This document shows positions 1 through 64,000 of a stretch of DNA of 64,000 nt, in pieces. The stretch spans positions 4,558,001 through 4,622,000 of the forward strand of contig NZ_CP037922.1 of assembly GCF_004355185.1 (NCBI RefSeq), written 5' to 3'. Within the stretch, counting starts at the first letter, position 1. Each line of letters begins with the position of its first letter. Below the pieces are notes generated by a model. That model had not been told where the DNA came from. It saw only the letters and a list, made by a program, of their open reading frames with translations, and searched no databases. Origin of the DNA: Hymenobacter radiodurans. GTDB lineage: Bacteria; Bacteroidota; Bacteroidia; Cytophagales; Hymenobacteraceae. The position numbers were made by a program, and so were the translations under genes.

Positions 1-26
1 CTAGTTTACCGCATTCATCATCTCAT

Positions 27-785
27 ATGCATTTTAAAAACAAGCTTTTAGTTATCTGTCTATTGTTTGTAGTGCCATCTTGGGCACAAACACTGCCCCC
101 TCCCGATAAGGCACAGATTCAAAAAACTGTTACACAACTGTTACCTAGCCGCAACTACACTGTTGCAATTATGGATGGGGTGACCATGAATCCGCGGCTG
201 CAAGTATTAATGCTGAAATTTCAGCAGGGCATTCAAAAGAACCCAGATGTTGCACAAGCAATTCAAAAGGCGGCTGCGGCCAAGCAGTTTCCTATGCCAT
301 ACGACCGCCGCTTGGGACTCACGAAGGCGGAGTATGAGGAAATGCAAGTATTAATAGACAAACGAGAGATAAAGTCAGTTTCCACTTGTACTCAACAAGT
401 AACAGTAACTAATCAAGCAGGAATTATTCGTTTTACGGCTAAGGATAAGCTTGCTATGCTGAGCGACTTTTGGCTTGACACAAATCGCAATGAAGCTCAC
501 GTAGGAGAGCACATACTCACCTTTGATCAAGCATTAGACATCACCGACAGTAAAAATGCTTATGAAAGCGCATGGACAGGTTACAGATGGGAATTTACGA
601 CACCCAAGGATCTGGATTTAGCAAATTATAACATGCGTGATTTGAGTAATTTAAATGCCACGATGTATAGAATTATTATAGGGAAGATAACCAAAACAGG
701 ACAGACTTTGGTGCAAATAAAAGGTATGGAAATAGAGAGCGGAGTGCGCACCGTATCCTTCGAAACGCCTCTTTTCTTTGAATAG
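27..785 (+). CDS. Secreted protein of unknown function
   Basis: 252 residues. Residues 1-21 form a clear signal peptide (Lys at 5 and 7, hydrophobic core, cut after SWAQ), so the product is exported. I do not recognise the mature part: it is mixed alpha/beta with an N-terminal helical segment rich in Gln and Ala and no repeat or catalytic motif I can name. Base composition is clearly more AT-rich than the genes that follow, and it stands alone between the window edge and a long hairpin. Together these suggest horizontally acquired or fast-evolving accessory DNA. The ATG at 27 is the natural start because it immediately precedes the signal peptide. Confidence 0.6.
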   Translation: MHFKNKLLVICLLFVVPSWAQTLPPPDKAQIQKTVTQLLPSRNYTVAIMDGVTMNPRLQVLMLKFQQGIQKNPDVAQAIQKAAAAKQFPMPYDRRLGLTKAEYEEMQVLIDKREIKSVSTCTQQVTVTNQAGIIRFTAKDKLAMLSDFWLDTNRNEAHVGEHILTFDQALDITDSKNAYESAWTGYRWEFTTPKDLDLANYNMRDLSNLNATMYRIIIGKITKTGQTLVQIKGMEIESGVRTVSFETPLFFE

Positions 786-839
786 ACCTTCACTAATTGG
801 TTTGTAGTGCTAAGCACTCAAGACACTAACAATTATGGG

Positions 840-884
840 ACAACTGAGAAGACCCGACCATTTTGGTTGGGTCTTCTCAGTTGT
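840..884. terminator. Long hairpin after the first gene
   Basis: The arms 840-860 and 864-884 pair over 21 positions with a single G-T wobble and a 3-nt TTT loop. No T-run follows, so it is not a textbook Rho-independent terminator, but its position 55 bp after the stop codon of the secreted gene fits transcript-end or mRNA-stabilising use. Confidence 0.6.
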
Positions 885-948
885 CTAGTAATATCATCAG
901 TTCGTAACCCACGTAAGAGCAAGCCTATTCTTAGACTAACAAATACTT

Positions 949-1631
949 ATGAAACCTCAGGTAATCTGCCACATGATGAGCTCCCTGGACGGGCGCACCA
1001 TTCTCAGCCGCTGGGGCGACTCACCCAACACCAAGGAGTACGAAACGACGGCCGCCACCTTCGAGGCCCAGGCCTGGCTGTGTGGGCGCGTGACCATGGA
1101 AAAGGACTTCACCCACGGCCTAGCCCCCGACCTGAAGCCCGTAGCCTCCCCCTGCCCCGCACCGATTTCGTGGCCGAGCACGGTGCCGAGTCGTTTGCCG
1201 TGGCCGTCGATGCCCACGGGAAGCTAGGCTGGGAATCGGCCGCCATCGACGACGACCACATCATCAGCATCCTCACCGAGCAGGTAAGCGACGAATACCT
1301 GGCGTACCTGCGCGAGAAAGGCGTATCGTATTTGTTCGGCGGCGCCCAGGAAATCGACTTTGCGCTGGTCCTACGCAAGCTGGGCGAGCTATTCCCCATT
1401 CAGACCATCCTGCTGGAAGGCGGCGGCCACCTGAACGGCTCCCTGCTCAAAGCCGGCCTCATCGATGAGCTAAGCCTGCTGCATTACCCCGTGGTGGATG
1501 GCGCGCCCACCTCGCCCACCATTTTCGAGCAGGGCGACGCGCCCGGCCCCGCCACGCCCTTCAAGCTCCTGAGCGCCGAGCAGCGCCCCGACGGGATTCT
1601 GTGGCTTCGCTACGAGGCGGGAGCAGCTTAG
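949..1631 (+). CDS. RibD C-terminal/dihydrofolate-reductase-like oxidoreductase, frameshifted
   Basis: NAD(P)H-dependent reductase of the RibD_C/DHFR-like fold, probably cytosolic; substrate unknown. The first part (949 to about 1147) carries the family's N-terminal strand, CHMMSSLDGR, and the part after the shift carries LLEGGGHLNGSLL and AGLIDEL, the usual C-terminal cofactor-side motifs. The frame breaks at the C-run 1148-1152. One extra C joins ..KPVASP to LPRTDF.. and gives an uninterrupted 227-residue protein of normal family length. The direction of the error matches many others in this window, so a sequencing artefact is more likely than a true pseudogene. Start: ATG 949, directly before the conserved strand. 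Confidence 0.8.
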
Positions 1632-1632
1632 G

Positions 1633-1674
1633 AAAAAGCCCCCAAGGAGCCGATTGGCAGCGTGGGGGCTTTTT
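1633..1674 (+). terminator. Intrinsic terminator of the reductase gene
   Basis: AAAAAGCCCCCA (1633-1644) pairs with TGGGGGCTTTTT (1663-1674). This is the core shared by most terminators in the window, placed immediately after the stop codon. Confidence 0.85.
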
Positions 1675-1698
1675 CTTATAATGTGGTTCTACTCCAGG

Positions 1699-1733
1699 CG
1701 GTCATGCAGAGCGGAGCGAAGCATCTCGCGTGC
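1699..1733 (+). repeat. REP-like dispersed repeat, copy A
   Basis: About 33 bp beginning GTCATGCAGAGCG and ending GAAGCATCTCGCGTG. Three further copies occur at 2119-2150 (same strand), 2179-2212 and 2890-2922 (opposite strand). Each copy is itself partly palindromic. This one lies 58 bp upstream of the GIY-YIG remnant. Confidence 0.85.
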
Positions 1734-1790
1734 TGATGTTGCAATCCTATATCTTTAAACTGAACATGTTACCATAAAGACATCTAACTA

Positions 1791-2085
1791 GTGTACATCT
1801 ACCTTCTGACCAATCCTTCTAAGTCAGTCCTTTACACCGGCATCACTAACAACTTGGACCGACGGCTATGCTATATGAACACGGTCAAAACTTAGGTACT
1901 GTGGGCAAATTCACCGGTCGTTATCAGTGTAATCTGCTCATGTACTTTGAGGTATATCCCGATGCTGTTCAAGCTATTGCGCGCGAAAAAGAAATCAAAG
2001 GCTGGAGCCGGGCGAAAAAGAAGCCCTGATTGCGACAATGAATCCGACTTGGGAGCCTATCGATTTGAGTACTTGGCCGAGCTAA
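1791..2085 (+). pseudogene. GIY-YIG nuclease-superfamily protein, decayed or frameshifted
   Basis: Translating in pieces gives a small single-domain GIY-YIG protein: VYIYLLTN..VLYTGITNNLDRRL in the first frame (from 1791), then LYEHGQNLGTVGKFTGRY..FEVYPDAVQAIAREKEIKGWSR in a second frame (from 1871), then EALIATMNPTWEPIDLSTWP in a third (from about 2027). The V-Y-I..Y-T-G core and the E-K-I-K-W-R-like motif are typical of the YhbQ-type family. Two single-base insertions would give 98 residues, usual for the family. Unlike the other breaks here, these are not in G/C runs, and no ATG is visible (GTG 1791 is possible), so real decay is plausible. REP-like repeats sit on both sides. Confidence 0.65.
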
Positions 2086-2116
2086 ACGAATTGCTAAATA
2101 ATTCTTCAACACCAGA

Positions 2117-2216
2117 ACGTCATGCAGAGCGCAGCGAAGCATCTCGCGTGTTTAGTAAGAGTAGTAATCCTGTGTTAGCACGCGAGATGCTTCGCTCTGC
2201 TCTGCATGACCGCCTT
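2117..2216. repeat. REPIN-like inverted pair of the dispersed repeat (copies B and C)
   Basis: Copy B (2119-2150, plus) and copy C (2179-2212, minus) are near-perfect inverted repeats separated by about 28 nt, giving a stem of roughly 30 bp. It lies about 30 bp beyond the GIY-YIG remnant. A paired inverted REP is the arrangement called a REPIN in other bacteria. Confidence 0.85.
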
Positions 2217-2287
2217 TTAGAGTAGCTTTTTGACCAAGGCGGCTAGTATACTACACAGCGCAAAACGCTAACAGCAGAACTATCAAG

Positions 2288-2767
2288 ATGCAGCAGATAC
2301 AGGTAAACCTCAGGCCAACCGAAAAAGCCGACTTAGAGTTTTTCTTTCAATTCCAGCTTGACGAAGAGGCAGGTTACTTAGCTGCATTTATGCCTGAAAA
2401 CCATACTGATAAAGAAGCTTATGTGGAGAAATACACCAGATTTCTGAATGACCCGACCATCCATATGCAGACTATTTTGGTGGATGAAATCATTGCCGGT
2501 AGCATTTCAAAATTTGAGCGGGAAGGCGACGCTGAAATCACGTATTGGATAGACAGACGCTTTTGGGGAAAGGGAGTTGCGACAACCGCACTGAAGAACT
2601 TTCTTATCCTCGAAAACACCAGACCTATTCTTGGACGAGTTGCATTTGATAATCTAGGCTCGCAGCGAGTCTTGGAAAGATGCGGTTTTGTGAAAATCGG
2701 CACGGACAAAGGTTTTGCGAATGCGCGCCAAACAGAGATAGAAGAGTTTATTTATAAACTGACATAG
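2288..2767 (+). CDS. GNAT-family N-acetyltransferase
   Basis: 159-residue acyl-CoA-dependent acetyltransferase; substrate unknown. The N-terminal beta strand LRPTEKADLEFF, the middle strand ITYWIDRRFWGKGVAT (the acetyl-CoA-binding motif A variant R-x-x-W-G-K-G) and the C-terminal FDNLGSQRVLERCGF followed by I are the RimJ/RimL-like pattern. The ATG at 2288 starts directly before the first conserved strand. It lies alone between the REPIN-like pair and a small hairpin. Composition is more AT-rich than the downstream genes, which fits the accessory character of this segment. Confidence 0.85.
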   Translation: MQQIQVNLRPTEKADLEFFFQFQLDEEAGYLAAFMPENHTDKEAYVEKYTRFLNDPTIHMQTILVDEIIAGSISKFEREGDAEITYWIDRRFWGKGVATTALKNFLILENTRPILGRVAFDNLGSQRVLERCGFVKIGTDKGFANARQTEIEEFIYKLT

Positions 2768-2817
2768 TGACTACTAAACAACGGACCACTCAATTGACGT
2801 GAACAAACCCGCTAAAA

Positions 2818-2854
2818 CAAGAAGAGTCGTTTGCACCGCAGACGACTCTTCTTG
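2818..2854 (+). terminator. Hairpin downstream of the GNAT gene
   Basis: Arms 2818-2834 and 2838-2854 pair over 17 bp with one wobble around an ACC loop; the following sequence is only moderately T-rich. Probable transcript end for the GNAT gene. Confidence 0.65.
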
Positions 2855-2887
2855 CTTATACTTGACCTGATGCGATGACAGACACGT

Positions 2888-2924
2888 CAGCACGCGAGAT
2901 GCTTCGGCTGCGCCTCTGCATGAC
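2888..2924 (-). repeat. REP-like dispersed repeat, copy D
   Basis: Reverse-strand copy of the repeat at 1699-1733, keeping GAAGCATCTCGCGTG and GTCATGCAGAG, with a few changes in the middle that preserve self-pairing. Confidence 0.8.
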
Positions 2925-2980
2925 GGCTGGGAGTGTGACAGGCCATTATAGATATGGTTTACTCTTGAGCATACTTCTGG

Positions 2981-3026
2981 CTTTCTAACTTCCCAGCTTC
3001 CAGCTTTCTAACTTCCCAGCTTCCAG
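2981..3026. repeat. Perfect 23-bp tandem duplication spanning a stop codon
   Basis: 2981-3003 and 3004-3026 are identical. The second copy contains the last residues and stop codon of the Gfo/Idh/MocA gene on the minus strand; the first copy is the duplicated remainder just beyond that stop. Confidence 0.9.
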
Positions 3027-4458
3027 CCGGCGCGGTAGTCGCGCTTTACAAACTGGTTGACCTCGTCGAAGTTGGTGATTTTGCGCTGCTGATTATCCCA
3101 GAGCAGCTCGATGCCGCGGCCGGGGTAGTCAAAGCCTTGGCCGGAAGCTTTGGGGCGCTGGAGGTCGTAGCCACGGATGGCGAGGTTGGCCATGAGCAGG
3201 GCTTCGGTGAGCGGGCCAGCCAGCTCGAAGGGTGAGCTGACGGTTTGCTTGCCGTGGCCGGCGATGCAGGCTTCTACCCACTGGCCGTAGTGGCCGTCGG
3301 CGCCGCCGGGCACGCGGGCGATGGTCTGCTTCACCTTTACTTCGTTGTTGCGGGAAGTGGGCAGCAGGCGCGGATCGGCGGAGTAGGTGCTGGCCATCAT
3401 CTTGCCCTTGGTCCCGACGAAGAGGGTGCCGTTGCCGCCGTCGCCAAACTTCTCGTTGGGGCCTAGTTCGTCGGGGCGGGTGGGTTGAATGCCGCCATCC
3501 ATCCAGTGCACGGTGATATCCTGCTTGGTTTTGTTGGTTTTGGGAAAAGTCAGCGTGACGTGGCTGGAAGGCGGGCAGCTCTCGGGGAAGTAGCCGCGCT
3601 TAAACTCATCAACATAGACGCTGCCCACGCTGGCCTGCACGGCGTTGGCGTATTGCAGATTCAGGACGCGGAAGGGCGCTTCCAGCAGGTGGCAGCCCAT
3701 GTCGCCGAGGGCGCCCGTGCCGTATTCCCACCAGCCGCGCCAGTTGAAGGGCACCAGCTTATCTACGTAGTCGCGGTAGGGGGCCGTGCCGAGCCAGAGG
3801 TCCCAATCCAACTCCGAAGGCACGGTGCCTTTGGTGGTGGGCCAGGCAATGCCTTGGGGCCAGACGGGTCGGTCGGTCCAGCAGTACACGGTATGCACGT
3901 CGCCGATGATGTCGGCATCGTACCACTCCTGGAGCTGGCGCACGCCGTCGTTGGAGGCGCCCTGGTTGCCCATCTGCGTTACTACTTTGTAGCGTTTGGC
4001 CGCTTCGGTGAGCACGCGGGCTTCGTGCAGATCGTGAGTGAGCGGTTTTTGCACGTACACATGCTTGCCCATCTGCATAGCTGCCAGCGTCACGACGGCG
4101 TGGTTGTGGTCGGGCGTGGCGATGGATACGGCATCGATCTTCTTCGCTTCCTTGTCCAGCATCCGGCGCCAGTCTTTGTAGTAAGGAGCCTGCGGATACG
4201 CCTTGCGGGCCGCGGCAGCCCGGCGGTCGTCTACGTCGCAGAGGTAGCCGATGCGGGCTTTACCGGTTTTGACAAACATAGCCAAGTCGCTTTCGCCCTT
4301 ACCGCCCACGCCGACGCCGGCTATTACCAGTTGGTCGCTGGGGCGGTGTAGCCTTTGCCCCCCAACACGAAGCGCGGCACAATCATGATACCAGCGGCAG
4401 CTACGGCGCTTTGCTTGATAAACTCGCGCCGGGACGGCGAATCGGGGATCTGGCTCAT
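3008..4458 (-). CDS. Tat-exported Gfo/Idh/MocA-family oxidoreductase, frameshifted
   Basis: NAD(P)-dependent sugar or inositol dehydrogenase-like protein, probably periplasmic. Residues 1-35 hold a twin-arginine signal (SRREFIK followed by AVAAAGIMIV). A Rossmann motif (VIAGVGVGGKG), the family helix EKP-like VQKPLTHD and a C-terminal alpha/beta domain follow. The native start is ATG 4458, reading MSQIPDSPSRREF. An apparent upstream reading from 4558 is only a consequence of a frame break at the C-run 4340-4343 (G on the plus strand). Adding one base joins ..GYTAP to SDQLVIAG.. and gives 483 residues, normal for bacterial secreted members. The 3' end is caught in the 23-bp tandem duplication. 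Confidence 0.88.
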
Positions 4459-4648
4459 CGATACGTACGGGATAAGGGTGGGTGGAAACGAGCCGACCGG
4501 GGGGCAAATTTGCTCCCCAGGCCGAACTATTCAAGCGGGTATTCGCGGGCAAAGCCACAAACGAAAGATACAGGAATGTATGAATTTTGCGCGGTCTGAC
4601 GCTGACCTGTGGATTCTGTAAGTAAGCACCTTAGCGTACAGTACTACA

Positions 4649-4686
4649 CGCAAAAACGCCCAACCTAATGGCTGGGCGTTTTGCGC
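4649..4686 (-). terminator. Terminator of the ScyD-like gene
   Basis: CGCAAAAACGCCCA pairs with TGGGCGTTTTGCG across a short loop, 36 bp beyond the minus-strand stop at 4722. Its stem differs from the common G5/C5 core. Confidence 0.75.
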
Positions 4687-4721
4687 TCTTTGTGCAATTA
4701 AGCACCAACAATAGGGTTCGT

Positions 4722-5717
4722 TTAAAACGTTACGCGCCGGATAGTGCCGTCGCCGTTGCTTAGAACATAATAGGTACTGCCGCTGATACGCTCGATATCG
4801 GTGGGGCGCTCGAGGCCACCTAGCAGGACGGTGCCCGCTTCGTTGCGTACGGCCCCGGTTTTGGGCTGGAAGCCTACGTTTGTTGGGGGCTGAAACACGA
4901 ATTCAGCCAACTGAGTAACTACGGGGGCTTTGTTAGCCGATAAGGCGATGTCGGTGAGGGTAGTGAAGCCGGTGCGGTAGTCGCTCACCACGCCGCTGTT
5001 GCTTACCTGCATTATTTTGGCGGCGCCAGTGGTGAAGGGAAAGCCGGTGAGCAGGCTAACCAGGAACCGGCTGCCATCGTGCACAATACCTGTGGGTACG
5101 GGCTGGGTCTGGGGATTGATGTTGGGGAAGCGGGCAAATACGCTCAGCGTTCCGTTGTCCTTATCACGCCGGATGATGGCATTGGCGCCCGCATCCGTGA
5201 TATACAGGCTACCATCGGGGCCGAAGGTCATGTTGTAGAGGTTGGAATCAATCGGGTCGGAGAGGTTCTGCGACAGCACGTACGAGCCGATATCTTCCGA
5301 TGTGAGGCTGGAAGCTGGCCGCGCAGGGTCGCCGAGCCGGTAAGCAGACACATCTACCCGATACAATTTGCCAGAATAGCCCCCCAGAATATACAAGATG
5401 CCGTCACGGTAGAGTACGTGGCCAATACCGGTTACTTCTCCATCCGGCCGCAGATCAGACTGAAAACCAGTAAATACCGGATACACCTGCCCAGTGCCCG
5501 CTACCACCGATACCCGCCCATCGTTACCGCCCGTCCCCGTCTCGCTTACCCACACACGGCCATTCGGCGCTACACTCATCCCAATCGGGTTCACCAGATC
5601 ATCGGTTAAAATAGGCCGTTGGGAAGCCAGCAATCCATCGAGGCCATCGATGTCGTTGCAGCCGGTAGCGAGGATCAGAAGTAAGGTTGCACTCAGGAGG
5701 TAGCGTTTGTAATTCAT
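4722..5717 (-). CDS. ScyD/ScyE-like beta-propeller lipoprotein
   Basis: 331 residues. A lipoprotein signal ends in LATGC at residue 20, so the protein should be anchored to a membrane on the outer side. The rest is an NHL/SMP-30-like propeller: repeated blades with PIGMSVAPNGRVWVSE, MTFGPDGSLYITDAGANAI and PTGIVHDGSRFLV. This spacing is that of the ScyD/ScyE family. No catalytic function is established for the family in Bacteroidota. It is a single-gene unit, with a divergent upstream region of about 285 bp and a terminator after it. Confidence 0.8.
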   Translation of the reverse strand: MNYKRYLLSATLLLILATGCNDIDGLDGLLASQRPILTDDLVNPIGMSVAPNGRVWVSETGTGGNDGRVSVVAGTGQVYPVFTGFQSDLRPDGEVTGIGHVLYRDGILYILGGYSGKLYRVDVSAYRLGDPARPASSLTSEDIGSYVLSQNLSDPIDSNLYNMTFGPDGSLYITDAGANAIIRRDKDNGTLSVFARFPNINPQTQPVPTGIVHDGSRFLVSLLTGFPFTTGAAKIMQVSNSGVVSDYRTGFTTLTDIALSANKAPVVTQLAEFVFQPPTNVGFQPKTGAVRNEAGTVLLGGLERPTDIERISGSTYYVLSNGDGTIRRVTF

Positions 5718-6003
5718 GGCAATTGATAGTTGGAGTGAAGAAAGAAAATATGATTATTTTGGTTGAAATAGCTGTTAATCAGCTTGTTACACCTAATTAA
5801 TAAAGTTAAACCCGAATTTCATAGCATTATTTCAATCTATTTTAGGACTGGTATCATGCCGTTGTTCAGCTTCTGCGCCAGTAATTCTCCCCTTTCAGGA
5901 AGCCCTAAAAAAGCCCCCCAGGCTCTCCGCCCGACGGCACCAAGGGCGGTGTGGCACCGAGCCTGCATCTTGTGTAGCTTAGGCGTCCTTCCGTCTTTGT
6001 CTT

Positions 6004-6561
6004 ATGTTACCGACTGGCAAGAAAATGCTTGGTCCTTCTCCCGCCCGGCTGGCCTGGTATAATGCTGTGCCGAACGTGTTCTGGTCGGTGCTGGGCCTGA
6101 CGCCCATCAGCGTGTTTTGCTACCAGCATATGGCGCGGCCGTGGCTGTACGCGCTGCTACTCATCAGCCTTTTGGCGTTTGCGGTACCGACTTCCTGGTT
6201 CAGGTATCTACAGCTTAGTCGCCGGCCGGCCGCTTACCGCCGATTGGGCGTGCACGTTATTAACCGCTTCACCCAGCACGGCGACCTTATTCACCGCCTC
6301 ATTCGTCGGCAGTATCCGCAGTACCAGCGCGTCCGCACTCACTCCAATAGAGCAGCCCTGGTAGGCGCCACCTATCATCAGGAGCGGTTTCACTGGGTGC
6401 TCTTTCTGTTTTTTCTACTGACGAGCCTGTATGCCGTCGCGCACGGCTACGGGCGTTGGGCGCTGCTTATTGGGTTTACCAATGTCGTTTACAACCTCTA
6501 TCCGATCTGGCTACAGCAGTACGTTCGAGTGCGGCTTCGTGCTTCTTCTGCCTATCCGTGA
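6004..6561 (+). CDS. CrtO-like membrane protein (glycosyl-diaponeurosporenoate acyltransferase family)
   Basis: 185 residues with four predicted membrane helices (about 20-37, 48-65, 126-143 and 146-165). The H-x-E-R-F-H segment and the ending NVVYNLYPIWLQQYVRVR match the conserved tail of the CrtO acyltransferase-like family, which in staphylococci acylates a carotenoid glucoside. A carotenoid or lipid acyltransferase role here is inference, as no other carotenoid gene lies nearby. The ATG at 6004 is used because the first helix follows it. The 285-bp region upstream (5718-6003) shows one unpaired arm of the common terminator core near 5906 and nothing else recognisable. Confidence 0.6.
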   Translation: MLPTGKKMLGPSPARLAWYNAVPNVFWSVLGLTPISVFCYQHMARPWLYALLLISLLAFAVPTSWFRYLQLSRRPAAYRRLGVHVINRFTQHGDLIHRLIRRQYPQYQRVRTHSNRAALVGATYHQERFHWVLFLFFLLTSLYAVAHGYGRWALLIGFTNVVYNLYPIWLQQYVRVRLRASSAYP

Positions 6562-6676
6562 AGAGATTGCCTAGAGAGAAGGCAAATAGATTCTGATTAC
6601 TCTATATTACCTGAATTATTCGCCTCTGCTTTATCGCCTACACTACCAGACTTAGTCTCTCCTTCTACCCAAATCT

Positions 6677-7950
6677 ATGGCCCTTCTTTACAAACGAACT
6701 TTTCTGACATTGCTGGTTCTGGGTCTGCTCACGGTTCCGGCGCTGGCCGCTCCGGCCGCAGCACCCGATTCGGCCGCTGCTTTTAACATTGAAGCTGCCA
6801 CTCAGCACTATCTCAACACGCTCACGCCCGCCCAAAAGGCCAGCTCCGACGCCTACTTTGAGGGGGCTACTGGCTGCAAATCTGGGGGCTGGTGTATGCG
6901 CTGGGTGTGGCAGCCATATTTCTGGCGCTGGGCCTGTCCAGGGTTATAAGAGGCTGGACTTCGCGGCTGCCGGGCAAGGTGCTGCCCACGCTGGCTTACG
7001 CGGCGCTCTATCTGCTGCTGGCTTACTTGCTCAACTTCCCACTGAGTCTCTACGACGATTATTTCCGTGAGCATCAGTATGGTCTATCCAACCAGAGCTT
7101 CGGGGAGTGGCTGACTGATGATTTGAAAGGCTTGGCGCTATCGTTGGTATTCGGGAGTTTGGTATTGCTGGCGTTGTACGCGGCCATTCGGCGCACGGGG
7201 CGGAACTGGTGGATGTGGGGCACGGGGATACTGGCTGTCTTTCTGGTTGTATCCATATTCGTGTCGCCGGTATTTATCTCGCCCTTGTTCAATAAGTACA
7301 CGCCGTTGCCAGCGGGGCCTGTGCGCGACCAGATTCTGAGCATGGCGCGGGCCAACGGCGTACCCGCCGACAACGTCTACCTCGTGGATGCCTCCAAGCA
7401 GAGCAAGCGCATTAGCGCCAACGTGAGCGGACTAGGGAGCACTATCCGGGTTTCGCTCAATGACAACCTGCTCAACCGCTCTACGCCCGAAGAAGTGCAG
7501 GCCGTAATGGGCCACGAGCTAGGCCACTACGTGCTAAACCACATCCCCAAAATGCTGATCTTCCTTGTCCTGATTATTGGTATCGGCTTGTGGTTTGTCG
7601 ATTGGGCCTTTCACCGCCTGATTGGGAGCTACGGGGCCCGCTGGGGCATTGCCAGCGTTGCCGACGTGAGTGGGCTGCCGCTGCTAATGGCTTTGTTTGC
7701 GATATTTATGTTTCTGGCCACGCCCGCTTTCAACACCATTATCCGCACCCAGGAGCAGGAGGCCGACGTGTTTGGCCTGAACGCCGCCCGCCAGCCCGAT
7801 GGCTTTGCTACCATTGCCATGAAGCTGTCGGAGTATCGCAAAATTGACCCTAGCCCGCTGGAAGAAATGATTTTCTTTGACCATCCCAGCGGCCACACCC
7901 GCGTGCTGACGGCTATGCGCTGGAAGGCAGAGCATCTGCAGACTGAATAG
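6677..7950 (+). CDS. M48 (Ste24/CAAX-protease-like) membrane metallopeptidase, frameshifted
   Basis: Zinc membrane endopeptidase. After a signal or first membrane helix (residues 1-27) come several hydrophobic segments, the zinc motif HELGH (in VMGHELGHYVLNH, near 7512) and the third-ligand helix EQEADVFGL. This is the architecture of Ste24-type CAAX proteases, about 424 residues when repaired. The reading frame breaks at the G-run 6862-6866. One added G converts the end of the first part into ..EGGYWLQIWGLVYALG, continuous with the second part. Members degrade or process membrane and lipidated proteins in quality control. A small ORF follows after 14 bp, probably co-transcribed. Confidence 0.88.
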
Positions 7951-7964
7951 ACCCGTCGTACTTT

Positions 7965-8270
7965 ATGCAAAACGCTATTCTTCAACTGGTTCACCAAGCA
8001 CATGCGCTGAGTGAGGCCGCGGCCGTAGAGGCCACTGATCCGCTGGAGCGCAAAAAGCTTATCCTCGCCGATTTGTCTTTGCACTTAGTGCAGGCGGCAC
8101 TGCGCCATCCCCAACCGCAGCCAGCGGAGCTACGACGCTATTTATTCTCCGTGCTCACTGTGTGCGATGGGTTTGTTCCAGACCTCGACCTTAAAGCAAT
8201 GGCTGAAGTGGTACTTCCTCCTTCTCAGCCTAATACCGCAGCCGCGGCAGAAAATAACGTGGCGGATTGA
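7965..8270 (+). CDS. Small protein of unknown function
   Basis: 101 residues, predicted mostly helical and acidic, without signal peptide or membrane segment. ATG 7965 lies 14 bp after the M48 protease stop, suggesting translation from the same transcript. I recognise no domain. Residues 1-70 (LVHQAHALSEAAAVEA..LRRYLFSVLTVCDGF) look like a compact helical bundle; the tail is Ala-rich and probably disordered. Confidence 0.55.
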   Translation: MQNAILQLVHQAHALSEAAAVEATDPLERKKLILADLSLHLVQAALRHPQPQPAELRRYLFSVLTVCDGFVPDLDLKAMAEVVLPPSQPNTAAAAENNVAD

Positions 8271-8424
8271 CAGCTCCCGGAGGCCCAGAGGAGAGCAGCA
8301 GCGAGATGTAAAGCGTACGTAGCGGACAGGTGATAAGCTAAGTGTCAGGCAACTATGGCCACTTAGTCGGTGGAAGCGTAGAAGGCAAAAGAATGCTCCT
8401 TATCTCCCACTCCACCTTATTCCT

Positions 8425-9783
8425 ATGCATCGCTTCCTATTCGTTATTCTCCTTCTTGTGTCGGCCGGCCTAAGTGGGCCTGTCAGTATCGCGCAACAGC
8501 CCACTGATGGGCTGCCGCCGCGACCTACGCCTTTTCGCTTCGTAACCGACCAAGCACAGCTTCTCTCTCCCGCCGACGTTAAAACGCTGGAAGGCGGTCT
8601 GCGGCGCTACGCCGATAGCACCGGCACCCAGATTGTTGTCGTGACGGTGGCCACGCTGGGCGGCCGCCCGGTGGCCGAGTATGGCCGCGCACTGGGTGAA
8701 GCCTGGGGCGTTGGGCAGCGCGGCAAAAACAACGGTATTGTGCTGCTACTTTCGGGCCAAGAGCGGCAGGTAACGATTCAGGCGGGTAGCGGCCTGCGCG
8801 CCCAGATTACGCCGGAGCTGACCAATGAGGTTATCAGTCAGAAAATGGCCCCCAGCTTCAAGCAAGGCCGCTACTTTGCGGGCTTACGTGCGGGCCTGAA
8901 CTCCTTGATGCTGGCCGCCAGCCCCACTTTTGCCCCCCAGGGCAAGCAGCAGGCCGCAACTGCGGCGGTTCCAGGTGCGGCATCAGCGCCGGGTAGTGCG
9001 GCAGGCGCTGGCCTTATGACCGACGAATCGAGCCTGAACAATGAGCTGCCCGCGGCCTCTGAACCAGCCTCGGAGCCTTATAGGCCGGCCGTAGCGCCGC
9101 CTGAACCGTCGTCGCCGGGCCTGGGGATGGGCACACTGGCTATCGGGGCTCTGGTAATTGGCGGTATTCTGTGGCTGGTGATGCGGATGTTTCGGAGCAA
9201 GACTCCAGCTGCCACCCGAACTGTTTATTCCAACCAGGATCAAAATCGTAATCAGACGCCTGATTTCCTAGGTACCCAATCGCGCGGTGGCAACCAACCT
9301 GCGGGGCCGGCTGGCAACTATAGCCGTGGTCCAGCGCGCCAGCCAGTACCCGATTTTCTTGGTACCGGCTCCATGAACAGGGGTGGCGGTGGCCTGAGCA
9401 GCGGCATGGGGGGCATTTTGGCAACGGGAGCCGCCGCCGCTGCGGGCGCTTACCTAGGCAACCGGATGGCCTCGGGCGGGCACTCCGACCAAGCCGGCAA
9501 CAGCATAGCTGGTCCCGACAACACCGCGTCCCAAAACCTTGACCCCGCGAATACTTACGCGGCCGGTATGGGCGGCGCAGCTGCTTCTGGTGGCTTCCCA
9601 GCATTAGAAGGTTCAGGCAATGTTGAGGAAACGAGCCCTGATTATTTCTCCGACCTACCAGCCGAGAGCTCTGAGCCCGACTTTTTCTCCGCCGATGAGA
9701 CGTCGTCCTACGATGATACTGCCTCCGATGACACGGGCGGCGGTGGCTTCGACGATACCAACGACAACAGCGGCTCCTGGTAA
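8425..9783 (+). CDS. TPM-domain protein with signal peptide and membrane helix
   Basis: 452 residues. A signal peptide (1-25) leads to a TPM domain (about residues 35-165) with the conserved strand GTQIVVVTVATLGG and the GIVLLLSGQERQVTIQAG region typical of the family. A Pro/Ala-rich linker, one transmembrane helix (about 232-253, LAIGALVIGGILWLVM) and a long Gly/Asn/Ser-rich tail follow. TPM proteins have been linked to thylakoid photosystem II repair and, in bacteria, to envelope quality control. The function in Bacteroidota is unsettled. The tail repeats PDFLG twice (TPDFLGTQ and VPDFLGTG). A terminator follows directly. Confidence 0.85.
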   Translation: MHRFLFVILLLVSAGLSGPVSIAQQPTDGLPPRPTPFRFVTDQAQLLSPADVKTLEGGLRRYADSTGTQIVVVTVATLGGRPVAEYGRALGEAWGVGQRGKNNGIVLLLSGQERQVTIQAGSGLRAQITPELTNEVISQKMAPSFKQGRYFAGLRAGLNSLMLAASPTFAPQGKQQAATAAVPGAASAPGSAAGAGLMTDESSLNNELPAASEPASEPYRPAVAPPEPSSPGLGMGTLAIGALVIGGILWLVMRMFRSKTPAATRTVYSNQDQNRNQTPDFLGTQSRGGNQPAGPAGNYSRGPARQPVPDFLGTGSMNRGGGGLSSGMGGILATGAAAAAGAYLGNRMASGGHSDQAGNSIAGPDNTASQNLDPANTYAAGMGGAAASGGFPALEGSGNVEETSPDYFSDLPAESSEPDFFSADETSSYDDTASDDTGGGGFDDTNDNSGSW

Positions 9784-9806
9784 GCGTTTCGGAACTCTGT
9801 TTTCAG

Positions 9807-9845
9807 CAAAAAAGCCCCCCAAATATGCTTTGGGGGCTTTTTTGC
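9807..9845. terminator. Intrinsic terminator between convergent genes
   Basis: AAAAAAGCCCCCCA pairs with TTGGGGGCTTTTTT. A-runs on one side and T-runs on the other make it usable for both the TPM gene and the minus-strand gene ending at 9869. Confidence 0.9.
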
Positions 9846-9868
9846 TAGGCGTTATTTCTGCGTGGCTC

Positions 9869-10396
9869 TTATAGTCCGCCAGCTGCCAGCGTGGGAATTA
9901 CTGCTACTGGTACCGAAGTGTTGAGGGTAGCCAGCTGCTGGCTTTGCTTGCCCAGCCGAACCTTCACATTGCGCACGGCTACTTCTTCGTTTGCTCCATT
10001 TGATTTCACCCGTAGCGTGTACCGATAGCTGTCTTTCCCGACCTTCAGGCACATTAGGTATTCGCCGGGCTGCAAATTATCGAAGTTGAGGCGGCAGGTA
10101 TAATACGATTGGTTGAATGCTTCATCGAACAGCTTCTGGCCAGTGATGAGGCTGTACACCTGCAGCTGTCCGCGCTGCTTGGCCAGGTTCTGGGTGCGCA
10201 CCCGAAAAACGGTGGGTTCTACTTTGTCGATGGCTACGGGTTGCTGCTGCGCCACTGCGGGGCTGGCAAACAAGGCACCACCAAACAAGAGCACGCCCAA
10301 GGTGGCCCGACGCAGATAATCCAAAGCAGAAGTGGCTGGCCGGTGAGCAAAACGGGCGGCGAAGCAGGAAGCAGCGGAAGTGAAGAAGCTTTTCAT
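9869..10396 (-). CDS. Secreted protein with a beta-sandwich-like domain, unknown function
   Basis: 175 residues. A long N-terminal region with a hydrophobic signal segment (about 31-49, LGVLLFGGALFASPAVAQ) predicts export. The mature part, VFRVRTQ..LQVYSLITGQKLFDE..NLQPGEYLMCLKVGKDSYRYTLRV, has the strand order and the L-x-P-G-x-Y turn seen in small immunoglobulin-like or T9SS-sorting-like beta sandwiches, but it is not at the C-terminus of a larger cargo. I cannot name the family. It is a single gene read toward the TPM gene. Confidence 0.55.
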   Translation of the reverse strand: MKSFFTSAASCFAARFAHRPATSALDYLRRATLGVLLFGGALFASPAVAQQQPVAIDKVEPTVFRVRTQNLAKQRGQLQVYSLITGQKLFDEAFNQSYYTCRLNFDNLQPGEYLMCLKVGKDSYRYTLRVKSNGANEEVAVRNVKVRLGKQSQQLATLNTSVPVAVIPTLAAGGL

Positions 10397-10835
10397 GATA
10401 AAAAGTTTGGGGTTAGAAATGATGGAGGCGTTACCAAATGCGCCGCTTGGCAGCGGCTATTTTCCTCTATAATGTTGCTGCTGGTGGCCGAGCCTGCTGC
10501 TGGAAACAGCAGAGCGTGTGCGGTTGTGAACAGTTGAATTGTAGAGGCATAGATAAATTTCCAACACCCGTGCCACTTACGTAATATATTACAATACAAA
10601 TACTTACAATAAAACCACACCAAATACCACCGCTGAAAACTGTTCGCTCTCGGACAGAGCGTTCGATTTCGAACTAGGAGGGAGAGCTGATATCAATAGG
10701 GTAGTGGAAAAACTGCATGCGTGGGGAGTATTCGTCACCCGACACCCTTCGTTTTGCTCCACGGCCTGCCTACTGGCGCCATCACTATGGCTGCGCTTAT
10801 TACTTTAGCCAGCGCGTCGCTACTACCTATACTTT
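10397..10835. other. AT-rich intergenic region with two palindromes
   Basis: 439 bp without a convincing gene. It contains an AT-rich stretch around 10575-10620 that suits the promoter of the minus-strand secreted gene. Two small dyads sit side by side: CGCTCT/AGAGCG (10645-10661, 5-nt loop) and GTTCGA-TT-TCGAAC (10661-10674). They could be an operator pair for the divergent genes; nothing else shows. Confidence 0.5.
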
Positions 10836-11402
10836 ATGGAGTCAATTCCTACCCCAGTTCTTAATCCGCCCCTCCACCAAGTACCCGTGCTCGAAACGGC
10901 TCGCCTACTTATGCGGGGATACAAACCCAGTGATTTTGAGCAGTATGTGGCTATGTGGTCCGACCCCAAGTTTTACCGCTACCTGACTCCGCGCCCCATG
11001 GTGGAGGAAGAAGTATGGGCCACTATGCTGCGCAGCATTGGGCACTGGGCGCTGATGGGCTTCGGGTTCTGGGCTATTGAGGAAAAAGAAACCGGCGCCT
11101 TTATCGGTGCCGTGGGCTTTGCCGATCCGAAACGCGACATCGTACCCTCGAGCCACGGCACGCCCGAAATTGGCTGGGTGCTGGCTGCTTCCGCCCACGG
11201 CAAAGGTTACGCGACGGAGGCCGTAGCGGCGGCCATTGCCTGGGGCGATGCGCATTTTGGGGCCGTGCGTACCGTGTGCATTATTCATCCGGCCAACAAA
11301 GCCTCCCTGCGCCTGGCCGAGAAGTTTGGCTACCGGCCCTACCACCGCACCACCTACAAAGATCAGCCGACTGTGATGCTGGAGCGGTTTGGGAAAGAGT
11401 AA
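10836..11402 (+). CDS. RimJ/RimL-type GNAT N-acetyltransferase
   Basis: 188 residues. The first strand VPVLETARLLMRGYKPSDFE, the middle region FGFWAIEEKETGAFIGAVGF, the acetyl-CoA loop EIGWVLAASAHGKGYATEA (G-K-G-Y-A-T-E) and the end HPANKASLRLAEKFGYR are the standard RimJ/RimL order, so an acetyl transfer to an amino group is expected. The substrate (ribosomal protein, antibiotic or metabolite) cannot be told. The ATG at 10836 gives a usual N-terminal extension of about 20 residues. It is a single gene, closed by a terminator. Confidence 0.9.
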   Translation: MESIPTPVLNPPLHQVPVLETARLLMRGYKPSDFEQYVAMWSDPKFYRYLTPRPMVEEEVWATMLRSIGHWALMGFGFWAIEEKETGAFIGAVGFADPKRDIVPSSHGTPEIGWVLAASAHGKGYATEAVAAAIAWGDAHFGAVRTVCIIHPANKASLRLAEKFGYRPYHRTTYKDQPTVMLERFGKE

Positions 11403-11443
11403 TTCCTCGCTTCTGCAACTGCTACCGAATACAAACTCATTTT

Positions 11444-11480
11444 AAAAAAGCCCCCAGATTTGCTTTGGGGGGCTTTTTTA
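11444..11480 (+). terminator. Intrinsic terminator of the GNAT gene
   Basis: AAAAAAGCCCCCAGA pairs with TTTGGGGGGCTTTTTT. It is the common core, 42 bp after the stop. Confidence 0.9.
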
Positions 11481-11720
11481 TTCCGACTTACTGGTTGCAC
11501 GCAGAGTGCGTGCCCCGCATCGGATTTGCTGCGCTTTTTTCGAGGTGTTCACTCATGTATCAGGAAAAAATTAGGTGCCTTGATAAGGTAAAAAGCCAGT
11601 TGATACGTCGTATAGCCTAACAATCGGGCTCCTGCCACAGACGTGGGAGCGCCCTTTAACGACCTATATAAGCGGCTTCGCAACGGCGCACGCCGCCTCA
11701 ACTACTATTCTTTCTTTCGC

Positions 11721-11987
11721 ATGCTACCCATTCAGCAGCAGGTCTATAGCTACCTGCCTATCAAACCCACGCTCGCAGCCAAACCCTCCAACGACTCCCG
11801 CTTCAGCGAGGATTTGGGCATGGATCAGATCGACTTTTTTGAGCTGGTTATTCGCCTCGAAAACCTCTACCACGTCCGCATTCCTGATACGGAGCTAGAG
11901 CAGGTGAAAACAGTGCAGCAACTCATCAGCTGTCTTAATGATCAGCTGGTAGGGCAAAAGTGGGGCTGCTCGTTGCTTATGGCCTAG
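11721..11987 (+). CDS. Acyl-carrier-protein-like protein lacking the carrier serine
   Basis: 88 residues from ATG 11721 (an in-frame extension to 11643 is possible). The body FSEDLGMDQIDFFELVIRLE followed by NLYHVRIPDTELEQVKTVQQLI is the acyl carrier fold: helix II beginning after L-G-x-D, the E-L-V helix, and the I-P-D..V.TVQ..I end. In true carriers the residue after the Asp is the Ser that receives phosphopantetheine (D-S-L). Here it is Gln (D-Q-I), so this protein should not carry acyl chains. It may be a scaffold or decoy. A FabG-like reductase gene starts 183 bp downstream. The 11988-12170 stretch has no supported gene. Confidence 0.75.
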   Translation: MLPIQQQVYSYLPIKPTLAAKPSNDSRFSEDLGMDQIDFFELVIRLENLYHVRIPDTELEQVKTVQQLISCLNDQLVGQKWGCSLLMA

Positions 11988-12170
11988 ACTACTACACCTG
12001 TTTACTTCGCCTGACGCATTTGTGCTTATTCCTGAGAGCGACTTTTCTCGGCATTCCGCTTTTCACTAAAACTGAAGGTGGCGTGTACCAGCTACTTACC
12101 GCAGACAGCCAAACACCTGTCGGCTTCGGTAGTTATGCCGTGTATTACTCTCTCTTTTAGTTGAAATCGC

Positions 12171-12887
12171 ATGGAATCATTAGCAGGAAAAGTCGCCCTT
12201 GTGACGGGCGCGGGCAAAGGAATTGGGCGCGCAGTGGCCTTGGCGCTGGCGCAGGAAGGCGTGCATGTAGGCTTGCTGGCCCGCTCTGAGGAGCAGCTTC
12301 AGGCCGTAGCCGCCGAGATAAAGGCCTTGGGGGGCAAAACTGCCGTCGTAGCCGCCGACATCACCGACCGCGCCGCCGTAGAAGCCGCCGCTGCCCGCGT
12401 AGAGCAGGAGCTTGGCCCCATCGATATTCTCATTAATAATGCTGGCATCGGCACCTTCGGCAAGTTCCTGGACTTCGACCCCACCGAGTGGGAGCGCATT
12501 ATTCAGGTAAACCTGATGGGCGTTTACTACGCCACGCGCGCCGTATTGCCCCAGATGATAGCCCGCCAGACCGGCGACATCATCAATATTTCGTCTACGG
12601 CCGGGCAGCGCGGCGCAGCGGGCACCAGCGCCTACAGCGCCTCAAAGTTTGCCGTCATGGGTCTCACCGAATCGTTGATGCAGGAAGTACGAAAACACAA
12701 TATTCGGGTGTCGGCGCTCACGCCCAGCACCATCGCTACCGAGCTGGCCGTCAGCAATAAGCTCACCGATGGCAACCCCGATAAAGTAGCCCAGCCGGAG
12801 GATTTAGCTGAGCTTATCATCGCGCAGCTGAAGCTTAATCGGCGGGTGTTTATTAAAGAGGCCGGTATGTGGTCGACGAACCCGTAG
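12171..12887 (+). CDS. FabG-like short-chain dehydrogenase/reductase
   Basis: 238 residues, classical SDR. The NAD(P) loop TGAGKGIG is at 13-20, NNAG is at about 89-92, the catalytic Ser is in NISSTAG, the YSASK tetrad (Tyr and Lys) is at about 154-158, and the PSTIAT turn follows. Family members reduce 3-ketoacyl thioesters or other carbonyls with NADPH. The ACP-like gene upstream makes a fatty-acyl role tempting but that protein lacks its carrier Ser, so the substrate stays open. It starts at ATG 12171 and is followed by a terminator. Confidence 0.9.
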
Positions 12888-13019
12888 CACGAGCTTTCTC
12901 TGCCTCTTGGTCTTTTGGTGCGGCGTTGATGCTTATTATCCTCTCCCCAGTATCTAAGCACATCACTATCGCGTAGAAAGTACAGCGCATCAGCTTCGAC
13001 CTACGCGAGATTCGCGAAC

Positions 13020-13062
13020 GAAAAGCCCCCAGACGCTCACAAGTAGCGCTTGGGGGCTTTTT
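13020..13062 (+). terminator. Intrinsic terminator after the SDR gene
   Basis: AAAAGCCCCCAGACGCT pairs with AGCGCTTGGGGGCTTTTT, including an inner G/C extension; T-run at the 3' side. Confidence 0.9.
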
Positions 13063-13088
13063 AATCTTCCCACTCCTACTCTTTTCTC

Positions 13089-14012
13089 ATGGATATGCAC
13101 CACATCCGGCGCGGTACCGGCAAGCCACTTTTACTGCTACACGGTATCGGAGGCAGCTGGCGCTCTTGGCAAACCATTCTCGATGGCCTCGCGGCTGAAC
13201 GCGACGTGATTGCCGTAGACTTGCCTGGGTTTGGCAATACGCCCCCTTTGGATGGACCGGTTACTATCGGCACGCTAGCCGACGCGGTAACGGACTTTCT
13301 ACGCGCGCAAAATCTACTGGGTATCGACGTGGTAGGCAGTTCTATGGGCGCGCGCTTGGTGCTGGAGCTGGCGCGCCGGGGCGGCGTGGTGGGCGTAGTC
13401 GTATCTCTGGATCCGGGCGGGTTCTGGGAAGGCTGGGAGATTCCGGTCTTTTATCATACTGTGGCCGTTTCAACCAAGCTAGTGCGTGCCTTGCAGCCGG
13501 TGATGCCGCAGTTAACCGGCAATAGTGCGAGCCGCACGATATTGTTTGCCCAGTTTTCAGCGAAACCCTGGAAAATTGCCCCCCAGGTAGCTTTGGATGA
13601 GATGCGGACCTTCGCCAAAGCGCCTTCCTTCAATGAGCTGCTGTACAACCTGGCCTACGGTGAAAAGCAGCAAGGCGCGCCGCGGGGCAGTATCACAGCA
13701 CCTCTCATCATTGGCTGGGGCCGGCAAGACAGGGTATGTTTTCCGAGTCAGGCCGAGCGGGCCCTAGCCAAATTTCCGGATGCCCGCCTGCGCTGGTTCG
13801 ACAACTGTGGGCACTTTCCGCAGTGGGATCAGCCTGAGGAAACCACTCGCCTGATTCTGCGCGCCACCAACGGCGAAACCATTGAGGAAGCCGTCGAAGC
13901 GCGTGAAACCGTTGGCGCTTCGCCCCGCCGCCTGAGTACTACGGCCGCCGTGTTGGGCATAGTGGCCCTTGTAGCGGGTGGTATTTGGATGGCGGGTCTT
14001 AAAAGACGCTAA
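13089..14012 (+). CDS. Alpha/beta hydrolase with C-terminal membrane anchor
   Basis: 307 residues. The start HGIGGSWRSW is the oxyanion-side strand and loop, VVGSSMGARLV is the nucleophile elbow (Ser in G-S-S-M-G), IIGWGRQDRVCF carries the acid and NCGHFPQWDQP the catalytic His. All triad elements are therefore present. The extra feature is a C-terminal hydrophobic helix (about 285-303, AAVLGIVALVAGGIWMAG) followed by KRR, which should tie the enzyme to the cytoplasmic membrane. Substrate unknown; the family covers esterases, haloalkane dehalogenases and epoxide hydrolases. Start: ATG 13089. Confidence 0.88.
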   Translation: MDMHHIRRGTGKPLLLLHGIGGSWRSWQTILDGLAAERDVIAVDLPGFGNTPPLDGPVTIGTLADAVTDFLRAQNLLGIDVVGSSMGARLVLELARRGGVVGVVVSLDPGGFWEGWEIPVFYHTVAVSTKLVRALQPVMPQLTGNSASRTILFAQFSAKPWKIAPQVALDEMRTFAKAPSFNELLYNLAYGEKQQGAPRGSITAPLIIGWGRQDRVCFPSQAERALAKFPDARLRWFDNCGHFPQWDQPEETTRLILRATNGETIEEAVEARETVGASPRRLSTTAAVLGIVALVAGGIWMAGLKRR

Positions 14013-14063
14013 AAGGTTGTGGCCCACGATAAAACCTTATTTCTACCATGGGCCACAACCTTT
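14012..14063. terminator. Bidirectional terminator between hydrolase and aspA
   Basis: AAAGGTTGTGGCCCA (14012-14026) and TGGGCCACAACCTTT (14049-14063) are perfect inverted repeats with a 22-nt loop, between convergent stop codons. The stem differs from the common G/C-run core. Confidence 0.85.
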
Positions 14064-14069
14064 ATTCAG

Positions 14070-15476
14070 CTACTGGATAAAATGCGGTCTGATCAGGTTT
14101 TCGAAGGTGAATATTTCGTCCCATTTAGCTTGGGTCAGCAACTGACGCTCGGTCACGGCTACTTCATACACCGATTTACCGGTGCGCAGGGCCTCTTTTG
14201 CAATTTCGGCGGCCGTTTCGTAGCCCAGCACCGGGTTTAGCTGCGTAACGATGCCCACGCTGTTGCGCACCAAGCGCTCCGCGTGCTCTTTGTTGGCCGT
14301 AATGCCCACCACGCATTTTTCGCGCAAGGTGTGGCAGGCGCGGGTGAGGTAAGAGATGCTGGTGAACAATGCGAAGGAGATAACCGGCTCCATTACATTG
14401 AGTTGCAGTTGGCCGGCCTCAGCAGCCATTGTCACGGTCAGGTCGGCCCCGATTACATAGAAGGCTGTTTGGTTGACTACCTCCGGCACCACTGGGTTCA
14501 CTTTGCCGGGCATAATGCTGGAGCCGGGCTGCAAGGGGGGCAAATTTATTTCGTTGATGCCCGTACGGGGGCCAGAGGACAGCAGGCGCAGGTCGTTGCA
14601 GATCTTGGAGAGCTTCACGGCCGTGCGCTTCAGCACCCCCGATAGCTGCACGTACGCGCCCGTATCGTAGGTGGCCTCAATCAGGTCGCCGGCCAGTATC
14701 AGATCGAGGCCCGTAATAGTACGCAGGTGTTCGGTCACAATTTCGGCGTAGCCGGCCGGGGCATTTACCCGCGTCCCAATGGCCGTGGCACCCATATTAA
14801 TCTCGCTGATGAGGCTGCGGCTGTCTTCAATGCGCAGCAATTCCTCGCGCAGGTTGGTTGCGAAGGCCTGAAACTCGTCGCCCATACTCATGGGCACGGC
14901 ATCTTGGAGCTGGGTGCGGCCCATTTTGAGCACGTTACGAAACTCAACGCCTTTTTCCGCAAACGCATCAGCCAACTGGCCCAGCGCCTGGCTGTAGCCC
15001 ACCAGCTTATTATTCAGCGCAATGCGGAAAGCCGTCGGATAGGCGTCGTTGGTCGATTGGGAGCAGTTGACGTGGTTGTTAGGGTGGCAGAACTGGTATT
15101 CTCCTTTCTGCTTGCCCATCAGCTCCAGGGCCACGTTGGCAATGACTTCGTTGGCGTTCATATTCACTGAAGTGCCCGCGCCGCCCTGAATCATATCAGT
15201 GGTAAACTGGCTATCGAACTCGCCGGCCGCCACCCGGTCGCAGGCCCGCACAATGCACTCGGCAATAGTAGGATCGAGCACGCCCAGGTCGCGGTTGGCC
15301 AGGGCCGCGGCTTTTTTTACGTAGGCCAGCGCCTGCACAAACAGCGGCTCTGAGCGGAGTGGAATACCCGTGATGTCGAAATTTTCGAGGGCGCGCAGGG
15401 TCTGAATACCATAGTAGACATCCGTGGGGATGGCCCGTTCGCCAAGAAAATCGTGTTCGAGTCGGGAAGTTTGCAT
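14070..15476 (-). CDS. aspA: Aspartate ammonia-lyase
   Basis: 468 residues from ATG 15476, reading MQTSRLEHDFLGE (longer in-frame starts are less likely). It belongs to the fumarase/aspartase superfamily: N-terminal substrate loop, GTSVNMNANEVIAN with the conserved N-x-N-E, and the signature loop GSSIMPGKVNPV near residue 320. It reversibly converts L-aspartate to fumarate and ammonia in the cytosol. The related fumarase C is excluded mainly by the start ERAIPTDVYYGIQT and the helix wording, which are aspartase-like. A 22-nt-loop terminator shared with the convergent hydrolase closes it. Upstream, 15477-15756 has a lone arm of the common terminator core near 15582. Confidence 0.9.
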   Translation of the reverse strand: MQTSRLEHDFLGERAIPTDVYYGIQTLRALENFDITGIPLRSEPLFVQALAYVKKAAALANRDLGVLDPTIAECIVRACDRVAAGEFDSQFTTDMIQGGAGTSVNMNANEVIANVALELMGKQKGEYQFCHPNNHVNCSQSTNDAYPTAFRIALNNKLVGYSQALGQLADAFAEKGVEFRNVLKMGRTQLQDAVPMSMGDEFQAFATNLREELLRIEDSRSLISEINMGATAIGTRVNAPAGYAEIVTEHLRTITGLDLILAGDLIEATYDTGAYVQLSGVLKRTAVKLSKICNDLRLLSSGPRTGINEINLPPLQPGSSIMPGKVNPVVPEVVNQTAFYVIGADLTVTMAAEAGQLQLNVMEPVISFALFTSISYLTRACHTLREKCVVGITANKEHAERLVRNSVGIVTQLNPVLGYETAAEIAKEALRTGKSVYEVAVTERQLLTQAKWDEIFTFENLIRPHFIQ

Positions 15477-15756
15477 GGTGGGGTGGGGTGGATTTCTAAG
15501 AGTAACTTGTCTACGCAAAGTAACGGACGAGGTCGGAGATTGTGTGAAGCAGCACTGTTGCCGATCAACGTACCTTAAGCAAAAAAGCCCCCCATTGCAT
15601 GTCGGAACAGCTTCGCAGATAGTACAGAAATGCCTACTTGCGTCTGGTTGATGAATAATCTACCGCATATCAAACTACTAACTTCCACAACGAAAAGAAC
15701 GCGAATATGCGTCTCGATACCGGCCTTTGTGAAGAGCCCATATAAGCCAGCGGAGC

Positions 15757-16347
15757 GTGAGAAACTGGAAAGACCCGAGCTACTTGCGTACCGGCACCCC
15801 GCGCCAGCAACTAGCGTATGCTACCCTGCAAAACCTAGCTGTACTAACCACGCTGCGCGATTTTGATCCAGTGCTGGCCGGCACCATTCCGCTGAATATT
15901 GACATTAGCAGTAGCGACCTAGACGTGCTATGTGCCGTTGCGGCCGCGAAGGTGCCTTCCTTCCTACAGCTTCTCAACGCACACTATGCCCATCTGCCGG
16001 AGTTTGAGTTAGGGCAAAAACCCATCAACGACCGGCCGTCAGTGGTATGCCGCTTTCGTTATGCGGAGTTTGAAATCGAGATTTTTGGGCAGGATTGCCC
16101 GACCGAAGCTCAGCACGCCTTCCGACATATGGTTGTGGAAGACTTGGTGCTGCAAGCCGGGGGCGAGGCATGGCGCACGGCCGTGCGCCAGCTCAAAGAG
16201 CAAGGACTGAAAACGGAACCCGCCTTCGCAACTCTCCTGCAGTTCCGCGGCAATGCCTACGAGTCCCTGCTGGAGCTGGAAGGGAAAAGCATAGAGGAAC
16301 TTCGAGCTTGGCTATCTAATCTTCCGCCGCCACTTGCCGTAGGTTGA
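15757..16347 (+). CDS. DUF4269-family protein
   Basis: 196 residues from GTG 15757. The start YLRTGTPRQQLAYATLQNL, GTIPLNIDISSSDLDVLC and the later YAEFEIEIFGQDCPTEAQ.AFRHM correspond to the DUF4269 family, which resembles minor nucleotidyltransferases (an Asp pair in D-I-S-S-S-D-L-D). No function is proven. There is no ATG in front of the conserved region, so the GTG start is the best choice. The creatininase gene follows 57 bp downstream on the same strand, and the two may share a transcript. Confidence 0.8.
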   Translation: MRNWKDPSYLRTGTPRQQLAYATLQNLAVLTTLRDFDPVLAGTIPLNIDISSSDLDVLCAVAAAKVPSFLQLLNAHYAHLPEFELGQKPINDRPSVVCRFRYAEFEIEIFGQDCPTEAQHAFRHMVVEDLVLQAGGEAWRTAVRQLKEQGLKTEPAFATLLQFRGNAYESLLELEGKSIEELRAWLSNLPPPLAVG

Positions 16348-16404
16348 TATCCGTTTAGTTTTGGCGCTACACCCATCATTACAGCTACTGTTCGCTTTTC
16401 TCCT

Positions 16405-17172
16405 ATGACCCCACGCCCGTATATTCTTGCCGAAACCACCTGGCAGCAGGTGAAAGAAACGAAGTATGAAGTAGTGGTGCTGCCCTGGGGCGCCACCGAG
16501 GCCCACAACTACCATTTGCCCTACGCCACCGACAACTACCAGTGCGACTATGTAGCAGCCGAAGCAGCTCGCAAGGCTTGGGACCGGGGGGCAAAAGTGA
16601 CTGTGCTGCCCACCATTCCTTTCGGCGTAAACACTGGCCAGCTGGATATTACGCTCGATATGAACCTGAACCCGAGCACGCAGCACTTGATTCTGCGCGA
16701 TATGGTGCAGGTGCTGGCGCGGCAAGGTATTCCGAAGCTGGTAGTGCTGAACGGGCACGGAGGCAACGATTTTCGGCAGATACTGCGCGAGCTGCAGGCG
16801 GAGTTTCCGAGCGTATTCCTTTGTACCCTCAACTGGTATAAGGCCGCCGACCGCAGCCAGTTCTTCACGGCCCCCGGCGACCACGCCGATGCCTTGGAAA
16901 CCAGCGCCATGCTGCATATTGCCCCCCAACTGGTGCGTCCGCTGGCCGAAGCTGGTGATGGCGCCGCTAAGCAGTTCAAAGTAAATGCTTTTCGGCAAGG
17001 CTGGGCGTGGGCGCAGCGCGAGTGGAGCAAAGTGTCGGCTGATACCGGCGTGGGCGACCCCGCTGAGGCAACGCCTGAAAAAGGCGAGGCGTTTCTGGAA
17101 GCAGTGACTACCAACATCGGGCAATTTCTGGTCGATCTGGCTGCCGCCGACCCGCAGGATCTATACGAATAG
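16405..17172 (+). CDS. Creatininase-family amidohydrolase
   Basis: 255 residues, cytosolic, metal-dependent. Creatininase-fold landmarks in order: LPWGATEAHNYHLPYATD (metal ligands Glu, His and Asp), NGHGGND (His/Gly turn) and GDHADALETS, whose Glu is the second-site ligand. The family hydrolyses cyclic or linear amides: creatinine, and the formamide intermediate in riboflavin/F420 biosynthesis. The natural substrate here is not evident. ATG 16405 directly precedes the conserved first strand. The next gene starts 75 bp later. Confidence 0.88.
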   Translation: MTPRPYILAETTWQQVKETKYEVVVLPWGATEAHNYHLPYATDNYQCDYVAAEAARKAWDRGAKVTVLPTIPFGVNTGQLDITLDMNLNPSTQHLILRDMVQVLARQGIPKLVVLNGHGGNDFRQILRELQAEFPSVFLCTLNWYKAADRSQFFTAPGDHADALETSAMLHIAPQLVRPLAEAGDGAAKQFKVNAFRQGWAWAQREWSKVSADTGVGDPAEATPEKGEAFLEAVTTNIGQFLVDLAAADPQDLYE

Positions 17173-17247
17173 GCCGCGCCGCTACCTCGTCTGCCGAACT
17201 TTGTGCAAGTTTGGGCCGGCACCACTCCCGCCCCATTATTTAACCCT

Positions 17248-18185
17248 ATGAAGTATTTTTTCCTGTCACGGCGCACGCTGCTACTCGCCACCATTTTCTG
17301 GGCGCTAGGCTTCGCTGTGCAGGCCCAACCCACTATGAAAGAAGGCTATATCGAGGTGCCGGGGGGCAAAGTTTGGTATAAAATCCTAGGCGCCGACAAG
17401 CCGGGCATTCCCTTGCTGCTTCTGCACGGCGGGCCGGGCTCAGGAAGCGGCAGCTTCGAGGGCTTTGTAGCGCTGGCCGATGAGCGGCCGGTTATACTGT
17501 ACGATCAGCTGGGCTGCGGCAAATCGGATAAGCCGGATAATCCGCAGCTGTGGACGATGGAGCGGTTTGTAACCGAATTGGAGCAGGTAATAGCGGCGCT
17601 GGGCTATTCCAAGCTGCATTTGTTGGGGCACTCCTGGGGCGGCACGCTGGCCACCGAGTATTTGCTCACCAAAAAGCCCCCACCGTCGTCAGCCTGATTC
17701 AGTCGAGCCCGTTGCTGGACACCAAACGCTGGGTGCATGATGCGGAGCGCTACATTGCGCAGCTACCGCCGGCGCAGCAAAAGGCGATGCGCCTATACGC
17801 TGCCACCGATGAGCCCAGCAAGCAGGCCTATAAAGAGGCCGTCACGCTCTATAATCGCCAACACCTGTACCGCAACGGCCCGATGCCACCCAACCCCACC
17901 TTCGGAACCCAAGTGTACGAGACCATGTGGGGCCCCGATGAAGCGCAGGCCACGGGCTCGCTCAAAAGCTACTCCCGCGCCAACGACCTCAAAAAGCTCA
18001 CCGTGCCAGTGCTTTATCTCTGCGGCCGCTACGATGAGGCCGCGCCCGCCACGGTGGCTTATTTTCAAAAGCAGACGCCCAACTCGCAGTTAGTTGTTTT
18101 TGAAAACGCCTCCCACAAAGCCTATTGGGAAGTGCCGGAGCAATACTTCCAGACCGTTCGGGCCTTTTTGCGCAAGCAGAAGTAA
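17248..18185 (+). CDS. Secreted proline iminopeptidase-like alpha/beta hydrolase, frameshifted
   Basis: A signal peptide (residues 1-27, SRRTLLLATIFWALGFAVQAQ) is followed by a peptidase family S33 domain: LLLHGGPGSGSGSF (H-G-G-P-G oxyanion loop), YDQLGCGKSD, LLGHSWGGTLA (Ser nucleophile), LCGRYDEAAPA (Asp) and ENASHKAYWEVPE (His). The expected activity is release of N-terminal proline or similar residues in the periplasm. The frame breaks at the C-run 17677-17681. One added C joins ..LLTKKP to PTVVSLIQSSP.. and restores 312 residues. The SRR pair could be a weak Tat motif. Confidence 0.85.
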
Positions 18186-18292
18186 GCTGGGGTTTTCTAC
18201 CGTTATTTCGCTAAAACGGATGGTAGCGGTCTGCGTAACAAGTGGTTACGTATGCAAGTCTACTTGTTCTTTTAGCTAGTTTTTATTCACGT

Positions 18293-19002
18293 ATGCAGCA
18301 GCCCCGTCCTACCGGCAATTCCAAGGTTATTCTCTTCGACGTAAACGAAACGTTGTTGGACATGAGCAAGCTAAAAAACGCGCTCATCAAAGCCTTCAAC
18401 AACAAAGCGGCTTTCCAGCAGTGGTTTGGCTTATTGCTCCAGTATTCGTTGGTGGATACCGTGACTAACCACTACCACGACTTTCGCACCATCGGCGACG
18501 CGGCCCTGGATATGACGGCCGCTATGCTGCAGGAAAGAACGCTGAAGTCGGCCGAGAAGCACAAGCTGTTGGCCCTCATGACCGAGTTACCGGCCCACAA
18601 AGACGTGCCCGAAGGCCTGAAAATGCTTTCGAAAGCGGGCTATTCTTTGGTGGCATTTACCAACTCCACGCGCAGCGTGCTCGATGAGCAGCTGCGCTAC
18701 GCCGACATCATTCACTACTTCGAGCAGGGATTGAGCGTGGATGAGCAGCGCCGCTATAAGCCTCACCCCGATACCTACCTCACCGCCGCCCGCCAAGCCG
18801 GTGCTGAGCCCGCTTCTACTACACTCATTGCCGCGCACGGCTGGGATATTGCCGGTGCGCTGCACGCGGGCCTTGCTGCTGGCTTCATTGCTCGCAAAGG
18901 CCAAACCCTGTATCCGCTGGCGCCATCGCCCACTTACGAGGGCAAAACGCTGGTGGAAGTAGCCAAGCAAATCATTGATAAAAAAGCCCCCAGCGGCCGT
19001 AG
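18293..19002 (+). CDS. Haloacid dehalogenase (type II-like) HAD hydrolase
   Basis: HAD-superfamily enzyme. Motif I FDVNETLLD has Asp then Asn, as in type II L-2-haloacid dehalogenases; motif II is FTNSTR; the Lys is in YKPHPDTY; motif IV is AAHGWDIAGA. It probably removes halide from 2-haloacids or acts as a phosphatase. Translation as given would run on past 19002. Adding one C to the run 18987-18991, as for other genes here, gives the natural stop TAG at 19000-19002 and 236 residues, the family norm. That stop is 4 bp from the stop of the convergent gene. Start: ATG 18293. Confidence 0.85.
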
Positions 19003-19006
19003 ATCC

Positions 19007-19446
19007 CTAATTTTTGCTTACGACCAGCTCGCGGATCTGCTCCTGTTGCAGCCATTGCATAGCATCACTTTCGGTACTGAAAAAGGCGACAACGTAAGGC
19101 TTATCATCGTAGGCGCTGGGGGCAAAAAGTTGGGCATACTTCTGATGGCGGCCAGCAAATCTGGGCCCGTGAGGTAGGCCACGCGCAGGCGCCCGCCAAG
19201 TTGCGCGCTCATCTGCGGGAAGTACTCGGTGAGCAGCCAGTTGGTAATGACGGGGTCGTTGAAAGTCCGGCGCCGGATATCCTGTAGCCAGAAGCGGCAG
19301 CCGTTAGCCAAAGCGTTGTCTTTCAGAAGCTCATAGGCGCGGGACAACAGCTCGGTGGCAGGCTGATAGCCCCAGCGTCCCACAAACATGTTCAGGTCGG
19401 ATCGGTAATTGGTGTGCAGTAGATCGGTTAGCTTCTCGGGAACCAT
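19007..19446 (-). CDS. STAS/SpoIIAA-like small protein, frameshifted (paralogue of the gene at 62979)
   Basis: 146 residues when one G/C is added at the run 19118-19122. This turns the tail into ..PNFLPPSAYDDKPYVVAFF and on to ELVVSKN with a stop at 19007. The first part has the strand-helix order of a small STAS-like fold: MFVGRWGYQPATE, FWLQDIRRRTF, WLLTEYFPQM and RLRVAYLTGP. The pattern W-L-x-D-[IL]-R..W-[LV]-L-T-E..R-[VI]-A-Y-L also occurs in the gene at 62979, so the two are paralogues. No catalytic residues are visible; a regulatory protein-protein role is a guess. Start: ATG 19446. Confidence 0.7.
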
Positions 19447-19781
19447 GATGCCATGTGGTAAACAATACAGGTAAAACGCCGCGACGACACCTAGTGTTTT
19501 AGGCAAGGCATTCCTTTCCCTTTGAGCGGGAGCAATAGCTTGTGGGCGACAGGCACAGGGTTCATGTTGCCGCTCGTTAGTCAGCAGGCCTACTGCCACC
19601 GTTACTTGCAACTTTGCGCCTTAAACAACTGCACAAAGTCTTCACAAAGCGCCCCGAAATCGGCCGCTAAGTGATCTGCCAATAAACCCTGCTCCGCCAC
19701 ATCGGTTTAGTAAGCTGCTCACCCCGACCGCCCAAATGCAGTCCTGACGATTCACTTTCTCATTTTCACCATTTTCGCCTC

Positions 19782-20635
19782 ATGCGCACCATCAAGCAGC
19801 AGCACCAAGCCGTCAGCGCGCCCATCGCCGACCTGATTACCTACCGAGCGTTACCTACACAGTCGGTCGACCACCTCGATCCGTTTCTATTTCTGAACCA
19901 CCACGGCCCGCAGGTGTATCGGCCTAATAATCGCGGCTTGCCCTTCGGCCCCACCCGCACCGCGGCTTCGAGACAGTGACGTTCATTCTGGCCGGCGACA
20001 TCATGCACCAAGATTCGGGTGGCCACGAAAGCGTAATTGAGGCCGGCGGCATTCAGTGGATGACGGCCGGTAGCGGGCTCATTCACGCCGAGGTCTCGTC
20101 GCCCACCTTCAAGCGCACGGGCGGCGATCTGGAGATTCTGCAGCTGTGGGTAAACCTGCCCGCCAAGCACAAGATGACCGAACCCCAATACACTGGCCTA
20201 CAAAAAGCGGATATTCCGGAGGTAGTGGAGGACGAGGGCCGGATAGTTATCAATGCCGTTTCGGGCAACTGGCTGGGCACGGCTGGCGCTATGCAGCCCC
20301 TAACCGATATTCAGCTGGCCACCGTGGAAATGAAGGCGGGGGGCAAATTGATGCTGACTATTCCTGCCGAGCGCACCATTTTCTTCTACACCATCCGGGG
20401 CCAGCTACGCGTGAATGGCGAGCAGACCGAAGCGCGTCGCCTATTGGAGTTCAACCACGACGGCGACGAGCTGCAAATTGAAGCCTTGTCTGATGCGGTA
20501 GTGCTGCTCGGTCATGCCGCCCCTTTTCAGGAGCCTATTGTAGCCGCTGGTCCCTTCGTGATGAACACTAATGCCGAAATTCAGCAGGCCTACCAGGATT
20601 ATCAAGCCGGCAAGTTTGGCACTTGGGAAGGGTAG
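19782..20635 (+). CDS. Pirin-family cupin protein, frameshifted
   Basis: Bicupin pirin, 284 residues when repaired. The N-terminal part HLDPFLFLNHHGP is the usual pirin start. After the break at the C-run 19949-19952 the text continues GFETVTFILAGDIMHQDSGGH, IQWMTAGSGLIHAE and LQLWVNLPAKHKMTEP. Repair restores the metal-binding H-P-H-R-G-F-E sequence exactly at the break. Bacterial pirins bind Fe and several act as quercetin dioxygenases or as regulators of central metabolism. Start: ATG 19782. A perfect 21-bp terminator stem follows. Confidence 0.88.
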
Positions 20636-20699
20636 TTTTTGCTTAACCACAGGGCTTTAAAAACGTCAGCCAGAGGCAGAGCCGATGCATGACCACCTT

Positions 20700-20748
20700 A
20701 TATATAGAAAAAGCCCCCAGAAAGTATCTGGGGGCTTTTTCTATATAT
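20700..20748. terminator. Perfect 21-bp bidirectional terminator
   Basis: 20701-20721 and 20727-20747 are exact inverted repeats around a 5-nt loop, with A- and T-rich ends. It serves the pirin gene (plus) and the minus-strand gene whose stop codon (20741-20743) lies inside the stem. Confidence 0.92.
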
Positions 20749-20998
20749 GTGACTTGCCTTTTAAGTCCCAATGGCTAGAAGCAGCCTGCGCATTATCAGC
20801 GGCCCTTTTAATGGTGCGCTTGTATCGCTCGCCGATGATCACGCCATCGGGGCGGCGCTTGCCGATAAACAGCGTAACGGGCTCGCCGTTTTCGTTGGTC
20901 ACAAAGGTGATATCGTGGCCTTTAAACACGTCATTAATTGTGGCAGACGGCTCATAAATCTTGCTGAGCTTATCGAACAAAAGGCGATGGAGCGGCAT
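20741..20998 (-). CDS. Small protein of unknown function at the end of the BlaI/M56 cluster
   Basis: 85 residues from ATG 20998; GTG 21019 would add MTIHAPA but that start lies in the hairpin 20999-21037. The body FDKLSKIYEPSATINDVFKG and ITFVTNENGEPVTLFIGKRR, then GVIIGERYKR, looks like a compact beta-rich domain with a basic end. I do not recognise it. It is the fourth minus-strand gene after blaI-like, M56 and plug genes, 53 bp below the last of these. A hairpin lies between, so it may be only weakly co-transcribed. Confidence 0.5.
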   Translation of the reverse strand: MPLHRLLFDKLSKIYEPSATINDVFKGHDITFVTNENGEPVTLFIGKRRPDGVIIGERYKRTIKRAADNAQAASSHWDLKGKSHI

Positions 20999-21037
20999 AG
21001 CAGGCGCGTGAATGGTCACGCTTTCTACGCGCCTGCT
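20999..21037 (-). terminator. Hairpin between the plug-domain gene and the small gene
   Basis: AGCAGGCGCGT (20999-21009) and ACGCGCCTGCT (21027-21037) are perfect 11-bp arms with a 17-nt loop. No T-run follows, so it may slow or partly stop transcription, or protect the upstream mRNA. Confidence 0.6.
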
Positions 21038-21050
21038 GTGCCGCAGGGTT

Positions 21051-21584
21051 CTACTTTGTGGTGATGATAGCCGCCCCGTTTTTGCCCTTTTCCCCGTAGG
21101 CTTCCACCGCTTTTTCCGGCGACAGCACCGTTATCTGATAGATTTGGCTCGGCACCATGCGCTCAAACTCGGTGCGAGTTACTTCCTTCCCGTCGATGAG
21201 CAGCAGCTTGCCCGCGATATCGGCGCTGCTGTTGAGTTTTTTATTTAACGCCACCACCGCCGCCGAATTTTCATTGGCTTTGGTCGTGATGAGGATGGCC
21301 TGCGTTTCGGACACGTTGCCGAGCACCGCGCGCACCTTTGGTCCTTTTAGCACATTCATGCTGGCAATGTCATTGGGACTTATCTTGTCCAGATCCTCCT
21401 TATTAACGCGTTGTCCATCTATATAATACAGGATACCCTCGGGCAAGCCCACGGCAGTCTGTACGGGGGCAGACTGCGCAGTTGCCTGCACGATGGGCAT
21501 GGCCATGCTTAGGCTTGAGAACAGCAGGCAGGAGCTGACAGACCATTTTTTGAGTACATGTGCGGCGGCAGTTGTCTTATGCAT
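21051..21584 (-). CDS. Exported protein of two TonB-plug-like modules
   Basis: 177 residues. A signal peptide of about 37 residues is followed by two short repeats of the type seen in TonB-dependent receptor plug domains. Module 1 is ILYYIDGQRVNKEDLDKISP, then IASMNVLKGPKVRAVLG and ILITTKA. Module 2 is KLLLIDGKEVTRTEFERMVP, then IYQITVLSPEKAVEAYGEKG and AAIITTK. It resembles the C-terminal part of the neighbouring M56 protein, so the module has probably been duplicated between them. Likely periplasmic; it could interact with TonB-linked receptors or with the M56 sensor. It starts 49 bp after the M56 stop. Confidence 0.75.
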   Translation of the reverse strand: MHKTTAAAHVLKKWSVSSCLLFSSLSMAMPIVQATAQSAPVQTAVGLPEGILYYIDGQRVNKEDLDKISPNDIASMNVLKGPKVRAVLGNVSETQAILITTKANENSAAVVALNKKLNSSADIAGKLLLIDGKEVTRTEFERMVPSQIYQITVLSPEKAVEAYGEKGKNGAAIITTK

Positions 21585-21633
21585 AATAGGAGGAAATAGA
21601 AAGTTAAAATGTCTCGTTGTGATCTGTATTGGC

Positions 21634-23016
21634 TTACTCTTTTGGCAGGGGTTTGCCGGTCATATCAAAGCTACCAAGCGCCTTACCCTGCGTATCGAAG
21701 ACCACATATTTTGGTCGGCGTCCCGTGGCAATAACGGCCTTGTAGCGCACCTCGCTGGCTCCGCCCCCAGTCACTTCCAGCAACTCAATCAGCCGATGTC
21801 CTGGAAAATTCTGGGTGATGTACGCCAGCACCTCCGGGTGCAGATTGCTGATGGGCACTGCTTTTTCTTCCGGTTCAGAAGCCGCTATTGCGCTACTGAT
21901 TTTAGCGCTCAGAGCCTGCACCGCGGGCAAGTTCTCCTGCCCTTTCGTCGTCACCACCACCACGCTAGTCGTGGCGGCATTGTCGGTCAGGGCTTGAGCT
22001 GCTTCGCCTTTTAGCACCTGCATAGTAGCAATGGCGTCGGGGTTAGCACTCAACTTTTCTACCGCCAATGGCGCGGCGGGTTGTCCATCCAGATAATAGG
22101 TTATTCCACCCGTTTGCGCGACGGCTGCGCTGGACGATACAGACTGCCCGGCGCGCGAAGTCGTAAAGCCGACCAACAACACTGCGGCAAGCGGAAGCAC
22201 TAACGCGTACTGCCCCAGATGTGCGCGGGCGGAGGAAGGTTTGTTCATCATGGCAATCCGGTTTTTGAGGGTGAGAAGCGTGAAATGATTGGCCAACGCG
22301 GTGCCCGAAGTAAGGCCGCTGAGGCGCAGTAAGCTATATTGATACTCTTTCGGAGCCACTAAGCCTGCGCGCAGAACCGCGTCATCCGTTACATACTCCA
22401 GGTTTTCTTGTATTGCTCGGCCCAGCCACCATGCCACCGGATTGAACCAGCCCAGCACCTGCCCCACCTGCGCTACCAATACATCCAAGGTGTGCCACTG
22501 GCGCACGTGCACCCGCTCGTGATGCAAAATGGCGGGCAGCTCCGCGGCTGGGTATTGTTCAGGGTTTAAGTAAATAAACGGACCAAAGGAAAACGGGCTA
22601 CTGGCTCCCGGCAGGCACCGCACCAGCTCGCCATTCACTACTTGGGGCACCGCCGTTTGGTGCAAGCGATAGAGCGAGAAGAGCCGGCCCAGCAGGCGCA
22701 AACTCAGCAGCGCCACGCCCGTCCAATAGAGCCAAACTAGTACGCTTGACCAGTCTACTACGGGAGCAGCCGGAGCAGTAAACTTGCCTGACCAATTAGG
22801 CACAATCGTAAGCAGCGAGCCGCTTAATTGGCTGTGGGGGGCAAATATGGCCGTTACATCCAAGACCGGGAACGTGGCCGAGAACAGGAGAGCGAACAGC
22901 AGATACGCCCGGTTGAGGCCATAAAAGGTCAGCCGCCGCAATGCCACGTAATACAAGCCCGCGAACAGCAATAGCGCCCCGTTGGACTTTAGCAGATACA
23001 AGAGCAGCCCCGTCAT
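21634..23016 (-). CDS. M56-family (BlaR1/MecR1-like) sensor metallopeptidase with plug-like tail
   Basis: 460 residues. Membrane helices occur near 2-20, 32-50, 85-105 and 265-283. The zinc site is HHERVH (H-E-x-x-H), with NLEYVTDDAVL supplying the distal Glu. The periplasmic tail contains ITYYLDGQPAAPLAVEKLS, then IATMQVLKGEAAQAL and VVVVTTKG, a TonB-plug-like module. BlaR1-type proteins sense a signal and trigger cleavage of a BlaI-type repressor; here the beta-lactam-binding domain is replaced by the plug module, so the ligand must differ. Its ATG overlaps the repressor's stop (TAATG at 23014-23018), meaning translational coupling. Confidence 0.88.
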   Translation of the reverse strand: MTGLLLYLLKSNGALLLFAGLYYVALRRLTFYGLNRAYLLFALLFSATFPVLDVTAIFAPHSQLSGSLLTIVPNWSGKFTAPAAPVVDWSSVLVWLYWTGVALLSLRLLGRLFSLYRLHQTAVPQVVNGELVRCLPGASSPFSFGPFIYLNPEQYPAAELPAILHHERVHVRQWHTLDVLVAQVGQVLGWFNPVAWWLGRAIQENLEYVTDDAVLRAGLVAPKEYQYSLLRLSGLTSGTALANHFTLLTLKNRIAMMNKPSSARAHLGQYALVLPLAAVLLVGFTTSRAGQSVSSSAAVAQTGGITYYLDGQPAAPLAVEKLSANPDAIATMQVLKGEAAQALTDNAATTSVVVVTTKGQENLPAVQALSAKISSAIAASEPEEKAVPISNLHPEVLAYITQNFPGHRLIELLEVTGGGASEVRYKAVIATGRRPKYVVFDTQGKALGSFDMTGKPLPKE

Positions 23017-23384
23017 TAGTCCTTGGCTGAGCGGTTCTCAATCATGCCGATAATCTCCTTCAGCTCCTCCGCGCTAATTTTCTGATCCTTCGCGAAAAAG
23101 GATACGACTTCTTTGTAGGAGTTTTTGAAATACTCGCTTACAAAGGCGCTCATAAACCGCTTGCGATACTCTTCGGCGGCAATCTGGGGGGCAAATCGGT
23201 AGGAGTTGCCTAGCTTCTCGCTCCGCAAATAGCCTTTGCGCTCAAGGTTGCGAATGGTGGAGGCTAGCGTAGTGTAGGGCGGCTTGGGTTCGGGCAGCAA
23301 ATCCAGCACGTCCTTGATGAAGCCTCCATTGAGTTGCCATAGCACCTGCATGGCTTCCTCTTCGGGTTGGGTTAGTCTTTCCAT
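23016..23384 (-). CDS. BlaI/MecI/CopY-type repressor
   Basis: 122 residues from ATG 23384 (GTG 23390 is an alternative two codons upstream). A winged-helix DNA-binding domain, LTQPEEEAMQVLWQLNGGFI, then PYTTLASTIRNLERKGYL, is followed by a C-terminal dimerisation helix. This is the BlaI layout. The L-A-S..R-N-L-E-R-K-G-Y-L helix and wing contact DNA. It should repress its own operon and be inactivated through the M56 protease encoded next. Two dyads lie immediately before the start codon, as expected for autoregulation. Confidence 0.9.
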   Translation of the reverse strand: MERLTQPEEEAMQVLWQLNGGFIKDVLDLLPEPKPPYTTLASTIRNLERKGYLRSEKLGNSYRFAPQIAAEEYRKRFMSAFVSEYFKNSYKEVVSFFAKDQKISAEELKEIIGMIENRSAKD

Positions 23385-23392
23385 ATGCACCT

Positions 23393-23428
23393 ATTACGAA
23401 TCTTTCGTAATTATACGAACATTTCGTA
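23393..23428 (-). promoter_or_regulatory. Double dyad operator of the BlaI/M56 operon
   Basis: ATTACGAA-TCT-TTCGTAAT (23393-23411) and TACGAA-CAT-TTCGTA (23414-23428) are two perfect palindromes with centres 19 bp apart. The inner half-sites also form TTCGTA-ATTA-TACGAA. The site begins 9 bp before the ATG of the repressor and most likely covers the promoter. The half-site TTCGTA differs from the TACA/TGTA boxes of classical BlaI, as expected for a diverged family member. Confidence 0.85.
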
Positions 23429-23467
23429 ATTAGTTGCTACTGTTTATCAGCAATAATAATTTATACA

Positions 23468-23504
23468 TAAAAAAAGCCCCCAGAAGCAATCTGGGAGGCT
23501 TTTC
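23468..23504 (-). terminator. Terminator of the T9SS cargo gene
   Basis: AAAAAAAGCCCCCAGA pairs with TCTGGGAGGCTTTT, the common core with one changed position, 38 bp beyond the minus-strand stop at 23542. Confidence 0.85.
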
Positions 23505-23541
23505 GTCTTAGTTAAAAATGTGCTTACAGGCGCTAAGCAGG

Positions 23542-26500
23542 CTACTTCACCAGCACCAGACGCTTGGTTTCGACTTTACCGCTGGTGGTCAGGCGGCAAG
23601 TGTAGACGCCCTCAGCCAAGGAAGCACCTTCTACCGTGAACTCATACGTGCGGCCACCTTCTGCTACGCCATCATAGATGGTGGCTACCAGCTTACCTAC
23701 CGAATTGTAGACGAGTAGCTGCGCCTTGCCCGTTTCGGCAGCGCGGAAACGCAGGGTAGCACGCTCTGTGAAGGGGTTTGGATAAGCTTCAAATACATTA
23801 GCCGTAGCCGCATATTCTGTCGTTACCGCAGTGGCTGCGGCCGAAGCAGTGAGCGTATTACCACCGCAGCTACCCAGCTGTTCTTTGTGCATCACGAGGT
23901 GGCCTCGTACGGCGCCGACATCTTCCCAAGTGCTAACTCCGTTGTGGCAAACCAAGATTTGTGCATTCTTCTTGCCACCGCGCACATCAACCACTTTTAA
24001 AGTTACAGCCTTCGTAGCAACGCAGCCAAACTCATTAGTGACCGTCACAGTGTAGACGAAAGTACCAGCCTTGCTGGCCGTAAATATGGGGCTAGCAATG
24101 TTGGTAGTGTTGAGGCCAGCCGGCCCGCTCCAGCTATACTTTGTGCCACCACCAGCCGTCAGCGTCAAGCTTTGCGGGCCGTAGCCGAGGTATAAGTTGG
24201 TAGCCACACCGCCAGTGTACACCGTGTTGGAAGGTGTAGCCGTAATGGTAGGTACTGGCAGCGGATTAACTGTTACCACTGCCTTGCCTGTGAAGGCAGC
24301 GCCCATGCAGTTAGCATCCGAAACCGCCAGCAAAGAATACGTGGAAGTAGCAGCAGGACTAACCGAAACTACATAAGGCGAGCTGGTGATGCCCGTCACC
24401 GCGACTGGCGTGGTGCCGTCCGTGTACGTCAGGTTCCAAGGACCAGTGCCCGTAAGCGCAACGCTCAACGAAGTGGAAGTGCCGGCACAAACGGTAGCAG
24501 TGCCGCTCAACGTTGCGGTTGGCAACTCCCGTACCGTTACTTTCTGGGTATAGGTAGCAGAGCAAGCGCCCTGCGTAATAACGAGGGTAGCTGTGTACGT
24601 ACCAGCAGCGGCATATGTGTGGCTGATATTGCCAGCAGTCGTGTAGTCTACTTTGCCATCACTCTCCACGTCCCAAGCATACGTAGCATTGGCCTCAATT
24701 ACTGTAGAAGTGTTGGTGAAGGCGGTTGCAGAACCTACACAAGCCGTAGAGGCTGTGAAAGCGGGCATTGGCTCCAAGCAAATAAGGCCCGTACGAACTA
24801 CCCGGTAGCTATTGCCTACCCGAATGCCGTCGATGGTTAGTTTTGGAAGGTTGGTCGCTTGACGGATTGCTACTGCGCCAATATTGGATGGTGAACCACC
24901 CACTTCGGTAACTTCAGCACTTGCCGTTGTAGGCTCTGCATCAGCCGCTGGATTGACGAATAACTTGGTCGTGCTGCCGGCCTCATCATAGTCGTATTTG
25001 ACTACCAATAAATGAGTAGCATTCAACGGATAATTCGCGGTCGTATAGGTAACAATTCCGCCGTTGCCGCTGATACCAAACTGCACTGTACCCGATTCAG
25101 AGCCAGTCCGTGTAAATACGCGAGCCTTGAAGGTAGAGCCTATTGCGGTGGGTCCGAGATGGAAAAAATAGTCAGCACCCACACTCGCAACGTTTACCAG
25201 TAACGATGTATATACCGGCGTGCCAGCGTAAACAGGCTCCGTAAATACTCGGTTAACATCCTCGCCATTCCCAACGGTAGCGGCCGCCTTTCCACTGCTG
25301 GCGCTGTAGCCGGAGTAAGACAGTCCATCGGCAGCGGTAACGGCAATTGAGTTGGTGCCACCGCCGCTGTGTGCCGTCCAGTTGTTAGCTGTTAGCAGAG
25401 GGCCCGCTGCGTAATCAAAGTTTTCTTCCAACAGCAGAGCAGCGGGAGCAGCTGAGGTTTTCTGGATTAAAGTCTCGGGATTCGTTAATAGATAATTTTC
25501 GGCGTAGGGCGTATCATTATCATTGAAAGCGAAGACCGAAAAATGGTACGTGGCGTTGGCGCGCAGCCCTGTTATAGTCACATTGTCACCGGTGCCGTTG
25601 TAGACCACAAAGTTGCCAACACCCAGCACGGTTCCTTTACCGAACTCGGCATCTGCCGTGTACGTGGTTGCGTCAGTGGGCACGGCATCTACGGCACTGC
25701 CGCGGCGGGCTACTATCAGGTGCTTTTTGCCGTCGCCGCCCGCCAGGTTCAGTTGGAGTGAGGTACTAGTTACTTGGCTGGCGGTGAGTTTGGCCTGAGT
25801 AGTCGGCTCAGCAGCCAAAGGCACCGTTACGGTAGTGAAAGAAATCTCCTGGCCGTAGGCTGTGCTTACGCCATTAGTCGCATAAGCCCGCACGAAATAA
25901 GTAGTGCCGGGCACCAACTCCGTAATAGCGCTGGCGAAAGCACCTGTACCGGCGCCATTAACAGTTTTGGTAGTGACAGAAGTGGTTGGATTAGGGGTCT
26001 TAGCCCACACAACGCCACGTGCCGTTACCGCGCTACCGCCATCAGCAGCTACATCGCCGCCAGTGGTGGCACTGGTTGGAGTAAGCTCGGTCACAGCCGT
26101 AGTGCTTAGTGTAGCCGGATAAACAGGGTTGACACCTGTACCGGTAACTGCTACCGACTGATTATGTAAGCCAGCACTCGTCACGGGAATAGATTCGCTG
26201 TACGCTTGGGGAGCAGTTGGAGCAAATCGAACGTCAATTGTAGTGCTGGGCACATTGCCACCAGTCGGCTGCAACTCGATGGTGCAGCAGGCAAATGGGT
26301 TATTGCCCGTCCGGATTTCAAACCCGGCGGGTGGCGTGATAATAATGCCTCCCGTTAAGTTATTGCCCTCTACCGTAAAGCTTTTCAACCCGGTTCCGGC
26401 TCCAACGGCCAGATTACCAAAATCGGCAAGGGTGGATGCCGACACCAATAAGGCCGGCGTAGTAGGAGGCGCTGATACAGTTACCGTGATGGGCGAACTT

Positions 26501-27821
26501 TGGCCAGTTGCTGTGCCACAGTCGGTAGTGAGAGTGGCTTGGGCAACCACATAGTAAGTACCTACACCCGGAAAATCTGCCCCCCGCACGGTGTAAGAAG
26601 CGGTAGTAGCCCCACCGATAGCAGTATACGTACCAGATGTGCTAGTGCTATAAAGCCAAGAAAAAGTAGAAGTAGCCGAAGCACTAGCAGTAAGGGCATC
26701 TCCGGTGCCGGTAGTAAGTACCGACTGAGCAGTGGACGGCGTTACGGTAACTGGGTTGCTGTTAGCCAGTAAGTTAACAGTCAGGTCGGAGCCATTGGTG
26801 GAGCCGTAGGTAGCAGGTGCATCGTTGACTACCCGCACCCGATACTTGGTGCCACTCGGCGTAGCAGGCGGAATAACGGCCGCAATGGGAGAGCTAGTGC
26901 CGCTACCGATAATGTTGTCGGTTACGTTCGTTGGGAAAGAGCCCGCAGCATTTGACAGCTGAACTTTGAAGCCGCCCGTGAAGGTGCCGCTGCTGGTATA
27001 AGCTACATTGAAAGGAGTGCTTCCGGAACTAGCAGTGATGCAATAAGGGCTGTTAAAAGTTGAAGCGGTAGTGGTAATGCTGGTTGTTGGAGCAGGTGGA
27101 GTGCCCGTACCAGTAGTAACCACTAAGTTATCGATGCTAATTTTTGGACGGCTACCAGTACTGGGAAGAGCGTCTGTTGCTGGTGGTATTACTGAGGTTA
27201 TTAAAAAGAAGCGGATTTTAGCATCCGGCTTGCCAGCCAATTCTGCCGGTAAAGGAAGATTAACAAAGCTGCCATTTGCAGCTACGTTATTAGTTATAAC
27301 CGTTGTTGTAGCTGCGAGATCAACAAAAGCCCCCCGTCACCAGTGTTGGTTTGCACTTTAAAGGTAGACTGTCTATTTCCCGTTGAGTTGCTTATTTGAG
27401 CCCAATCGAAGCTAATGGTACCAGAAGAGGAGTTAGTAAAGTCTATGTTAAGATCAAAAGCGGAAGCATTGCTTCCACTAGGCGTACCAGTTGCTAACAG
27501 TACAATCTTTCCTTCGGTGGGAGAACCAACAACTCCTTTTTGCACACCACCTCCACTGCCAGTAGCAAATACCGTATTGGTGTTAGGTAAAGTAGGCGAA
27601 GGAGTTGCTTTGCTATAAGGAGCAGCACCAATACCGGAGGCAAAATCCGTCTGCCAGCCAGCTATATTGGTAAAAACCTCTGAGTAGGCACCCTGCGCTA
27701 GTTTATGTGGAACGGGTGCTACTACTTGTCCCCAACTCTGCTGTGCACCAAAGAAAAATAAGCAAATCAGAAAAGCTGACACTTGGCCAAACTTCCCAGT
27801 ATTTTTATAAAAACTTGTCAT
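23542..27821 (-). CDS. Large T9SS-secreted multidomain adhesin-like protein, frameshifted
   Basis: About 1,426 residues after repair. A signal peptide (1-32, ending SWGQ) is followed by a beta-sandwich similar to a glycoside-binding or choice-of-anchor module, Thr/Ser-rich fibronectin-like repeats (TYFVRAYATNGVSTAYGQE), a second sandwich (ENFDYAAGP), then a PKD domain (FTASTACVGSATAF, TYAWDVESDG and GTYTATLVIT). It ends with the type A T9SS sorting domain, EAYPNPFTERATLRF..GVYTCRLTTSGKVETKRLVLVK. It should cross the outer membrane by T9SS and stay at the surface or be released. The frame breaks at the C-run 27330-27335; one added G/C joins ..TGDGG to AFVDLAATT... The protein is not catalytic as far as I can see. 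Confidence 0.85.
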
Positions 27822-27863
27822 ATAGACGGTTATGTCGTTTTGAAAAGATCTGAAAGAATGGAC

Positions 27864-29213
27864 TTAGTTGGTTGAACCAGTGTCAACTTTCGACTCAATG
27901 GCCGTCTGTACCTCTATTGGCAAGGCTGAGAGCAGGTCATAACCAGTAGACGCTTCAATGGCGTCAACGCTGGTGCGGTACGTGCCCCAGTTAGTATTTA
28001 GTATCGCCTGAGTATTAGGCATGTCCACGGCAATGACACGCGTGGAAGCTGATATGCGGGCCACATCATTATCGCCAACAGGAATCACTACAATCACCTT
28101 CCACGTGCGATTTGGGACGGTGATGCGACCCTGATCGAGGGTAGTGGTTACGCCACCGTTGCTACCGGTGCCGCCTATGCCATAGCTACCGCAGATAATG
28201 TACACCTCACTATTACCAGCAGGATTCGTTGCGCTAGGCAAGAAAGAGCGAGAATACTCCTCCAAATCCGCCCAGGGACCTTGGTTGTTACCTGGTGCCT
28301 GAGGCATCATGTTGGTCATGAAAAAAGTTGCCGCATTATCTTCTGGGCTAGAAGTGCGGTCGGCTGAAGGGCAGTTATGGCCGCGGTCGAAACCTGAGCC
28401 GGTGTAGCTATTCGCCTGCACCTGATACCACCCTTCAGGAAGGGTCGGGTCGGGTCCAAAAACGTCTACTCGGGGAGCAGTACCCCGATCTGAAGCATCA
28501 AGATGCCAGCTTACCCAGTTAGGCTTACCCTGATCCCGGTTGTAGCTTAGCTTATACTGAGGCTTTACTATCAGATAATTACTCGGAAAGCTTACATCGG
28601 TGACCGCACCGCTAGGATTACCTAGAGCCAGATGGTCGTTGTCGACGGAAGGCTGAGCGACGCCGAAGTCCGTTATGGCCAAATCATCGATATTCAGCCG
28701 GCTTGGTCCGCCGGACGTTTTGCGAATCTCAAACTTAACGTTGCCGGCAATATTGACGGTAAAAGCAGTGGCTTGGAGCGTACTGCTGGTCGTAAACACC
28801 GTGTTGCCCACCTTCGTCCACTTGTTGCAGTTGCACGATTGGGCTTGTGCCCATAGCTCCCAGCTGCTGCTGGCATCGGTGCCGTAAATGGCGTGTTGCA
28901 CCGTGACGGTAGCGGCACCATTGGGCACAAAGAACTCCATGGTGAGCTTACCGTTCTGTTGTAAGCGTACGGCCTGAGCGCCGTTCTTACGGTCGGCTTC
29001 GGTATTGCCGAGTACGGCATCGGTCAGCGTCCAGGTGCCGGTAGCGAAGGCTACGGTTCCGGCTGCATAATCAGTCTTCGAACCAGTATCGAAGGTCTCC
29101 TGGGGGTTCGTTGCGGTGAGGCTGGCCGCCTGCTGACCGGCAGGAGCCGGTTGGAAAGCCAGACACGAAAACAGCAACAAAAAGCGAAATGAACTCTGTA
29201 GAAATTTTGGCAT
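27864..29213 (-). CDS. Secreted DNA/RNA non-specific endonuclease
   Basis: 449 residues from ATG 29213. A signal peptide ends near residue 28 (FQPAPAGQQ). Residues about 30-185 form a carbohydrate-binding-like beta sandwich. The nuclease domain follows: QYKLSYNRDQGKPNWVSWH, then the catalytic FDRGHNCPSADRT (D-R-G-H, the general base His), and FFMTNMMPQAPGNNQGPWADLEEYSR, which supplies the metal-binding Asn. This is the NucA/NUC1 family, which cuts DNA and RNA without sequence preference. A nutritional or defensive role outside the cell is inference. It lies 42 bp upstream of the T9SS cargo gene on the same strand. Confidence 0.92.
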   Translation of the reverse strand: MPKFLQSSFRFLLLFSCLAFQPAPAGQQAASLTATNPQETFDTGSKTDYAAGTVAFATGTWTLTDAVLGNTEADRKNGAQAVRLQQNGKLTMEFFVPNGAATVTVQHAIYGTDASSSWELWAQAQSCNCNKWTKVGNTVFTTSSTLQATAFTVNIAGNVKFEIRKTSGGPSRLNIDDLAITDFGVAQPSVDNDHLALGNPSGAVTDVSFPSNYLIVKPQYKLSYNRDQGKPNWVSWHLDASDRGTAPRVDVFGPDPTLPEGWYQVQANSYTGSGFDRGHNCPSADRTSSPEDNAATFFMTNMMPQAPGNNQGPWADLEEYSRSFLPSATNPAGNSEVYIICGSYGIGGTGSNGGVTTTLDQGRITVPNRTWKVIVVIPVGDNDVARISASTRVIAVDMPNTQAILNTNWGTYRTSVDAIEASTGYDLLSALPIEVQTAIESKVDTGSTN

Positions 29214-29276
29214 ACTCGAGCTAAGAGAAAAGCATTCAAACAAGTTCCAGCTGCGCAACCTTGTGCAACCCAGCGA

Positions 29277-29284
29277 CAAAAGTA
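29277..29284 (-). promoter_or_regulatory. Promoter -7 box of the endonuclease gene
   Basis: On the minus strand this reads TACTTTTG, an exact match to the Bacteroidota TAnnTTTG element. TSS is predicted about 5-7 nt later, giving a 5' leader near 58 nt before ATG 29213. Confidence 0.6.
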
Positions 29285-29584
29285 CAATGGGAATTGAACT
29301 TAGCTCTTAATAAAATATAAAATCCTATAATTAGTAACAAAAAATTAATGGGATAATATAAATGAATAGAGTTTATGTAATTTTTAACCGCTTCACTCCT
29401 CTACTAGAAAGAAATAGGCGGAGGGATTATAGCTAGGGCAGAAAGCCATTTAAGGACGATGGCTGGCCGGACGCTATTCAGCCGATTGTGTCCCTACCTA
29501 GACACAGAACAACGATAGCAGTAAGTACTTTACCGCTGGTTGAAATTATCCTGAAATCCGGTAATGTATTTCTTTGAGGAAGGC
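29285..29584. other. AT-rich intergenic region
   Basis: 300 bp between the nuclease promoter and the next stop codon; very AT-rich at 29305-29385. I see no gene, no paired terminator and no strong repeat. Confidence 0.5.
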
Positions 29585-30091
29585 TTATGCCAATTGCTTT
29601 TCGTAACAGAAAAAGCGCAGCCCGGGCCGAAAAGCCAGCGTGATTTCGCCCGCGAAACGGTAGCCTAATTTGGGAAAAAGCTGTTGGGTAGCTCGGTTCT
29701 CCGAGTTGGTATCGACGCGCAATACAGGCAGCTTTTGCTCTATGGCCAACTGTTCAGCCTGCTGAAGTAGAGCAGCAGCTACGCCCTGCCCCTGCGCGGC
29801 CGGATCGACGGCCAGCCGGTGCGTAACGAGTGCGGGCAGGGAGGCATCCCAATCGGCCTGGGCATACTCGGGGTCCTGCTCGGTGGTAAGGGCCGCCACG
29901 CCAACGATTTTGCCCCCCAGCTCGGCAACCCACAGGTGTTTTCGGTCGATATCCTGCCGAAACACTGCTTCATTGGGGTAAGATGCTTCCCACTGATAAT
30001 TGCCAGCGGCGTGCATTAGCGGCACCACCCGACTGATGAGCAGCAGAATACCAGGCAGGTCAGTGGTAGCAGCGCGACGAATGCTTAGCAT
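29585..30091 (-). CDS. GNAT-family N-acetyltransferase
   Basis: 168 residues from ATG 30091, reading MLSIRRAATTDLPGIL; longer in-frame readings begin with sequence that does not belong to the fold. The middle strands KHLWVAELGGKIVGVAAL, the acetyl-CoA loop HRLAVDPAAQGQGVAAALL (Q-x-x-G-x-A/G) and VDTNSENRATQQLFPKLGYRF are the classic GNAT motifs. Substrate unknown. Its transcription ends toward the nuclease gene, and an AT-rich, possibly promoter-bearing 150-bp stretch precedes it before a very long shared terminator. Confidence 0.88.
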   Translation of the reverse strand: MLSIRRAATTDLPGILLLISRVVPLMHAAGNYQWEASYPNEAVFRQDIDRKHLWVAELGGKIVGVAALTTEQDPEYAQADWDASLPALVTHRLAVDPAAQGQGVAAALLQQAEQLAIEQKLPVLRVDTNSENRATQQLFPKLGYRFAGEITLAFRPGLRFFCYEKQLA

Positions 30092-30245
30092 GAGTAAGGG
30101 TAACGATGTAGGCTTTACTTGAAACGTAGTTACTAAGAACTTTGAAAACAGACCGAATTTGCACTCTGTACACTCAAGATGCTTCTTTTCTTTTTCGTCT
30201 GACTGGCAGTTACAAGTCAAGGTATTTATAGCCACTTCCGCTTAG

Positions 30246-30308
30246 GTTTTATCAACGCAAAAAAGCCCCCCAGCATTGTGCTGGGGGGCTTTTTTGCGTT
30301 GATAAAAC
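30246..30308. terminator. Perfect 30-bp inverted repeat terminator
   Basis: 30246-30275 and 30279-30308 pair without mismatch around a TTG loop. The centre has the common core with six G/C pairs and flanking A/T runs. It is 6 bp beyond the minus-strand GH43 stop at 30315. Confidence 0.95.
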
Positions 30309-30314
30309 TACCTC

Positions 30315-31907
30315 TTAGCGACAGTTGCGCAATGCAAAATTATCGAAGGCTACGGTGGCCGTTTCGGGGCCCTGAGCCAGTAAGCCCACGCGCACACCCC
30401 GATCCCATGGGGGCAGATAGGTGCCGTTCAGGGCAAAGCTATCGAGCACAACGGGTTGCCAAGCGGTGCCGCCATCAGTACTGAAGGCGAAGCGGAAACG
30501 GCTGCCGCCCCAAGCCTCCAGGCGCAAACTGAGCATCTTGCAATTTTCCAGCTTTACTTCCGTGAGAGTCAAATGCTTTTTGCCCTGCATGTGCCACAGT
30601 TGCAGATGGCCGTTGCCGGCTACGAGCGCCAAAGCGTTGTGGGGGTCGCCGATAGCAGCTAGTCCGGCGTAGGTGTTGGGCGCCAAGGCACCATAATCAA
30701 GTGTCGTAGCCGCTTTATAGGTAGCTGTAAAGGTCCGCTGAGCCACTAAAGCACCGAGGCCCGCAGGACGCGCCGTCAGGAGCAGTTGGCCGTCGCTGAC
30801 GCCCACAGTTGGCTGCTCGTTCACCGGCCACTGCCAGGCAGCCGACAGACGGTTGCCAGGAAAATTATCATCCACATTTAGCACCCGCAAATCACGCAAG
30901 GGCTCTGCCTGAGGGCTGTTATTTACAAACTCAGGCCAGCCTTCGGCGTTCCAGGTGAACTCACTCAACAGGCCCTGGCGTCCTACAAACTCGTGGCTGT
31001 CGGTGTAGTAAGCGTGATGCAGCAGAAACCAGCGGCCTTCGTACTCCGTCACGGTGCCGTGGCCGGGGCATTTCCAGGTTTTGTTTTTCTTCAGAATGGG
31101 ATTCTGGGGGCATTTTTCCCAAGGTCCGAGCAGCTTTTTGGAGCGGGCTACGCCCGTAGCGTACGTGCAACACTTGCCGCAGCAGCCGTTGCCTGCATAG
31201 AACATGTAGAAGTATTCGCCCTGCCGCACGATGGCGGAGCCTTCTACGAGGCAGCCTTCCCAAGGCGTATCGTTGCGGAACAGCTCTACTTTTTTGCCGA
31301 GCAGCGCCGTACGGCTTTCGTTCATGCGCTGGGCCCAGATGGGAGTGTCTTTGCGAAAGGCGTTGCCATCTTCTTTCCACACCATATACAGCGCACCGTT
31401 TTCGTCGCGGAGCGGAAAGCCGTCGATGGAGCCCATGCGCTGCCCCACCAAGGGGCCGTGGTCGGTGTAAGGACCGGCGGGGTCGTCGGCGCTGGCAACG
31501 GCGACGCACAGTTGGCCACGCTTGCCTTTTTTGCGGGCTGTGTAGCAGATGTAAGTTTTACCATTCTCATGGCTGATTTCTGGTGCCCAGAAATTGGAGT
31601 CAGCCCACTCGGGCAGCTTATCCGGAAACACATAGCTCACTACTTCCCAATCGACGAGGTTCGTAGACTTGAGAAGCGGGAAAATTGGCCCCCACTCCGC
31701 GGAAGTAGCGCTGGCCCAGTATGTATCACCGATTTTGGTAATCGTCGGGTCGGGGAAGTCGCCGGGAAGAATAAGTTTATCGTAGCTGGCCGCGGGCGCG
31801 GTCTCAATCAAGGGTGCAGTATTTACTACCGGCTGGCTAGCAACGGGGTAAGGTAGCGACCATTCGCTGGACGGAATGGAGGCGCCTGTTTCTAAATCGA
31901 AGGACAC
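30315..31907 (-). CDS. Glycoside hydrolase family 43 with concanavalin-like C-terminal domain
   Basis: 530 residues. A five-bladed propeller domain covers about 45-330: DFPDPTITKIGDTYW gives the base Asp, SIDGFPLRDENGALY the pKa-setting Asp, and EGCLVEGSAIVRQGEYFY the acid Glu. An unusual CC-x-x-CC cluster (GNGCCGKCCTYATG) follows. Residues 340-530 form a beta sandwich like that of two-domain beta-xylosidases. It should release xylose or arabinose from oligosaccharides. No signal peptide is visible, so either it acts in the cytosol on imported oligosaccharides or the annotated start (ATG 31907) is too far downstream. The gene faces away from a Gfo/Idh/MocA gene across a 605-bp gap. Confidence 0.9.
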   Translation of the reverse strand: MSFDLETGASIPSSEWSLPYPVASQPVVNTAPLIETAPAASYDKLILPGDFPDPTITKIGDTYWASATSAEWGPIFPLLKSTNLVDWEVVSYVFPDKLPEWADSNFWAPEISHENGKTYICYTARKKGKRGQLCVAVASADDPAGPYTDHGPLVGQRMGSIDGFPLRDENGALYMVWKEDGNAFRKDTPIWAQRMNESRTALLGKKVELFRNDTPWEGCLVEGSAIVRQGEYFYMFYAGNGCCGKCCTYATGVARSKKLLGPWEKCPQNPILKKNKTWKCPGHGTVTEYEGRWFLLHHAYYTDSHEFVGRQGLLSEFTWNAEGWPEFVNNSPQAEPLRDLRVLNVDDNFPGNRLSAAWQWPVNEQPTVGVSDGQLLLTARPAGLGALVAQRTFTATYKAATTLDYGALAPNTYAGLAAIGDPHNALALVAGNGHLQLWHMQGKKHLTLTEVKLENCKMLSLRLEAWGGSRFRFAFSTDGGTAWQPVVLDSFALNGTYLPPWDRGVRVGLLAQGPETATVAFDNFALRNCR

Positions 31908-32482
31908 AAGTAGAGAGGAAAGGGTGGGTAGAAAAATTCTCTCGACAGCTGGTAAGCTCAGTGTAGTAAGTGGGCGGGTGGCCCAAGCCTAACTAGCTGT
32001 ATGTGTGCCCTGAGCCTGTACTCAGGACCTATGAAGCGGCAAAAAAGGAGCGGAGAAACGTATAAGCGTCAATGACCTATAGTGGCCAATGAAAGAAATG
32101 CGCTGTAGCGCAGGAAGATGTAAAGAGCGACTTACCTCAACTTTCAGGTGGGATCAAAAAGGCAGCCTTACGTCGTGACCAACGCTTCGAACTGCATTTT
32201 TCTTATACATCCACTTGCCTGATCAGTTTTTACTCTGCCAACAGCACGTATTTATTGCTGGCAGAATCACGAAACAAAATTGAATTGAATTAGTGCCTCT
32301 GCATTTCAAATCGCAAACATTTTGCCAATAGCTCCTAGCTACCTAATTCAGCCCGAATTATTAACACCGTAGTGTTAATGTAAATATATACCCGTATTTA
32401 TACTAGGATTAATTGCAGATTCTTTTTTACTCATTCTGGCAGTAGCCAGTATCTTGTGCTATTTGAGCCGTAAGCCTTTACC
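31908..32482. other. Long divergent intergenic region between GH43 and Gfo genes
   Basis: 575 bp with no gene I can support. It is AT-rich at 32250-32420 and should hold both promoters. The only structured element is the palindrome at 32360-32379. Confidence 0.6.
32360..32379. promoter_or_regulatory. Candidate operator palindrome
   Basis: ATTAACAC-CGTA-GTGTTAAT: 8-bp perfect arms with a 4-nt spacer, about 150 bp before the Gfo/Idh/MocA start. The size and symmetry suit a dimeric sugar-responsive repressor; none is encoded in the window. Confidence 0.5.
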
Positions 32483-32512
32483 ATGCAGGCCACAGCTGCC
32501 TTCCTTTCGACT

Positions 32513-33544
32513 ATGACAACAACTTCGATTCAAGCGGGCCTCTTGGCCTATGGAATGTCGGGCAAAGTATTTCATGCCCCTTTTCTAGCTGCTCACCCAG
32601 GTTTTACTCTGCGAGCCGTAACGGAACGTCACCAGAAGCAAGCACAACAGGATTACCCCGGTGTGATTAGCTACGATAGCGTGGAAGCGCTGCTTGCAGA
32701 CCCGAAAATTGAGCTGATAGTAGTAAATACGCCCAGCAACACGCACTTTGAGCTGGCCAAACAGGCATTGCAAGCGGAGAAGCATGTGCTGATTGAGAAG
32801 CCGCTAGTTACATCTTCGGCCGAAGTCCAGGAGCTGGAGGAGCTTAGTCAGCGCATGAACCGGCGCGTGTTAGCCTACCAGAACCGACGCTGGGACAGTG
32901 ATTTTCAGAGCGTGAAGCAGGTAATAGACAGCGGGCAGCTTGGGCAACTTATCGAAGTTCACTTCCGCTTCGACCGCTACAAAACAGCGCTTAACACCAA
33001 AGCCTTTAAAGAAACGCCCATTCCGGGTAGTGGGCTGGTGTATGATTTGGGACCGCACCTGATCGATCAGGCCATTTGCTTATTTGGCAAGCCCTTATTC
33101 AGCCGCAAGACTACCGGAATATTTCGGCCTGGCTCGCAGGTTCCGGATTACTTTTCCTTCCACCTCCACTACCCTAATGGCTTGCAGGTATTTCTGACTA
33201 GCAGCCTATTAGTAGCCCAGCCCCAAGCTTCTTTTGTGCTTCATGGTACGCAAGGCAGCTTCAGCAAGGCCCGCACTGATGTGCAGGAAACGCAGCTTCA
33301 GCAAGGAATTGCCCCCCAAAATGCCACCTACAGCTTGGAAGCTCCTGGCCAAGAGGGTATTCTGACGTTAGCCAGCACCGACGGCAATTTCACAACTCAT
33401 TCTCAGCCGGCGCCCAAAGGCGACTATATGCAACTGTTTGAGGCGTTGTATCAAACCATTCGGAACGGAATTCCTTACCCAATTAAACTGGAAGAGATAC
33501 GGTGGCAGATGGAATTGCTGGAACAAACCGACGATGCGCAATAG
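32513..33544 (+). CDS. Cytosolic Gfo/Idh/MocA-family oxidoreductase
   Basis: 343 residues from ATG 32513 (ATG 32483 is in frame and would add ten poorly conserved residues). The Rossmann start IQAGLLAYGMSGKVFHAPFL, VVNTPSNTHFELAKQAL, the EKPLV motif (LIEKPLVTSSAEVQEL) and the GSGLVYDLGPHLIDQAI turn are those of the YdgJ/scyllo-inositol-dehydrogenase-like branch, whose members have the F-H-A-P-F pattern. NAD(P)-dependent sugar or inositol oxidation is expected. No signal peptide, unlike the Tat-bearing homologue at 3008-4458. It diverges from the GH43 gene and may share its control. Confidence 0.88.
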   Translation: MTTTSIQAGLLAYGMSGKVFHAPFLAAHPGFTLRAVTERHQKQAQQDYPGVISYDSVEALLADPKIELIVVNTPSNTHFELAKQALQAEKHVLIEKPLVTSSAEVQELEELSQRMNRRVLAYQNRRWDSDFQSVKQVIDSGQLGQLIEVHFRFDRYKTALNTKAFKETPIPGSGLVYDLGPHLIDQAICLFGKPLFSRKTTGIFRPGSQVPDYFSFHLHYPNGLQVFLTSSLLVAQPQASFVLHGTQGSFSKARTDVQETQLQQGIAPQNATYSLEAPGQEGILTLASTDGNFTTHSQPAPKGDYMQLFEALYQTIRNGIPYPIKLEEIRWQMELLEQTDDAQ

Positions 33545-33756
33545 TAGCCTGAGGGGCAACAACAAGGCCTTTTTTCCTAGGTAGCAGAGAGGCAGATAAA
33601 TTGCCAGGCAAGAACACGCAGAGGCACTAGAAAAATTATCAAAAAATGCCCTGACGAGCTTAAAAAGGCGCATTTTTGTGAAACCTGGCGCAAAAAAAAG
33701 CGGTAAAAAGCCCGTGTTTGAAACAATGGTTTAACCTTCTAAACTTTGTTATCGCC

Positions 33757-34370
33757 ATGGCTATTCAGCAATATCAGGACTCGTTTTCCGGATTGAGCCA
33801 GTCGCCTTTTAGTGCCATGCTCGACCGGTTTTTCAACGACACGGTAGCTTCTCGGGGCGGCTATCCAGTTTCTCGCCTCAGGTAGATGCGTATGAAACGG
33901 AGCGCGGCTATCAGATTGAGGCAGCGTTGCCAGGTATTAAGCGCGAAGACATTAAAGTTGATTTTCATCAGGGCCGCCTGACTATTTCGGGCGAGCGGCA
34001 GTTCCAGAATGAGCAGAACGACCGGCGCTACCACCTCGTGGAAAGTTCCTACGGATCATTTCAGCGGTCATTTCAGCTGCCCGACACGGTAGACCCCAGC
34101 CAGATTGAGGCCTCTTTCGAAGATGGCGTATTGCGCGTGATGGTGCCAAAAGACACCCAGAAAACTATGCGTCATCAAATCGATATTCGTGGGGGGCAAA
34201 ATATAGGTAGCGGTCAGATGTCGGAGCGAATGGGCCAGCAAGCCAGTGATATATCCGTGCAGTCGGGCGAAGGCCAAAAGCAGTCGAACGGCAATCAATA
34301 CAGCATGCAGGAAGGGCAGACTGATGGCAGTTCAAATGACAGTCGCAGCTCTGAAAAGAGGAAGTCCTAA
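33757..34370 (+). CDS. Hsp20/alpha-crystallin small heat-shock protein, frameshifted
   Basis: 204 residues after repair. The N-terminal region FSGLSQSPFSAMLDRFFND is followed by the break at the G-run 33854-33857; one added G gives ..SSFSPQVDAYETERGYQIEA. The alpha-crystallin domain then runs continuously: LPGIKREDIKVDFHQGRL (P-G-x-x-x-x-D-I), SFQRSFQLPDTVD and FEDGVLRVMVPK. A Gln/Ser/Asn-rich tail of about 65 residues, longer than usual, ends in KRKS. It is an ATP-independent holdase. The start at ATG 33757 is 8 nt after TAAACTTTG (33740-33748), so the mRNA may be almost leaderless. It belongs with the Hsp20 at 35353 and CbpA/CbpM at 39202-40517. Confidence 0.88.
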
Positions 34371-34395
34371 AACCAGCCCTTTGAAGGCACCTCAC

Positions 34396-34432
34396 GAAAA
34401 AAGCCCCCAGAAACATTCTGGGGGCTTTTTTA
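34396..34432. terminator. Terminator shared by Hsp20 and the convergent hydrolase-like gene
   Basis: AAAAAAGCCCCCAGAA pairs with TTCTGGGGGCTTTTTT, between convergent stops; the minus-strand stop at 34430 touches its end. Confidence 0.92.
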
Positions 34433-35113
34433 TTCCGTAGGGTTGGGGTTTGGCTCATAGTTTAGGGCTTCGGCCCCTGCACCCAAAGCTGCCAGCGTGA
34501 GGCCATCCTCGGCTACATAGCTCAGCTGCGCCGTAAGGCCTACATCGAGCAAATCCTGCACGAGGCCTTCGCCAGCAGCTTCGGGCGTGTACATATCGAC
34601 GGTGGTGGCTACTACGTTCACCGGCCGGTCGGGCAGACCTACGAGGGTAGCCCGGCGGTCAATTTCGGGCGGAAAGATGGCGGCGTACAGAATCAGGCGC
34701 TCGTAGGTGATACGGTTGCTGGCCAGCCAACGACAAGCAGCGGCCGCGCCATGCCCGTAGCCCAGCACCGTCACGGGCGTATCGGGTGGGCAGTCGGCCA
34801 GAATTGTTTCGGCCAGGGAATCCAGGTAATTGGTGAGGTCGGCGAGATCGGGTAGTAAGTCGGAGGCGGCAAACCAGGTAGCGCCTGTGCTCAGGGTGCC
34901 ATCGGGACCGGGCGGCAAGGTGTAGCGCGAGAGGGCTTCGGGCAAAATCAGCAGGCGCTCGGGCGTCACGAGATTAACAAGTTGAGCGGCAAAATCGGCA
35001 ACGGATTGGCCTTCGCCGTGCAAACAAAACCAGACGTGACGAATCGTCGGGCCGGCTTCGCCCACACAATAGTAGCGGGCGGTACGCGTCGTATTAAACG
35101 TTTGAAGCTGCAT
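34430..35113 (-). CDS. Carboxylesterase/phospholipase-like alpha/beta-fold protein without nucleophile
   Basis: 227 residues. The layout is that of small carboxylesterase/LypA-type hydrolases: HVWFCLHGEGQSVADF (H-G), LLILPEALSRY, then an elbow and cap, followed by VNVVATTVDMYTPEAAGEG. The elbow reads LGYGHGAAAACRWLAS where active enzymes have G-x-S-x-G, so the nucleophile Ser is Gly. The catalytic His position is also not evident. The fold is probably kept for another purpose, such as binding, or this is a degenerate enzyme. Context is the chaperone-rich segment; it converges on the Hsp20 gene. Start: ATG 35113. Confidence 0.75.
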   Translation of the reverse strand: MQLQTFNTTRTARYYCVGEAGPTIRHVWFCLHGEGQSVADFAAQLVNLVTPERLLILPEALSRYTLPPGPDGTLSTGATWFAASDLLPDLADLTNYLDSLAETILADCPPDTPVTVLGYGHGAAAACRWLASNRITYERLILYAAIFPPEIDRRATLVGLPDRPVNVVATTVDMYTPEAAGEGLVQDLLDVGLTAQLSYVAEDGLTLAALGAGAEALNYEPNPNPTE

Positions 35114-35352
35114 ATAGTCTAACAGGAGCTGTACGACAAAGTATTCTATACGGAAGCGACGCGAGCCATGGTTGGGAGGCGCCCAAAGTTGTGCGTAGGC
35201 ACAGCACTTTCACCTGCCACTATGGCTGTTTACATAGGTTTCAGACGGCTTTTAAGACGTCAATCTGGCCGAAACCCGGCGCTGATGGCGCATGATAGAG
35301 GTTGGTACATCGTTTGAAATAACCCCATCACAATCAAGAAAGAGACCTGACC

Positions 35353-35736
35353 ATGAAGTTGATAAGCCAAGAATTCATTCGCAATATTGCCCCCCAGCTT
35401 AACCTGCTCAACACGTTGGGCGGTGGCACGGCCCAGGCGCAGCTGCGCGTCGATAAGGTGGCGAAGGGTGTGGTAGTGCGGGTGGCGGCGCCGTCGGTGC
35501 GCCCCGAAAATTTCCACGTATTACTCGATAACAACCGTCTGACCGTGTACTGCGACTACCGCCACGAGGAGGACGACCAGATGAGCGCTCCGCTATTTGC
35601 TCAAACCTTGGATTTGCCCGCCAACCTCGACCTCGACCGCATTGATGCTGTGCACGAGGAAAACGAGTTGCGCGTCCGCATTCCCTTCCAAGATTCGGCG
35701 AGCCGTCGCCGCGAAATTGATATCAAATTGCGCTAG
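35353..35736 (+). CDS. Second Hsp20/alpha-crystallin-like protein
   Basis: 127 residues. The alpha-crystallin strands are present in the expected order: LRVDKVAKGVVVRVAAPSVR, PENFHVLLDNNRLTVYCDYR, FAQTLDLPANLDLDRIDAVH and ENELRVRIPFQ, with a basic end DSASRRREIDIKLR. The N-terminal arm is short (MKLISQEFIRNIAPQL), as in dimer-forming Hsp20s. It should bind unfolding proteins in the cytosol. It is more diverged than the Hsp20 at 33757 (no P-G-x-x-x-x-D-I), so the two are probably not functional duplicates. A terminator follows. Confidence 0.85.
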   Translation: MKLISQEFIRNIAPQLNLLNTLGGGTAQAQLRVDKVAKGVVVRVAAPSVRPENFHVLLDNNRLTVYCDYRHEEDDQMSAPLFAQTLDLPANLDLDRIDAVHEENELRVRIPFQDSASRRREIDIKLR

Positions 35737-35786
35737 GCTCCGCTTAGTTGCTTATAACGTCGGGACCGACCGACACCTTTTCACTG

Positions 35787-35816
35787 AAGCCACTGCTTAA
35801 CCGCAGTGGCTTTTTT
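35787..35816 (+). terminator. Terminator after the second Hsp20
   Basis: GCCACTGC and GCAGTGGC arms followed by TTTTTT. A simple stem that does not use the common core. Confidence 0.88.
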
Positions 35817-35820
35817 GGTC

Positions 35821-36144
35821 TTAATCAAATAGCGGTATCAGCAGCACAAACCCCGTAATGAGTGCCAGATAAAACCATCCCATCACCTGCCCCCGATACC
35901 GGCGAGGGAGCCGGTTGCTGAGCACAAGCACCGCTACCACTATCACCAGCAGGTGTAGCAGCAGAAACACCACGGTTTTCACCCAATTGCTGACAATCGT
36001 ATTCTCGGGCTGCATCTGGTCGCTCATGCCGAGCCCGGAGGTAGCGAAACGCAAGACATAATACGTCACGGTTTCAAACACCACAAAGCACACGAAGCCA
36101 ATCAGCAGCGCCTGGGAACCCGATTTCTGCGAAACGTCAGCCAT
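35821..36144 (-). CDS. Small integral membrane protein, unknown function
   Basis: 107 residues with three predicted membrane helices (about 13-32, 53-74 and 86-104) and a positively charged loop NRLPRRYRGQ between helices 2 and 3. No motif identifies a family. It lies 45 bp upstream-adjacent to the VF530 gene on the same strand (VF530 first), so the two may form one transcript. Confidence 0.6.
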   Translation of the reverse strand: MADVSQKSGSQALLIGFVCFVVFETVTYYVLRFATSGLGMSDQMQPENTIVSNWVKTVVFLLLHLLVIVVAVLVLSNRLPRRYRGQVMGWFYLALITGFVLLIPLFD

Positions 36145-36189
36145 TTTTTACTTCAAAGCGCTAGATGAATAATTGCCCCTAGTGTTACG

Positions 36190-36465
36190 TCAGTCACGTT
36201 TCTTGCTCAACACCTCCTGACTGCGGGTCTTGATATAAAGCTCCTCCACCTTGGTGCGGGCCCAAGGCGTCCGGCGCAGAAATACCAAGCTAGATTTGAT
36301 ACTGGGATTAACGGCGAAGCAATTGATATGAATGCGCTCATCCAAACCAGGCCAGCCATAATGTGCCACTAAGTATTCCAGAATCTGGGCCAGGGTGATG
36401 CCGTGCAGCTCACGGATGAGGTGGCCCGATTCGTCGCGGGCGTCGGAAAGGTTGGAAGTAGCCAT
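36190..36465 (-). CDS. VF530-family (DUF2132) DNA-binding protein
   Basis: 91 residues. [40 protein letters not shown] and [15 protein letters not shown] form the almost invariant VF530 sequence. The founding structure from Vibrio was reported as a small helical fold resembling DNA-binding domains; the cellular role is not known. The ATG at 36465 fits a short charged lead-in before the conserved region. It is read away from the GH25 lysozyme gene. Confidence 0.92.
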
Positions 36466-36600
36466 GTGGCGGAGCGTTAAGAAGCGAAAGGTCGGGAAAA
36501 GCAGGGATTGGTAAGCAACCTGTGGTGGGTGGGGGGCTTTTTCTGTGTCGTAACCACTAGCTTAGGTACGAGCCAGGCAGGTATGTGCGTTACCTTTGTG

Positions 36601-37434
36601 ATGGCCACGCTGATGAACCGACCCCGACCACGCCCTATTGCTCCCCGCCGCTCCGCTGCTTCTCGGTGGCGTTTGCCCCTGCTGATCTGCTTGGGGTTGC
36701 TGCTGGCGGCAATGGTTTTTTACGGGCGCAACTGGCGGCAGATCAACCGCTATGCACGGCTTACTTACGCTAAGTACACGGCTCATCAGCTGACGGGCCG
36801 CGAGAAAACGCCGCTGCTTACTGGCTATACGGTGCACGGTATTGATGTATCATCGTATCAGGGCCGCATTGATTGGCAGGAAGTGGCAGAGCACCAAGTG
36901 CGTTTCGCCTTTATTAAAGCCACCGAAGGCGTTACCCTACGCGACTCCCGTTTCCAGCGCAACTGGCGCGAAGCGCGGGCTGTGGGCATTTACCGCGGAG
37001 CCTATCATTACTTCCAGCCCAACTACGACGGCGCCCAGCAAGCCGATCTTTTTGTGCGCAACGTGCCCATAGCCGCCGGCGATTTGCCCCCCGTACTCGA
37101 TGTAGAAGACCCTAAGTTTCACGATGTGGCCGTGATGCGGCGCAACGTAGCTACCTGGCTGCGCCTGATAGAGCGCTACTACGGCGTGCGCCCTATTCTT
37201 TACACCAACTACAACTTCTACAAGCGGCATTTAGCTGGTCACTTCGACAAGTACCCGTTGTGGCTGGCGCATTATGAGGTGGAAAAGCCCCTGCTGCCCC
37301 GCGACAAATGGATTATCTGGCAGCACAGCGACGAATCGCACGTGCCCGGTATCCGCGGTCCCGTCGATTTCAACGTATTTCAGGGCAACTTTGCCATGCT
37401 GCTTGCCATGCGCATTCCCGAAAAGCCGGAGTGA
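36601..37434 (+). CDS. Glycoside hydrolase family 25 lysozyme, membrane-anchored
   Basis: 277 residues from ATG 36601. A signal anchor (about 25-44, LPLLICLGLLLAAMVF) is followed by the GH25 barrel: HGIDVSSYQGRIDW (catalytic-side Asp), FAFIKATEGVT, LPPVLDVEDPK (the D-x-E pair), PILYTNYNFY and WIIWQHSDESHVPG. The domain cuts the N-acetylmuramic acid glycosidic bond. As the anchor is N-terminal and uncleaved, it should face the periplasm for cell-wall remodelling. The sequence TACCTTTG (36591-36598) right before the ATG fits a leaderless promoter. Divergent from VF530. Confidence 0.9.
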   Translation: MATLMNRPRPRPIAPRRSAASRWRLPLLICLGLLLAAMVFYGRNWRQINRYARLTYAKYTAHQLTGREKTPLLTGYTVHGIDVSSYQGRIDWQEVAEHQVRFAFIKATEGVTLRDSRFQRNWREARAVGIYRGAYHYFQPNYDGAQQADLFVRNVPIAAGDLPPVLDVEDPKFHDVAVMRRNVATWLRLIERYYGVRPILYTNYNFYKRHLAGHFDKYPLWLAHYEVEKPLLPRDKWIIWQHSDESHVPGIRGPVDFNVFQGNFAMLLAMRIPEKPE

Positions 37435-37463
37435 GTGTAGGCTCCGGCCTGTTTAGTGTCATT

Positions 37464-37471
37464 TATATTTG
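37464..37471 (+). promoter_or_regulatory. Promoter -7 box directly before rlpA-like start
   Basis: TATATTTG (TAnnTTTG consensus) ends 3 nt before ATG 37475. The predicted TSS would lie at or just inside the start codon, so the message would have no leader. Confidence 0.5.
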
Positions 37472-37474
37472 CGT

Positions 37475-37864
37475 ATGCCTCAGATTTCTTTTCGTCGTTT
37501 TTGCTGGCTGCTAAGCTTACCGTGGTTGCTGAGTGCCTGCGCTGGGAGCGCCAACACGTTCACTCAGAGCGGTCAGGGCTCGTATTATGCCAACAAGTTC
37601 AATGGCCGCAAAACGGCTAGCGGTACCGTGTATCGGCCTAATAAGATGACGGCCGCCCACAACACGCTCCCTTTCGGTACGGTAGTACGCGTGACTAATA
37701 CGCGCAACAACCGCTCAGTAAAAGTCACGGTCACGGACCGCGGGCCGCATGTGAAAGGCCGCATCATTGATTTGTCGCGCAAAGCCGCCCGCAAAATTGA
37801 TTTGATTGACGCTGGGGTGGTTCCAGTAAAGGTGAGGGTGGTAAAGGCGGCGCCTTCACGCTAA
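37475..37864 (+). CDS. rlpA: RlpA-like septal-ring lipoprotein (double-psi beta-barrel)
   Basis: 129 residues. A lipoprotein signal ends in LLSAC. The double-psi beta-barrel follows: [38 protein letters not shown], and [20 protein letters not shown] with the conserved D-R-G-P. RlpA cleaves denuded peptidoglycan strands at the septum in Pseudomonas. The catalytic Asp is present here, but the SPOR domain of classic RlpA is absent, so septal targeting is uncertain. It follows the GH25 lysozyme by 40 bp, a plausible cell-wall pair. Start: ATG 37475 gives the correct signal. Confidence 0.9.
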
Positions 37865-37904
37865 GCTGGGGGCTTTTTTACCTGAATATTTCTATTTGTC
37901 TCGC

Positions 37905-38099
37905 ATGAGAATTCGCAAAAAAGTACGCTGGACTGTACCTGCTGCATCAAGTCGCTTTGTAGCGCTGGCTGCGTTTGTGAAAGCCGCCGAAGCCCAGGCT
38001 TGGACCGATGCGGAAATCCAATATGTGATGGACGAGGTAGTGGAAGCCCGCGACGATGACGAGGCTGCCCTGATTTTGCTGGACTACACCCAGGTCTAA
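37905..38099 (+). CDS. Small protein of unknown function
   Basis: 64 residues, basic N-terminus (MRIRKKVRW) then an acidic helical C-terminus ([20 protein letters not shown]). No signal peptide. It follows rlpA by 40 bp and precedes a G/C-rich terminator. An unpaired arm of the common terminator core sits at 37866-37877. I recognise no family. Confidence 0.5.
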
Positions 38100-38100
38100 A

Positions 38101-38147
38101 CACAGTCGGGCGGCCCAAACCCTACTGGTCTGAGCCGCCCGGCTGTG
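38101..38147 (+). terminator. G/C-rich hairpin
   Basis: CACAGTCGGGCGGC pairs with GCCGCCCGGCTGTG across about 18 nt; located between convergent stops at 38099 and 38166, without a strong T-run. Confidence 0.8.
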
Positions 38148-38165
38148 TGGATTGGTAGACTAAGC

Positions 38166-38578
38166 CTAGCGTTTCTTTTTCTTGCCTTTATTCTTGAGGT
38201 CCTCCTTTTTAACGAGAAGAAGGCTGTCTTGCGCTGCCTTTTGAGCACTGGTGGTAATACGGCCACTCAGCGAAACAATATCGCCCTCCGTCAGCTGAGT
38301 GCTCACGCCGGCAGGCGTCGTTATCGTGCCGGTCGGCGTTATTTTGGTGCCATTGATGAGGCTCATTTCCTGCGTCAGCGGTGTAGTACGCCCCATTTGA
38401 GTTACTAGCACTTTGCCTTCTTTCATCATCACGCCATCCTTCATAGTAGCCACGCCGGGCGTTACTGGCTTCGGACGAGGTGTTGCAGCCTTGCGGGGGG
38501 CATTTTTGTTTGAGCCGAAGCGGCTACAGCACTGGTAGTTAAGGCGAAAGCCAAAAGCACGATACCACGTAATTTCAT
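38166..38578 (-). CDS. Exported DUF6799-like protein, frameshifted
   Basis: 137 residues after repair. The signal peptide (MKLRGIVLLAFALTTSAVAA, ATG 38578) and the mature part lie in different frames, joined by one G/C at the run 38495-38500, giving ..QTKMPPRKAATPRPKP.. The mature domain repeats short strands: KDGVMMKEGKVLV, TPLTQEMSLINGTKI and TPAGVSTQLTEGDIVSLSG. This resembles the DUF6799 domain of Bacteroidota exported proteins. The C-terminus is a basic tail (KNKGKKKKR). Function unknown. Confidence 0.75.
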
Positions 38579-38745
38579 GAGGGAAGTGGGATGGAGAGTG
38601 GGAGATATAAGTAAAGTGAATTGAAGAGGCAACCGCTGGGCGTGCACCAATACAAGCCAGCAACCCACCGTAAGCCAAGCGCGTTAGAAAAGAAAAATAG
38701 CCACATCAGTGGCACCTTCTTTCATCCTCTAAATCAGCAGTTCAT

Positions 38746-39084
38746 ATGGCGGCCGATAAAGCATCAAACAATATTTACGCCGATTTTAAGGCGCAAGTGA
38801 ATATGACCGCAACCGAGCTAAAAAAATGGCTTGGCACGGAGGAATCCAAATCGGTGGGCCAAGACAGCGGCGACGGCACCAGCATCGGCCATAAGTCGGG
38901 CGAGCGTATTATTGAGATCCTGAACAAGAAAAAAGCGGACCTGACGGAAGCAGATGAGGCGCACATGCACAAGGTTCACTCGTACATTAGCCGACACCTA
39001 GCTCAAGGGCCCGAAAAAGACGTGGAGCACTCCCGCTGGCGCTATTCGCTCATGAACTGGGGCCACGATCCGCTGAAAAAGTAA
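38746..39084 (+). CDS. DUF3140-family protein
   Basis: 112 residues, hydrophilic. NMTATELKKWLGTEESKSVG, the G-x-x-S-G-E-R-I-I-E-I-L helix and HMHKVHSYISRHLAQ, followed by RWRYSLMNWGHDP, are the DUF3140 signature. The family is often found with stress genes and has a DNA-binding-like, highly charged helix arrangement; the function is unproved. Next is the DnaJ/CbpA gene, 117 bp further on the same strand. Confidence 0.9.
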   Translation: MAADKASNNIYADFKAQVNMTATELKKWLGTEESKSVGQDSGDGTSIGHKSGERIIEILNKKKADLTEADEAHMHKVHSYISRHLAQGPEKDVEHSRWRYSLMNWGHDPLKK

Positions 39085-39201
39085 GCGGCCTGCTGTGTGT
39101 TGAATTCTACATCAGGGTGCCGGCGTTCGTAAGTTGATATCTAAAAGCCGAAGTCGTTTATTCCGTTAAAATTCAGCATTCAACCTTCACTAACGCACCA
39201 A

Positions 39202-40148
39202 GTGGAATACAAGGATTATTATAAATCGCTGGGGCTGGATAAATCGGCTACTACCGACCAGATCAAGAAGGCATATCGCAAGCTGGCCCGTCAGTATCAT
39301 CCCGACGTAAACCCGAACAATGCGGAGGCTGAGCGCAAGTTTAAAGAGATCAATGAGGCCAACGAAGTGCTCAGCGACGAGGAAAAACGGCGCAAGTACG
39401 ACCAGCTAGGGGCCGATTGGCAACGCTATCAACAAACTGCCGGTGCGGGCCGCGCCGGCGGGGGCGGCTTCGACTGGTCGCAGTATGGGCAGCCCGGTGG
39501 CTTCGGCGGCTACGGCCAGGCCGGCGGCAGCGACCCATTCGGCAACACCGACTTCTCTGATTTCTTCAGCTCCATTTTTGGTGGTATGGGGGGCGAAGGT
39601 CGCGCTGGGGGCATTCTGCACGAGCCAGCGCCGGCCAGGATTATCAGGCTGAGCTGGAATTGACCTTGGCTGAGGCCTACGAAGGCGGCCCACGTACGCT
39701 CACCGTCAATGGCAAAAAGCTGCGTATTAACATTCAGCCCGGCGTAGAAGATGGCCAGACCATCCGTCTGCGCGACCAGGGTGCGCCCGGCCGCAACGGT
39801 GGCCCGGCCGGTTCGCTCTACATTACGTTTCGCATTGCCCCCGACCCGCGCTACACCCGCAATGGTGCCGACCTAACGCTGGATGTGCCAGTGAGCATTT
39901 ATACCGCGCTGCTCGGTGGTCAGCAAGTGGTCGATACGCTATCGGGACCAGTTAAGATCAGTGTAAAACCTGAAACCCAGAACGGCACCCGCCTACGTTT
40001 GCGGGGCAAAGGCTTCCCCATTTATAAGCAGCCCGGCCAGTTCGGCGACTTGTATCTGCGGCTGGATCTGACCTTGCCTCAGCACATCACGGAGAAAGAA
40101 AAGGAGCTGTTTCGACAGTTGGCCCAGCTTCGGGGCGAAGCGTCATGA
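39202..40148 (+). CDS. CbpA-like DnaJ co-chaperone, frameshifted
   Basis: 315 residues after repair. Residues 1-70 are the J domain ([31 protein letters not shown] with the HPD motif). A Gly/Phe-rich linker ([16 protein letters not shown]) and two C-terminal peptide-binding beta domains follow ([28 protein letters not shown] and [16 protein letters not shown]). There is no zinc-finger domain, so this is the CbpA type, not DnaJ itself. The frame breaks at the G-run 39607-39611; one added G gives ..[21 protein letters not shown]. It stimulates the Hsp70 ATPase. The start is GTG 39202. CbpM follows after 45 bp. Confidence 0.92.
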
Positions 40149-40193
40149 TCTAATATCTGTTTTGCCGTTGCCACACGCTATTTACGATCTGCT

Positions 40194-40517
40194 ATGGAAA
40201 CGTCGTCCATTATCACCATTACCTTCCACGACTGCGCCATCCGCTACGGTATAAGTGAGCTTGACCTTCAGGAGTTTGTAGACTTAGGTTTGCTGCATCC
40301 GGCTGATACGCCCGATACGCTCCGCGCTGAGCCCGACGAGCTAGCCCGCTTGGCCCGCCTGCACCATGAGCTAGGCCTGAGCGCGGAGGGCATTGACATC
40401 GTATTGGCTATGCGGCAGCGTTTGCTGGAACTCCAAAGTGAGCTAGCCCACCAGCGCGCCCGCGTTGCTCAACTGGAGTATTTTCTGAACAAATCAGGAC
40501 CGCTTTTAGATCTATAG
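40194..40517 (+). CDS. CbpM-like chaperone modulator
   Basis: 107 residues, MerR-like helical domain. IRYGISELDLQEFVDLGLL and ELARLARLHHELGLSAEGID, then a long helix AMRQRLLELQSELAHQRARV as a coiled coil, are typical of CbpM. In E. coli CbpM binds the J domain of CbpA and inhibits it. It is the immediate neighbour of the CbpA gene here, as in many genomes, which supports the call strongly. Convergent with the ZIP gene, 12 bp apart. Confidence 0.88.
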   Translation: METSSIITITFHDCAIRYGISELDLQEFVDLGLLHPADTPDTLRAEPDELARLARLHHELGLSAEGIDIVLAMRQRLLELQSELAHQRARVAQLEYFLNKSGPLLDL

Positions 40518-40529
40518 CGGCCTTTACTG

Positions 40530-41266
40530 CTAAACATCAATGGCCAGCGCCAGCAAAGTGCCAGCCAGCGTAGCACCGAGCTTAGGCCAATTGAGCCGAT
40601 GCTCAGGGCTGGTTTCAAAAAGAATGGTAGTCGATACGTGGAGAAAATTGCCCGCGACCAGGCCTAGCAGTGCGGCATACAAGCCGCCAGTCATCAGATC
40701 CTCCAACACCACATAATTGCTGACTACAATGCCTATGGGCGCGGCCAGCGCAAACAGCACCAGATACGGTAGAGCCCGCTTAAAACTGTGCAGGCGCAAC
40801 AGCAGTGCTGCCATCAGGGCGAATGCGGCTGGGATGTGGTGCAAGGCTACGCCCCACAGAATCGCATAAAAGTTTTCGTTGGTGAGCGTGGCGTCGGGCT
40901 GCTTAATCAGAATACTACCTTCCAGAAAAGAATGGATTACCAGCGAGAACAGGAGCAGAAAAGGCACCTGACCATCATGCGCCGTATTGTGATGAATGTG
41001 GCCGTGCTCAACCCCTTGCGAGAAAACTTCCAGCAATAGCTGCCCAAAAAAGCCCCCAGCACATAATAACCGATGCGGTGCATCTCAGTGTTGGGCACCA
41101 GCAACAAGGCTTCGGGTAGCAGGTGGGTGATGGTGAGGGTAAACAGATAAGCTCCACTAAACGCCAGCAACGGCTTCATCCACGTGGTGCGGGCCGTAGG
41201 CAGCAGACGCGTAAGCAGGCCCGCGCCCAACACGGTTAGAAATAGTAGCAGAACGGCAATCCACAT
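40530..41266 (-). CDS. ZIP-family metal transporter, frameshifted
   Basis: 245 residues after repair. ATG 41266 starts the first helices (MWIAVLLLFLTVLGAGLLTR); the later helices (HSFLEGSILI with H-x-F-L-E-G, and LHHIPAAFALMAALL with H-H-x-P-A) are in another frame. One G/C added at the run 41053-41057 joins them as ..GYYVLGGFFGQLLLEVFSQG. A His-rich cytosolic loop (EHGHIHHN) precedes the H-x-F-L-E-G helix. The paired His/Glu residues form the binuclear metal site of ZIP carriers. It should import Zn(II) or another divalent ion. Confidence 0.88.
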
Positions 41267-41367
41267 GGGTACTGTATTAATTAGGTATGCACTAATAAAG
41301 GGAATAGTGAAGCAGGATATAGCTCTCCTATTGTCGGTCCATCACCCCTATTTTTTTACGATAAAGA

Positions 41368-42087
41368 TCATTCGGGGCTAAGGGCTTCGTTATACGGACC
41401 TAGTTGATAGTCGCCCAACACTTCAGCTAAGCGCAGCCCCGCCATCTGAAAATATTCTTCAAAGTTGTCTAAGCTCAGCGCTCGAACCCGCTCCTCGAAT
41501 TGCTGCTCATACCCGAGCGCATCCTGAAAGCGAATCGTTTTGACGATAAAGCCGTCATCGAGGCGGCGGGTGATGTGGAAGGTGATACCGCTAACGGTTT
41601 TCTCTTCTTCGAGTACTAACTCGCGCAACGTGCGCTCAGTATTCATAAAGTCAATCACCATTTTGCCCCCCGGCCGCAACGCCGCTGCTGCCGAGTGCAA
41701 CGCCACTATGCTTTCTGTCTCGTGAGCGAAATAGCCGAAGCTGGTAAACAGATTGAAGATGAAATCGAACGGCCCAAAAGGCAGCGGATTGCGCATATCA
41801 TGCACCTGGAAATACAGGTGCTCGTGCGCATATCCCTGCGCGTAAGTGATGCTCTCCGGCGACAGATCGACGCCCGTGACTTCGTAGCCTTTCTGGCTTA
41901 GGTAAACCGAGTGACGGCCTTTGCCACACGCCAGATCGAGCAGCTTCGCATCCGGTTTGACCCATAGATGATCCAGCAAAGCATCAATGAAAGCTTTCGC
42001 CTCTTCCTCGTTACGGTCGTGGTACAGCAGATGGTAATAAGGGGAGTCAAACCAACTAACAAACCACTCAATAGAAGGGTGCAACAT
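41368..42087 (-). CDS. Class I SAM-dependent methyltransferase
   Basis: 239 residues from ATG 42087, reading MLHPSIEWFVSWFDSPYY; a longer in-frame start is less likely. Motif I is LLDLACGKGRHSVYLSQKG (D-x-A-C-G-x-G), motif II VTGVDLSP, then FDFIFNLFTSFGYF and GGKMVIDFMN. The start resembles the UbiE/DUF-type methyltransferases of Bacteroidota (F-D-S-P-Y-Y-H-x-L-Y). The acceptor is unknown. It is a single gene. Between it and the next gene lies a hairpin terminator that belongs to the lipoprotein gene. Confidence 0.9.
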   Translation of the reverse strand: MLHPSIEWFVSWFDSPYYHLLYHDRNEEEAKAFIDALLDHLWVKPDAKLLDLACGKGRHSVYLSQKGYEVTGVDLSPESITYAQGYAHEHLYFQVHDMRNPLPFGPFDFIFNLFTSFGYFAHETESIVALHSAAAALRPGGKMVIDFMNTERTLRELVLEEEKTVSGITFHITRRLDDGFIVKTIRFQDALGYEQQFEERVRALSLDNFEEYFQMAGLRLAEVLGDYQLGPYNEALSPE

Positions 42088-42263
42088 GAATGGATTGGAA
42101 GGAGATGCCTGCTGGCCAGACAAGCACTTTTAGAGAGTGCTGATGGACGATATTTGCAACAATGTTACAAATAAAATAACTTTTTCTGGCGGATGCGCTG
42201 TCATTATAGCGGCTGTAAGCAAGAGATTTGCCCCCAGAGGTTATTGAGACTAGCAGCTAAAGC

Positions 42264-42302
42264 AATAGCCGCCGTTGGCACGATACCAACGGCGGCTATT
42301 AT
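42264..42302 (-). terminator. Terminator of the lipoprotein gene
   Basis: AATAGCCGCCGTTGG pairs exactly with CCAACGGCGGCTATT over 15 bp (42264-42278 and 42286-42300), 31 bp beyond the stop at 42333. The flank is A/T-rich. Confidence 0.85.
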
Positions 42303-42332
42303 TAAGTCACTGAATGCAAGCTTCTTAAATAA

Positions 42333-42707
42333 TTAGCGCTGAATCTCACTGCCGTTTGCCATAGTATCGACTTGGCTAGGCTTAGCGTTGATCTTAGCGG
42401 CTTCTTCTTTTCTATTGGTGCGTATCGCTTCCTCGGCGTTAGCCGAGATGCTAGCTTCAGCTGAAGGCTTAGGCTTGCCGTCAACTCCTTCTACTGCCGA
42501 GCTAACTGGCTTTGGAATCGCGGCGCCTTTTGCTTGGTTGGTTTCGTAGGCCGTACCCTGGTCAAAATTGTCAGACGAACGGGAGCCAGGCGCCACTTGA
42601 TCGACCGACACTTGCTTGTCGGGACGGAAGGAAGAAGGCTCGCTGCTACAAGCAGACATTAATAAGGCGAGGCTGGCCACGCCAGCGAGCAACAGGTTCT
42701 TATTCAT
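42333..42707 (-). CDS. Small lipoprotein of unknown function
   Basis: 124 residues from ATG 42707. The signal ends in LLMSAC, so the protein is lipid-anchored. The mature part is hydrophilic, low in complexity and probably unfolded (Ser/Ala/Lys/Glu-rich, e.g. KGAAIPKPVSSAVEG and ANAEEAIRTNRKEEAAK). No domain is recognisable. It is a single-gene unit. Confidence 0.65.
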   Translation of the reverse strand: MNKNLLLAGVASLALLMSACSSEPSSFRPDKQVSVDQVAPGSRSSDNFDQGTAYETNQAKGAAIPKPVSSAVEGVDGKPKPSAEASISANAEEAIRTNRKEEAAKINAKPSQVDTMANGSEIQR

Positions 42708-42826
42708 AGAGTTAAACTGAGATGAGCTAGATGAAGGCGGAGCAATTACCTGGCTCTCTGCTTTTCCGAGCAGCAAGCCAGCAAACCATTCCACTAAGTA
42801 AGGATTACCGACCCTGGGGGCAAATG

Positions 42827-43450
42827 TTACGCAGCCGGTGCATCAGCGGAGGCTGTTGGTGCGGCCGGCAGCAGGTTTTTGCGGCGCAGCATGGCATCAA
42901 ACAGCTTTATATCATTGGGCGAATTAAAGATTCGCAAAGGCAACAGCAAGAATACGGGTACATCAAAGGTGCGCGCAATCCAGCGCCGCCAGCCCGCTAT
43001 CTCACCGGGCGCCTCGCCGGGGCGCAGCCACATTGTAAAGCCCTCAACATCGCGCTGAGCCCGCCCAATCATGTCCCAGCTTAGGTTCATTCCTTGCTTT
43101 TCATTCAAGCGGAGCAAAATCTGGCGCTGATCAATCTCGTAGTTAAACCGCTCAAATAGCGGCTTGCTCTGCTCCATCTGCGTCACGCTCGTAATTTGGG
43201 CTGAGCGCAGGAGCACAAACAGTACAGTCAGCAGAACCGCCAAGCCTATCCACCACCACGAAGGCCAGATGAGAGCCGGCAACAGCCCAATGGCCAGCGG
43301 AATAAGCGCATACCACCACTCCTTTTTCCACACCTGCGTCATGGCCATGCGGGTATAGGTATTGGTGTTCAATTGGTATTTCTTGGTACGGATGGCCAGT
43401 GGCGCGGCTCCTTGCGCCTGACGGAAGCTCCGTTGATTTGGTTGCTGCAT
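42827..43450 (-). CDS. YcxB-like membrane protein
   Basis: 207 residues from ATG 43450. It starts with a short basic cytosolic stretch (IRTKKYQLNTNTYTRMAMTQ). Two adjacent membrane helices follow (about 53-69 and 72-87, around IPLAIGLLPALIWPSWWWIG), then a C-terminal cytosolic beta domain ending in FLLLPLRIFNSPNDIKLFDA. This matches the YcxB-like layout. The function of this family is unknown. The gene is separated from nadC by 68 bp. Confidence 0.7.
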   Translation of the reverse strand: MQQPNQRSFRQAQGAAPLAIRTKKYQLNTNTYTRMAMTQVWKKEWWYALIPLAIGLLPALIWPSWWWIGLAVLLTVLFVLLRSAQITSVTQMEQSKPLFERFNYEIDQRQILLRLNEKQGMNLSWDMIGRAQRDVEGFTMWLRPGEAPGEIAGWRRWIARTFDVPVFLLLPLRIFNSPNDIKLFDAMLRRKNLLPAAPTASADAPAA

Positions 43451-43518
43451 TAGAGTAATGGGAATTGCTGAATGGGTAAATGGCTAATCTGTGGGGTCTG
43501 CGCGGCTCCGATAACCAC

Positions 43519-44377
43519 TTAGTACGCTTTAAGGCTTAAGTCTAAGCTTTTGAGTGAGTGAGTAAGCGCCCCCACGGAAATAAAGTCGACACCCGTGGCG
43601 GCCACGGCGGCAATGGTATCTTCCGTAATGCCACCCGACGCCTCCGTAGGAAAACGCCCCCCAATAAGTGCTACCGCCTCCCGCAACTGACTGGGGGCAT
43701 ATTATCGAGCATAATACGGTCGATGCCGCCCGTATCAAGCGCCTCTTGTACTTCAGCCAGAGTACGGGTTTCTATTTCGATGGGTAGCTGGCGGCCCGTG
43801 CGCTTTAGATATGCATGCGTCGCTTCAATAGCGGCCCGAATTCCACCAGCGTAATCTACGTGGTTGTCCTTGAGAATAATTTGATCAAACAGACCGTAGC
43901 GGTGGTTTACCCCGCCCCAATAAGAACCGCCCATTTCTCACAGAGACGAAAGTTGGGAGTGGTCTTGCGTGTATCGAGCAGCTGGGCACTGGTGCCGTGA
44001 ATGAGGCTGGTCAGATGCGCCGTGTGTGTGGCAATGCCACTCATACGCTGCATGCAGTTGAGCACAAGCCGCTCAGCCGTCAGGATACTCTGCGAGCGCC
44101 CCTCTACGCGAAAAGCAATATTTCCATCTTGAACGCGGGCGCCATCGCTCAGTAGTTCCTCTACTCGCAGATCAGGATCGACAGCACGAAAAATCTGATG
44201 CGCCAAGGCAACACCAGCCAGCACGCCTTCATCTTTCACTAATAAATGCGCCCGATTCTGAGCCTCCGCTGGAATAGAAGCAAGAGAAGAATGGTCGCCG
44301 TCGCCCACATCTTCGGCCAAGGCCGTGCGGATAAACGTGGATATGGCTTCAGGGGTAAGGTAGGGAGCGTTTTGCAC
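43519..44377 (-). CDS. nadC: Nicotinate-nucleotide pyrophosphorylase (quinolinate phosphoribosyltransferase), two frameshifts
   Basis: 286 residues after two repairs; starts at GTG 44377 ([13 protein letters not shown]). NadC makes NaMN from quinolinate and PRPP in NAD synthesis. Part 1: [13 protein letters not shown], then [18 protein letters not shown] and [12 protein letters not shown], the signature substrate-binding segments. Part 2: [20 protein letters not shown]. Part 3: [19 protein letters not shown], then [12 protein letters not shown]. The breaks are at the C-runs 43910-43918 and the G-run 43693-43697; each needs one extra base, and both lie in otherwise perfect NadC sequence. No decay is suggested. 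GTG is the only start near the family N-terminus. Confidence 0.92.
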
Positions 44378-44472
44378 GGTGCAAAAATAGAAAAACCACC
44401 TGACAAAGCCTCTGCCCCTTGGGCTCTTCGTACGGCACAAGCCATCAGCGCTTAAATATGCCTGAAAACAAT

Positions 44473-44501
44473 AAACCCAGCATCTGGTCGAAGCTGGGTT
44501 T
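44473..44501 (-). terminator. Terminator of the DUF4783 gene pair
   Basis: AAACCCAGC and GCTGGGTTT, 9-bp arms with an 11-nt loop, 47 bp beyond the minus-strand stop at 44548. Confidence 0.75.
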
Positions 44502-44547
44502 GAAATGTATGGCTAATGTGATAGACCTAAGCTGGTCAGCCTGCGCA

Positions 44548-44946
44548 CTACTCCTTCGTAAAGTTGATAGAGTCGATAACCAAAGCGCCACCGATAGGCT
44601 TCATTTGCACAAACACTTGGTAAGAACCGGTTTTGCCAACGTATTTGCCGGCCGCATATTGAATGCTCTCAGCGCTGGTCTTCTGATGATCGTATTCAAA
44701 ACTAGCCGGAGAGTTTTTGGCGAAGAAGTCCTTCATCACAAACTCGGCTTGGGTAGCACTGTAGCTTTGCTTATCACCATCGAAGGCGAGCTCTACCGTA
44801 GGGCCAAAGAATTGCGAAAGGTCACGGGCCGAGCCATTGCGAATTGCCCCCTTAACAGCCCCCAGCGACTCTCCTTGTGCTTGTACTCCAACAGCCAGCA
44901 AAGCAAACCATAGAATGGCGCAGAACTGGAGTAGTATTCGTTTCAT
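44548..44946 (-). CDS. DUF4783 exported protein, copy 1
   Basis: 132 residues. Signal peptide 1-23 (ends GVQAQ). The DUF4783 domain follows: AIRNGSARDLSQFFGPTVEL, DKQSYSATQAEFVMKDFFAK and YVGKTGSYQVFVQMKPIGG, then IDSINFTKE. This small NTF2-like family is typical of Bacteroidota and probably periplasmic. It is the second gene of a tandem pair, with 45 bp between the two; see the paralogue at 44992. Confidence 0.88.
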   Translation of the reverse strand: MKRILLQFCAILWFALLAVGVQAQGESLGAVKGAIRNGSARDLSQFFGPTVELAFDGDKQSYSATQAEFVMKDFFAKNSPASFEYDHQKTSAESIQYAAGKYVGKTGSYQVFVQMKPIGGALVIDSINFTKE

Positions 44947-44991
44947 ATAAAAAATTCTTTGTCTGGCTATACTAAGCCGGTTACCCGGCCG

Positions 44992-45390
44992 TTATTCCTG
45001 GGTGAAGTCAATTGTGTCGATGGTGGGTGAGCCACCGCCGGGCTTCATCTTCACGAATACCCGGTAGGTACCCGCTTTGCCCGTGTACTTGCCGATAGCG
45101 TACTTGGTTCCCTCATTGCTACTTCCCTGATGTATAAAGTCAAAAGCGGCCGGAGGGTTTTTGGTGAAAAAGTTTTTGAGGGCTGATTCGGCTTCAGCAG
45201 CGCTGTAGCTTTTCTTATCCCCATCGTAGCTCAACTCTACTTTAGCACCTAAGTAAGGAGCTAACTCCTGAGCTGACCCATTGCGAATGGCACCCCGAAC
45301 GGCTCCAAAGGCTTCGCTTTGTGCATAGCTCGCTATGGAGAGTAGTCCTAGCCAAACCAGCAGGCAAGCCCGAAAAACTTTGCGTTTCAT
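44992..45390 (-). CDS. DUF4783 exported protein, copy 2
   Basis: 132 residues from ATG 45390; signal peptide ends near residue 24 (ASYAQ). Its mature part aligns with the neighbour without gaps: AIRNGSAQELAPYLGAKVEL, DKKSYSAAEAESALKNFFTK and YTGKAGTYRVFVKMKPGGG, then IDTIDFTQE. The pair therefore results from a local duplication, now clearly diverged at the protein level. Transcribed toward the copy at 44548, probably as one transcript ended by the hairpin at 44473. Confidence 0.88.
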   Translation of the reverse strand: MKRKVFRACLLVWLGLLSIASYAQSEAFGAVRGAIRNGSAQELAPYLGAKVELSYDGDKKSYSAAEAESALKNFFTKNPPAAFDFIHQGSSNEGTKYAIGKYTGKAGTYRVFVKMKPGGGSPTIDTIDFTQE

Positions 45391-45533
45391 ACAGTGGAAA
45401 AGTACGAAAGTGTTAACTCCAAAACTATGCCAATAGGCGATAAATTGATTTATTCCCCCACTAATTTGCACCAGTCCTAAGATAATTGAAAAGATCTAGG
45501 AAGAACACAATCTAGGGTTCGGGTCCCTACCCT

Positions 45534-45541
45534 TATCTTTG
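45534..45541 (+). promoter_or_regulatory. Promoter -7 box just before gpmI
   Basis: TATCTTTG, a match to TAnnTTTG, ends 5 nt before ATG 45547. A TSS 5-7 nt after the box falls on the start codon, so gpmI may be translated from a leaderless mRNA. Confidence 0.55.
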
Positions 45542-45546
45542 TGGGT

Positions 45547-47097
45547 ATGAACAAACAGGTGCTGCTCGTTATTCTGGATGGCTGGGGTCTGGCTCAAAAC
45601 AAAGCTGTTTCGGCCATTGATGCTGCTAATACTCCGTTCGTTGACTCCCTTTTTCAACGTTTTCCTCACAGTCGCCTACAAGCTTCAGGTGAAGCCGTAG
45701 GCTTGCCCGATGGCCAGATGGGTAACTCGGAAGTAGGGCACATGAATATAGGGGCTGGCCGCGTGGTTTACCAGGATTTAGTCCGAGTCAATAAAGCTAT
45801 CCGGGAACGTAAGCTAGGAACTATCCCCGCGCTGGAAAAAGCATTTGAGTACGCGCGCACCAATGGCAAGAACCTGCATTTCATGGGGTTACTCTCTGAT
45901 GGAGGCGTACATTCGCACATCGAGCACCTGAAAGCTCTTTGCACACTGGCGCACGACGCCGATGTGCACAAAGTATTTATTCATGCCTTCACCGACGGGC
46001 GTGACACGGATCCGAAAGGCGGCGTAAACTACGTCAACGACTTAGAGAAGCACCTGGAGCGGAATAGCGCCAAGATTGCCACCATTGTGGGGCGCTACTA
46101 TGCCATGGACCGTGACAACCGCTGGGAGCGGATCAAAGTAGCGTACGACTTGCTGGTAAATGGCAAAGGTACGCCGTCGCAAAATCTGATTCAGAGCATG
46201 CTCGACTCTTACAAGGAGGGCGTGACGGACGAATTCCTGCTTCCCATCGTGAAAGTCGGGGCTGATGGTCAGCCGATAGCTACTATTCAGGAAGGGGACG
46301 TAGTGATCTGCTTTAACTTCCGCACCGACCGTGGCCGGGAAATCACGCAGGCGCTTACCCAGCAGGATTTCCATGCGTTCAACATGCACCGGCTCAATCT
46401 GCATTATCTCACTCTCACGAACTACGACGCCACCTTTGTAGGGGTGACGCCGATTTTTGAGAAGGATAATCTGGACGACACATTAGGCCAAGTATTGGCT
46501 GAAGCGGGCAAAACGCAGATTCGGATAGCCGAAACGGAGAAGTATCCGCACGTAACGTTTTTCTTTTCGGGTGGCCGCGAAACGGTATTTGCGGGCGAAA
46601 CCCGCATTATGCGCCCTTCTCCCAAGGTTGCCACCTACGACCTGAAGCCGGAGATGAGTGCCTACGACCTGCGCGACGCGCTGGTGCCGGAGTTGCTAGC
46701 TCGATCAGCTGACTTTGTGGTACTCAACTTCGCTAACCCCGATATGGTAGGTCACACGGGCGTCTTTGAGGCAGCAGTGAAAGCTGTAGAAACCGTAGAT
46801 TCCTGCGCTAAAGACGTAGTAGAGGCTGCTTTAGCCAGTGACTATGCCTGTATCATTATTGCCGATCATGGCAACGCTGATATGATGATCAACCCCGACG
46901 GCACTCCGAATACGGCGCACACAACTAATTTGGTGCCCTGCATTTTGGCGGATACTACGTACCGTGGTACACTGGCCGATGGGAAACTCGGCGACATTGC
47001 GCCTACTGTATTAGCCCTAATGGGAATACCCCAACCGGCTGTTATGACGGGCCAGTCGCTACTGCAACCCGCTGCCATCAGTACTGCGAATGCGTAA
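45547..47097 (+). CDS. gpmI: 2,3-bisphosphoglycerate-independent phosphoglycerate mutase
   Basis: 516 residues. It interconverts 3- and 2-phosphoglycerate in glycolysis, using two Mn(II) ions. The family start VLLVILDGWGLAQNK (metal-binding Asp) is followed by the phospho-serine loop MGNSEVGHMNIGAGRVV. The insertion domain has RDNRWERI and FRTDRGREITQAL, then KYPHVTFFFSGG; VVLNFANPDMVGHTG and IADHGNADMM give the last metal ligands. Length and order are those of the complete enzyme. ATG 45547 lies 5 nt after the promoter box. The stop overlaps the next gene by 8 nt. Confidence 0.97.
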   Translation: MNKQVLLVILDGWGLAQNKAVSAIDAANTPFVDSLFQRFPHSRLQASGEAVGLPDGQMGNSEVGHMNIGAGRVVYQDLVRVNKAIRERKLGTIPALEKAFEYARTNGKNLHFMGLLSDGGVHSHIEHLKALCTLAHDADVHKVFIHAFTDGRDTDPKGGVNYVNDLEKHLERNSAKIATIVGRYYAMDRDNRWERIKVAYDLLVNGKGTPSQNLIQSMLDSYKEGVTDEFLLPIVKVGADGQPIATIQEGDVVICFNFRTDRGREITQALTQQDFHAFNMHRLNLHYLTLTNYDATFVGVTPIFEKDNLDDTLGQVLAEAGKTQIRIAETEKYPHVTFFFSGGRETVFAGETRIMRPSPKVATYDLKPEMSAYDLRDALVPELLARSADFVVLNFANPDMVGHTGVFEAAVKAVETVDSCAKDVVEAALASDYACIIIADHGNADMMINPDGTPNTAHTTNLVPCILADTTYRGTLADGKLGDIAPTVLALMGIPQPAVMTGQSLLQPAAISTANA

Positions 47098-47677
47098 GGC
47101 GTCCTCCTGGCTGCTGGGATTACTTGCTCTTGCTTCGGCTTGCGGAACTGAAGCAGCGGGCCCCACTCCGACGAAGGAGACGCGTAAGCCTATGTATTTC
47201 GATATCAAGGCTTTTCTGGACGCTCAAACTCAGGAACTAACCCAGCGTAATCCGGCGGTGGAAAAGCGTGTGGAGCTACGTGGGGGGCAAATGGAGACGA
47301 CGCGCGTGCCTGAAGTAGACTGGAGCAAGGAGCTACAAATCTTCTACCAAGCCGATATCAATAAGCCAGCGCTGCGCGGTGCTTATGCCGTCGATTCGGT
47401 AGCTAAGGGCGATACCCTGCGGCGGACTTACAGCCGCAAAACAGGCATTGACAATGCTGTAGAGCGCATCACGGTTTTGTCGGTAGTCGCCACTCCAGCT
47501 GTAGCCCAGGAAATTACGGCCACACTTACGCAGGATAATCCGCTATTTTTTTCGCAAAAGCGCGTGGTGATGCACACTACAGATGGGCGCTTGTCCGACT
47601 ATCAGGTGAAAGGTGTGCAAAAGCTGGTGCTATTCGATACGTTGCGCTATTCGGCAGCTGGGCGCGTACTGAAATAG
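47090..47677 (+). CDS. Lipoprotein of unknown function co-transcribed with gpmI
   Basis: 195 residues. ATG 47090 lies inside the last codons of gpmI (8-nt overlap), implying translational coupling. A lipoprotein signal ends with ASAC. The mature part has an alternating strand pattern (VEKRVELRGGQMETTRVPEV, DKPALRGAYAVDS-like, LRRTYSRKTG and YQVKGVQKLVLFDTLRYSA) without known motifs, resembling outer-membrane-facing beta proteins. I do not recognise the family. Confidence 0.7.
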   Translation: MRKASSWLLGLLALASACGTEAAGPTPTKETRKPMYFDIKAFLDAQTQELTQRNPAVEKRVELRGGQMETTRVPEVDWSKELQIFYQADINKPALRGAYAVDSVAKGDTLRRTYSRKTGIDNAVERITVLSVVATPAVAQEITATLTQDNPLFFSQKRVVMHTTDGRLSDYQVKGVQKLVLFDTLRYSAAGRVLK

Positions 47678-47845
47678 CATAGGAGGCAAACTTTGCGCCT
47701 TGGTATTCAACATCTTTGAGCATAGGCGCTACATCTTAGAGTTGATTTTCTTTGCCACAGAAGCCGGAACTGCTATACTGCTTCTGCATTTCTTCCGTAC
47801 GCATCGCTACCACTTCTCTCCTCCTTTCTGGTCAAACCATCATCT

Positions 47846-48979
47846 ATGAAAAAAGCCCCCCAATTCCTGTTACCATCATGGCGCACGCTTGCTTTCCTGC
47901 TTCCGCTGGCGGTGGGCAGCGCTTGCCAGAGCAAGACATCTACAAACGAATCGGCCACCACTCCAGCCGACTCCACGGCAACTGCTTCTACCGATTCTGC
48001 TAGCGCGAAAAAGTACCTGAACAAGCCGCTGATTTCGGAGATTTATACGGCTGACCCTTCCGCGCACGTGTTCAATGGCCGCATCTATATCTATCCGTCG
48101 CATGACATTGAAACGGGTATGCCGGAGAATGACAACGGCGACCATTTTGCCATGCGCGACTACCATATTCTGTCCATGGACAGCATTGGCGGCAAGGTCA
48201 CGGACCACGGCGTGGCGCTGGATATCAAAGATATTCCTTGGGCCGGGCGGCAGCTTTGGGCACCGGATGCGGCCTTCAAAAATGGCACCTATTACCTCTA
48301 TTTCCCGGTAAAGGATAAGCAGGATGTTTTCCGCATTGGCGTAGCTACCAGCAAATCGCCAACGGGCCCTTTCAAGGCGCAACCCAAGCCTATAGAAGGT
48401 AGCTTGAGCATTGACCCAGCCGTGTTTACGGATACGGACGGCAAGTCCTATATGTACGTGGGAGGCATTTGGGGCGGCCAGCTCCAGCGCTGGCGCACCG
48501 GTAAATACGATGCCAGCAAGCCCAAAGAACAGGAACCTGCCCCGAATGAGGAGGCCGTGGGTCCGCGGGTAGCGCGCCTGAGCAACGATATGCTAAGCTT
48601 CGCGGAGCCCGTAAAGGAAGTAAAGATTGTAGGCAAAGATGGCAAGCCCTTTTTGTCGGGCGACAACAAGCACCGCTTCTTTGAAGGCGGCTGGATGCAC
48701 AAGTATAACGGCAAGTACTACTTCTCCTACTCCACCGGCGACACCCACTTGCTCGCGTATGCCACTGGCGACTCTCCTTACGGCCCTTTCACTTACCAGG
48801 GCGTCATTATGAACCCTGTAGAAGGCTGGACAACTCACCACTCCATTGTGGAGGTTGACGGCAAGTGGTACATCTTCTACCATGACACCGAACTATCAGG
48901 CAAAACTTGGCTGCGCAACGTGAAAGTAACCGAGCTAAAGCGCAAGCCCGACGGCAGTATTGAAACGATTAATCCGTAA
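47846..48979 (+). CDS. Glycoside hydrolase family 43 lipoprotein
   Basis: 377 residues. The start MKKAPQFLLPSW leads into a lipoprotein signal (VGSAC), so the enzyme is exported and membrane-attached. The propeller carries YTADPSAHVFNGRIY (base Asp), SIDPAVFTDTDGKSYMYVGG (second Asp) and FFEGGWMHKYNGKYYFSYS (acid Glu), followed by WTTHHSIVEVDGKWYIFYHD. It probably releases arabinose or xylose from plant polysaccharides at the cell surface, in contrast to the signal-less GH43 at 30315. Codons 2-5 contain the string AAAAAAGCCCCCC, the terminator-core sequence, in the coding part. A strong terminator follows. Confidence 0.92.
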   Translation: MKKAPQFLLPSWRTLAFLLPLAVGSACQSKTSTNESATTPADSTATASTDSASAKKYLNKPLISEIYTADPSAHVFNGRIYIYPSHDIETGMPENDNGDHFAMRDYHILSMDSIGGKVTDHGVALDIKDIPWAGRQLWAPDAAFKNGTYYLYFPVKDKQDVFRIGVATSKSPTGPFKAQPKPIEGSLSIDPAVFTDTDGKSYMYVGGIWGGQLQRWRTGKYDASKPKEQEPAPNEEAVGPRVARLSNDMLSFAEPVKEVKIVGKDGKPFLSGDNKHRFFEGGWMHKYNGKYYFSYSTGDTHLLAYATGDSPYGPFTYQGVIMNPVEGWTTHHSIVEVDGKWYIFYHDTELSGKTWLRNVKVTELKRKPDGSIETINP

Positions 48980-48992
48980 GCGGCTGCTTAGT

Positions 48993-49045
48993 AGCAAACA
49001 AAAAAAGTCCCCCACTTTGACAGTGGGGGGCTTTTTTTGTTTGCT
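48993..49045. terminator. Long intrinsic terminator after GH43
   Basis: Arms AGCAAACAAAAAAAGTCCCCC and its complement beyond a short ACTT..AGT centre, with T7 and A7 flanks; serves GH43 (plus) and the convergent yjbQ (stop 49078). Confidence 0.92.
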
Positions 49046-49077
49046 CTATCTTCTACTCAAAGATGTGTGTGGCCTAC

Positions 49078-49509
49078 TTATTTGCTGGCCATGCCCATCA
49101 GCGTGGCTACCACCCACCGTCGCCCACCGTCGTTGCGGTGCTCACCCAAATAAATTCCCTGCCAAGTTCCCAATGCTAACCGCCCATCGGTGATGGGTAT
49201 GCTCACGGTCGTGCCGAGAAGCGCTGCTTTCAAATGGGCTGGCATATCATCGGGGCCTTCCTGAGTATGGCGGAAGTAGGCAGCGTTTTCGGGCGCTATA
49301 CGACTAAAGAACGACTCGAAGTCTTGTCGTACCGTGGGGTCCGCATTTTCATTAATACTCAGGCTGGCGGACGTATGCTGAATAAAAAAGTGCGCAGTTC
49401 CTACTTTAATTCCTTCCAGCTCCGGCAATTCCGCCGTAAGCAAGTCGGTGATAAGATGGAAGCCCCGCCGCACAGCGGGAAGGCGCAGACGTTTTTGAAA
49501 CCAAATCAT
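49078..49509 (-). CDS. yjbQ: YjbQ/UPF0047 family protein (secondary thiamine-phosphate synthase-like)
   Basis: 143 residues. IKVGTAHFFIQHTSASLSIN, the N-E-N-A-D-P-T-V-R-x-D segment, HTQEGPDDMPAHLKAALLGT and GTWQGIYLGEHR are the highly conserved parts of the family, with the metal-binding His residues. YjbQ in E. coli has been reported to have weak thiamine-phosphate synthase activity; its main role is unsettled. It begins 8 bp after the stop of the beta-helix gene upstream on the same strand, so the two are likely co-transcribed. Confidence 0.92.
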   Translation of the reverse strand: MIWFQKRLRLPAVRRGFHLITDLLTAELPELEGIKVGTAHFFIQHTSASLSINENADPTVRQDFESFFSRIAPENAAYFRHTQEGPDDMPAHLKAALLGTTVSIPITDGRLALGTWQGIYLGEHRNDGGRRWVVATLMGMASK

Positions 49510-49517
49510 AAGACAAA

Positions 49518-51035
49518 CTATGGATTCAAGCGCTCGTAGGCACCGATGTCGGGAGCGGCAGCCGCCCGGGGCTTATTGAGCAAATCGCGGGCGAGCAAAG
49601 GGGCGAGCAGAGGACGATTGCTGGCCGGCGAAAGCGTATCGAGACGATAGTCGAAACGGTTGCCCCGAGGCCGATCGGGCCGGCTATAGAAATTTGGGTC
49701 CTTATTGAGGATATTGTCGGTGCCAGTTCCGCCAAAGCCGGGCTGAGAAGCGGCGCCTGGTCCCTCGTAGACCCTGGTACGGAGCAGGCTATTGCGAACC
49801 GTAATCTGATTCGTGTAGCGGCTTACGTTTTCAAACCCCAGCTCATCTACGTTATCGCCCCAAACAATGGAATTCAAAATACTTACCGTAGGCAGCACCG
49901 ACGGGCCGGGCTGGCCATTCGCCAGCGTAAGCACATCGGAAAACACCAGCGAAGGATTGGGCCGCACAAAGCCGCGCGTATAGTTGGCGATGGTGCAGAA
50001 GTTGAGCGCGAAATTGCCCCCCTGCAAGCCCCGAACCGCAAACTCACCGCAGTTGGTGAGCAGACAATTGCGCAGGGTGAAGTCGCCGGAAAAGCTCAGA
50101 ATGCCGGCGCCATCGAAGCTGGCGCTACCACTAGCAAAGTTGAGACTGGCCCCGGAGATATTCTTGATAATAGTATTCTCGACCAACACATTAGGCCGAG
50201 GCTGGCGGTTCTCAGGATTGAATACCAGTAACCCAAATCCGGCATTCTTGATTTCGGCATAGCGGACCACGTTGCCTTGGCTGGTAGCATCAAACTGAAT
50301 GCCTCGCCACTGGCCGGGAATATCTCGGTAAGCCGCTTCGAGCCTGTCGCCGGCGAAGCGTACGAAGCGGGGGTCTTCGGGCTTCAACTCTTCATTGGGG
50401 GCCAAATCCGGGTTTACCAGCAAGCGCCCTCTGATTACAATCCCCGACCCAGCGTGCACATACACGCGAGCGCCGGCCTCAATGGTGAGCGTGCACCCCG
50501 CATCAACCCGCACGAAATCATAGATGACGTGGGGCTTATCGTTCCGCCAGACGGTATTGCAAGCCAGTGTTTCGGCCGTATGGAAGTAGGCGTTCTGGCC
50601 GTAAGCTACCAGCGCTACTTGCTGCTCATTGCCGTTAGTGCGAAACTGCACTTGGTCTTCTATCAGAAACGGGGTGTTTTCCGCCCCCGGTCCTAGTTTC
50701 GCCTTTACTAGCAACAGCAAACTATCACGGCCCCGAATCTCCACGTCCTGTGCCAATGGCCCAGTAGCGCCGCTGACAGTTAGCGTATAGGGTGAGTTGG
50801 CGGTTTTTAGGCCGATTTGCTCCACTAGCACGGCTCGGCGGTTGCGGTTATACACCCACAGACGCTTCGTGACGGTGCCCGTTTGCACGAATATGGTGTC
50901 GAAAACCAGCGTATCGGCCGAAAACTCTAGGCGGGCACTGGAGTCGCGCGTTACAATTTCTTCCTTCGGCTCACAGCCGGGCAGCAAGGCTGCGAAGCTC
51001 AACAGAATGAGTAGAATGGGAAAGAATAAGCGCAC
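49518..51035 (-). CDS. Right-handed beta-helix lipoprotein
   Basis: 505 residues. A lipoprotein signal ends in LLPGC. The N-terminal part (about 25-160) has an immunoglobulin-like sequence (LVFDTIFVQTGTVTKRLWVY). The C-terminal two thirds form a parallel beta-helix of the pectate-lyase type: IQFDATSQGNVVRYAEIKNA, NVLVENTIIKNISGASLNF, GDFTLRNCLLTNCGEFAVRG and ISILNSIVWGDNVDE-like turns. No active-site residues for a lyase stand out, so the domain may bind polysaccharide or act as a surface protein. The end GAYE is a family feature. Confidence 0.85.
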   Translation of the reverse strand: MRLFFPILLILLSFAALLPGCEPKEEIVTRDSSARLEFSADTLVFDTIFVQTGTVTKRLWVYNRNRRAVLVEQIGLKTANSPYTLTVSGATGPLAQDVEIRGRDSLLLLVKAKLGPGAENTPFLIEDQVQFRTNGNEQQVALVAYGQNAYFHTAETLACNTVWRNDKPHVIYDFVRVDAGCTLTIEAGARVYVHAGSGIVIRGRLLVNPDLAPNEELKPEDPRFVRFAGDRLEAAYRDIPGQWRGIQFDATSQGNVVRYAEIKNAGFGLLVFNPENRQPRPNVLVENTIIKNISGASLNFASGSASFDGAGILSFSGDFTLRNCLLTNCGEFAVRGLQGGNFALNFCTIANYTRGFVRPNPSLVFSDVLTLANGQPGPSVLPTVSILNSIVWGDNVDELGFENVSRYTNQITVRNSLLRTRVYEGPGAASQPGFGGTGTDNILNKDPNFYSRPDRPRGNRFDYRLDTLSPASNRPLLAPLLARDLLNKPRAAAAPDIGAYERLNP

Positions 51036-51064
51036 GAATCAACTAGATAAGTAGTAATCAAACT

Positions 51065-51121
51065 TAAAAAGCCCCCCGGTGAGTGTTCTCTCACAGAAAA
51101 CACTCACCGGGGGGCTTTTTA
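51065..51121. terminator. Bidirectional terminator between the beta-helix and prfA genes
   Basis: TAAAAAGCCCCCCGGTGAGTG and its exact complement around a 14-nt loop; six G/C pairs at the core, T5 at the end. The minus-strand prfA stop (51127) is 6 bp away. Confidence 0.93.
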
Positions 51122-51126
51122 TACGT

Positions 51127-52197
51127 TTACGATACGCCTTCTTTCAAACGCTCCGCGCTTTCGGCAATCCGCAGCTGCTCCACGAAATCGTCGATGTTGC
51201 CTTCCATCACGCTGGCTAGGTTATACACCGTGTAGCCAATGCGGTGGTCCGTAACCCGACCCTGTGGGTAGTTGTACGTGCGAATCTTGTCGGAACGGTC
51301 GCCGCCGCCGATCATGCTTTTGCGCTGGGCACCTTCAGCTTCGTTTTTCTTAGCTAGCTCTATTTCGTAGATGCGTGAGCGCAACACTTGCAGGGCTTTA
51401 TCGAAGTTTTTGAGCTGCGACTTCTGGTCTTGGCATTGAGCTACTAAGCCCGTAGGCAAGTGAGTGAGGCGCACGGCTGAGTAAGTCGTGTTTACCGATT
51501 GTCCCCCAGGACCCGACGACATGAACAAGTCCTTGCGCACATCATTCATATCGATTTCTACGTCCAGTTCTTCCGCCTCCGGCATTACTACGATGGAAGC
51601 CACAGACGTATGAATACGGCCCTGCGTTTCGGTGGCGGGTACGCGCTGCACGCGGTGTACGCCGCTCTCAAACTTGAGCTTGCCGTACACATCTTCGCCT
51701 TTCACCGACAGAATAATCTCTTTGTAGCCGCCGCTGGTGCCTTCGGTAGCGTCAATCAGATCCATGCGCAGGTTTTGCTTTTCAGCGTAGCGCATGTACA
51801 TCCGCTGCAAGTCGCCGGCAAATATGGCCGCCTCGTCGCCGCCGGCCCCAGCCCTGATTTCCATGATTACGTCCTTGGAATCGTTGGGGTCTTTGGGCAG
51901 CAGCAGGTCTTTTATAACGGTTTCTAAGCGCTCCTGCTCGGGCATCAACTCGTCGAGTTCAGCCTTCGCCATCTCGCGGAAATCTTCGTCCTTTTCCGTG
52001 GATATAACTGCGCGGGCACCCTCAATATTAGAGAGCACCTCCTGGTATCTGCGATACTCAGCTACAATGCGGCCAAGGTCTTTGTATTCTTTATTGAGGG
52101 ATTTGTAGCGCTTCATGTCGCTCATCGCCTCGGGCTGCATTAGCTGCTCATTCACGTCGTCGTAGCGCTGGCGAATGGCCTCCAGTTTTTCTAGCAT
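51127..52197 (-). CDS. prfA: Peptide chain release factor 1
   Basis: 356 residues, class I RF1. The Gly-Gly-Gln motif lies in SSGPGGQSVNTTYSAVRL and catalyses peptidyl-tRNA hydrolysis at UAA/UAG; it is followed by IVVMPEAEE-type and HLPTGLVAQCQDQKSQLKNF strands. N-terminal helices (RQRYDDVNEQLMQPEAMSDM) begin with ATG 52197. The length is normal and the sequence intact. The minus-strand box TACCTTTG at 52227-52234 (TAnnTTTG) is a likely promoter about 30 bp before the start, with a leader of about 25 nt. Confidence 0.96.
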   Translation of the reverse strand: MLEKLEAIRQRYDDVNEQLMQPEAMSDMKRYKSLNKEYKDLGRIVAEYRRYQEVLSNIEGARAVISTEKDEDFREMAKAELDELMPEQERLETVIKDLLLPKDPNDSKDVIMEIRAGAGGDEAAIFAGDLQRMYMRYAEKQNLRMDLIDATEGTSGGYKEIILSVKGEDVYGKLKFESGVHRVQRVPATETQGRIHTSVASIVVMPEAEELDVEIDMNDVRKDLFMSSGPGGQSVNTTYSAVRLTHLPTGLVAQCQDQKSQLKNFDKALQVLRSRIYEIELAKKNEAEGAQRKSMIGGGDRSDKIRTYNYPQGRVTDHRIGYTVYNLASVMEGNIDDFVEQLRIAESAERLKEGVS

Positions 52198-52392
52198 CTT
52201 GCCTTCAGAGAATTATATTAGGACTGCAAAGGTACTGAAAACAAACAGGCCACGCGAACGACAAGTTGCATTGCACTAGGAAAGCTAACGCGACAATAGC
52301 ACGTTCAACTTGCTTCTTTAACAATAATATAAAGCTCATTAAATATTATCCTTTCCGGAAAATCCCTACTTTACCGTCGTAAGTCTGTACCA

Positions 52393-52490
52393 ATGACCGC
52401 ACTTTCCAGTTTCAACGACGTATTTTTTGCTCTGGGGGCTTTTTTCCCGCGCCCACCATTGGCTACACAACAGGTATTACAACCCGCTAG
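52393..52490 (+). CDS. thrL: Threonine-operon leader peptide (Thr/Ile-rich)
   Basis: Not readable in one frame as sequenced. Adding one G to the run 52434-52438, as needed in many genes here, gives a 32-residue peptide from ATG 52393 to TAG 52488-52490 ending TIGYTTGITTR. The last eleven residues have five Thr and two Ile, the amino acids derived from homoserine. The stop codon directly abuts segment 1 of the antiterminator/terminator hairpins. This is the arrangement of amino-acid attenuation leaders. A ribosome stalled on scarce Thr-tRNA or Ile-tRNA changes the RNA fold. thrA follows 115 bp later. Confidence 0.8.
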
Positions 52491-52582
52491 ACGGGCTGCG
52501 CTACCTCTCCTTGCCTTGATGTTCGCAGCCCGTCGCCGGCCGCTTCCTGACCCGAAGCCAAGCCGGTCCCGACGGGCTTTTT
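52490..52582 (+). promoter_or_regulatory. Transcription attenuator of the thrABC operon
   Basis: Segment 1 (52490-52500, GACGGGCTGCG) pairs perfectly with segment 2 (52524-52534, CGCAGCCCGTC), 11 bp. Segment 2 with its extension (52527-52540) pairs alternatively with 52562-52578, made of GCCGG and CGACGGGCT with a 3-nt bulge. The run TTTTT (52578-52582) makes that second structure an intrinsic terminator. An inner small hairpin (GCTTC/GAAGC) caps it. The two folds share segment 2 and exclude each other. A ribosome at the stop codon covers segment 1, so the terminator forms. A ribosome stalled further upstream on Thr/Ile codons leaves segment 1 free, and thrA is transcribed. Confidence 0.85.
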
Positions 52583-52604
52583 CGTGTCCTTTAGCTTCTG
52601 TCTT

Positions 52605-55052
52605 ATGCAGGTTCTCAAATTTGGAGGAACGTCGGTGGCCACGGCGGCCAATCTTCAGCGCGTCGCGCAACTCGTCGAAACCGCTGCCCAGCACACGACT
52701 ACCGTGGTTGTGGTATCGGCCCTCGGCGGCACTACCGATGCCCTGATCGAAGCCGGGCGCCTGGCCGCGGCGGGCTCGACGCACTATCGCACGCAGCTGC
52801 AGCGCCTCGAAGACCGGCACTTAGGCGTGGTGCGGGATTTACTGCCCATCTCGGAGCAAAGCGCGGTGCTCAGCTTGGTCAAAACCCACTGTAACGAGCT
52901 GGACAGCATCTGCGACGGCATATTTGCCTTGGGTGAGTTATCCGACCGCACGCTCGACCGGCTGATGAGCTTCGGCGAAATATTGTCGTCGCGGCTGCTG
53001 GCCGCCTATCTTAAAGCGCAGGGCGTCGCTCACCTCTGGCAGGACAGCCGCCAGCTCATCCGCACCGATTCGCGCCACGGCTTCGCAACCGTAGATAGCG
53101 AAACGACCAACCAGCAGATTCAGGCGTTTGTGGCGGCGCAGCCCTGTCAGATGTATGTCGTGCCGGGCTTTATTGGCAGCGATGCGCAGGGCGTTACCAC
53201 CACGCTGGGCCGCGGCGGCTCCGATTATACGGCCGCTATTTTTGCGGCGGCACTGGCGGCGGAGCGACTGGAAATATGGACCGATGTGAGCGGCATGATG
53301 ACCGCCGACCCACGCCTGGTAACGCTGGCCCGGCCTATCCCGCGCATCTCTTACCAAGAGGCCATGGAGCTGTCGCACTTCGGGGCGAAGGTATTGTATC
53401 CGCCTACGGTTCAGCCGGTAAGAAGCCAGGGCATTCCGCTCTGGATCAAGAACACATTTGCCCCCCAGGACGAAGGCACGCTGGTAGAAGTGAATCCGCC
53501 GGCCAATAAGGATGTCGTGCGGGGCCTGTCGAGCATTGCGCAGTTGGCCTTGCTCAACCTAGAGGGCAGCGGCATGGTAGGCATTCCGGGGTTCTCGCGG
53601 CGGCTGTTCGGGGCACTGGCCCAGCAGCGCATCAACGTGATTCTGATTACCCAAAGCTCCTCGGAACACTCCATCTGCGTGGCTGTCCGCGCCGCCGATG
53701 CCGAGCAGGCGCAAAAGTCTGTAGATGAGGAATTTGCCGCAGAAATAGCAACGGGCAAAGTAGAGCCGCTGCGCTGCGAAAACGACTTGGCTATTGTGGC
53801 CTTGGTAGGCGATAACATGCGCAATCACCCCGGTATCAGCGGACGCATGTTTAGCGCCTTGGGCCAGAATGGGGTGAATATCCGCGCTATTGCCCAGGGC
53901 TCGTCGGAGCGCAACATATCGGCCGTCATTCGGGCCACTGATGTGCGCAAGGCCATCAACGTGCTGCACGAGGCGTTTTTCGAGGCTACGGCGAAGCAGG
54001 TAAATCTGTTTGTGGCGGGTGTGGGCAACGTGGGGGGCAAATTACTGGAGCAAATGGCCCGCCAGCAGGAATGGCTGCGCGAGAAGCTTCGGCTGAATTT
54101 GCGCGTGGTAGGCTTAGCGAACAGTCAGCGCTTTGTATTGACCGAAAACGGCGGCATTGCGCTCGACGATTGGCAGGCGGCGCTGGCGCAAGGGCAGCCG
54201 CTTGATTTGGCGGAGGTCGTTCGGCAGCTTCACGAGCTGAATCTGCGCAATACCGTTTTTGTGGATGTAACGGCCAGCGCCGAGGTAGCGCAGATTTATG
54301 CGGCGCTGCTGGAGAAAAGTGTGGCGGTGGTAGCCTGCAATAAGGTGGCTTGCTCCTCAGACTATGCGAGTTATGCCCAGCTGAAAGAGTTGGCGCGGGA
54401 GTTCAACGCGGAGTTTCTGTTCGAAACCAATGTAGGCGCCGGTTTGCCCATTATTGGCTCGCTCAACGACCTACTCCGCAGCGGCGACGAGGTGCGGCGC
54501 ATCGAAGCAGTGCTGTCTGGCACGCTCAACTTCGTTTTCAACCACTACGATGGCACCGTTCCCTTTGCCGATGTGGTCCGACAGGCGCAGGCCGAAGGCT
54601 ACACGGAGCCAGACCCACGCCTCGACCTCAGCGGCACCGACGTAGCGCGTAAAATTTTGATTTTGGCCCGGGAAGCCGGCCAGGAAATGGAGCTGACCGA
54701 TATTCACAACGAGTCATTCCTGCCGGCTTCCTGCCTGGAAGGAGATGTAGAAGCGTTTTACCAGCAGCTGGCCGTACACGAAGCTCATTTCCGTAGTCTG
54801 TATGATACGGCAGCGGCCCAAGGCCAGCGGCTGAAGTTCGTGGCGCGCTACGCCGACGGGCAGGCCAGCGTTGGATTGCAAGGCGTGGCGCCGGGCCATG
54901 ATTTCTACGTGTTGCAGGGCAAAGACAATGCGGTGCTGTTCTTCACCAATCGATATTCGGAGCAGCCGCTGGTGGTGAAAGGGGCCGGCGCGGGCGCTGA
55001 TGTCACGGCCTCAGGCGTTTTCGCCGATATTATTCGGGCCTCACGGGCGTAG
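52605..55052 (+). CDS. thrA: Bifunctional aspartate kinase/homoserine dehydrogenase
   Basis: 815 residues from ATG 52605. The kinase half (1-290) opens with MQVLKFGGTSVATA, the family start, and has TLGRGGSDYTAAIFAAAL and WTDVSGMMTADPR. Two ACT domains follow (about 315-460: GMVGIPGFSRRLFGALAQQR and NHPGISGRMFSALGQNGVN), the allosteric sensors for threonine. The dehydrogenase half has GVGNVGGKLL (NAD(P) loop), VACNKVACSS, TNVGAGLPIIGSLNDLL and EGYTEPDPRLDLSGTDVARK, with its catalytic Lys. It catalyses the first and third steps from aspartate to homoserine. Controlled by the attenuator ending 22 bp upstream. Confidence 0.97.
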   Translation: MQVLKFGGTSVATAANLQRVAQLVETAAQHTTTVVVVSALGGTTDALIEAGRLAAAGSTHYRTQLQRLEDRHLGVVRDLLPISEQSAVLSLVKTHCNELDSICDGIFALGELSDRTLDRLMSFGEILSSRLLAAYLKAQGVAHLWQDSRQLIRTDSRHGFATVDSETTNQQIQAFVAAQPCQMYVVPGFIGSDAQGVTTTLGRGGSDYTAAIFAAALAAERLEIWTDVSGMMTADPRLVTLARPIPRISYQEAMELSHFGAKVLYPPTVQPVRSQGIPLWIKNTFAPQDEGTLVEVNPPANKDVVRGLSSIAQLALLNLEGSGMVGIPGFSRRLFGALAQQRINVILITQSSSEHSICVAVRAADAEQAQKSVDEEFAAEIATGKVEPLRCENDLAIVALVGDNMRNHPGISGRMFSALGQNGVNIRAIAQGSSERNISAVIRATDVRKAINVLHEAFFEATAKQVNLFVAGVGNVGGKLLEQMARQQEWLREKLRLNLRVVGLANSQRFVLTENGGIALDDWQAALAQGQPLDLAEVVRQLHELNLRNTVFVDVTASAEVAQIYAALLEKSVAVVACNKVACSSDYASYAQLKELAREFNAEFLFETNVGAGLPIIGSLNDLLRSGDEVRRIEAVLSGTLNFVFNHYDGTVPFADVVRQAQAEGYTEPDPRLDLSGTDVARKILILAREAGQEMELTDIHNESFLPASCLEGDVEAFYQQLAVHEAHFRSLYDTAAAQGQRLKFVARYADGQASVGLQGVAPGHDFYVLQGKDNAVLFFTNRYSEQPLVVKGAGAGADVTASGVFADIIRASRA

Positions 55053-55156
55053 CGACGCATACTGGTGCCTTGCCTCAGCCTGATTACGCTTGCTCTTTTC
55101 TATTCCCCAACTTTCGCAACGATTGAGATGCGTATTCGCATCTCTCCCCTTTTCTT

Positions 55157-56085
55157 ATGCCTATTTCTGATTTTCTGACGCTGTACTCGCCGGCTACGGT
55201 TGCTAATATGGTATGTGGGTTCGACATACTGGGCTTTGCCCTGGAAGCGCCTTACGATACCATGCACATGCGCCTCACCGACCAGCCGGGCGTAGTAATT
55301 ACGCATGAGGACGACTTCCAGCTCCCCACCGAACCCGCGCGCAATGTGGCTGGGGCCGCCTTGCTGGCCTTGCTGGAAGCAGCCCCAGCGGGTACGGGCT
55401 TCGAGGTGCGCATCAATAAAGCTATTCTGCCGGGCAGCGGCATTGGGAGTAGCGCGGCCAGCGCGGCCGGGGCCGTAGTAGGCGCCAATAAGCTGCTGGG
55501 GGCATTTTTTCGCCGGAAGAGTTGGTTCGGTTCGCCATGTTTGGGGAAGAAGTGGCCTCCGGTGCCCAGCACGCCGATAATATTGCGCCCGCTATCTATG
55601 GCGGCGTCACGCTTATTCGTGCTACGGAGCCGATCGATGTGGTGCCGCTGTCGGCGCCTCCGCTGCACGTGACGGTCGTGCACCCGCAGATTGAGGTGCG
55701 CACCGCCGACGCCCGCCAGATGCTTAAGCAGCAGGTATCATTGAAATCTGCTATCCACCAGTGGGCCAACGTGGCTGGACTGGTAGCCGGACTTTTAAAG
55801 GCAGATTACCAGCTGATTGGCCGCTCGCTCGAAGACGTTATTGTTGAGCCAGTCCGCAGTATTCTAATTCCGGGGTTTGCGGCCGTGAAGTCGTGTAGCT
55901 TGGAAGCGGGGGCTTTGGGCGGTGGCATTTCGGGCTCCGGGCCGTCCATTTTTATGTTGAGTGAAGATGAAGCCACAGCCCAGGCAGTAGCCAGCGCTAT
56001 GCGGGCGGTATATGAAAAGCTGAGCGTTGATTTTCATATCCACGTCAGCACCATTAATTCAGTTGGCGTGCGCTTTAAGCAATAG
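55157..56085 (+). CDS. thrB: Homoserine kinase, frameshifted
   Basis: 309 residues after repair. GHMP kinase: VANMVCGFDILGFALEAP, then the ATP loop LPGSGIGSSAASAAGAVVGA, and in the second part FGEEVASGAQHADNIAPAIY and GALGGGISGSGPSIFML. It phosphorylates homoserine for threonine synthase. The break is at the G-run 55498-55502; one added G converts the junction to ..NKLLGGIFSPEELVRFAMFG. All catalytic parts are present, so the enzyme is likely intact. It begins 104 bp after thrA. Confidence 0.94.
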
Positions 56086-56145
56086 CCCAGCCTGTCCAAT
56101 GTGCGGTTCCAGAGCCGCCACCGACAATTAAACTCGCCTTAGTTT

Positions 56146-57437
56146 ATGCGCTATTATAGCCTCAATAAGCAAGCTCCGTCCGTTGATTTTCAGGCCGCTA
56201 CCATTGCCGGCCAGGCCCCCGACGGCGGCTTATATTTTCCGGAGCAGGTTCCAAAGTTCTCGCCCGATTTGCTCAACAACCTCAAAACGATGCCGCGGGC
56301 GGAGGTGGCGTTTGAGGTTATTTGGCCGTATGTGGGAAATACCATTCCGGCTGATGTACTGCGCACGATCTGCGCGGAAACCGTGGATTTCGAGTTCCCA
56401 CTGGTGCCCGTGACCGAGCGGATAGCCGCGCTGGAGCTGTTTCATGGCCCGACGCTGGCTTTTAAGGATGTGGGTGCCCGGTTTATGAGCCGCTGCCTTG
56501 GCTACTTTTCGCGGCAGCAAAAAGCGACCATTACCGTGCTGGTGGCAACCTCCGGCGACACGGGCGGGGCCGTAGCCGACGGATTTTTGGGTGTAGAAGG
56601 CGTGGAAGTCGTTATTCTGTATCCGTCGGGCAAAGTAAGTCCGTTGCAGGAGCTGCAGTTGACTACGCTGGGCCAAAACATCACGGCGCTGGAAGTGCGC
56701 GGTAACTTCGACGACTGCCAGCGCCTCGTGAAGCAGGCTTTTCTCGACCCCGCAGTAGCCGCGCACCGGCAGCTCACCTCGGCCAATTCCATCAATGTAG
56801 CCCGCTGGCTGCCTCAGCAGTTTTATTACTGCTACGCCCTGCAACAATGGACGCAAAAAAGCCCCCAGTGGTGGCGGTGCCCAGCGGCAACTTTGGTAAC
56901 ATCTGCGCTGGCCTGCTCGCCCACGCGTCGGGGTTGCCTATCGGGCACTTTGTGGCGGCTTGCAACGCCAATTCAGCCGTAGCCGACTACCTGCGCACGG
57001 GCACTTTTACCGCCCGCACGGCCGTCGTCACGCTTTCTAACGCAATGGACGTAGGTAACCCCAGCAACTTCGGCCGCATCCTAGAACTGTTTGGGCAAAG
57101 CCACCCAGATATCAGTCAGTTGGTGAGTGGGGCAATTATTTCCGATGAGCAGACGAAAGAAACCATCCAGCGCGTGTATCAGGAATCGGGCTATTTGCTG
57201 GATCCTCACGGCGCAGTTGCGTTGAAGGCACTAGAAGATTATCTCACTGACCACCCTACTGACCAAGGCATTTTCCTGGAAACAGCGCACCCAGTGAAGT
57301 TTCCAGAAGTAGTAGAGCCCGTTATTGGAGCCGTAGTGCCGGTACCAACCGCAGTGCAAGGCCTGCTGAGCCGGACTAAGCGCAGTATCCTACTAGAGCC
57401 GGAGTACGCTGCTTTGCAGGAGTTTTTGCTCCGATAA
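56146..57437 (+). CDS. thrC: Threonine synthase, frameshifted
   Basis: 430 residues after repair. PLP enzyme of fold type II: LFHGPTLAFKDVGARFMSR holds the Lys that binds PLP, and VATSGDTGGAVADGFLG is the cofactor-phosphate loop. The break lies at the C-run 56862-56866. One added C gives ..QKSPPVVAVPSGNFGNICAG, with the conserved S-G-N-F-G-N. The second part includes LSNAMDVGNPSNFGR. It converts O-phosphohomoserine to threonine, the final step of this operon. It begins 60 bp after thrB. Confidence 0.95.
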
Positions 57438-57523
57438 AATTGTTGGCGAAACCTGGAGGTGGGGTAGCAGGTAGTTAGTGCGCTGGTTATCCTTTCTTTG
57501 CTGTGCCGACTTACTCTTTCCAC

Positions 57524-58213
57524 ATGCGCTATGGTTTCCGCCCGCTTGCCGGGGCTTTTCTGCTTCTTTCCGCCCTGCTGAGCGCTTGTAGCGCCGATCA
57601 GATAGAGCACATCAAAGACGGGAAGAAAATTGCCATCAAGCTGGAAAACATGGCGGTAAAGCGCATTATGCCCGCCGATCTGCTGCGCGCCACGCGCTGG
57701 GCCGGCGACTCGCTCACCAGCCACGCCGACCGCGAATTGCGCCGCGTACTGGACGAAAAGCTAGCCAGCGGCGGCGTAGCGGCGGCTCTCCCCTACTGCC
57801 GCCCCGAAACATTTGCTTCCGTCGATTCGCTGGCGAAGGTACTAGAGGCCGCACCGCGCCGCCTGAGCCAGCAGGCGCGCAACCCGCAGAACCAAGCAAA
57901 TTTGCCCCCCAGCCAGCTTCGGCCGGATACTACGCGCCTCGTGAGCAGATTGAACATGGAGCAGTTTAGCTACCAGCGCCCTCTCACCCTCAACGACCAG
58001 CAGTGCCTACGCTGCCACGGCACAGTAGGCAGGGATATTAGCGCCGCCGATTACGCTCTGATTAAGCAGCGGTATCCGGCGGATAAGTCCACGGGGTTTC
58101 GGCTGGGCGAGCCGATGGGCGTGTGGCGGGTGCAGCTGCAGCGGACGGGCGTCGCGGAGCACTACACCATGAGAACGCGCAAGATTATGAAGCCGCGCCC
58201 GAAGCTGTTTTAG
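57524..58213 (+). CDS. Lipoprotein with DUF3365/Tll0287-like c-type heme motif
   Basis: 229 residues from ATG 57524. A lipoprotein signal ends LLSAC. The middle and C-terminal parts correspond to the Tll0287-like heme domain family (DUF3365): SGGVAAALPYCRPETF, then LNDQQCLRCHGTVGRDI with a single C-x-x-C-H heme-attachment site, and KSTGFRLGEPMGVWRVQL. It should bind one covalent heme on the outer side of a membrane, in sensing or electron transfer. It follows thrC by 86 bp but shares no obvious functional link. The next gene starts 36 bp after its stop. Confidence 0.85.
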   Translation: MRYGFRPLAGAFLLLSALLSACSADQIEHIKDGKKIAIKLENMAVKRIMPADLLRATRWAGDSLTSHADRELRRVLDEKLASGGVAAALPYCRPETFASVDSLAKVLEAAPRRLSQQARNPQNQANLPPSQLRPDTTRLVSRLNMEQFSYQRPLTLNDQQCLRCHGTVGRDISAADYALIKQRYPADKSTGFRLGEPMGVWRVQLQRTGVAEHYTMRTRKIMKPRPKLF

Positions 58214-58249
58214 CCAAATTTGCCCCCCAGCCTTACTTTTCAACAACCT

Positions 58250-59509
58250 ATGTCTACTACTGCCCCTGTTATCATTGTTGGAGCTGGTTTGGCTGGCTTG
58301 GCTTGCGCTAATTACCTACACCGCGCCGGCCGGCCGGTGCTAGTGCTGGATAGCGCCAATGCCGTGGGGGGCCGGGTACGCACCGATGTCACGCCCGAAG
58401 GCTTCCGGCTCGATCGGGGCTTTCAGGTGCTGCTCACCCGCTACCCGGAAGTAGAGCGCCTCCTCGACTATGGCGCGGCCGACTTAAGAGCCTTTCGCTC
58501 CGGGGCCGTAATTCGCCTGGCCGATGGTAGCGAAACAACCCTGCAAAATCCCTTACAGAAGCCCTTCGCAGCTTTTTCAGCCCTAACGTCGCCTATCGGG
58601 TCACTCACCGATAAGCTGCGGATTGTGCAGCTAGCGCTCGATGTACGCGCCCAAACGAGCCAGCAGCTATTAGCGCGCCCCGCCACCGACACGCTCACCT
58701 TTCTGCGGCGCTATGGCTGGAGCGAGCAAATCATTGACACCTTTTTCCGGCCCTTTTTCGGTGGCGTTTTCCTCGATCGTTCTCTGAGCACGGCCAGCAA
58801 TTTCTTCGAGTTTGTCTTTCAACAGTTCGTCATCGGCGAAGCCGTGGTACCGGCCCTAGGCATTCAGCAAATCCCCGAGCAGTTAGCGGGTCGCCTGCCC
58901 GCGGGTAGTGTGCGGCTGAATACGCCCGTGGAAGCCGTGGGGGGCAATTTTGTGCAACTCAGCAATGGCGACACGCTGGAAGCAAGCGCCGTAGTGGTAG
59001 CCACCGACGGCGAGGCGGCCACCCACCTTTTGCCCCCCAACCCGCACGCCGCCCCAACAGTAGCCTGGCGGCGCACCACCTGCACCTACTTCGCGGCAAA
59101 CCGCTCCCATGGCCGCGGCGACGGCTTGCTCCGCCTAAACGCCGCCCCTAATTCCTTGGCGCACAATATTAGCTTCCCCAGTGATATAGCACCCGAAATT
59201 GCCCCCCAAGGGCGCACGCTGGTATCGGTAAGCACCCATGGCGAGCACGGCCTCGACGAGCAAGCTCTTACCGAGCGCTTACGCCAGGAACTCACGGCCT
59301 GGTTTGGTTCGGAAGTAGCTAAGTGGCAGCATTTACGCACTTATCACATTCCGTACGCGCTACCGGTTTACGCGGCTGGCCAAGCGCCCCAGCAGGAGTT
59401 GCGGGTAGCTGATGGCTTGTACCGTTGTGGCGATTATGCGGCTTATCCTTCGCAGAATGCGGCGCTGGCTACGGGCCGCCAGGTGGCCGAGCTGTTATTA
59501 GCAGGCTAG
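58250..59509 (+). CDS. FAD-dependent amine oxidase/phytoene desaturase-like oxidoreductase
   Basis: 419 residues from ATG 58250. The N-terminal FAD loop VIIVGAGLAGLACANYLHRA (G-x-G-x-x-G), VLDSANAVGGRVRTD with the G-G-R-x-R-T motif, and the C-terminal LYRCGDYAAYPSQNAALATG, which contacts FAD, define the NAD(P)/FAD amine-oxidase family. Members near phytoene desaturase and protoporphyrinogen oxidase share this length. A CrtO-like gene lies far away at 6004, so a carotenoid role is possible but unsupported. A terminator follows. Confidence 0.88.
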   Translation: MSTTAPVIIVGAGLAGLACANYLHRAGRPVLVLDSANAVGGRVRTDVTPEGFRLDRGFQVLLTRYPEVERLLDYGAADLRAFRSGAVIRLADGSETTLQNPLQKPFAAFSALTSPIGSLTDKLRIVQLALDVRAQTSQQLLARPATDTLTFLRRYGWSEQIIDTFFRPFFGGVFLDRSLSTASNFFEFVFQQFVIGEAVVPALGIQQIPEQLAGRLPAGSVRLNTPVEAVGGNFVQLSNGDTLEASAVVVATDGEAATHLLPPNPHAAPTVAWRRTTCTYFAANRSHGRGDGLLRLNAAPNSLAHNISFPSDIAPEIAPQGRTLVSVSTHGEHGLDEQALTERLRQELTAWFGSEVAKWQHLRTYHIPYALPVYAAGQAPQQELRVADGLYRCGDYAAYPSQNAALATGRQVAELLLAG

Positions 59510-59578
59510 TAGCCATTCTATAAACAAAGACGTTCGCTAAGGAATAGCAACCAGGTAAACGACGCTGTCTCATTCAAA

Positions 59579-59616
59579 TAAAAAGCCCGGCTCCATGCGG
59601 AACCGGGCTTTTCTGT
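59579..59616. terminator. Bidirectional terminator after the amine oxidase gene
   Basis: AAAAAGCCCGGCTCC pairs with GGAACCGGGCTTTTC around ATGC; between convergent stops at 59509 and 59634. Confidence 0.9.
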
Positions 59617-59633
59617 AGGAAGCAAGGGTCAGC

Positions 59634-62600
59634 TTATTTCGCTTTCTCGCTCTTCTCTTTGATTTTCATCTTTTTGCCGTCCTCTTTCATCTTCCGCTTG
59701 GCCTTTTTATCCGTGGCCGGCGCCGCTTCGGGCGCGGCGGCTGCCGGGGCGACCACGTTGTAGGAAGCGGACATGTCGGCTTTCACCGGGTTGCCATCCA
59801 GGTCCAGCTCGATGACTTCGTAGCCCAGCTTCTGCAACTCCGGCAATTGCTGCTTGTCGCCGGTCACCACCAGCACCATGCTCTCTAGGGGCAGATACTT
59901 CTCGGCACTAGCCTTCACGTCTTCTTTCGTGAAGTTCTGTAGGATCTCCGTTTGCTTCTTCAAGTAATCCGGCGTCAGGTCGTACTCCAATAAACGACCC
60001 AGGAAGGCGGCTTTCTGCTGGCCGGTCTCGTAGAGACGCGCATCGCTCTGACCCACCGACGACTTAAGGAACGCCAACTCTTCGTCCGTAATCCCAGTCT
60101 TGCGGTAGTCCTCAATCTCCTTCACGAACTCCTTCACCGACGCAGCCGTAGCATCGGCCCGCACGCCAGCAGCGGCCGTAAACGGCCCAGCGTAGCGGCT
60201 ACCGGAGTAACCCGAGCGGGCCCCGTAGGTGTAGCCTTTGTCTTCGCGCAGGTTCAGGTTGATGCGCGAGTTGAAAGCGCCGCCCAGAATATAGTTAGAC
60301 AAATACGCCTTATAGTAATCGCCGGTGGCGTCGTAGGGCAAAGCCAGGTAGCCAATACGGATTTCCGATTGGGCGGCCCCGTCCTTATTCACAAAGTAGA
60401 GCTTGGTCTTGTCTGGCTTGGCAGCCACGGTCATGGCCGGTAGCGCTACCTCCTTGCGGCTCCAATTCTCTAAGAAGCTCAACTTCGGCATGAGTACTTT
60501 TTGGTCCACGTCGCCGACAGCCACCAAATGCGAGATGTTGGGGGCGTAGTTTTTCGCATAAAACTGCTTCACGTCTTCCAGTGTGATATTCTGCACCGAG
60601 TTCTGCGTGCCGCTAGTGGGAATACTCATGATATCATCGGCCCCATAAAGCAGACGACTGTACGTCTTGTCGGCGATGACCACGGGTTGCGTGTTCTGGT
60701 TGGCAATATTTTCCAGCGTCTGCTTCTTGATGCGGGCGAAGTCGGCCGCATCGAAGCGCGGACGCATCAAGCGCTCCTCCACCAAGGCCATCGTCTGGTC
60801 CAGATTTTTGGTCAGCGACTGTACATATACCGTCGTGTTGTCGGCGCCGGCGCTTACTTGCACCGTGCTGCCTAGGCGGTCGAGGGCGGCACTAAACTCC
60901 TCCCCGGTGTACTTCTGCGAGCCTTCGTTGAGCATGGCTGCCGTGAGCGAGGCGATGCCCGCTTTGGTGCGGTCGGCTTGCTCTAAGCGATGCCCACCGC
61001 GAATGGTGAGCAGCATCGTCACCGACGGGATTTCCGTGTTGCGGGTGCCCATTACGCGCAAGCCATTTTTGAATTGCTCCTGCCATACGGCCGGCACCTG
61101 TACCACTGGGTTTGCGCCGCCTTTCGGCTGCTGGCTGCGGTCAAACGTGTCCTTGGCCTTCACGTAAGTCAGGCCTTTGTAGATGTCAGCCGGAGCTTTG
61201 TAGCCTTCTTTCGAGATAGTATAGTTGTCGGCCTTCGCCAATAGGTTAGGCGCTGTTTTCGGCACTACACTCAGAACTACCGCTTTTTTGCCCTTGATAT
61301 ACTGATTGTAGACGCGCACCACATCGGCTTTGGTCAGGGCGCGCAATTGCTTCAACTCTTCCGGCAAGCGGTTGGGGTTGCCCGTATACGTTTGGTAAGC
61401 GGCCAGCTGCGATACTTTGCCGCTCACGCTGGCCAGGCTATTGATTCTGTCAGCCTCACTACTTGACTTGAAGCGCTGCACTTGCTCATCCGTGACACCA
61501 GTTTTCTCAAACTCGGCCAGCGTTTGCCGCACCAGTACTTCCATGCTGTCCAGGCCTTTGCCCGGAAAGCTCAGGGCCGTAATGCCAAACTCACCGGCCA
61601 GTTCAGAAGAACGGTTAGAAACCGAAGCCTGTACCGCTTTCTGGCTCTTAACCAGGTTTTTATACAGCAAGGAGTTCTTACCCCGTCCCATGATTTCGGC
61701 TAAGGCGTCGAGGGCAACTTCGTCGGGGTGGTACTGCGGGACGGTCGGAAACACCATTTGCAGCATGGGGAAGCGCACGTTGTCCTGGTAGCTCACGTAG
61801 CGGTCGGCCGTCAGCTTGGGGGCGGGCAGCTTCATGTTCTCTACGGCCGGACCGCGGCCGATAGAGCCGAAATACTTCTCCACTAGCTTCACCACGTCGG
61901 CGGGCTTCACGTCGCCGCCTACGGTAATCGTAGCGTTGTTGGGGCCGTACCAGCGCAGGAAGAAATTCTTCAAGTCATTGACGTCCGAGCGGTCCAGGTC
62001 TTCGAGGTAACCAATGACATCCCAGGAATAGGGATGACCATACGGATACAGCGCTTGGTATATCGTTTCGCGCGCTCTACCATAGGGCTGATTGTCGACT
62101 CTTTGACCTCGTTCGTTCTTTACCGTAGAGCGCTGAACCTCAAATTTTTGTTGCGTTACGGCGTCCAGCAGAAAGCCCATGCGGTCCGCTTCTAGCCACA
62201 GTGCCGTTTCGAGCTGATTGTTCGGGACCGTCTCAAAATAGTTAGTCCGGTCGCGGTTAGTGGTGCCGTTGAGTGTACCACCCGAAGACGTGACAGTTTT
62301 GAAGTGCTGCTCGTCGGCCACGTTGTCGGAGCCCTGAAACATCATGTGCTCGAAGAAGTGGGCAAAACCCGATTTACCGATTTCTTCCCGCCCCGAACCG
62401 ACGTGATACGTTACGTCGACGTGTACCAGTGGGTCGCTGTGGTCTTCGTGCACGAGCAACGTCAGGCCGTTGGGCAACAGGTATTTCTCGTAAGGGATAA
62501 CTAGCTCGGTGCCTTTGCGAGTCACTTTTTCCACCAGCTTGGTGCCCCCGGGTGCGGGCGCTGGCTTGGTGGTTTTCTTAGGAGCTGGGGTTTGTTGCGC

Positions 62601-62663
62601 CACCACCGGATTCATCGCCAGTGTGAGGCCCAAGCCCAGCAGCCAAAATGATTTTGGGGTCAT
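59634..62663 (-). CDS. M16-family zinc metallopeptidase (double M16 unit)
   Basis: 1,009 residues from ATG 62663. Signal peptide 1-22 (ends NPVVA) places it outside the inner membrane. The first M16 domain has the inverted zinc motif HFFEH (102-106, AHFFEHMMFQGSDN) and the distal Glu in ETALWLEADRMG, so it is the active half. The second half (from about 510) has the fold (MLLTIRGGHRLEQADRTKAG, SHLVAVGDVDQKV) but lacks H-x-x-E-H and so is the inactive partner. The C-terminus is a long Lys-rich tail (KKAKRKMKEDGKKMK). Such pitrilysin-like proteins degrade peptides in the periplasm. Single gene. Confidence 0.95.
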   Translation of the reverse strand: MTPKSFWLLGLGLTLAMNPVVAQQTPAPKKTTKPAPAPGGTKLVEKVTRKGTELVIPYEKYLLPNGLTLLVHEDHSDPLVHVDVTYHVGSGREEIGKSGFAHFFEHMMFQGSDNVADEQHFKTVTSSGGTLNGTTNRDRTNYFETVPNNQLETALWLEADRMGFLLDAVTQQKFEVQRSTVKNERGQRVDNQPYGRARETIYQALYPYGHPYSWDVIGYLEDLDRSDVNDLKNFFLRWYGPNNATITVGGDVKPADVVKLVEKYFGSIGRGPAVENMKLPAPKLTADRYVSYQDNVRFPMLQMVFPTVPQYHPDEVALDALAEIMGRGKNSLLYKNLVKSQKAVQASVSNRSSELAGEFGITALSFPGKGLDSMEVLVRQTLAEFEKTGVTDEQVQRFKSSSEADRINSLASVSGKVSQLAAYQTYTGNPNRLPEELKQLRALTKADVVRVYNQYIKGKKAVVLSVVPKTAPNLLAKADNYTISKEGYKAPADIYKGLTYVKAKDTFDRSQQPKGGANPVVQVPAVWQEQFKNGLRVMGTRNTEIPSVTMLLTIRGGHRLEQADRTKAGIASLTAAMLNEGSQKYTGEEFSAALDRLGSTVQVSAGADNTTVYVQSLTKNLDQTMALVEERLMRPRFDAADFARIKKQTLENIANQNTQPVVIADKTYSRLLYGADDIMSIPTSGTQNSVQNITLEDVKQFYAKNYAPNISHLVAVGDVDQKVLMPKLSFLENWSRKEVALPAMTVAAKPDKTKLYFVNKDGAAQSEIRIGYLALPYDATGDYYKAYLSNYILGGAFNSRINLNLREDKGYTYGARSGYSGSRYAGPFTAAAGVRADATAASVKEFVKEIEDYRKTGITDEELAFLKSSVGQSDARLYETGQQKAAFLGRLLEYDLTPDYLKKQTEILQNFTKEDVKASAEKYLPLESMVLVVTGDKQQLPELQKLGYEVIELDLDGNPVKADMSASYNVVAPAAAAPEAAPATDKKAKRKMKEDGKKMKIKEKSEKAK

Positions 62664-62978
62664 AAAAAGTACTTTACTACTGCGTGTGAGAAAAAGGAAG
62701 GGTGAGCAAAGACACAGTGCTATACCCTTAGGACGCACGTGCTCAGACTTAAGATTACCAGTTTTTTACCATAATCCCGAAATCAGACTGGTCTGGGGGG
62801 CTTTTCGCACGCAATCTTCCAGAGGCTAAAGCTTATTTCTGCTGTTCTGACTAAGCTTATCCAGCAAAAGCCAGAGCAGAAGCGCTCCTGTTAGAAGATC
62901 ATAATCTTTTGAGGGCGTATAGCTGTTAAGATCCAACAAGCGCGGATATGCCGGTATCTTCGCAGGCTATTTGGCGCT
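62664..62978. other. Intergenic region between M16 and STAS-like genes
   Basis: 315 bp, divergent. One unpaired arm of the common terminator core lies at 62793-62806; the sequence CTATTTG near 62967 could be part of a promoter. No gene is supported. Confidence 0.4.
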
Positions 62979-63401
62979 ATGCTCTCCCTCGACCTCGACT
63001 TTCTACGTCTTTCTTATCGGCCCGATTTACAACTGCTTTTTCTGCGTTGGACGCGGCCCGTATCTACGGCCGAGCATCAGCAGGGATACACGGCCGCACT
63101 GCATCTGGCGCGTTCGGCTGGTGCGGGGCAATGGCTGATCGATTTGCGCAGCCGCGGACTGGCATCGGCCGAAGATTTTGCCTGGGTTTTAACTGAGTTT
63201 CGGACCCGAATGGGTGCCGCACTACCGCATGTTTCGCGGCGTATTGCTTACCTAGTGACGCCTTATCATAGCGAGCTTATCCGGGAACGCCTGGCTTTGC
63301 TGGAGCCAACTTATCCGGTGGCCGTACAGCAAGGCGCGGCCATTCAGGTGTTTACCGAAGAGCAGCCCGCGCAGCAGTGGCTGCATATGGGCGGCGCCTA
63401 A
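62979..63401 (+). CDS. STAS/SpoIIAA-like small protein (paralogue of 19007)
   Basis: 140 residues. The sequence LRLSYRPDLQLLFLRWTRPV, then QWLIDLRSRGLASAEDFAWV, LTEFRTRMGAALP and RRIAYLVTP shares W-L-x-D-L-R..W-V-L-T-E-F..R-I-A-Y-L with the gene at 19007-19446. The arrangement beta-alpha-beta-alpha is that of SpoIIAA-like/STAS proteins. No enzymatic residues are conserved between the two copies beyond the W, D and R, which could be a ligand or protein contact. It is intact, so it can serve as reference for the frameshifted copy. Confidence 0.72.
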   Translation: MLSLDLDFLRLSYRPDLQLLFLRWTRPVSTAEHQQGYTAALHLARSAGAGQWLIDLRSRGLASAEDFAWVLTEFRTRMGAALPHVSRRIAYLVTPYHSELIRERLALLEPTYPVAVQQGAAIQVFTEEQPAQQWLHMGGA

Positions 63402-63459
63402 TTTGCCCCCCAACGCTGTTTTTAACTTTATACTCAGCGCTACTCAATTACAATAAGGC

Positions 63460-64000
63460 CTAGCCTTCCGCCCAGCGGTAGCGCCGCTCTTTCCACTGAA
63501 TATAGCTCGGCCATAGCGTATAGCTCAGCACAGCTACCGACATCACCGATAGATACACCTCGTAGAGCAGCAGCACTGCCAAGGTTTCGCGGCGCCCGAC
63601 TTGGCGTAGAGTGATGTGCAGGAATACTGTCTGCAAGGCCAGCTTGGCGCTGAATATACTGAGCACGACCGCAGGAGTAAACAAGCCAGGCCAGTACAGC
63701 ACCATATAAAACAGGCCGTATAAGCTAAATAAAACGGAAAGTTGCCAGGGCAGGCGCGTGGCGCCTTTCATCCAGCGCTTGCGCTGACGCAGCAGGTGCA
63801 TCACCGTCGGTTGGGGCACTGATACACCCAGCGTGCGCCGATCCATGAGGTTGCGGTAGCCCCATCCTTGGGCCACGATTTGGGCAAACAGCTGCAAGTC
63901 CTCGGTAATGCTGAACGCCAGCGCCTCGTAGCCCCCAATCGATTCGTACGCTTCGCGGGTGACGAGCATGTTGTTGCCCACTGCGGTTACGGGCTGGCCC
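63460..64000 (-). CDS. Glycosyltransferase family 2, C-terminal part (runs off the window)
   Basis: At least 180 residues; the start lies beyond the window's right edge, as the frame stays open to 64000. AVGNNMLVTREAYESIGGYE, then SITEDLQLFAQIVAQGWGYR and the Q-x-x-R-W motif in LRQRKRWMKGATRLPW, are the acceptor-side parts of a processive GT2 enzyme. Three membrane helices follow (near LFYMVLYWPGLFTPAVVLSI and YEVYLSVMSVAVLSY), so it is membrane-bound and probably makes or extends a surface polysaccharide or glycolipid. Confidence 0.88.
   Translation of the reverse strand, partial: GQPVTAVGNNMLVTREAYESIGGYEALAFSITEDLQLFAQIVAQGWGYRNLMDRRTLGVSVPQPTVMHLLRQRKRWMKGATRLPWQLSVLFSLYGLFYMVLYWPGLFTPAVVLSIFSAKLALQTVFLHITLRQVGRRETLAVLLLYEVYLSVMSVAVLSYTLWPSYIQWKERRYRWAEG

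Follow-up and report, generated by a model that had tools for sequence, protein, structure and literature searches.

A putative leader-peptide attenuator in front of the threonine operon of Hymenobacter

In Escherichia coli and other gammaproteobacteria, thrABC is preceded by an attenuator that consists of a leader peptide rich in threonine and isoleucine codons, an antiterminator and an intrinsic terminator (Rfam family thr_leader). Candidate attenuators were reportedly listed also in Bacteroidetes/Chlorobi by Vitreschak et al. in 2004, and the RNA known as Bacteroid-trp stands before trp genes. The former work is cited in the available text of PMC1262725, and the available part of PMC2864571 presents Bacteroid-trp (RF01692) as a cis-regulatory RNA of Bacteroidetes. 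A 2010 report stated that, apart from ermC, every demonstrated case had come from Proteobacteria or Actinobacteria until its own in Firmicutes (PMC2965389). In Flavobacterium psychrophilum, a member of the same phylum as Hymenobacter, clues for leader-peptide attenuation were reported upstream of amino-acid operons. The conserved elements there include those of pheA and hisG, and some of them had no Rfam hits; the main text contains neither 'thrA' nor 'threonine' (PMC9723704). A map of Bacteroides thetaiotaomicron, as far as its accessible text goes, includes leader-peptide-like ORFs in long 5′ UTRs (PMC7366714).

Our searches, which covered open-licence papers, turned up no account of a leader before the thr genes of Hymenobacter or Chitinophagaceae. 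Here, we analysed a stretch of 64,000 nucleotides of Hymenobacter radiodurans (hereafter the window) and the corresponding loci of related genomes. Sequence comparison makes it about 90% probable, in our estimate, that the element in front of thrA is a classical ribosome-mediated transcription attenuator of thrABC. This kind of system is already known, and the Hymenobacter thr attenuator is a fresh case of it. It shares with thr_leader the Thr leader and the alternative antiterminator and terminator before thrABC, but it gives no covariance match to that family, its isoleucine codons are not universal, and several of its leaders also carry valine and methionine codons. Bacteroid-trp is likewise a cis-regulatory RNA of Bacteroidetes, but it had no match in any of 31 genomes of the Hymenobacter family, the H. 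radiodurans genome included, while a Bacteroides control was positive. For Bacteroidota, where we found few descriptions of leader-peptide attenuation, the element offers a clean example supported by sequence, and 39 genomes in which it could be tested.

The probable switch in front of thrA

All features of the operon and its leader described in this section lie on the forward strand. The first gene of the operon, thrA (52605–55052), matches 28 Hymenobacter loci at 69–89% identity, and we take its product to be a fused aspartokinase–homoserine dehydrogenase; the two following genes (55157–56085 and 56146–57437) are presumably thrB and thrC, named from their position and general knowledge. A probable −10 element, TACTTTAC (52367–52374), was recognized by eye in the upstream sequences, where relatives have TACTTTG or TACTTTA; Bacteroidota promoters carry TAnnTTTG. 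The leader peptide gene (52393–52490) would run from an ATG at 52393 to a TAG at 52488–52490 and is out of frame as deposited. Its end (52455–52487), with its Thr and Ile codons, reads TIGYTTGITTR directly before the stop. Segment 2, the 5′ arm of the antiterminator (GACGGGCTGCG, 52490–52500), starts on the last base of this stop codon and is a perfect 11-bp complement of segment 3 (CGCAGCCCGTC, 52524–52534), with a predicted stability of −20.1 kcal/mol. Continued and shifted by three bases, segment 3 also serves as the 5′ arm of the terminator (AGCCCGTCGCCGGC, 52527–52540), so that antiterminator and terminator are mutually exclusive. Segment 4 (52562–52582) comprises the 3′ arm of the terminator (GCCGGTCCCGACGGGCT, 52562–52578) and the T-run, and the resulting 14-bp stem with a 3-nt bulge reaches −23.9 kcal/mol, or −31.8 kcal/mol including its inner hairpin. 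The ATG of thrA follows 22 bp past the end of the switch. Direct reading and a script both confirmed the coordinates that a preliminary description of the window had given for the leader stop, the two stems and the thrA start. The five T that it placed behind the terminator are present as well, but at 52578–52582, with the first T already within the stem. In addition, segment 1 (CCCG, 52483–52486) is predicted to pair with CGGG at 52492–52495, which would place the stop codon in a loop.

In the mechanism that we propose, RNA polymerase would transcribe a leader gene of about 32 codons, the last third of which is rich in Thr and often in Ile codons. With ample charged Thr-tRNA, the ribosome would reach the stop at 52488 and sit on segment 2; the 3:4 terminator would then form and transcription would end near 52582. 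When threonine is short, the ribosome would stall upstream and cover segment 1 but not segment 2; the resulting 2:3 pairing would preclude the terminator and allow transcription of thrABC. If the ribosome were released or absent, the small 1:2 hairpin at the stop could keep segment 2 away from segment 3. A ribosome whose A site holds the stop codon would cover the next dozen bases, which here make up segment 2, and one waiting at the ACA codons at 52467–52472 would cover the last leader codons while leaving segment 2 free; these distances fit the classical attenuator scheme. When the whole leader RNA is folded to equilibrium, the antiterminator forms and the terminator does not, so the model requires a ribosome or kinetic folding.

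The arrangement had been judged unlikely to arise by chance, and shuffling bears this out. Among 20,000 dinucleotide shuffles of 52490–52590, none produced two overlapping stems of 11 and 9 bp with TTTT behind the latter, nor did any of 20,000 at relaxed stem lengths of 8 and 7 bp. On the other side, folding the whole leader gives only a moderate gain in stability over shuffles (z −2.24), and a simple terminator scan found no more than expected by chance (1 found, 0.8 expected); conservation is the stronger evidence for the switch.

Conservation within Hymenobacter and the integrity of the leader

The ThrA search produced 80 named loci and matches in all 101 Hymenobacter genomes, including distant ones at 31–40% identity that are presumably other aspartokinases. 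The element stands before thrA in 39 of these genomes, once in each; carriers include H. roseosalivarius, H. elongatus, H. wooponensis, H. guriensis, H. nitidus, strain BT18, H. mucosus, H. daecheongensis and H. citatus. Of 48 Hymenobacter loci with the element, eight exactly repeat a genome already represented (L084, L094, L098, L101, L104, L106, L119 and L122); we dropped these and aligned the remaining 40 (alignment A1). Both the codons and the stems noted in the window recur in these relatives: in 40 of 40 loci the leader stop abuts segment 2, the antiterminator is predicted when the fold ends at segment 3, and the terminator is predicted at −22.5 to −41.3 kcal/mol. In five loci (L099, L005, L102, L007 and L110), the stretch first used for the antiterminator was long enough for the terminator to win; the antiterminator count above comes from folds of all 40 loci that end at segment 3. 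A T-run follows the terminator in A1, broken in L090–L092 (TTCTT) and short in L120 (TTTAT). Applied to the MAFFT alignment, RNAalifold returned 7 pairs only, because the alternative stems and unequal loops compete; hence our use of folds per sequence. The expectation of covariation in both stems was borne out for the antiterminator, where none of 2,000 row shuffles reached the observed pairing (10 distinct rows), but not for the terminator, where 291 of 2,000 did (12 distinct rows), its arms being nearly invariant and the anchors misplacing the L010 group.

The covariance model R2 matched the same proportion of the genus, 39 of 101 genomes, always beside thrA and with E ≤4.9e-14. Each of the 39 is either a row of the model or shares its genome with a named row, and the search revealed neither a new carrier nor a second copy. 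Of ten weaker matches within the genus (E 4.8e-5 to 0.0074), the eight other than that in G040 and the second in G100 were read, and none is an amino-acid leader; outside the genus, R2 gave two weak matches in 118 genomes of the order, neither resembling an amino-acid leader.

An ATG-started leader of 27–32 codons is intact in 39 of the 40 loci when the ATG nearest the promoter is used, and the single exception is the window. Threonine is present among the last 15 residues of every leader and makes up 232 of these 600 residues (39%), next to 65 Ile, 42 Val and 17 Met. The leader had been described as a Thr/Ile peptide. Its threonine part holds throughout, whereas isoleucine is missing from the last 15 residues in eight leaders (L003, L009, L090, L091, L092, L103, L105 and L107), and the constant signal, judging from this composition, is threonine. 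Typical ends are GTGIITGITTR, TTTGTATTTR, GTGMVTTTR, GTTVITTR and TATTGIITG, and the final residue is Arg in 35 leaders, Gly in three and Cys in two. An automatic scan for ORFs with at least 5 Thr in the last 15 residues, which requires ATG, GTG or TTG within 260 bases and misses some leaders visible by eye, found one in 39 of the 48 attenuator loci, compared with 0–0.4% of shuffles (0.3% for the attenuator loci) and none on the reverse strands of these 48 loci or of the other groups scanned. The same scan was positive in 34 of 52 non-Hymenobacter loci, 2 of 12 loci of the family, 5 of 25 of the order and 5 of 24 of the class.

With the leader intact in 39 of 40 loci and the elements conserved, the original proposal of a threonine-dependent, ribosome-controlled attenuator of thrABC is supported. 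One could instead imagine a conserved 5′ UTR terminator governed by a protein, a small RNA or a metabolite, with the ORF being incidental. Some relatives in Bacteroidota do keep a Thr leader with no terminator visible, so the parts are separable. However, the Thr-rich, ATG-started ORF is intact in 39 of 40 loci and has its stop against segment 2 in all 40, and the Rfam covariance search at gathering score gave no match with any family, thr_leader included, in the window or in 20 related loci; we regard such control as highly improbable. A riboswitch or T-box was also considered and rejected, as there was no Rfam match.

The attenuator that we favour requires a leader in frame, and the window as deposited has five G at 52434–52438, with which the frame from the ATG at 52393 extends over 117 codons and past the switch; the frame that encodes TIGYTTGITTR has no ATG, GTG or TTG start. 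The leader had been taken to be in frame once one G is added, and this agrees with the relatives: six G are found at this run in L083, L112 and L002 (H. roseosalivarius) and in G094 and G010, the two nearest relatives. At three places, the window is one base shorter than both G094 (L150) and G010 (L151): at 52434 in the leader, at 55498 in thrB (a G) and at 56862 in thrC (a C). Each loss cuts a run of six G or C to five, and all three runs match the G6C motif described below in the relatives; thrB and thrC are split at these runs in the window and whole in G094. A shortened C-run inside the thrA of G010 splits that gene. The window (64 kb) has 28 exact five-G runs ahead of C(A/T)3, compared with 9 in G094, 14 in G064 and 22 in G010 (about 60 kb each). 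The six G of the relatives, together with the identical six-to-five shortening that splits thrB and thrC, make a systematic homopolymer-length error the likeliest cause of the broken leader, which would then be intact in the living cell. The deposited five G, taken at face value, would mean that the leader is truly broken in this strain and the attenuator dead or stuck in one state. This is quite improbable given the six G of both closest relatives, the same loss at two further runs of the operon and the excess of five-G runs in the window, and three separate true losses of one kind in a single operon would be unlikely.

The element is absent from 30 loci of other Hymenobacter clades, in none of which the ORF scan found a Thr-rich leader; the genus is therefore not dependent on the attenuator. 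Some of these loci have features of their own. In the last 120 bases before thrA, five loci of one clade (L014, L026, L028, L029 and L071), which do not carry the attenuator, share by eye an inverted repeat, TTCTGGTT...AACCAGAA, of about 55 bases that ends near the thrA start. In the H. cavernae/crusticola group (L011, L017, L115, L117 and L118), a hairpin-like pair, for example CAGAAAGTG...CACTTCTG with one bulge, followed by CTGCTTTTC, lies upstream of thrA, where inspection by eye showed no Thr leader.

The predicted stop-codon hairpin and leaders of the Chitinophagaceae type

The preliminary description regarded the layout as simpler than that of known attenuators, with the terminating ribosome itself blocking the antiterminator and no separate fourth segment. 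At its core, this logic is right: a ribosome at the stop would block segment 2, which is itself classical logic and compatible with a 1:2 hairpin. The supposed simplicity is not supported: in separate folds of this stretch, the last leader codons of 40 of 40 loci can pair with segment 2 in the manner of a classical 1:2 stem, with predicted stabilities of −3.8 to −9.3 kcal/mol and a loop that contains the stop codon. The last leader residue varies while the hairpin around the stop remains possible.

In a reduced design, segment 1 would have no function, and nothing but the ribosome at the stop would hold segments 2 and 3 apart. Such a design would account for the weak 1:2 stem of the window (−4.4 kcal/mol by itself versus −20.1 for 2:3). 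It would also agree with the covariation of 1:2 within the genus, which is no better than shuffles (384 of 2,000 row shuffles reach the observed value, with 6 distinct rows, nearly invariant arms and anchors that misplace the L010 group), and with the Hymenobacter stop-codon segments folding only modestly better than shuffles (mean −8.5 versus −5.9 kcal/mol; 13% of shuffles reach the mean). However, the hairpin is predicted at every locus, and one of its pairs changes from C-G to G-C on both sides (CCCGC/GCGGG versus CCCGG/CCGGG). Moreover, a hairpin at the stop of 41 leaders of the Chitinophagaceae type (31 distinct) is far more stable than shuffles (mean −10.3 versus −3.8 kcal/mol), these leaders having been chosen for showing both arms, which biases the value upward. 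We consider the reduced design rather unlikely, and a classical attenuator in which a 1:2 hairpin can form the better reading. For 14 leaders picked by hand from other families (13 distinct), with the same upward bias, the mean was −9.2 versus −5.8 kcal/mol for shuffles, and by eye the stop triplet lies in the hairpin loop in ten, L199, L201, L210 and L217 being the others. Other stems at the stop are CATGCCC/GGGCATG (L174 and L175) and AATCCGC/GCGGATT (L056), the latter compensatory by eye. The leader frames of L073 and L081 continue through the hairpin and end only after it.

Leaders of the Chitinophagaceae type, which come from Chitinophagaceae and Bacteroidetes assemblies, stand before thrA and end much like those of Hymenobacter, in ACA ACC CGY and a stop (for example ATT ACA ACC CGT TAA), and continue into a strongly conserved stretch (ACAUUUCCAUAUUACC...GGGC; consensus ACATTTCCATATTACCNCNGGGC in alignment A2). 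No intrinsic terminator is visible by eye in the leaders of A2. This alignment holds 36 of the 52 non-Hymenobacter ThrA loci (leader positions L016:1350–1419, L053:1389–1458 and 34 more). The search pattern had flagged 41 loci, and L056 shows the element by eye; L036, L047, L049, L073, L081 and L056 were left out. A looser cut of the stability count took 38 loci, including the doubtful stretch of L073, and the count was repeated on the 41; four loci (L164, L165, L188 and L204) had no recognized N-terminus and were not counted. Within Chitinophagaceae, the A2 hairpin shows no covariation, as the sequence is too conserved.

Model R1, of the Chitinophagaceae type, gave one strong copy per genome in 10 genomes, namely the training copies before thrA, and no convincing further copy before other operons in these genomes; five extra matches (E 1 to 4.7) look like chance by eye, with genes read for two. 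R1 found new copies before thrA in 3 of 149 genomes of the class. A low-threshold Rfam scan of one Chitinophagaceae leader returned four matches, all far below gathering scores.

In a ThrA tree of 75 rows, made by a quick method with SH-aLRT support only, Hymenobacter and Chitinophagaceae-type rows group together (100), apart from other Hymenobacteraceae. Identity to the 52 non-Hymenobacter, Chitinophagaceae-type loci is 60–65% versus 44–51% to other Hymenobacteraceae, for which 14 of 25 genomes passed the cut-off. A transfer of the operon, leader included, between these families is probable. It is tempting to suggest, if only tentatively, that Bacteroidota have their own family of Thr leaders with an ancestral switch built on the stop-codon hairpin. 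Chitinophagaceae and several other families would act through ACAUUUCCAUAUUACC...GGGC with no intrinsic terminator, whether by Rho, by a protein or at the level of translation. Hymenobacter would later have added the terminator to the ancestral hairpin. The two leader types could serve as a natural before-and-after comparison, with the same end and stop hairpin, with and without a terminator. Leaders with a terminator of another type (GCCTTCC...GGAAGGC-T or similar) were seen by eye before thrA in the other Hymenobacteraceae loci L158–L163 and in L203, L208 and L215 of family f41.

A G6C motif in a few Hymenobacter genomes

The broken G-run of the window leader is one copy of a motif, G6C(A/T), that is specific to a clade and present in about 3,000 copies. 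The longest G or C runs of the window are six bases long. There are 48 of them, each reading GGGGGGC on one strand, and 45 continue with A or T. Counts of HGGGGGGCWWW reach 3,107 in G000, 2,577 in G010, 3,215 in G064 (whose thr locus is identical to that of H. roseosalivarius, L002) and 3,586 in G094, versus 15–82 in the other 97 genomes of the genus and 45–83 for the reversed motif in the four rich genomes. In a set of 295 class genomes, G000 is the sole outlier, and the genome ranked second has about 100 copies. Derived from 213 sites, the consensus CTGGGGGGCWWWTTT can be read as C-T-GGGGGGC-W-W-W-T-T-T; the two strands are used about equally, at 0.75–1.02 copies per kb. Its seven-base core is 94–97% identical between species versus 82–86% for the flanks, and the whole heptamer is identical at 72–82% of sites versus 38–48% of control G/C heptamers, a comparison biased upward since the sites were chosen in the window. 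Examples in the window lie at 4499, 11467 and 49025, and the motif occurs in genes too.

The uptake sequences of Haemophilus and Neisseria have a similar density, A/T tail and placement. By analogy, the G6C motif resembles such DNA uptake sequences or HIP1, and a motif linked to methylation or recombination would be equally possible. Among the papers listed by our searches, none dealt with a motif of this kind in Hymenobacter, and the available text of PMC4390886 does not mention the genus. If the G6C motif were a true DNA uptake signal, it might matter more than the attenuator itself. Inverted pairs of the motif are found in terminator-like places of the window, at 30266/30283 and 51072/51109.
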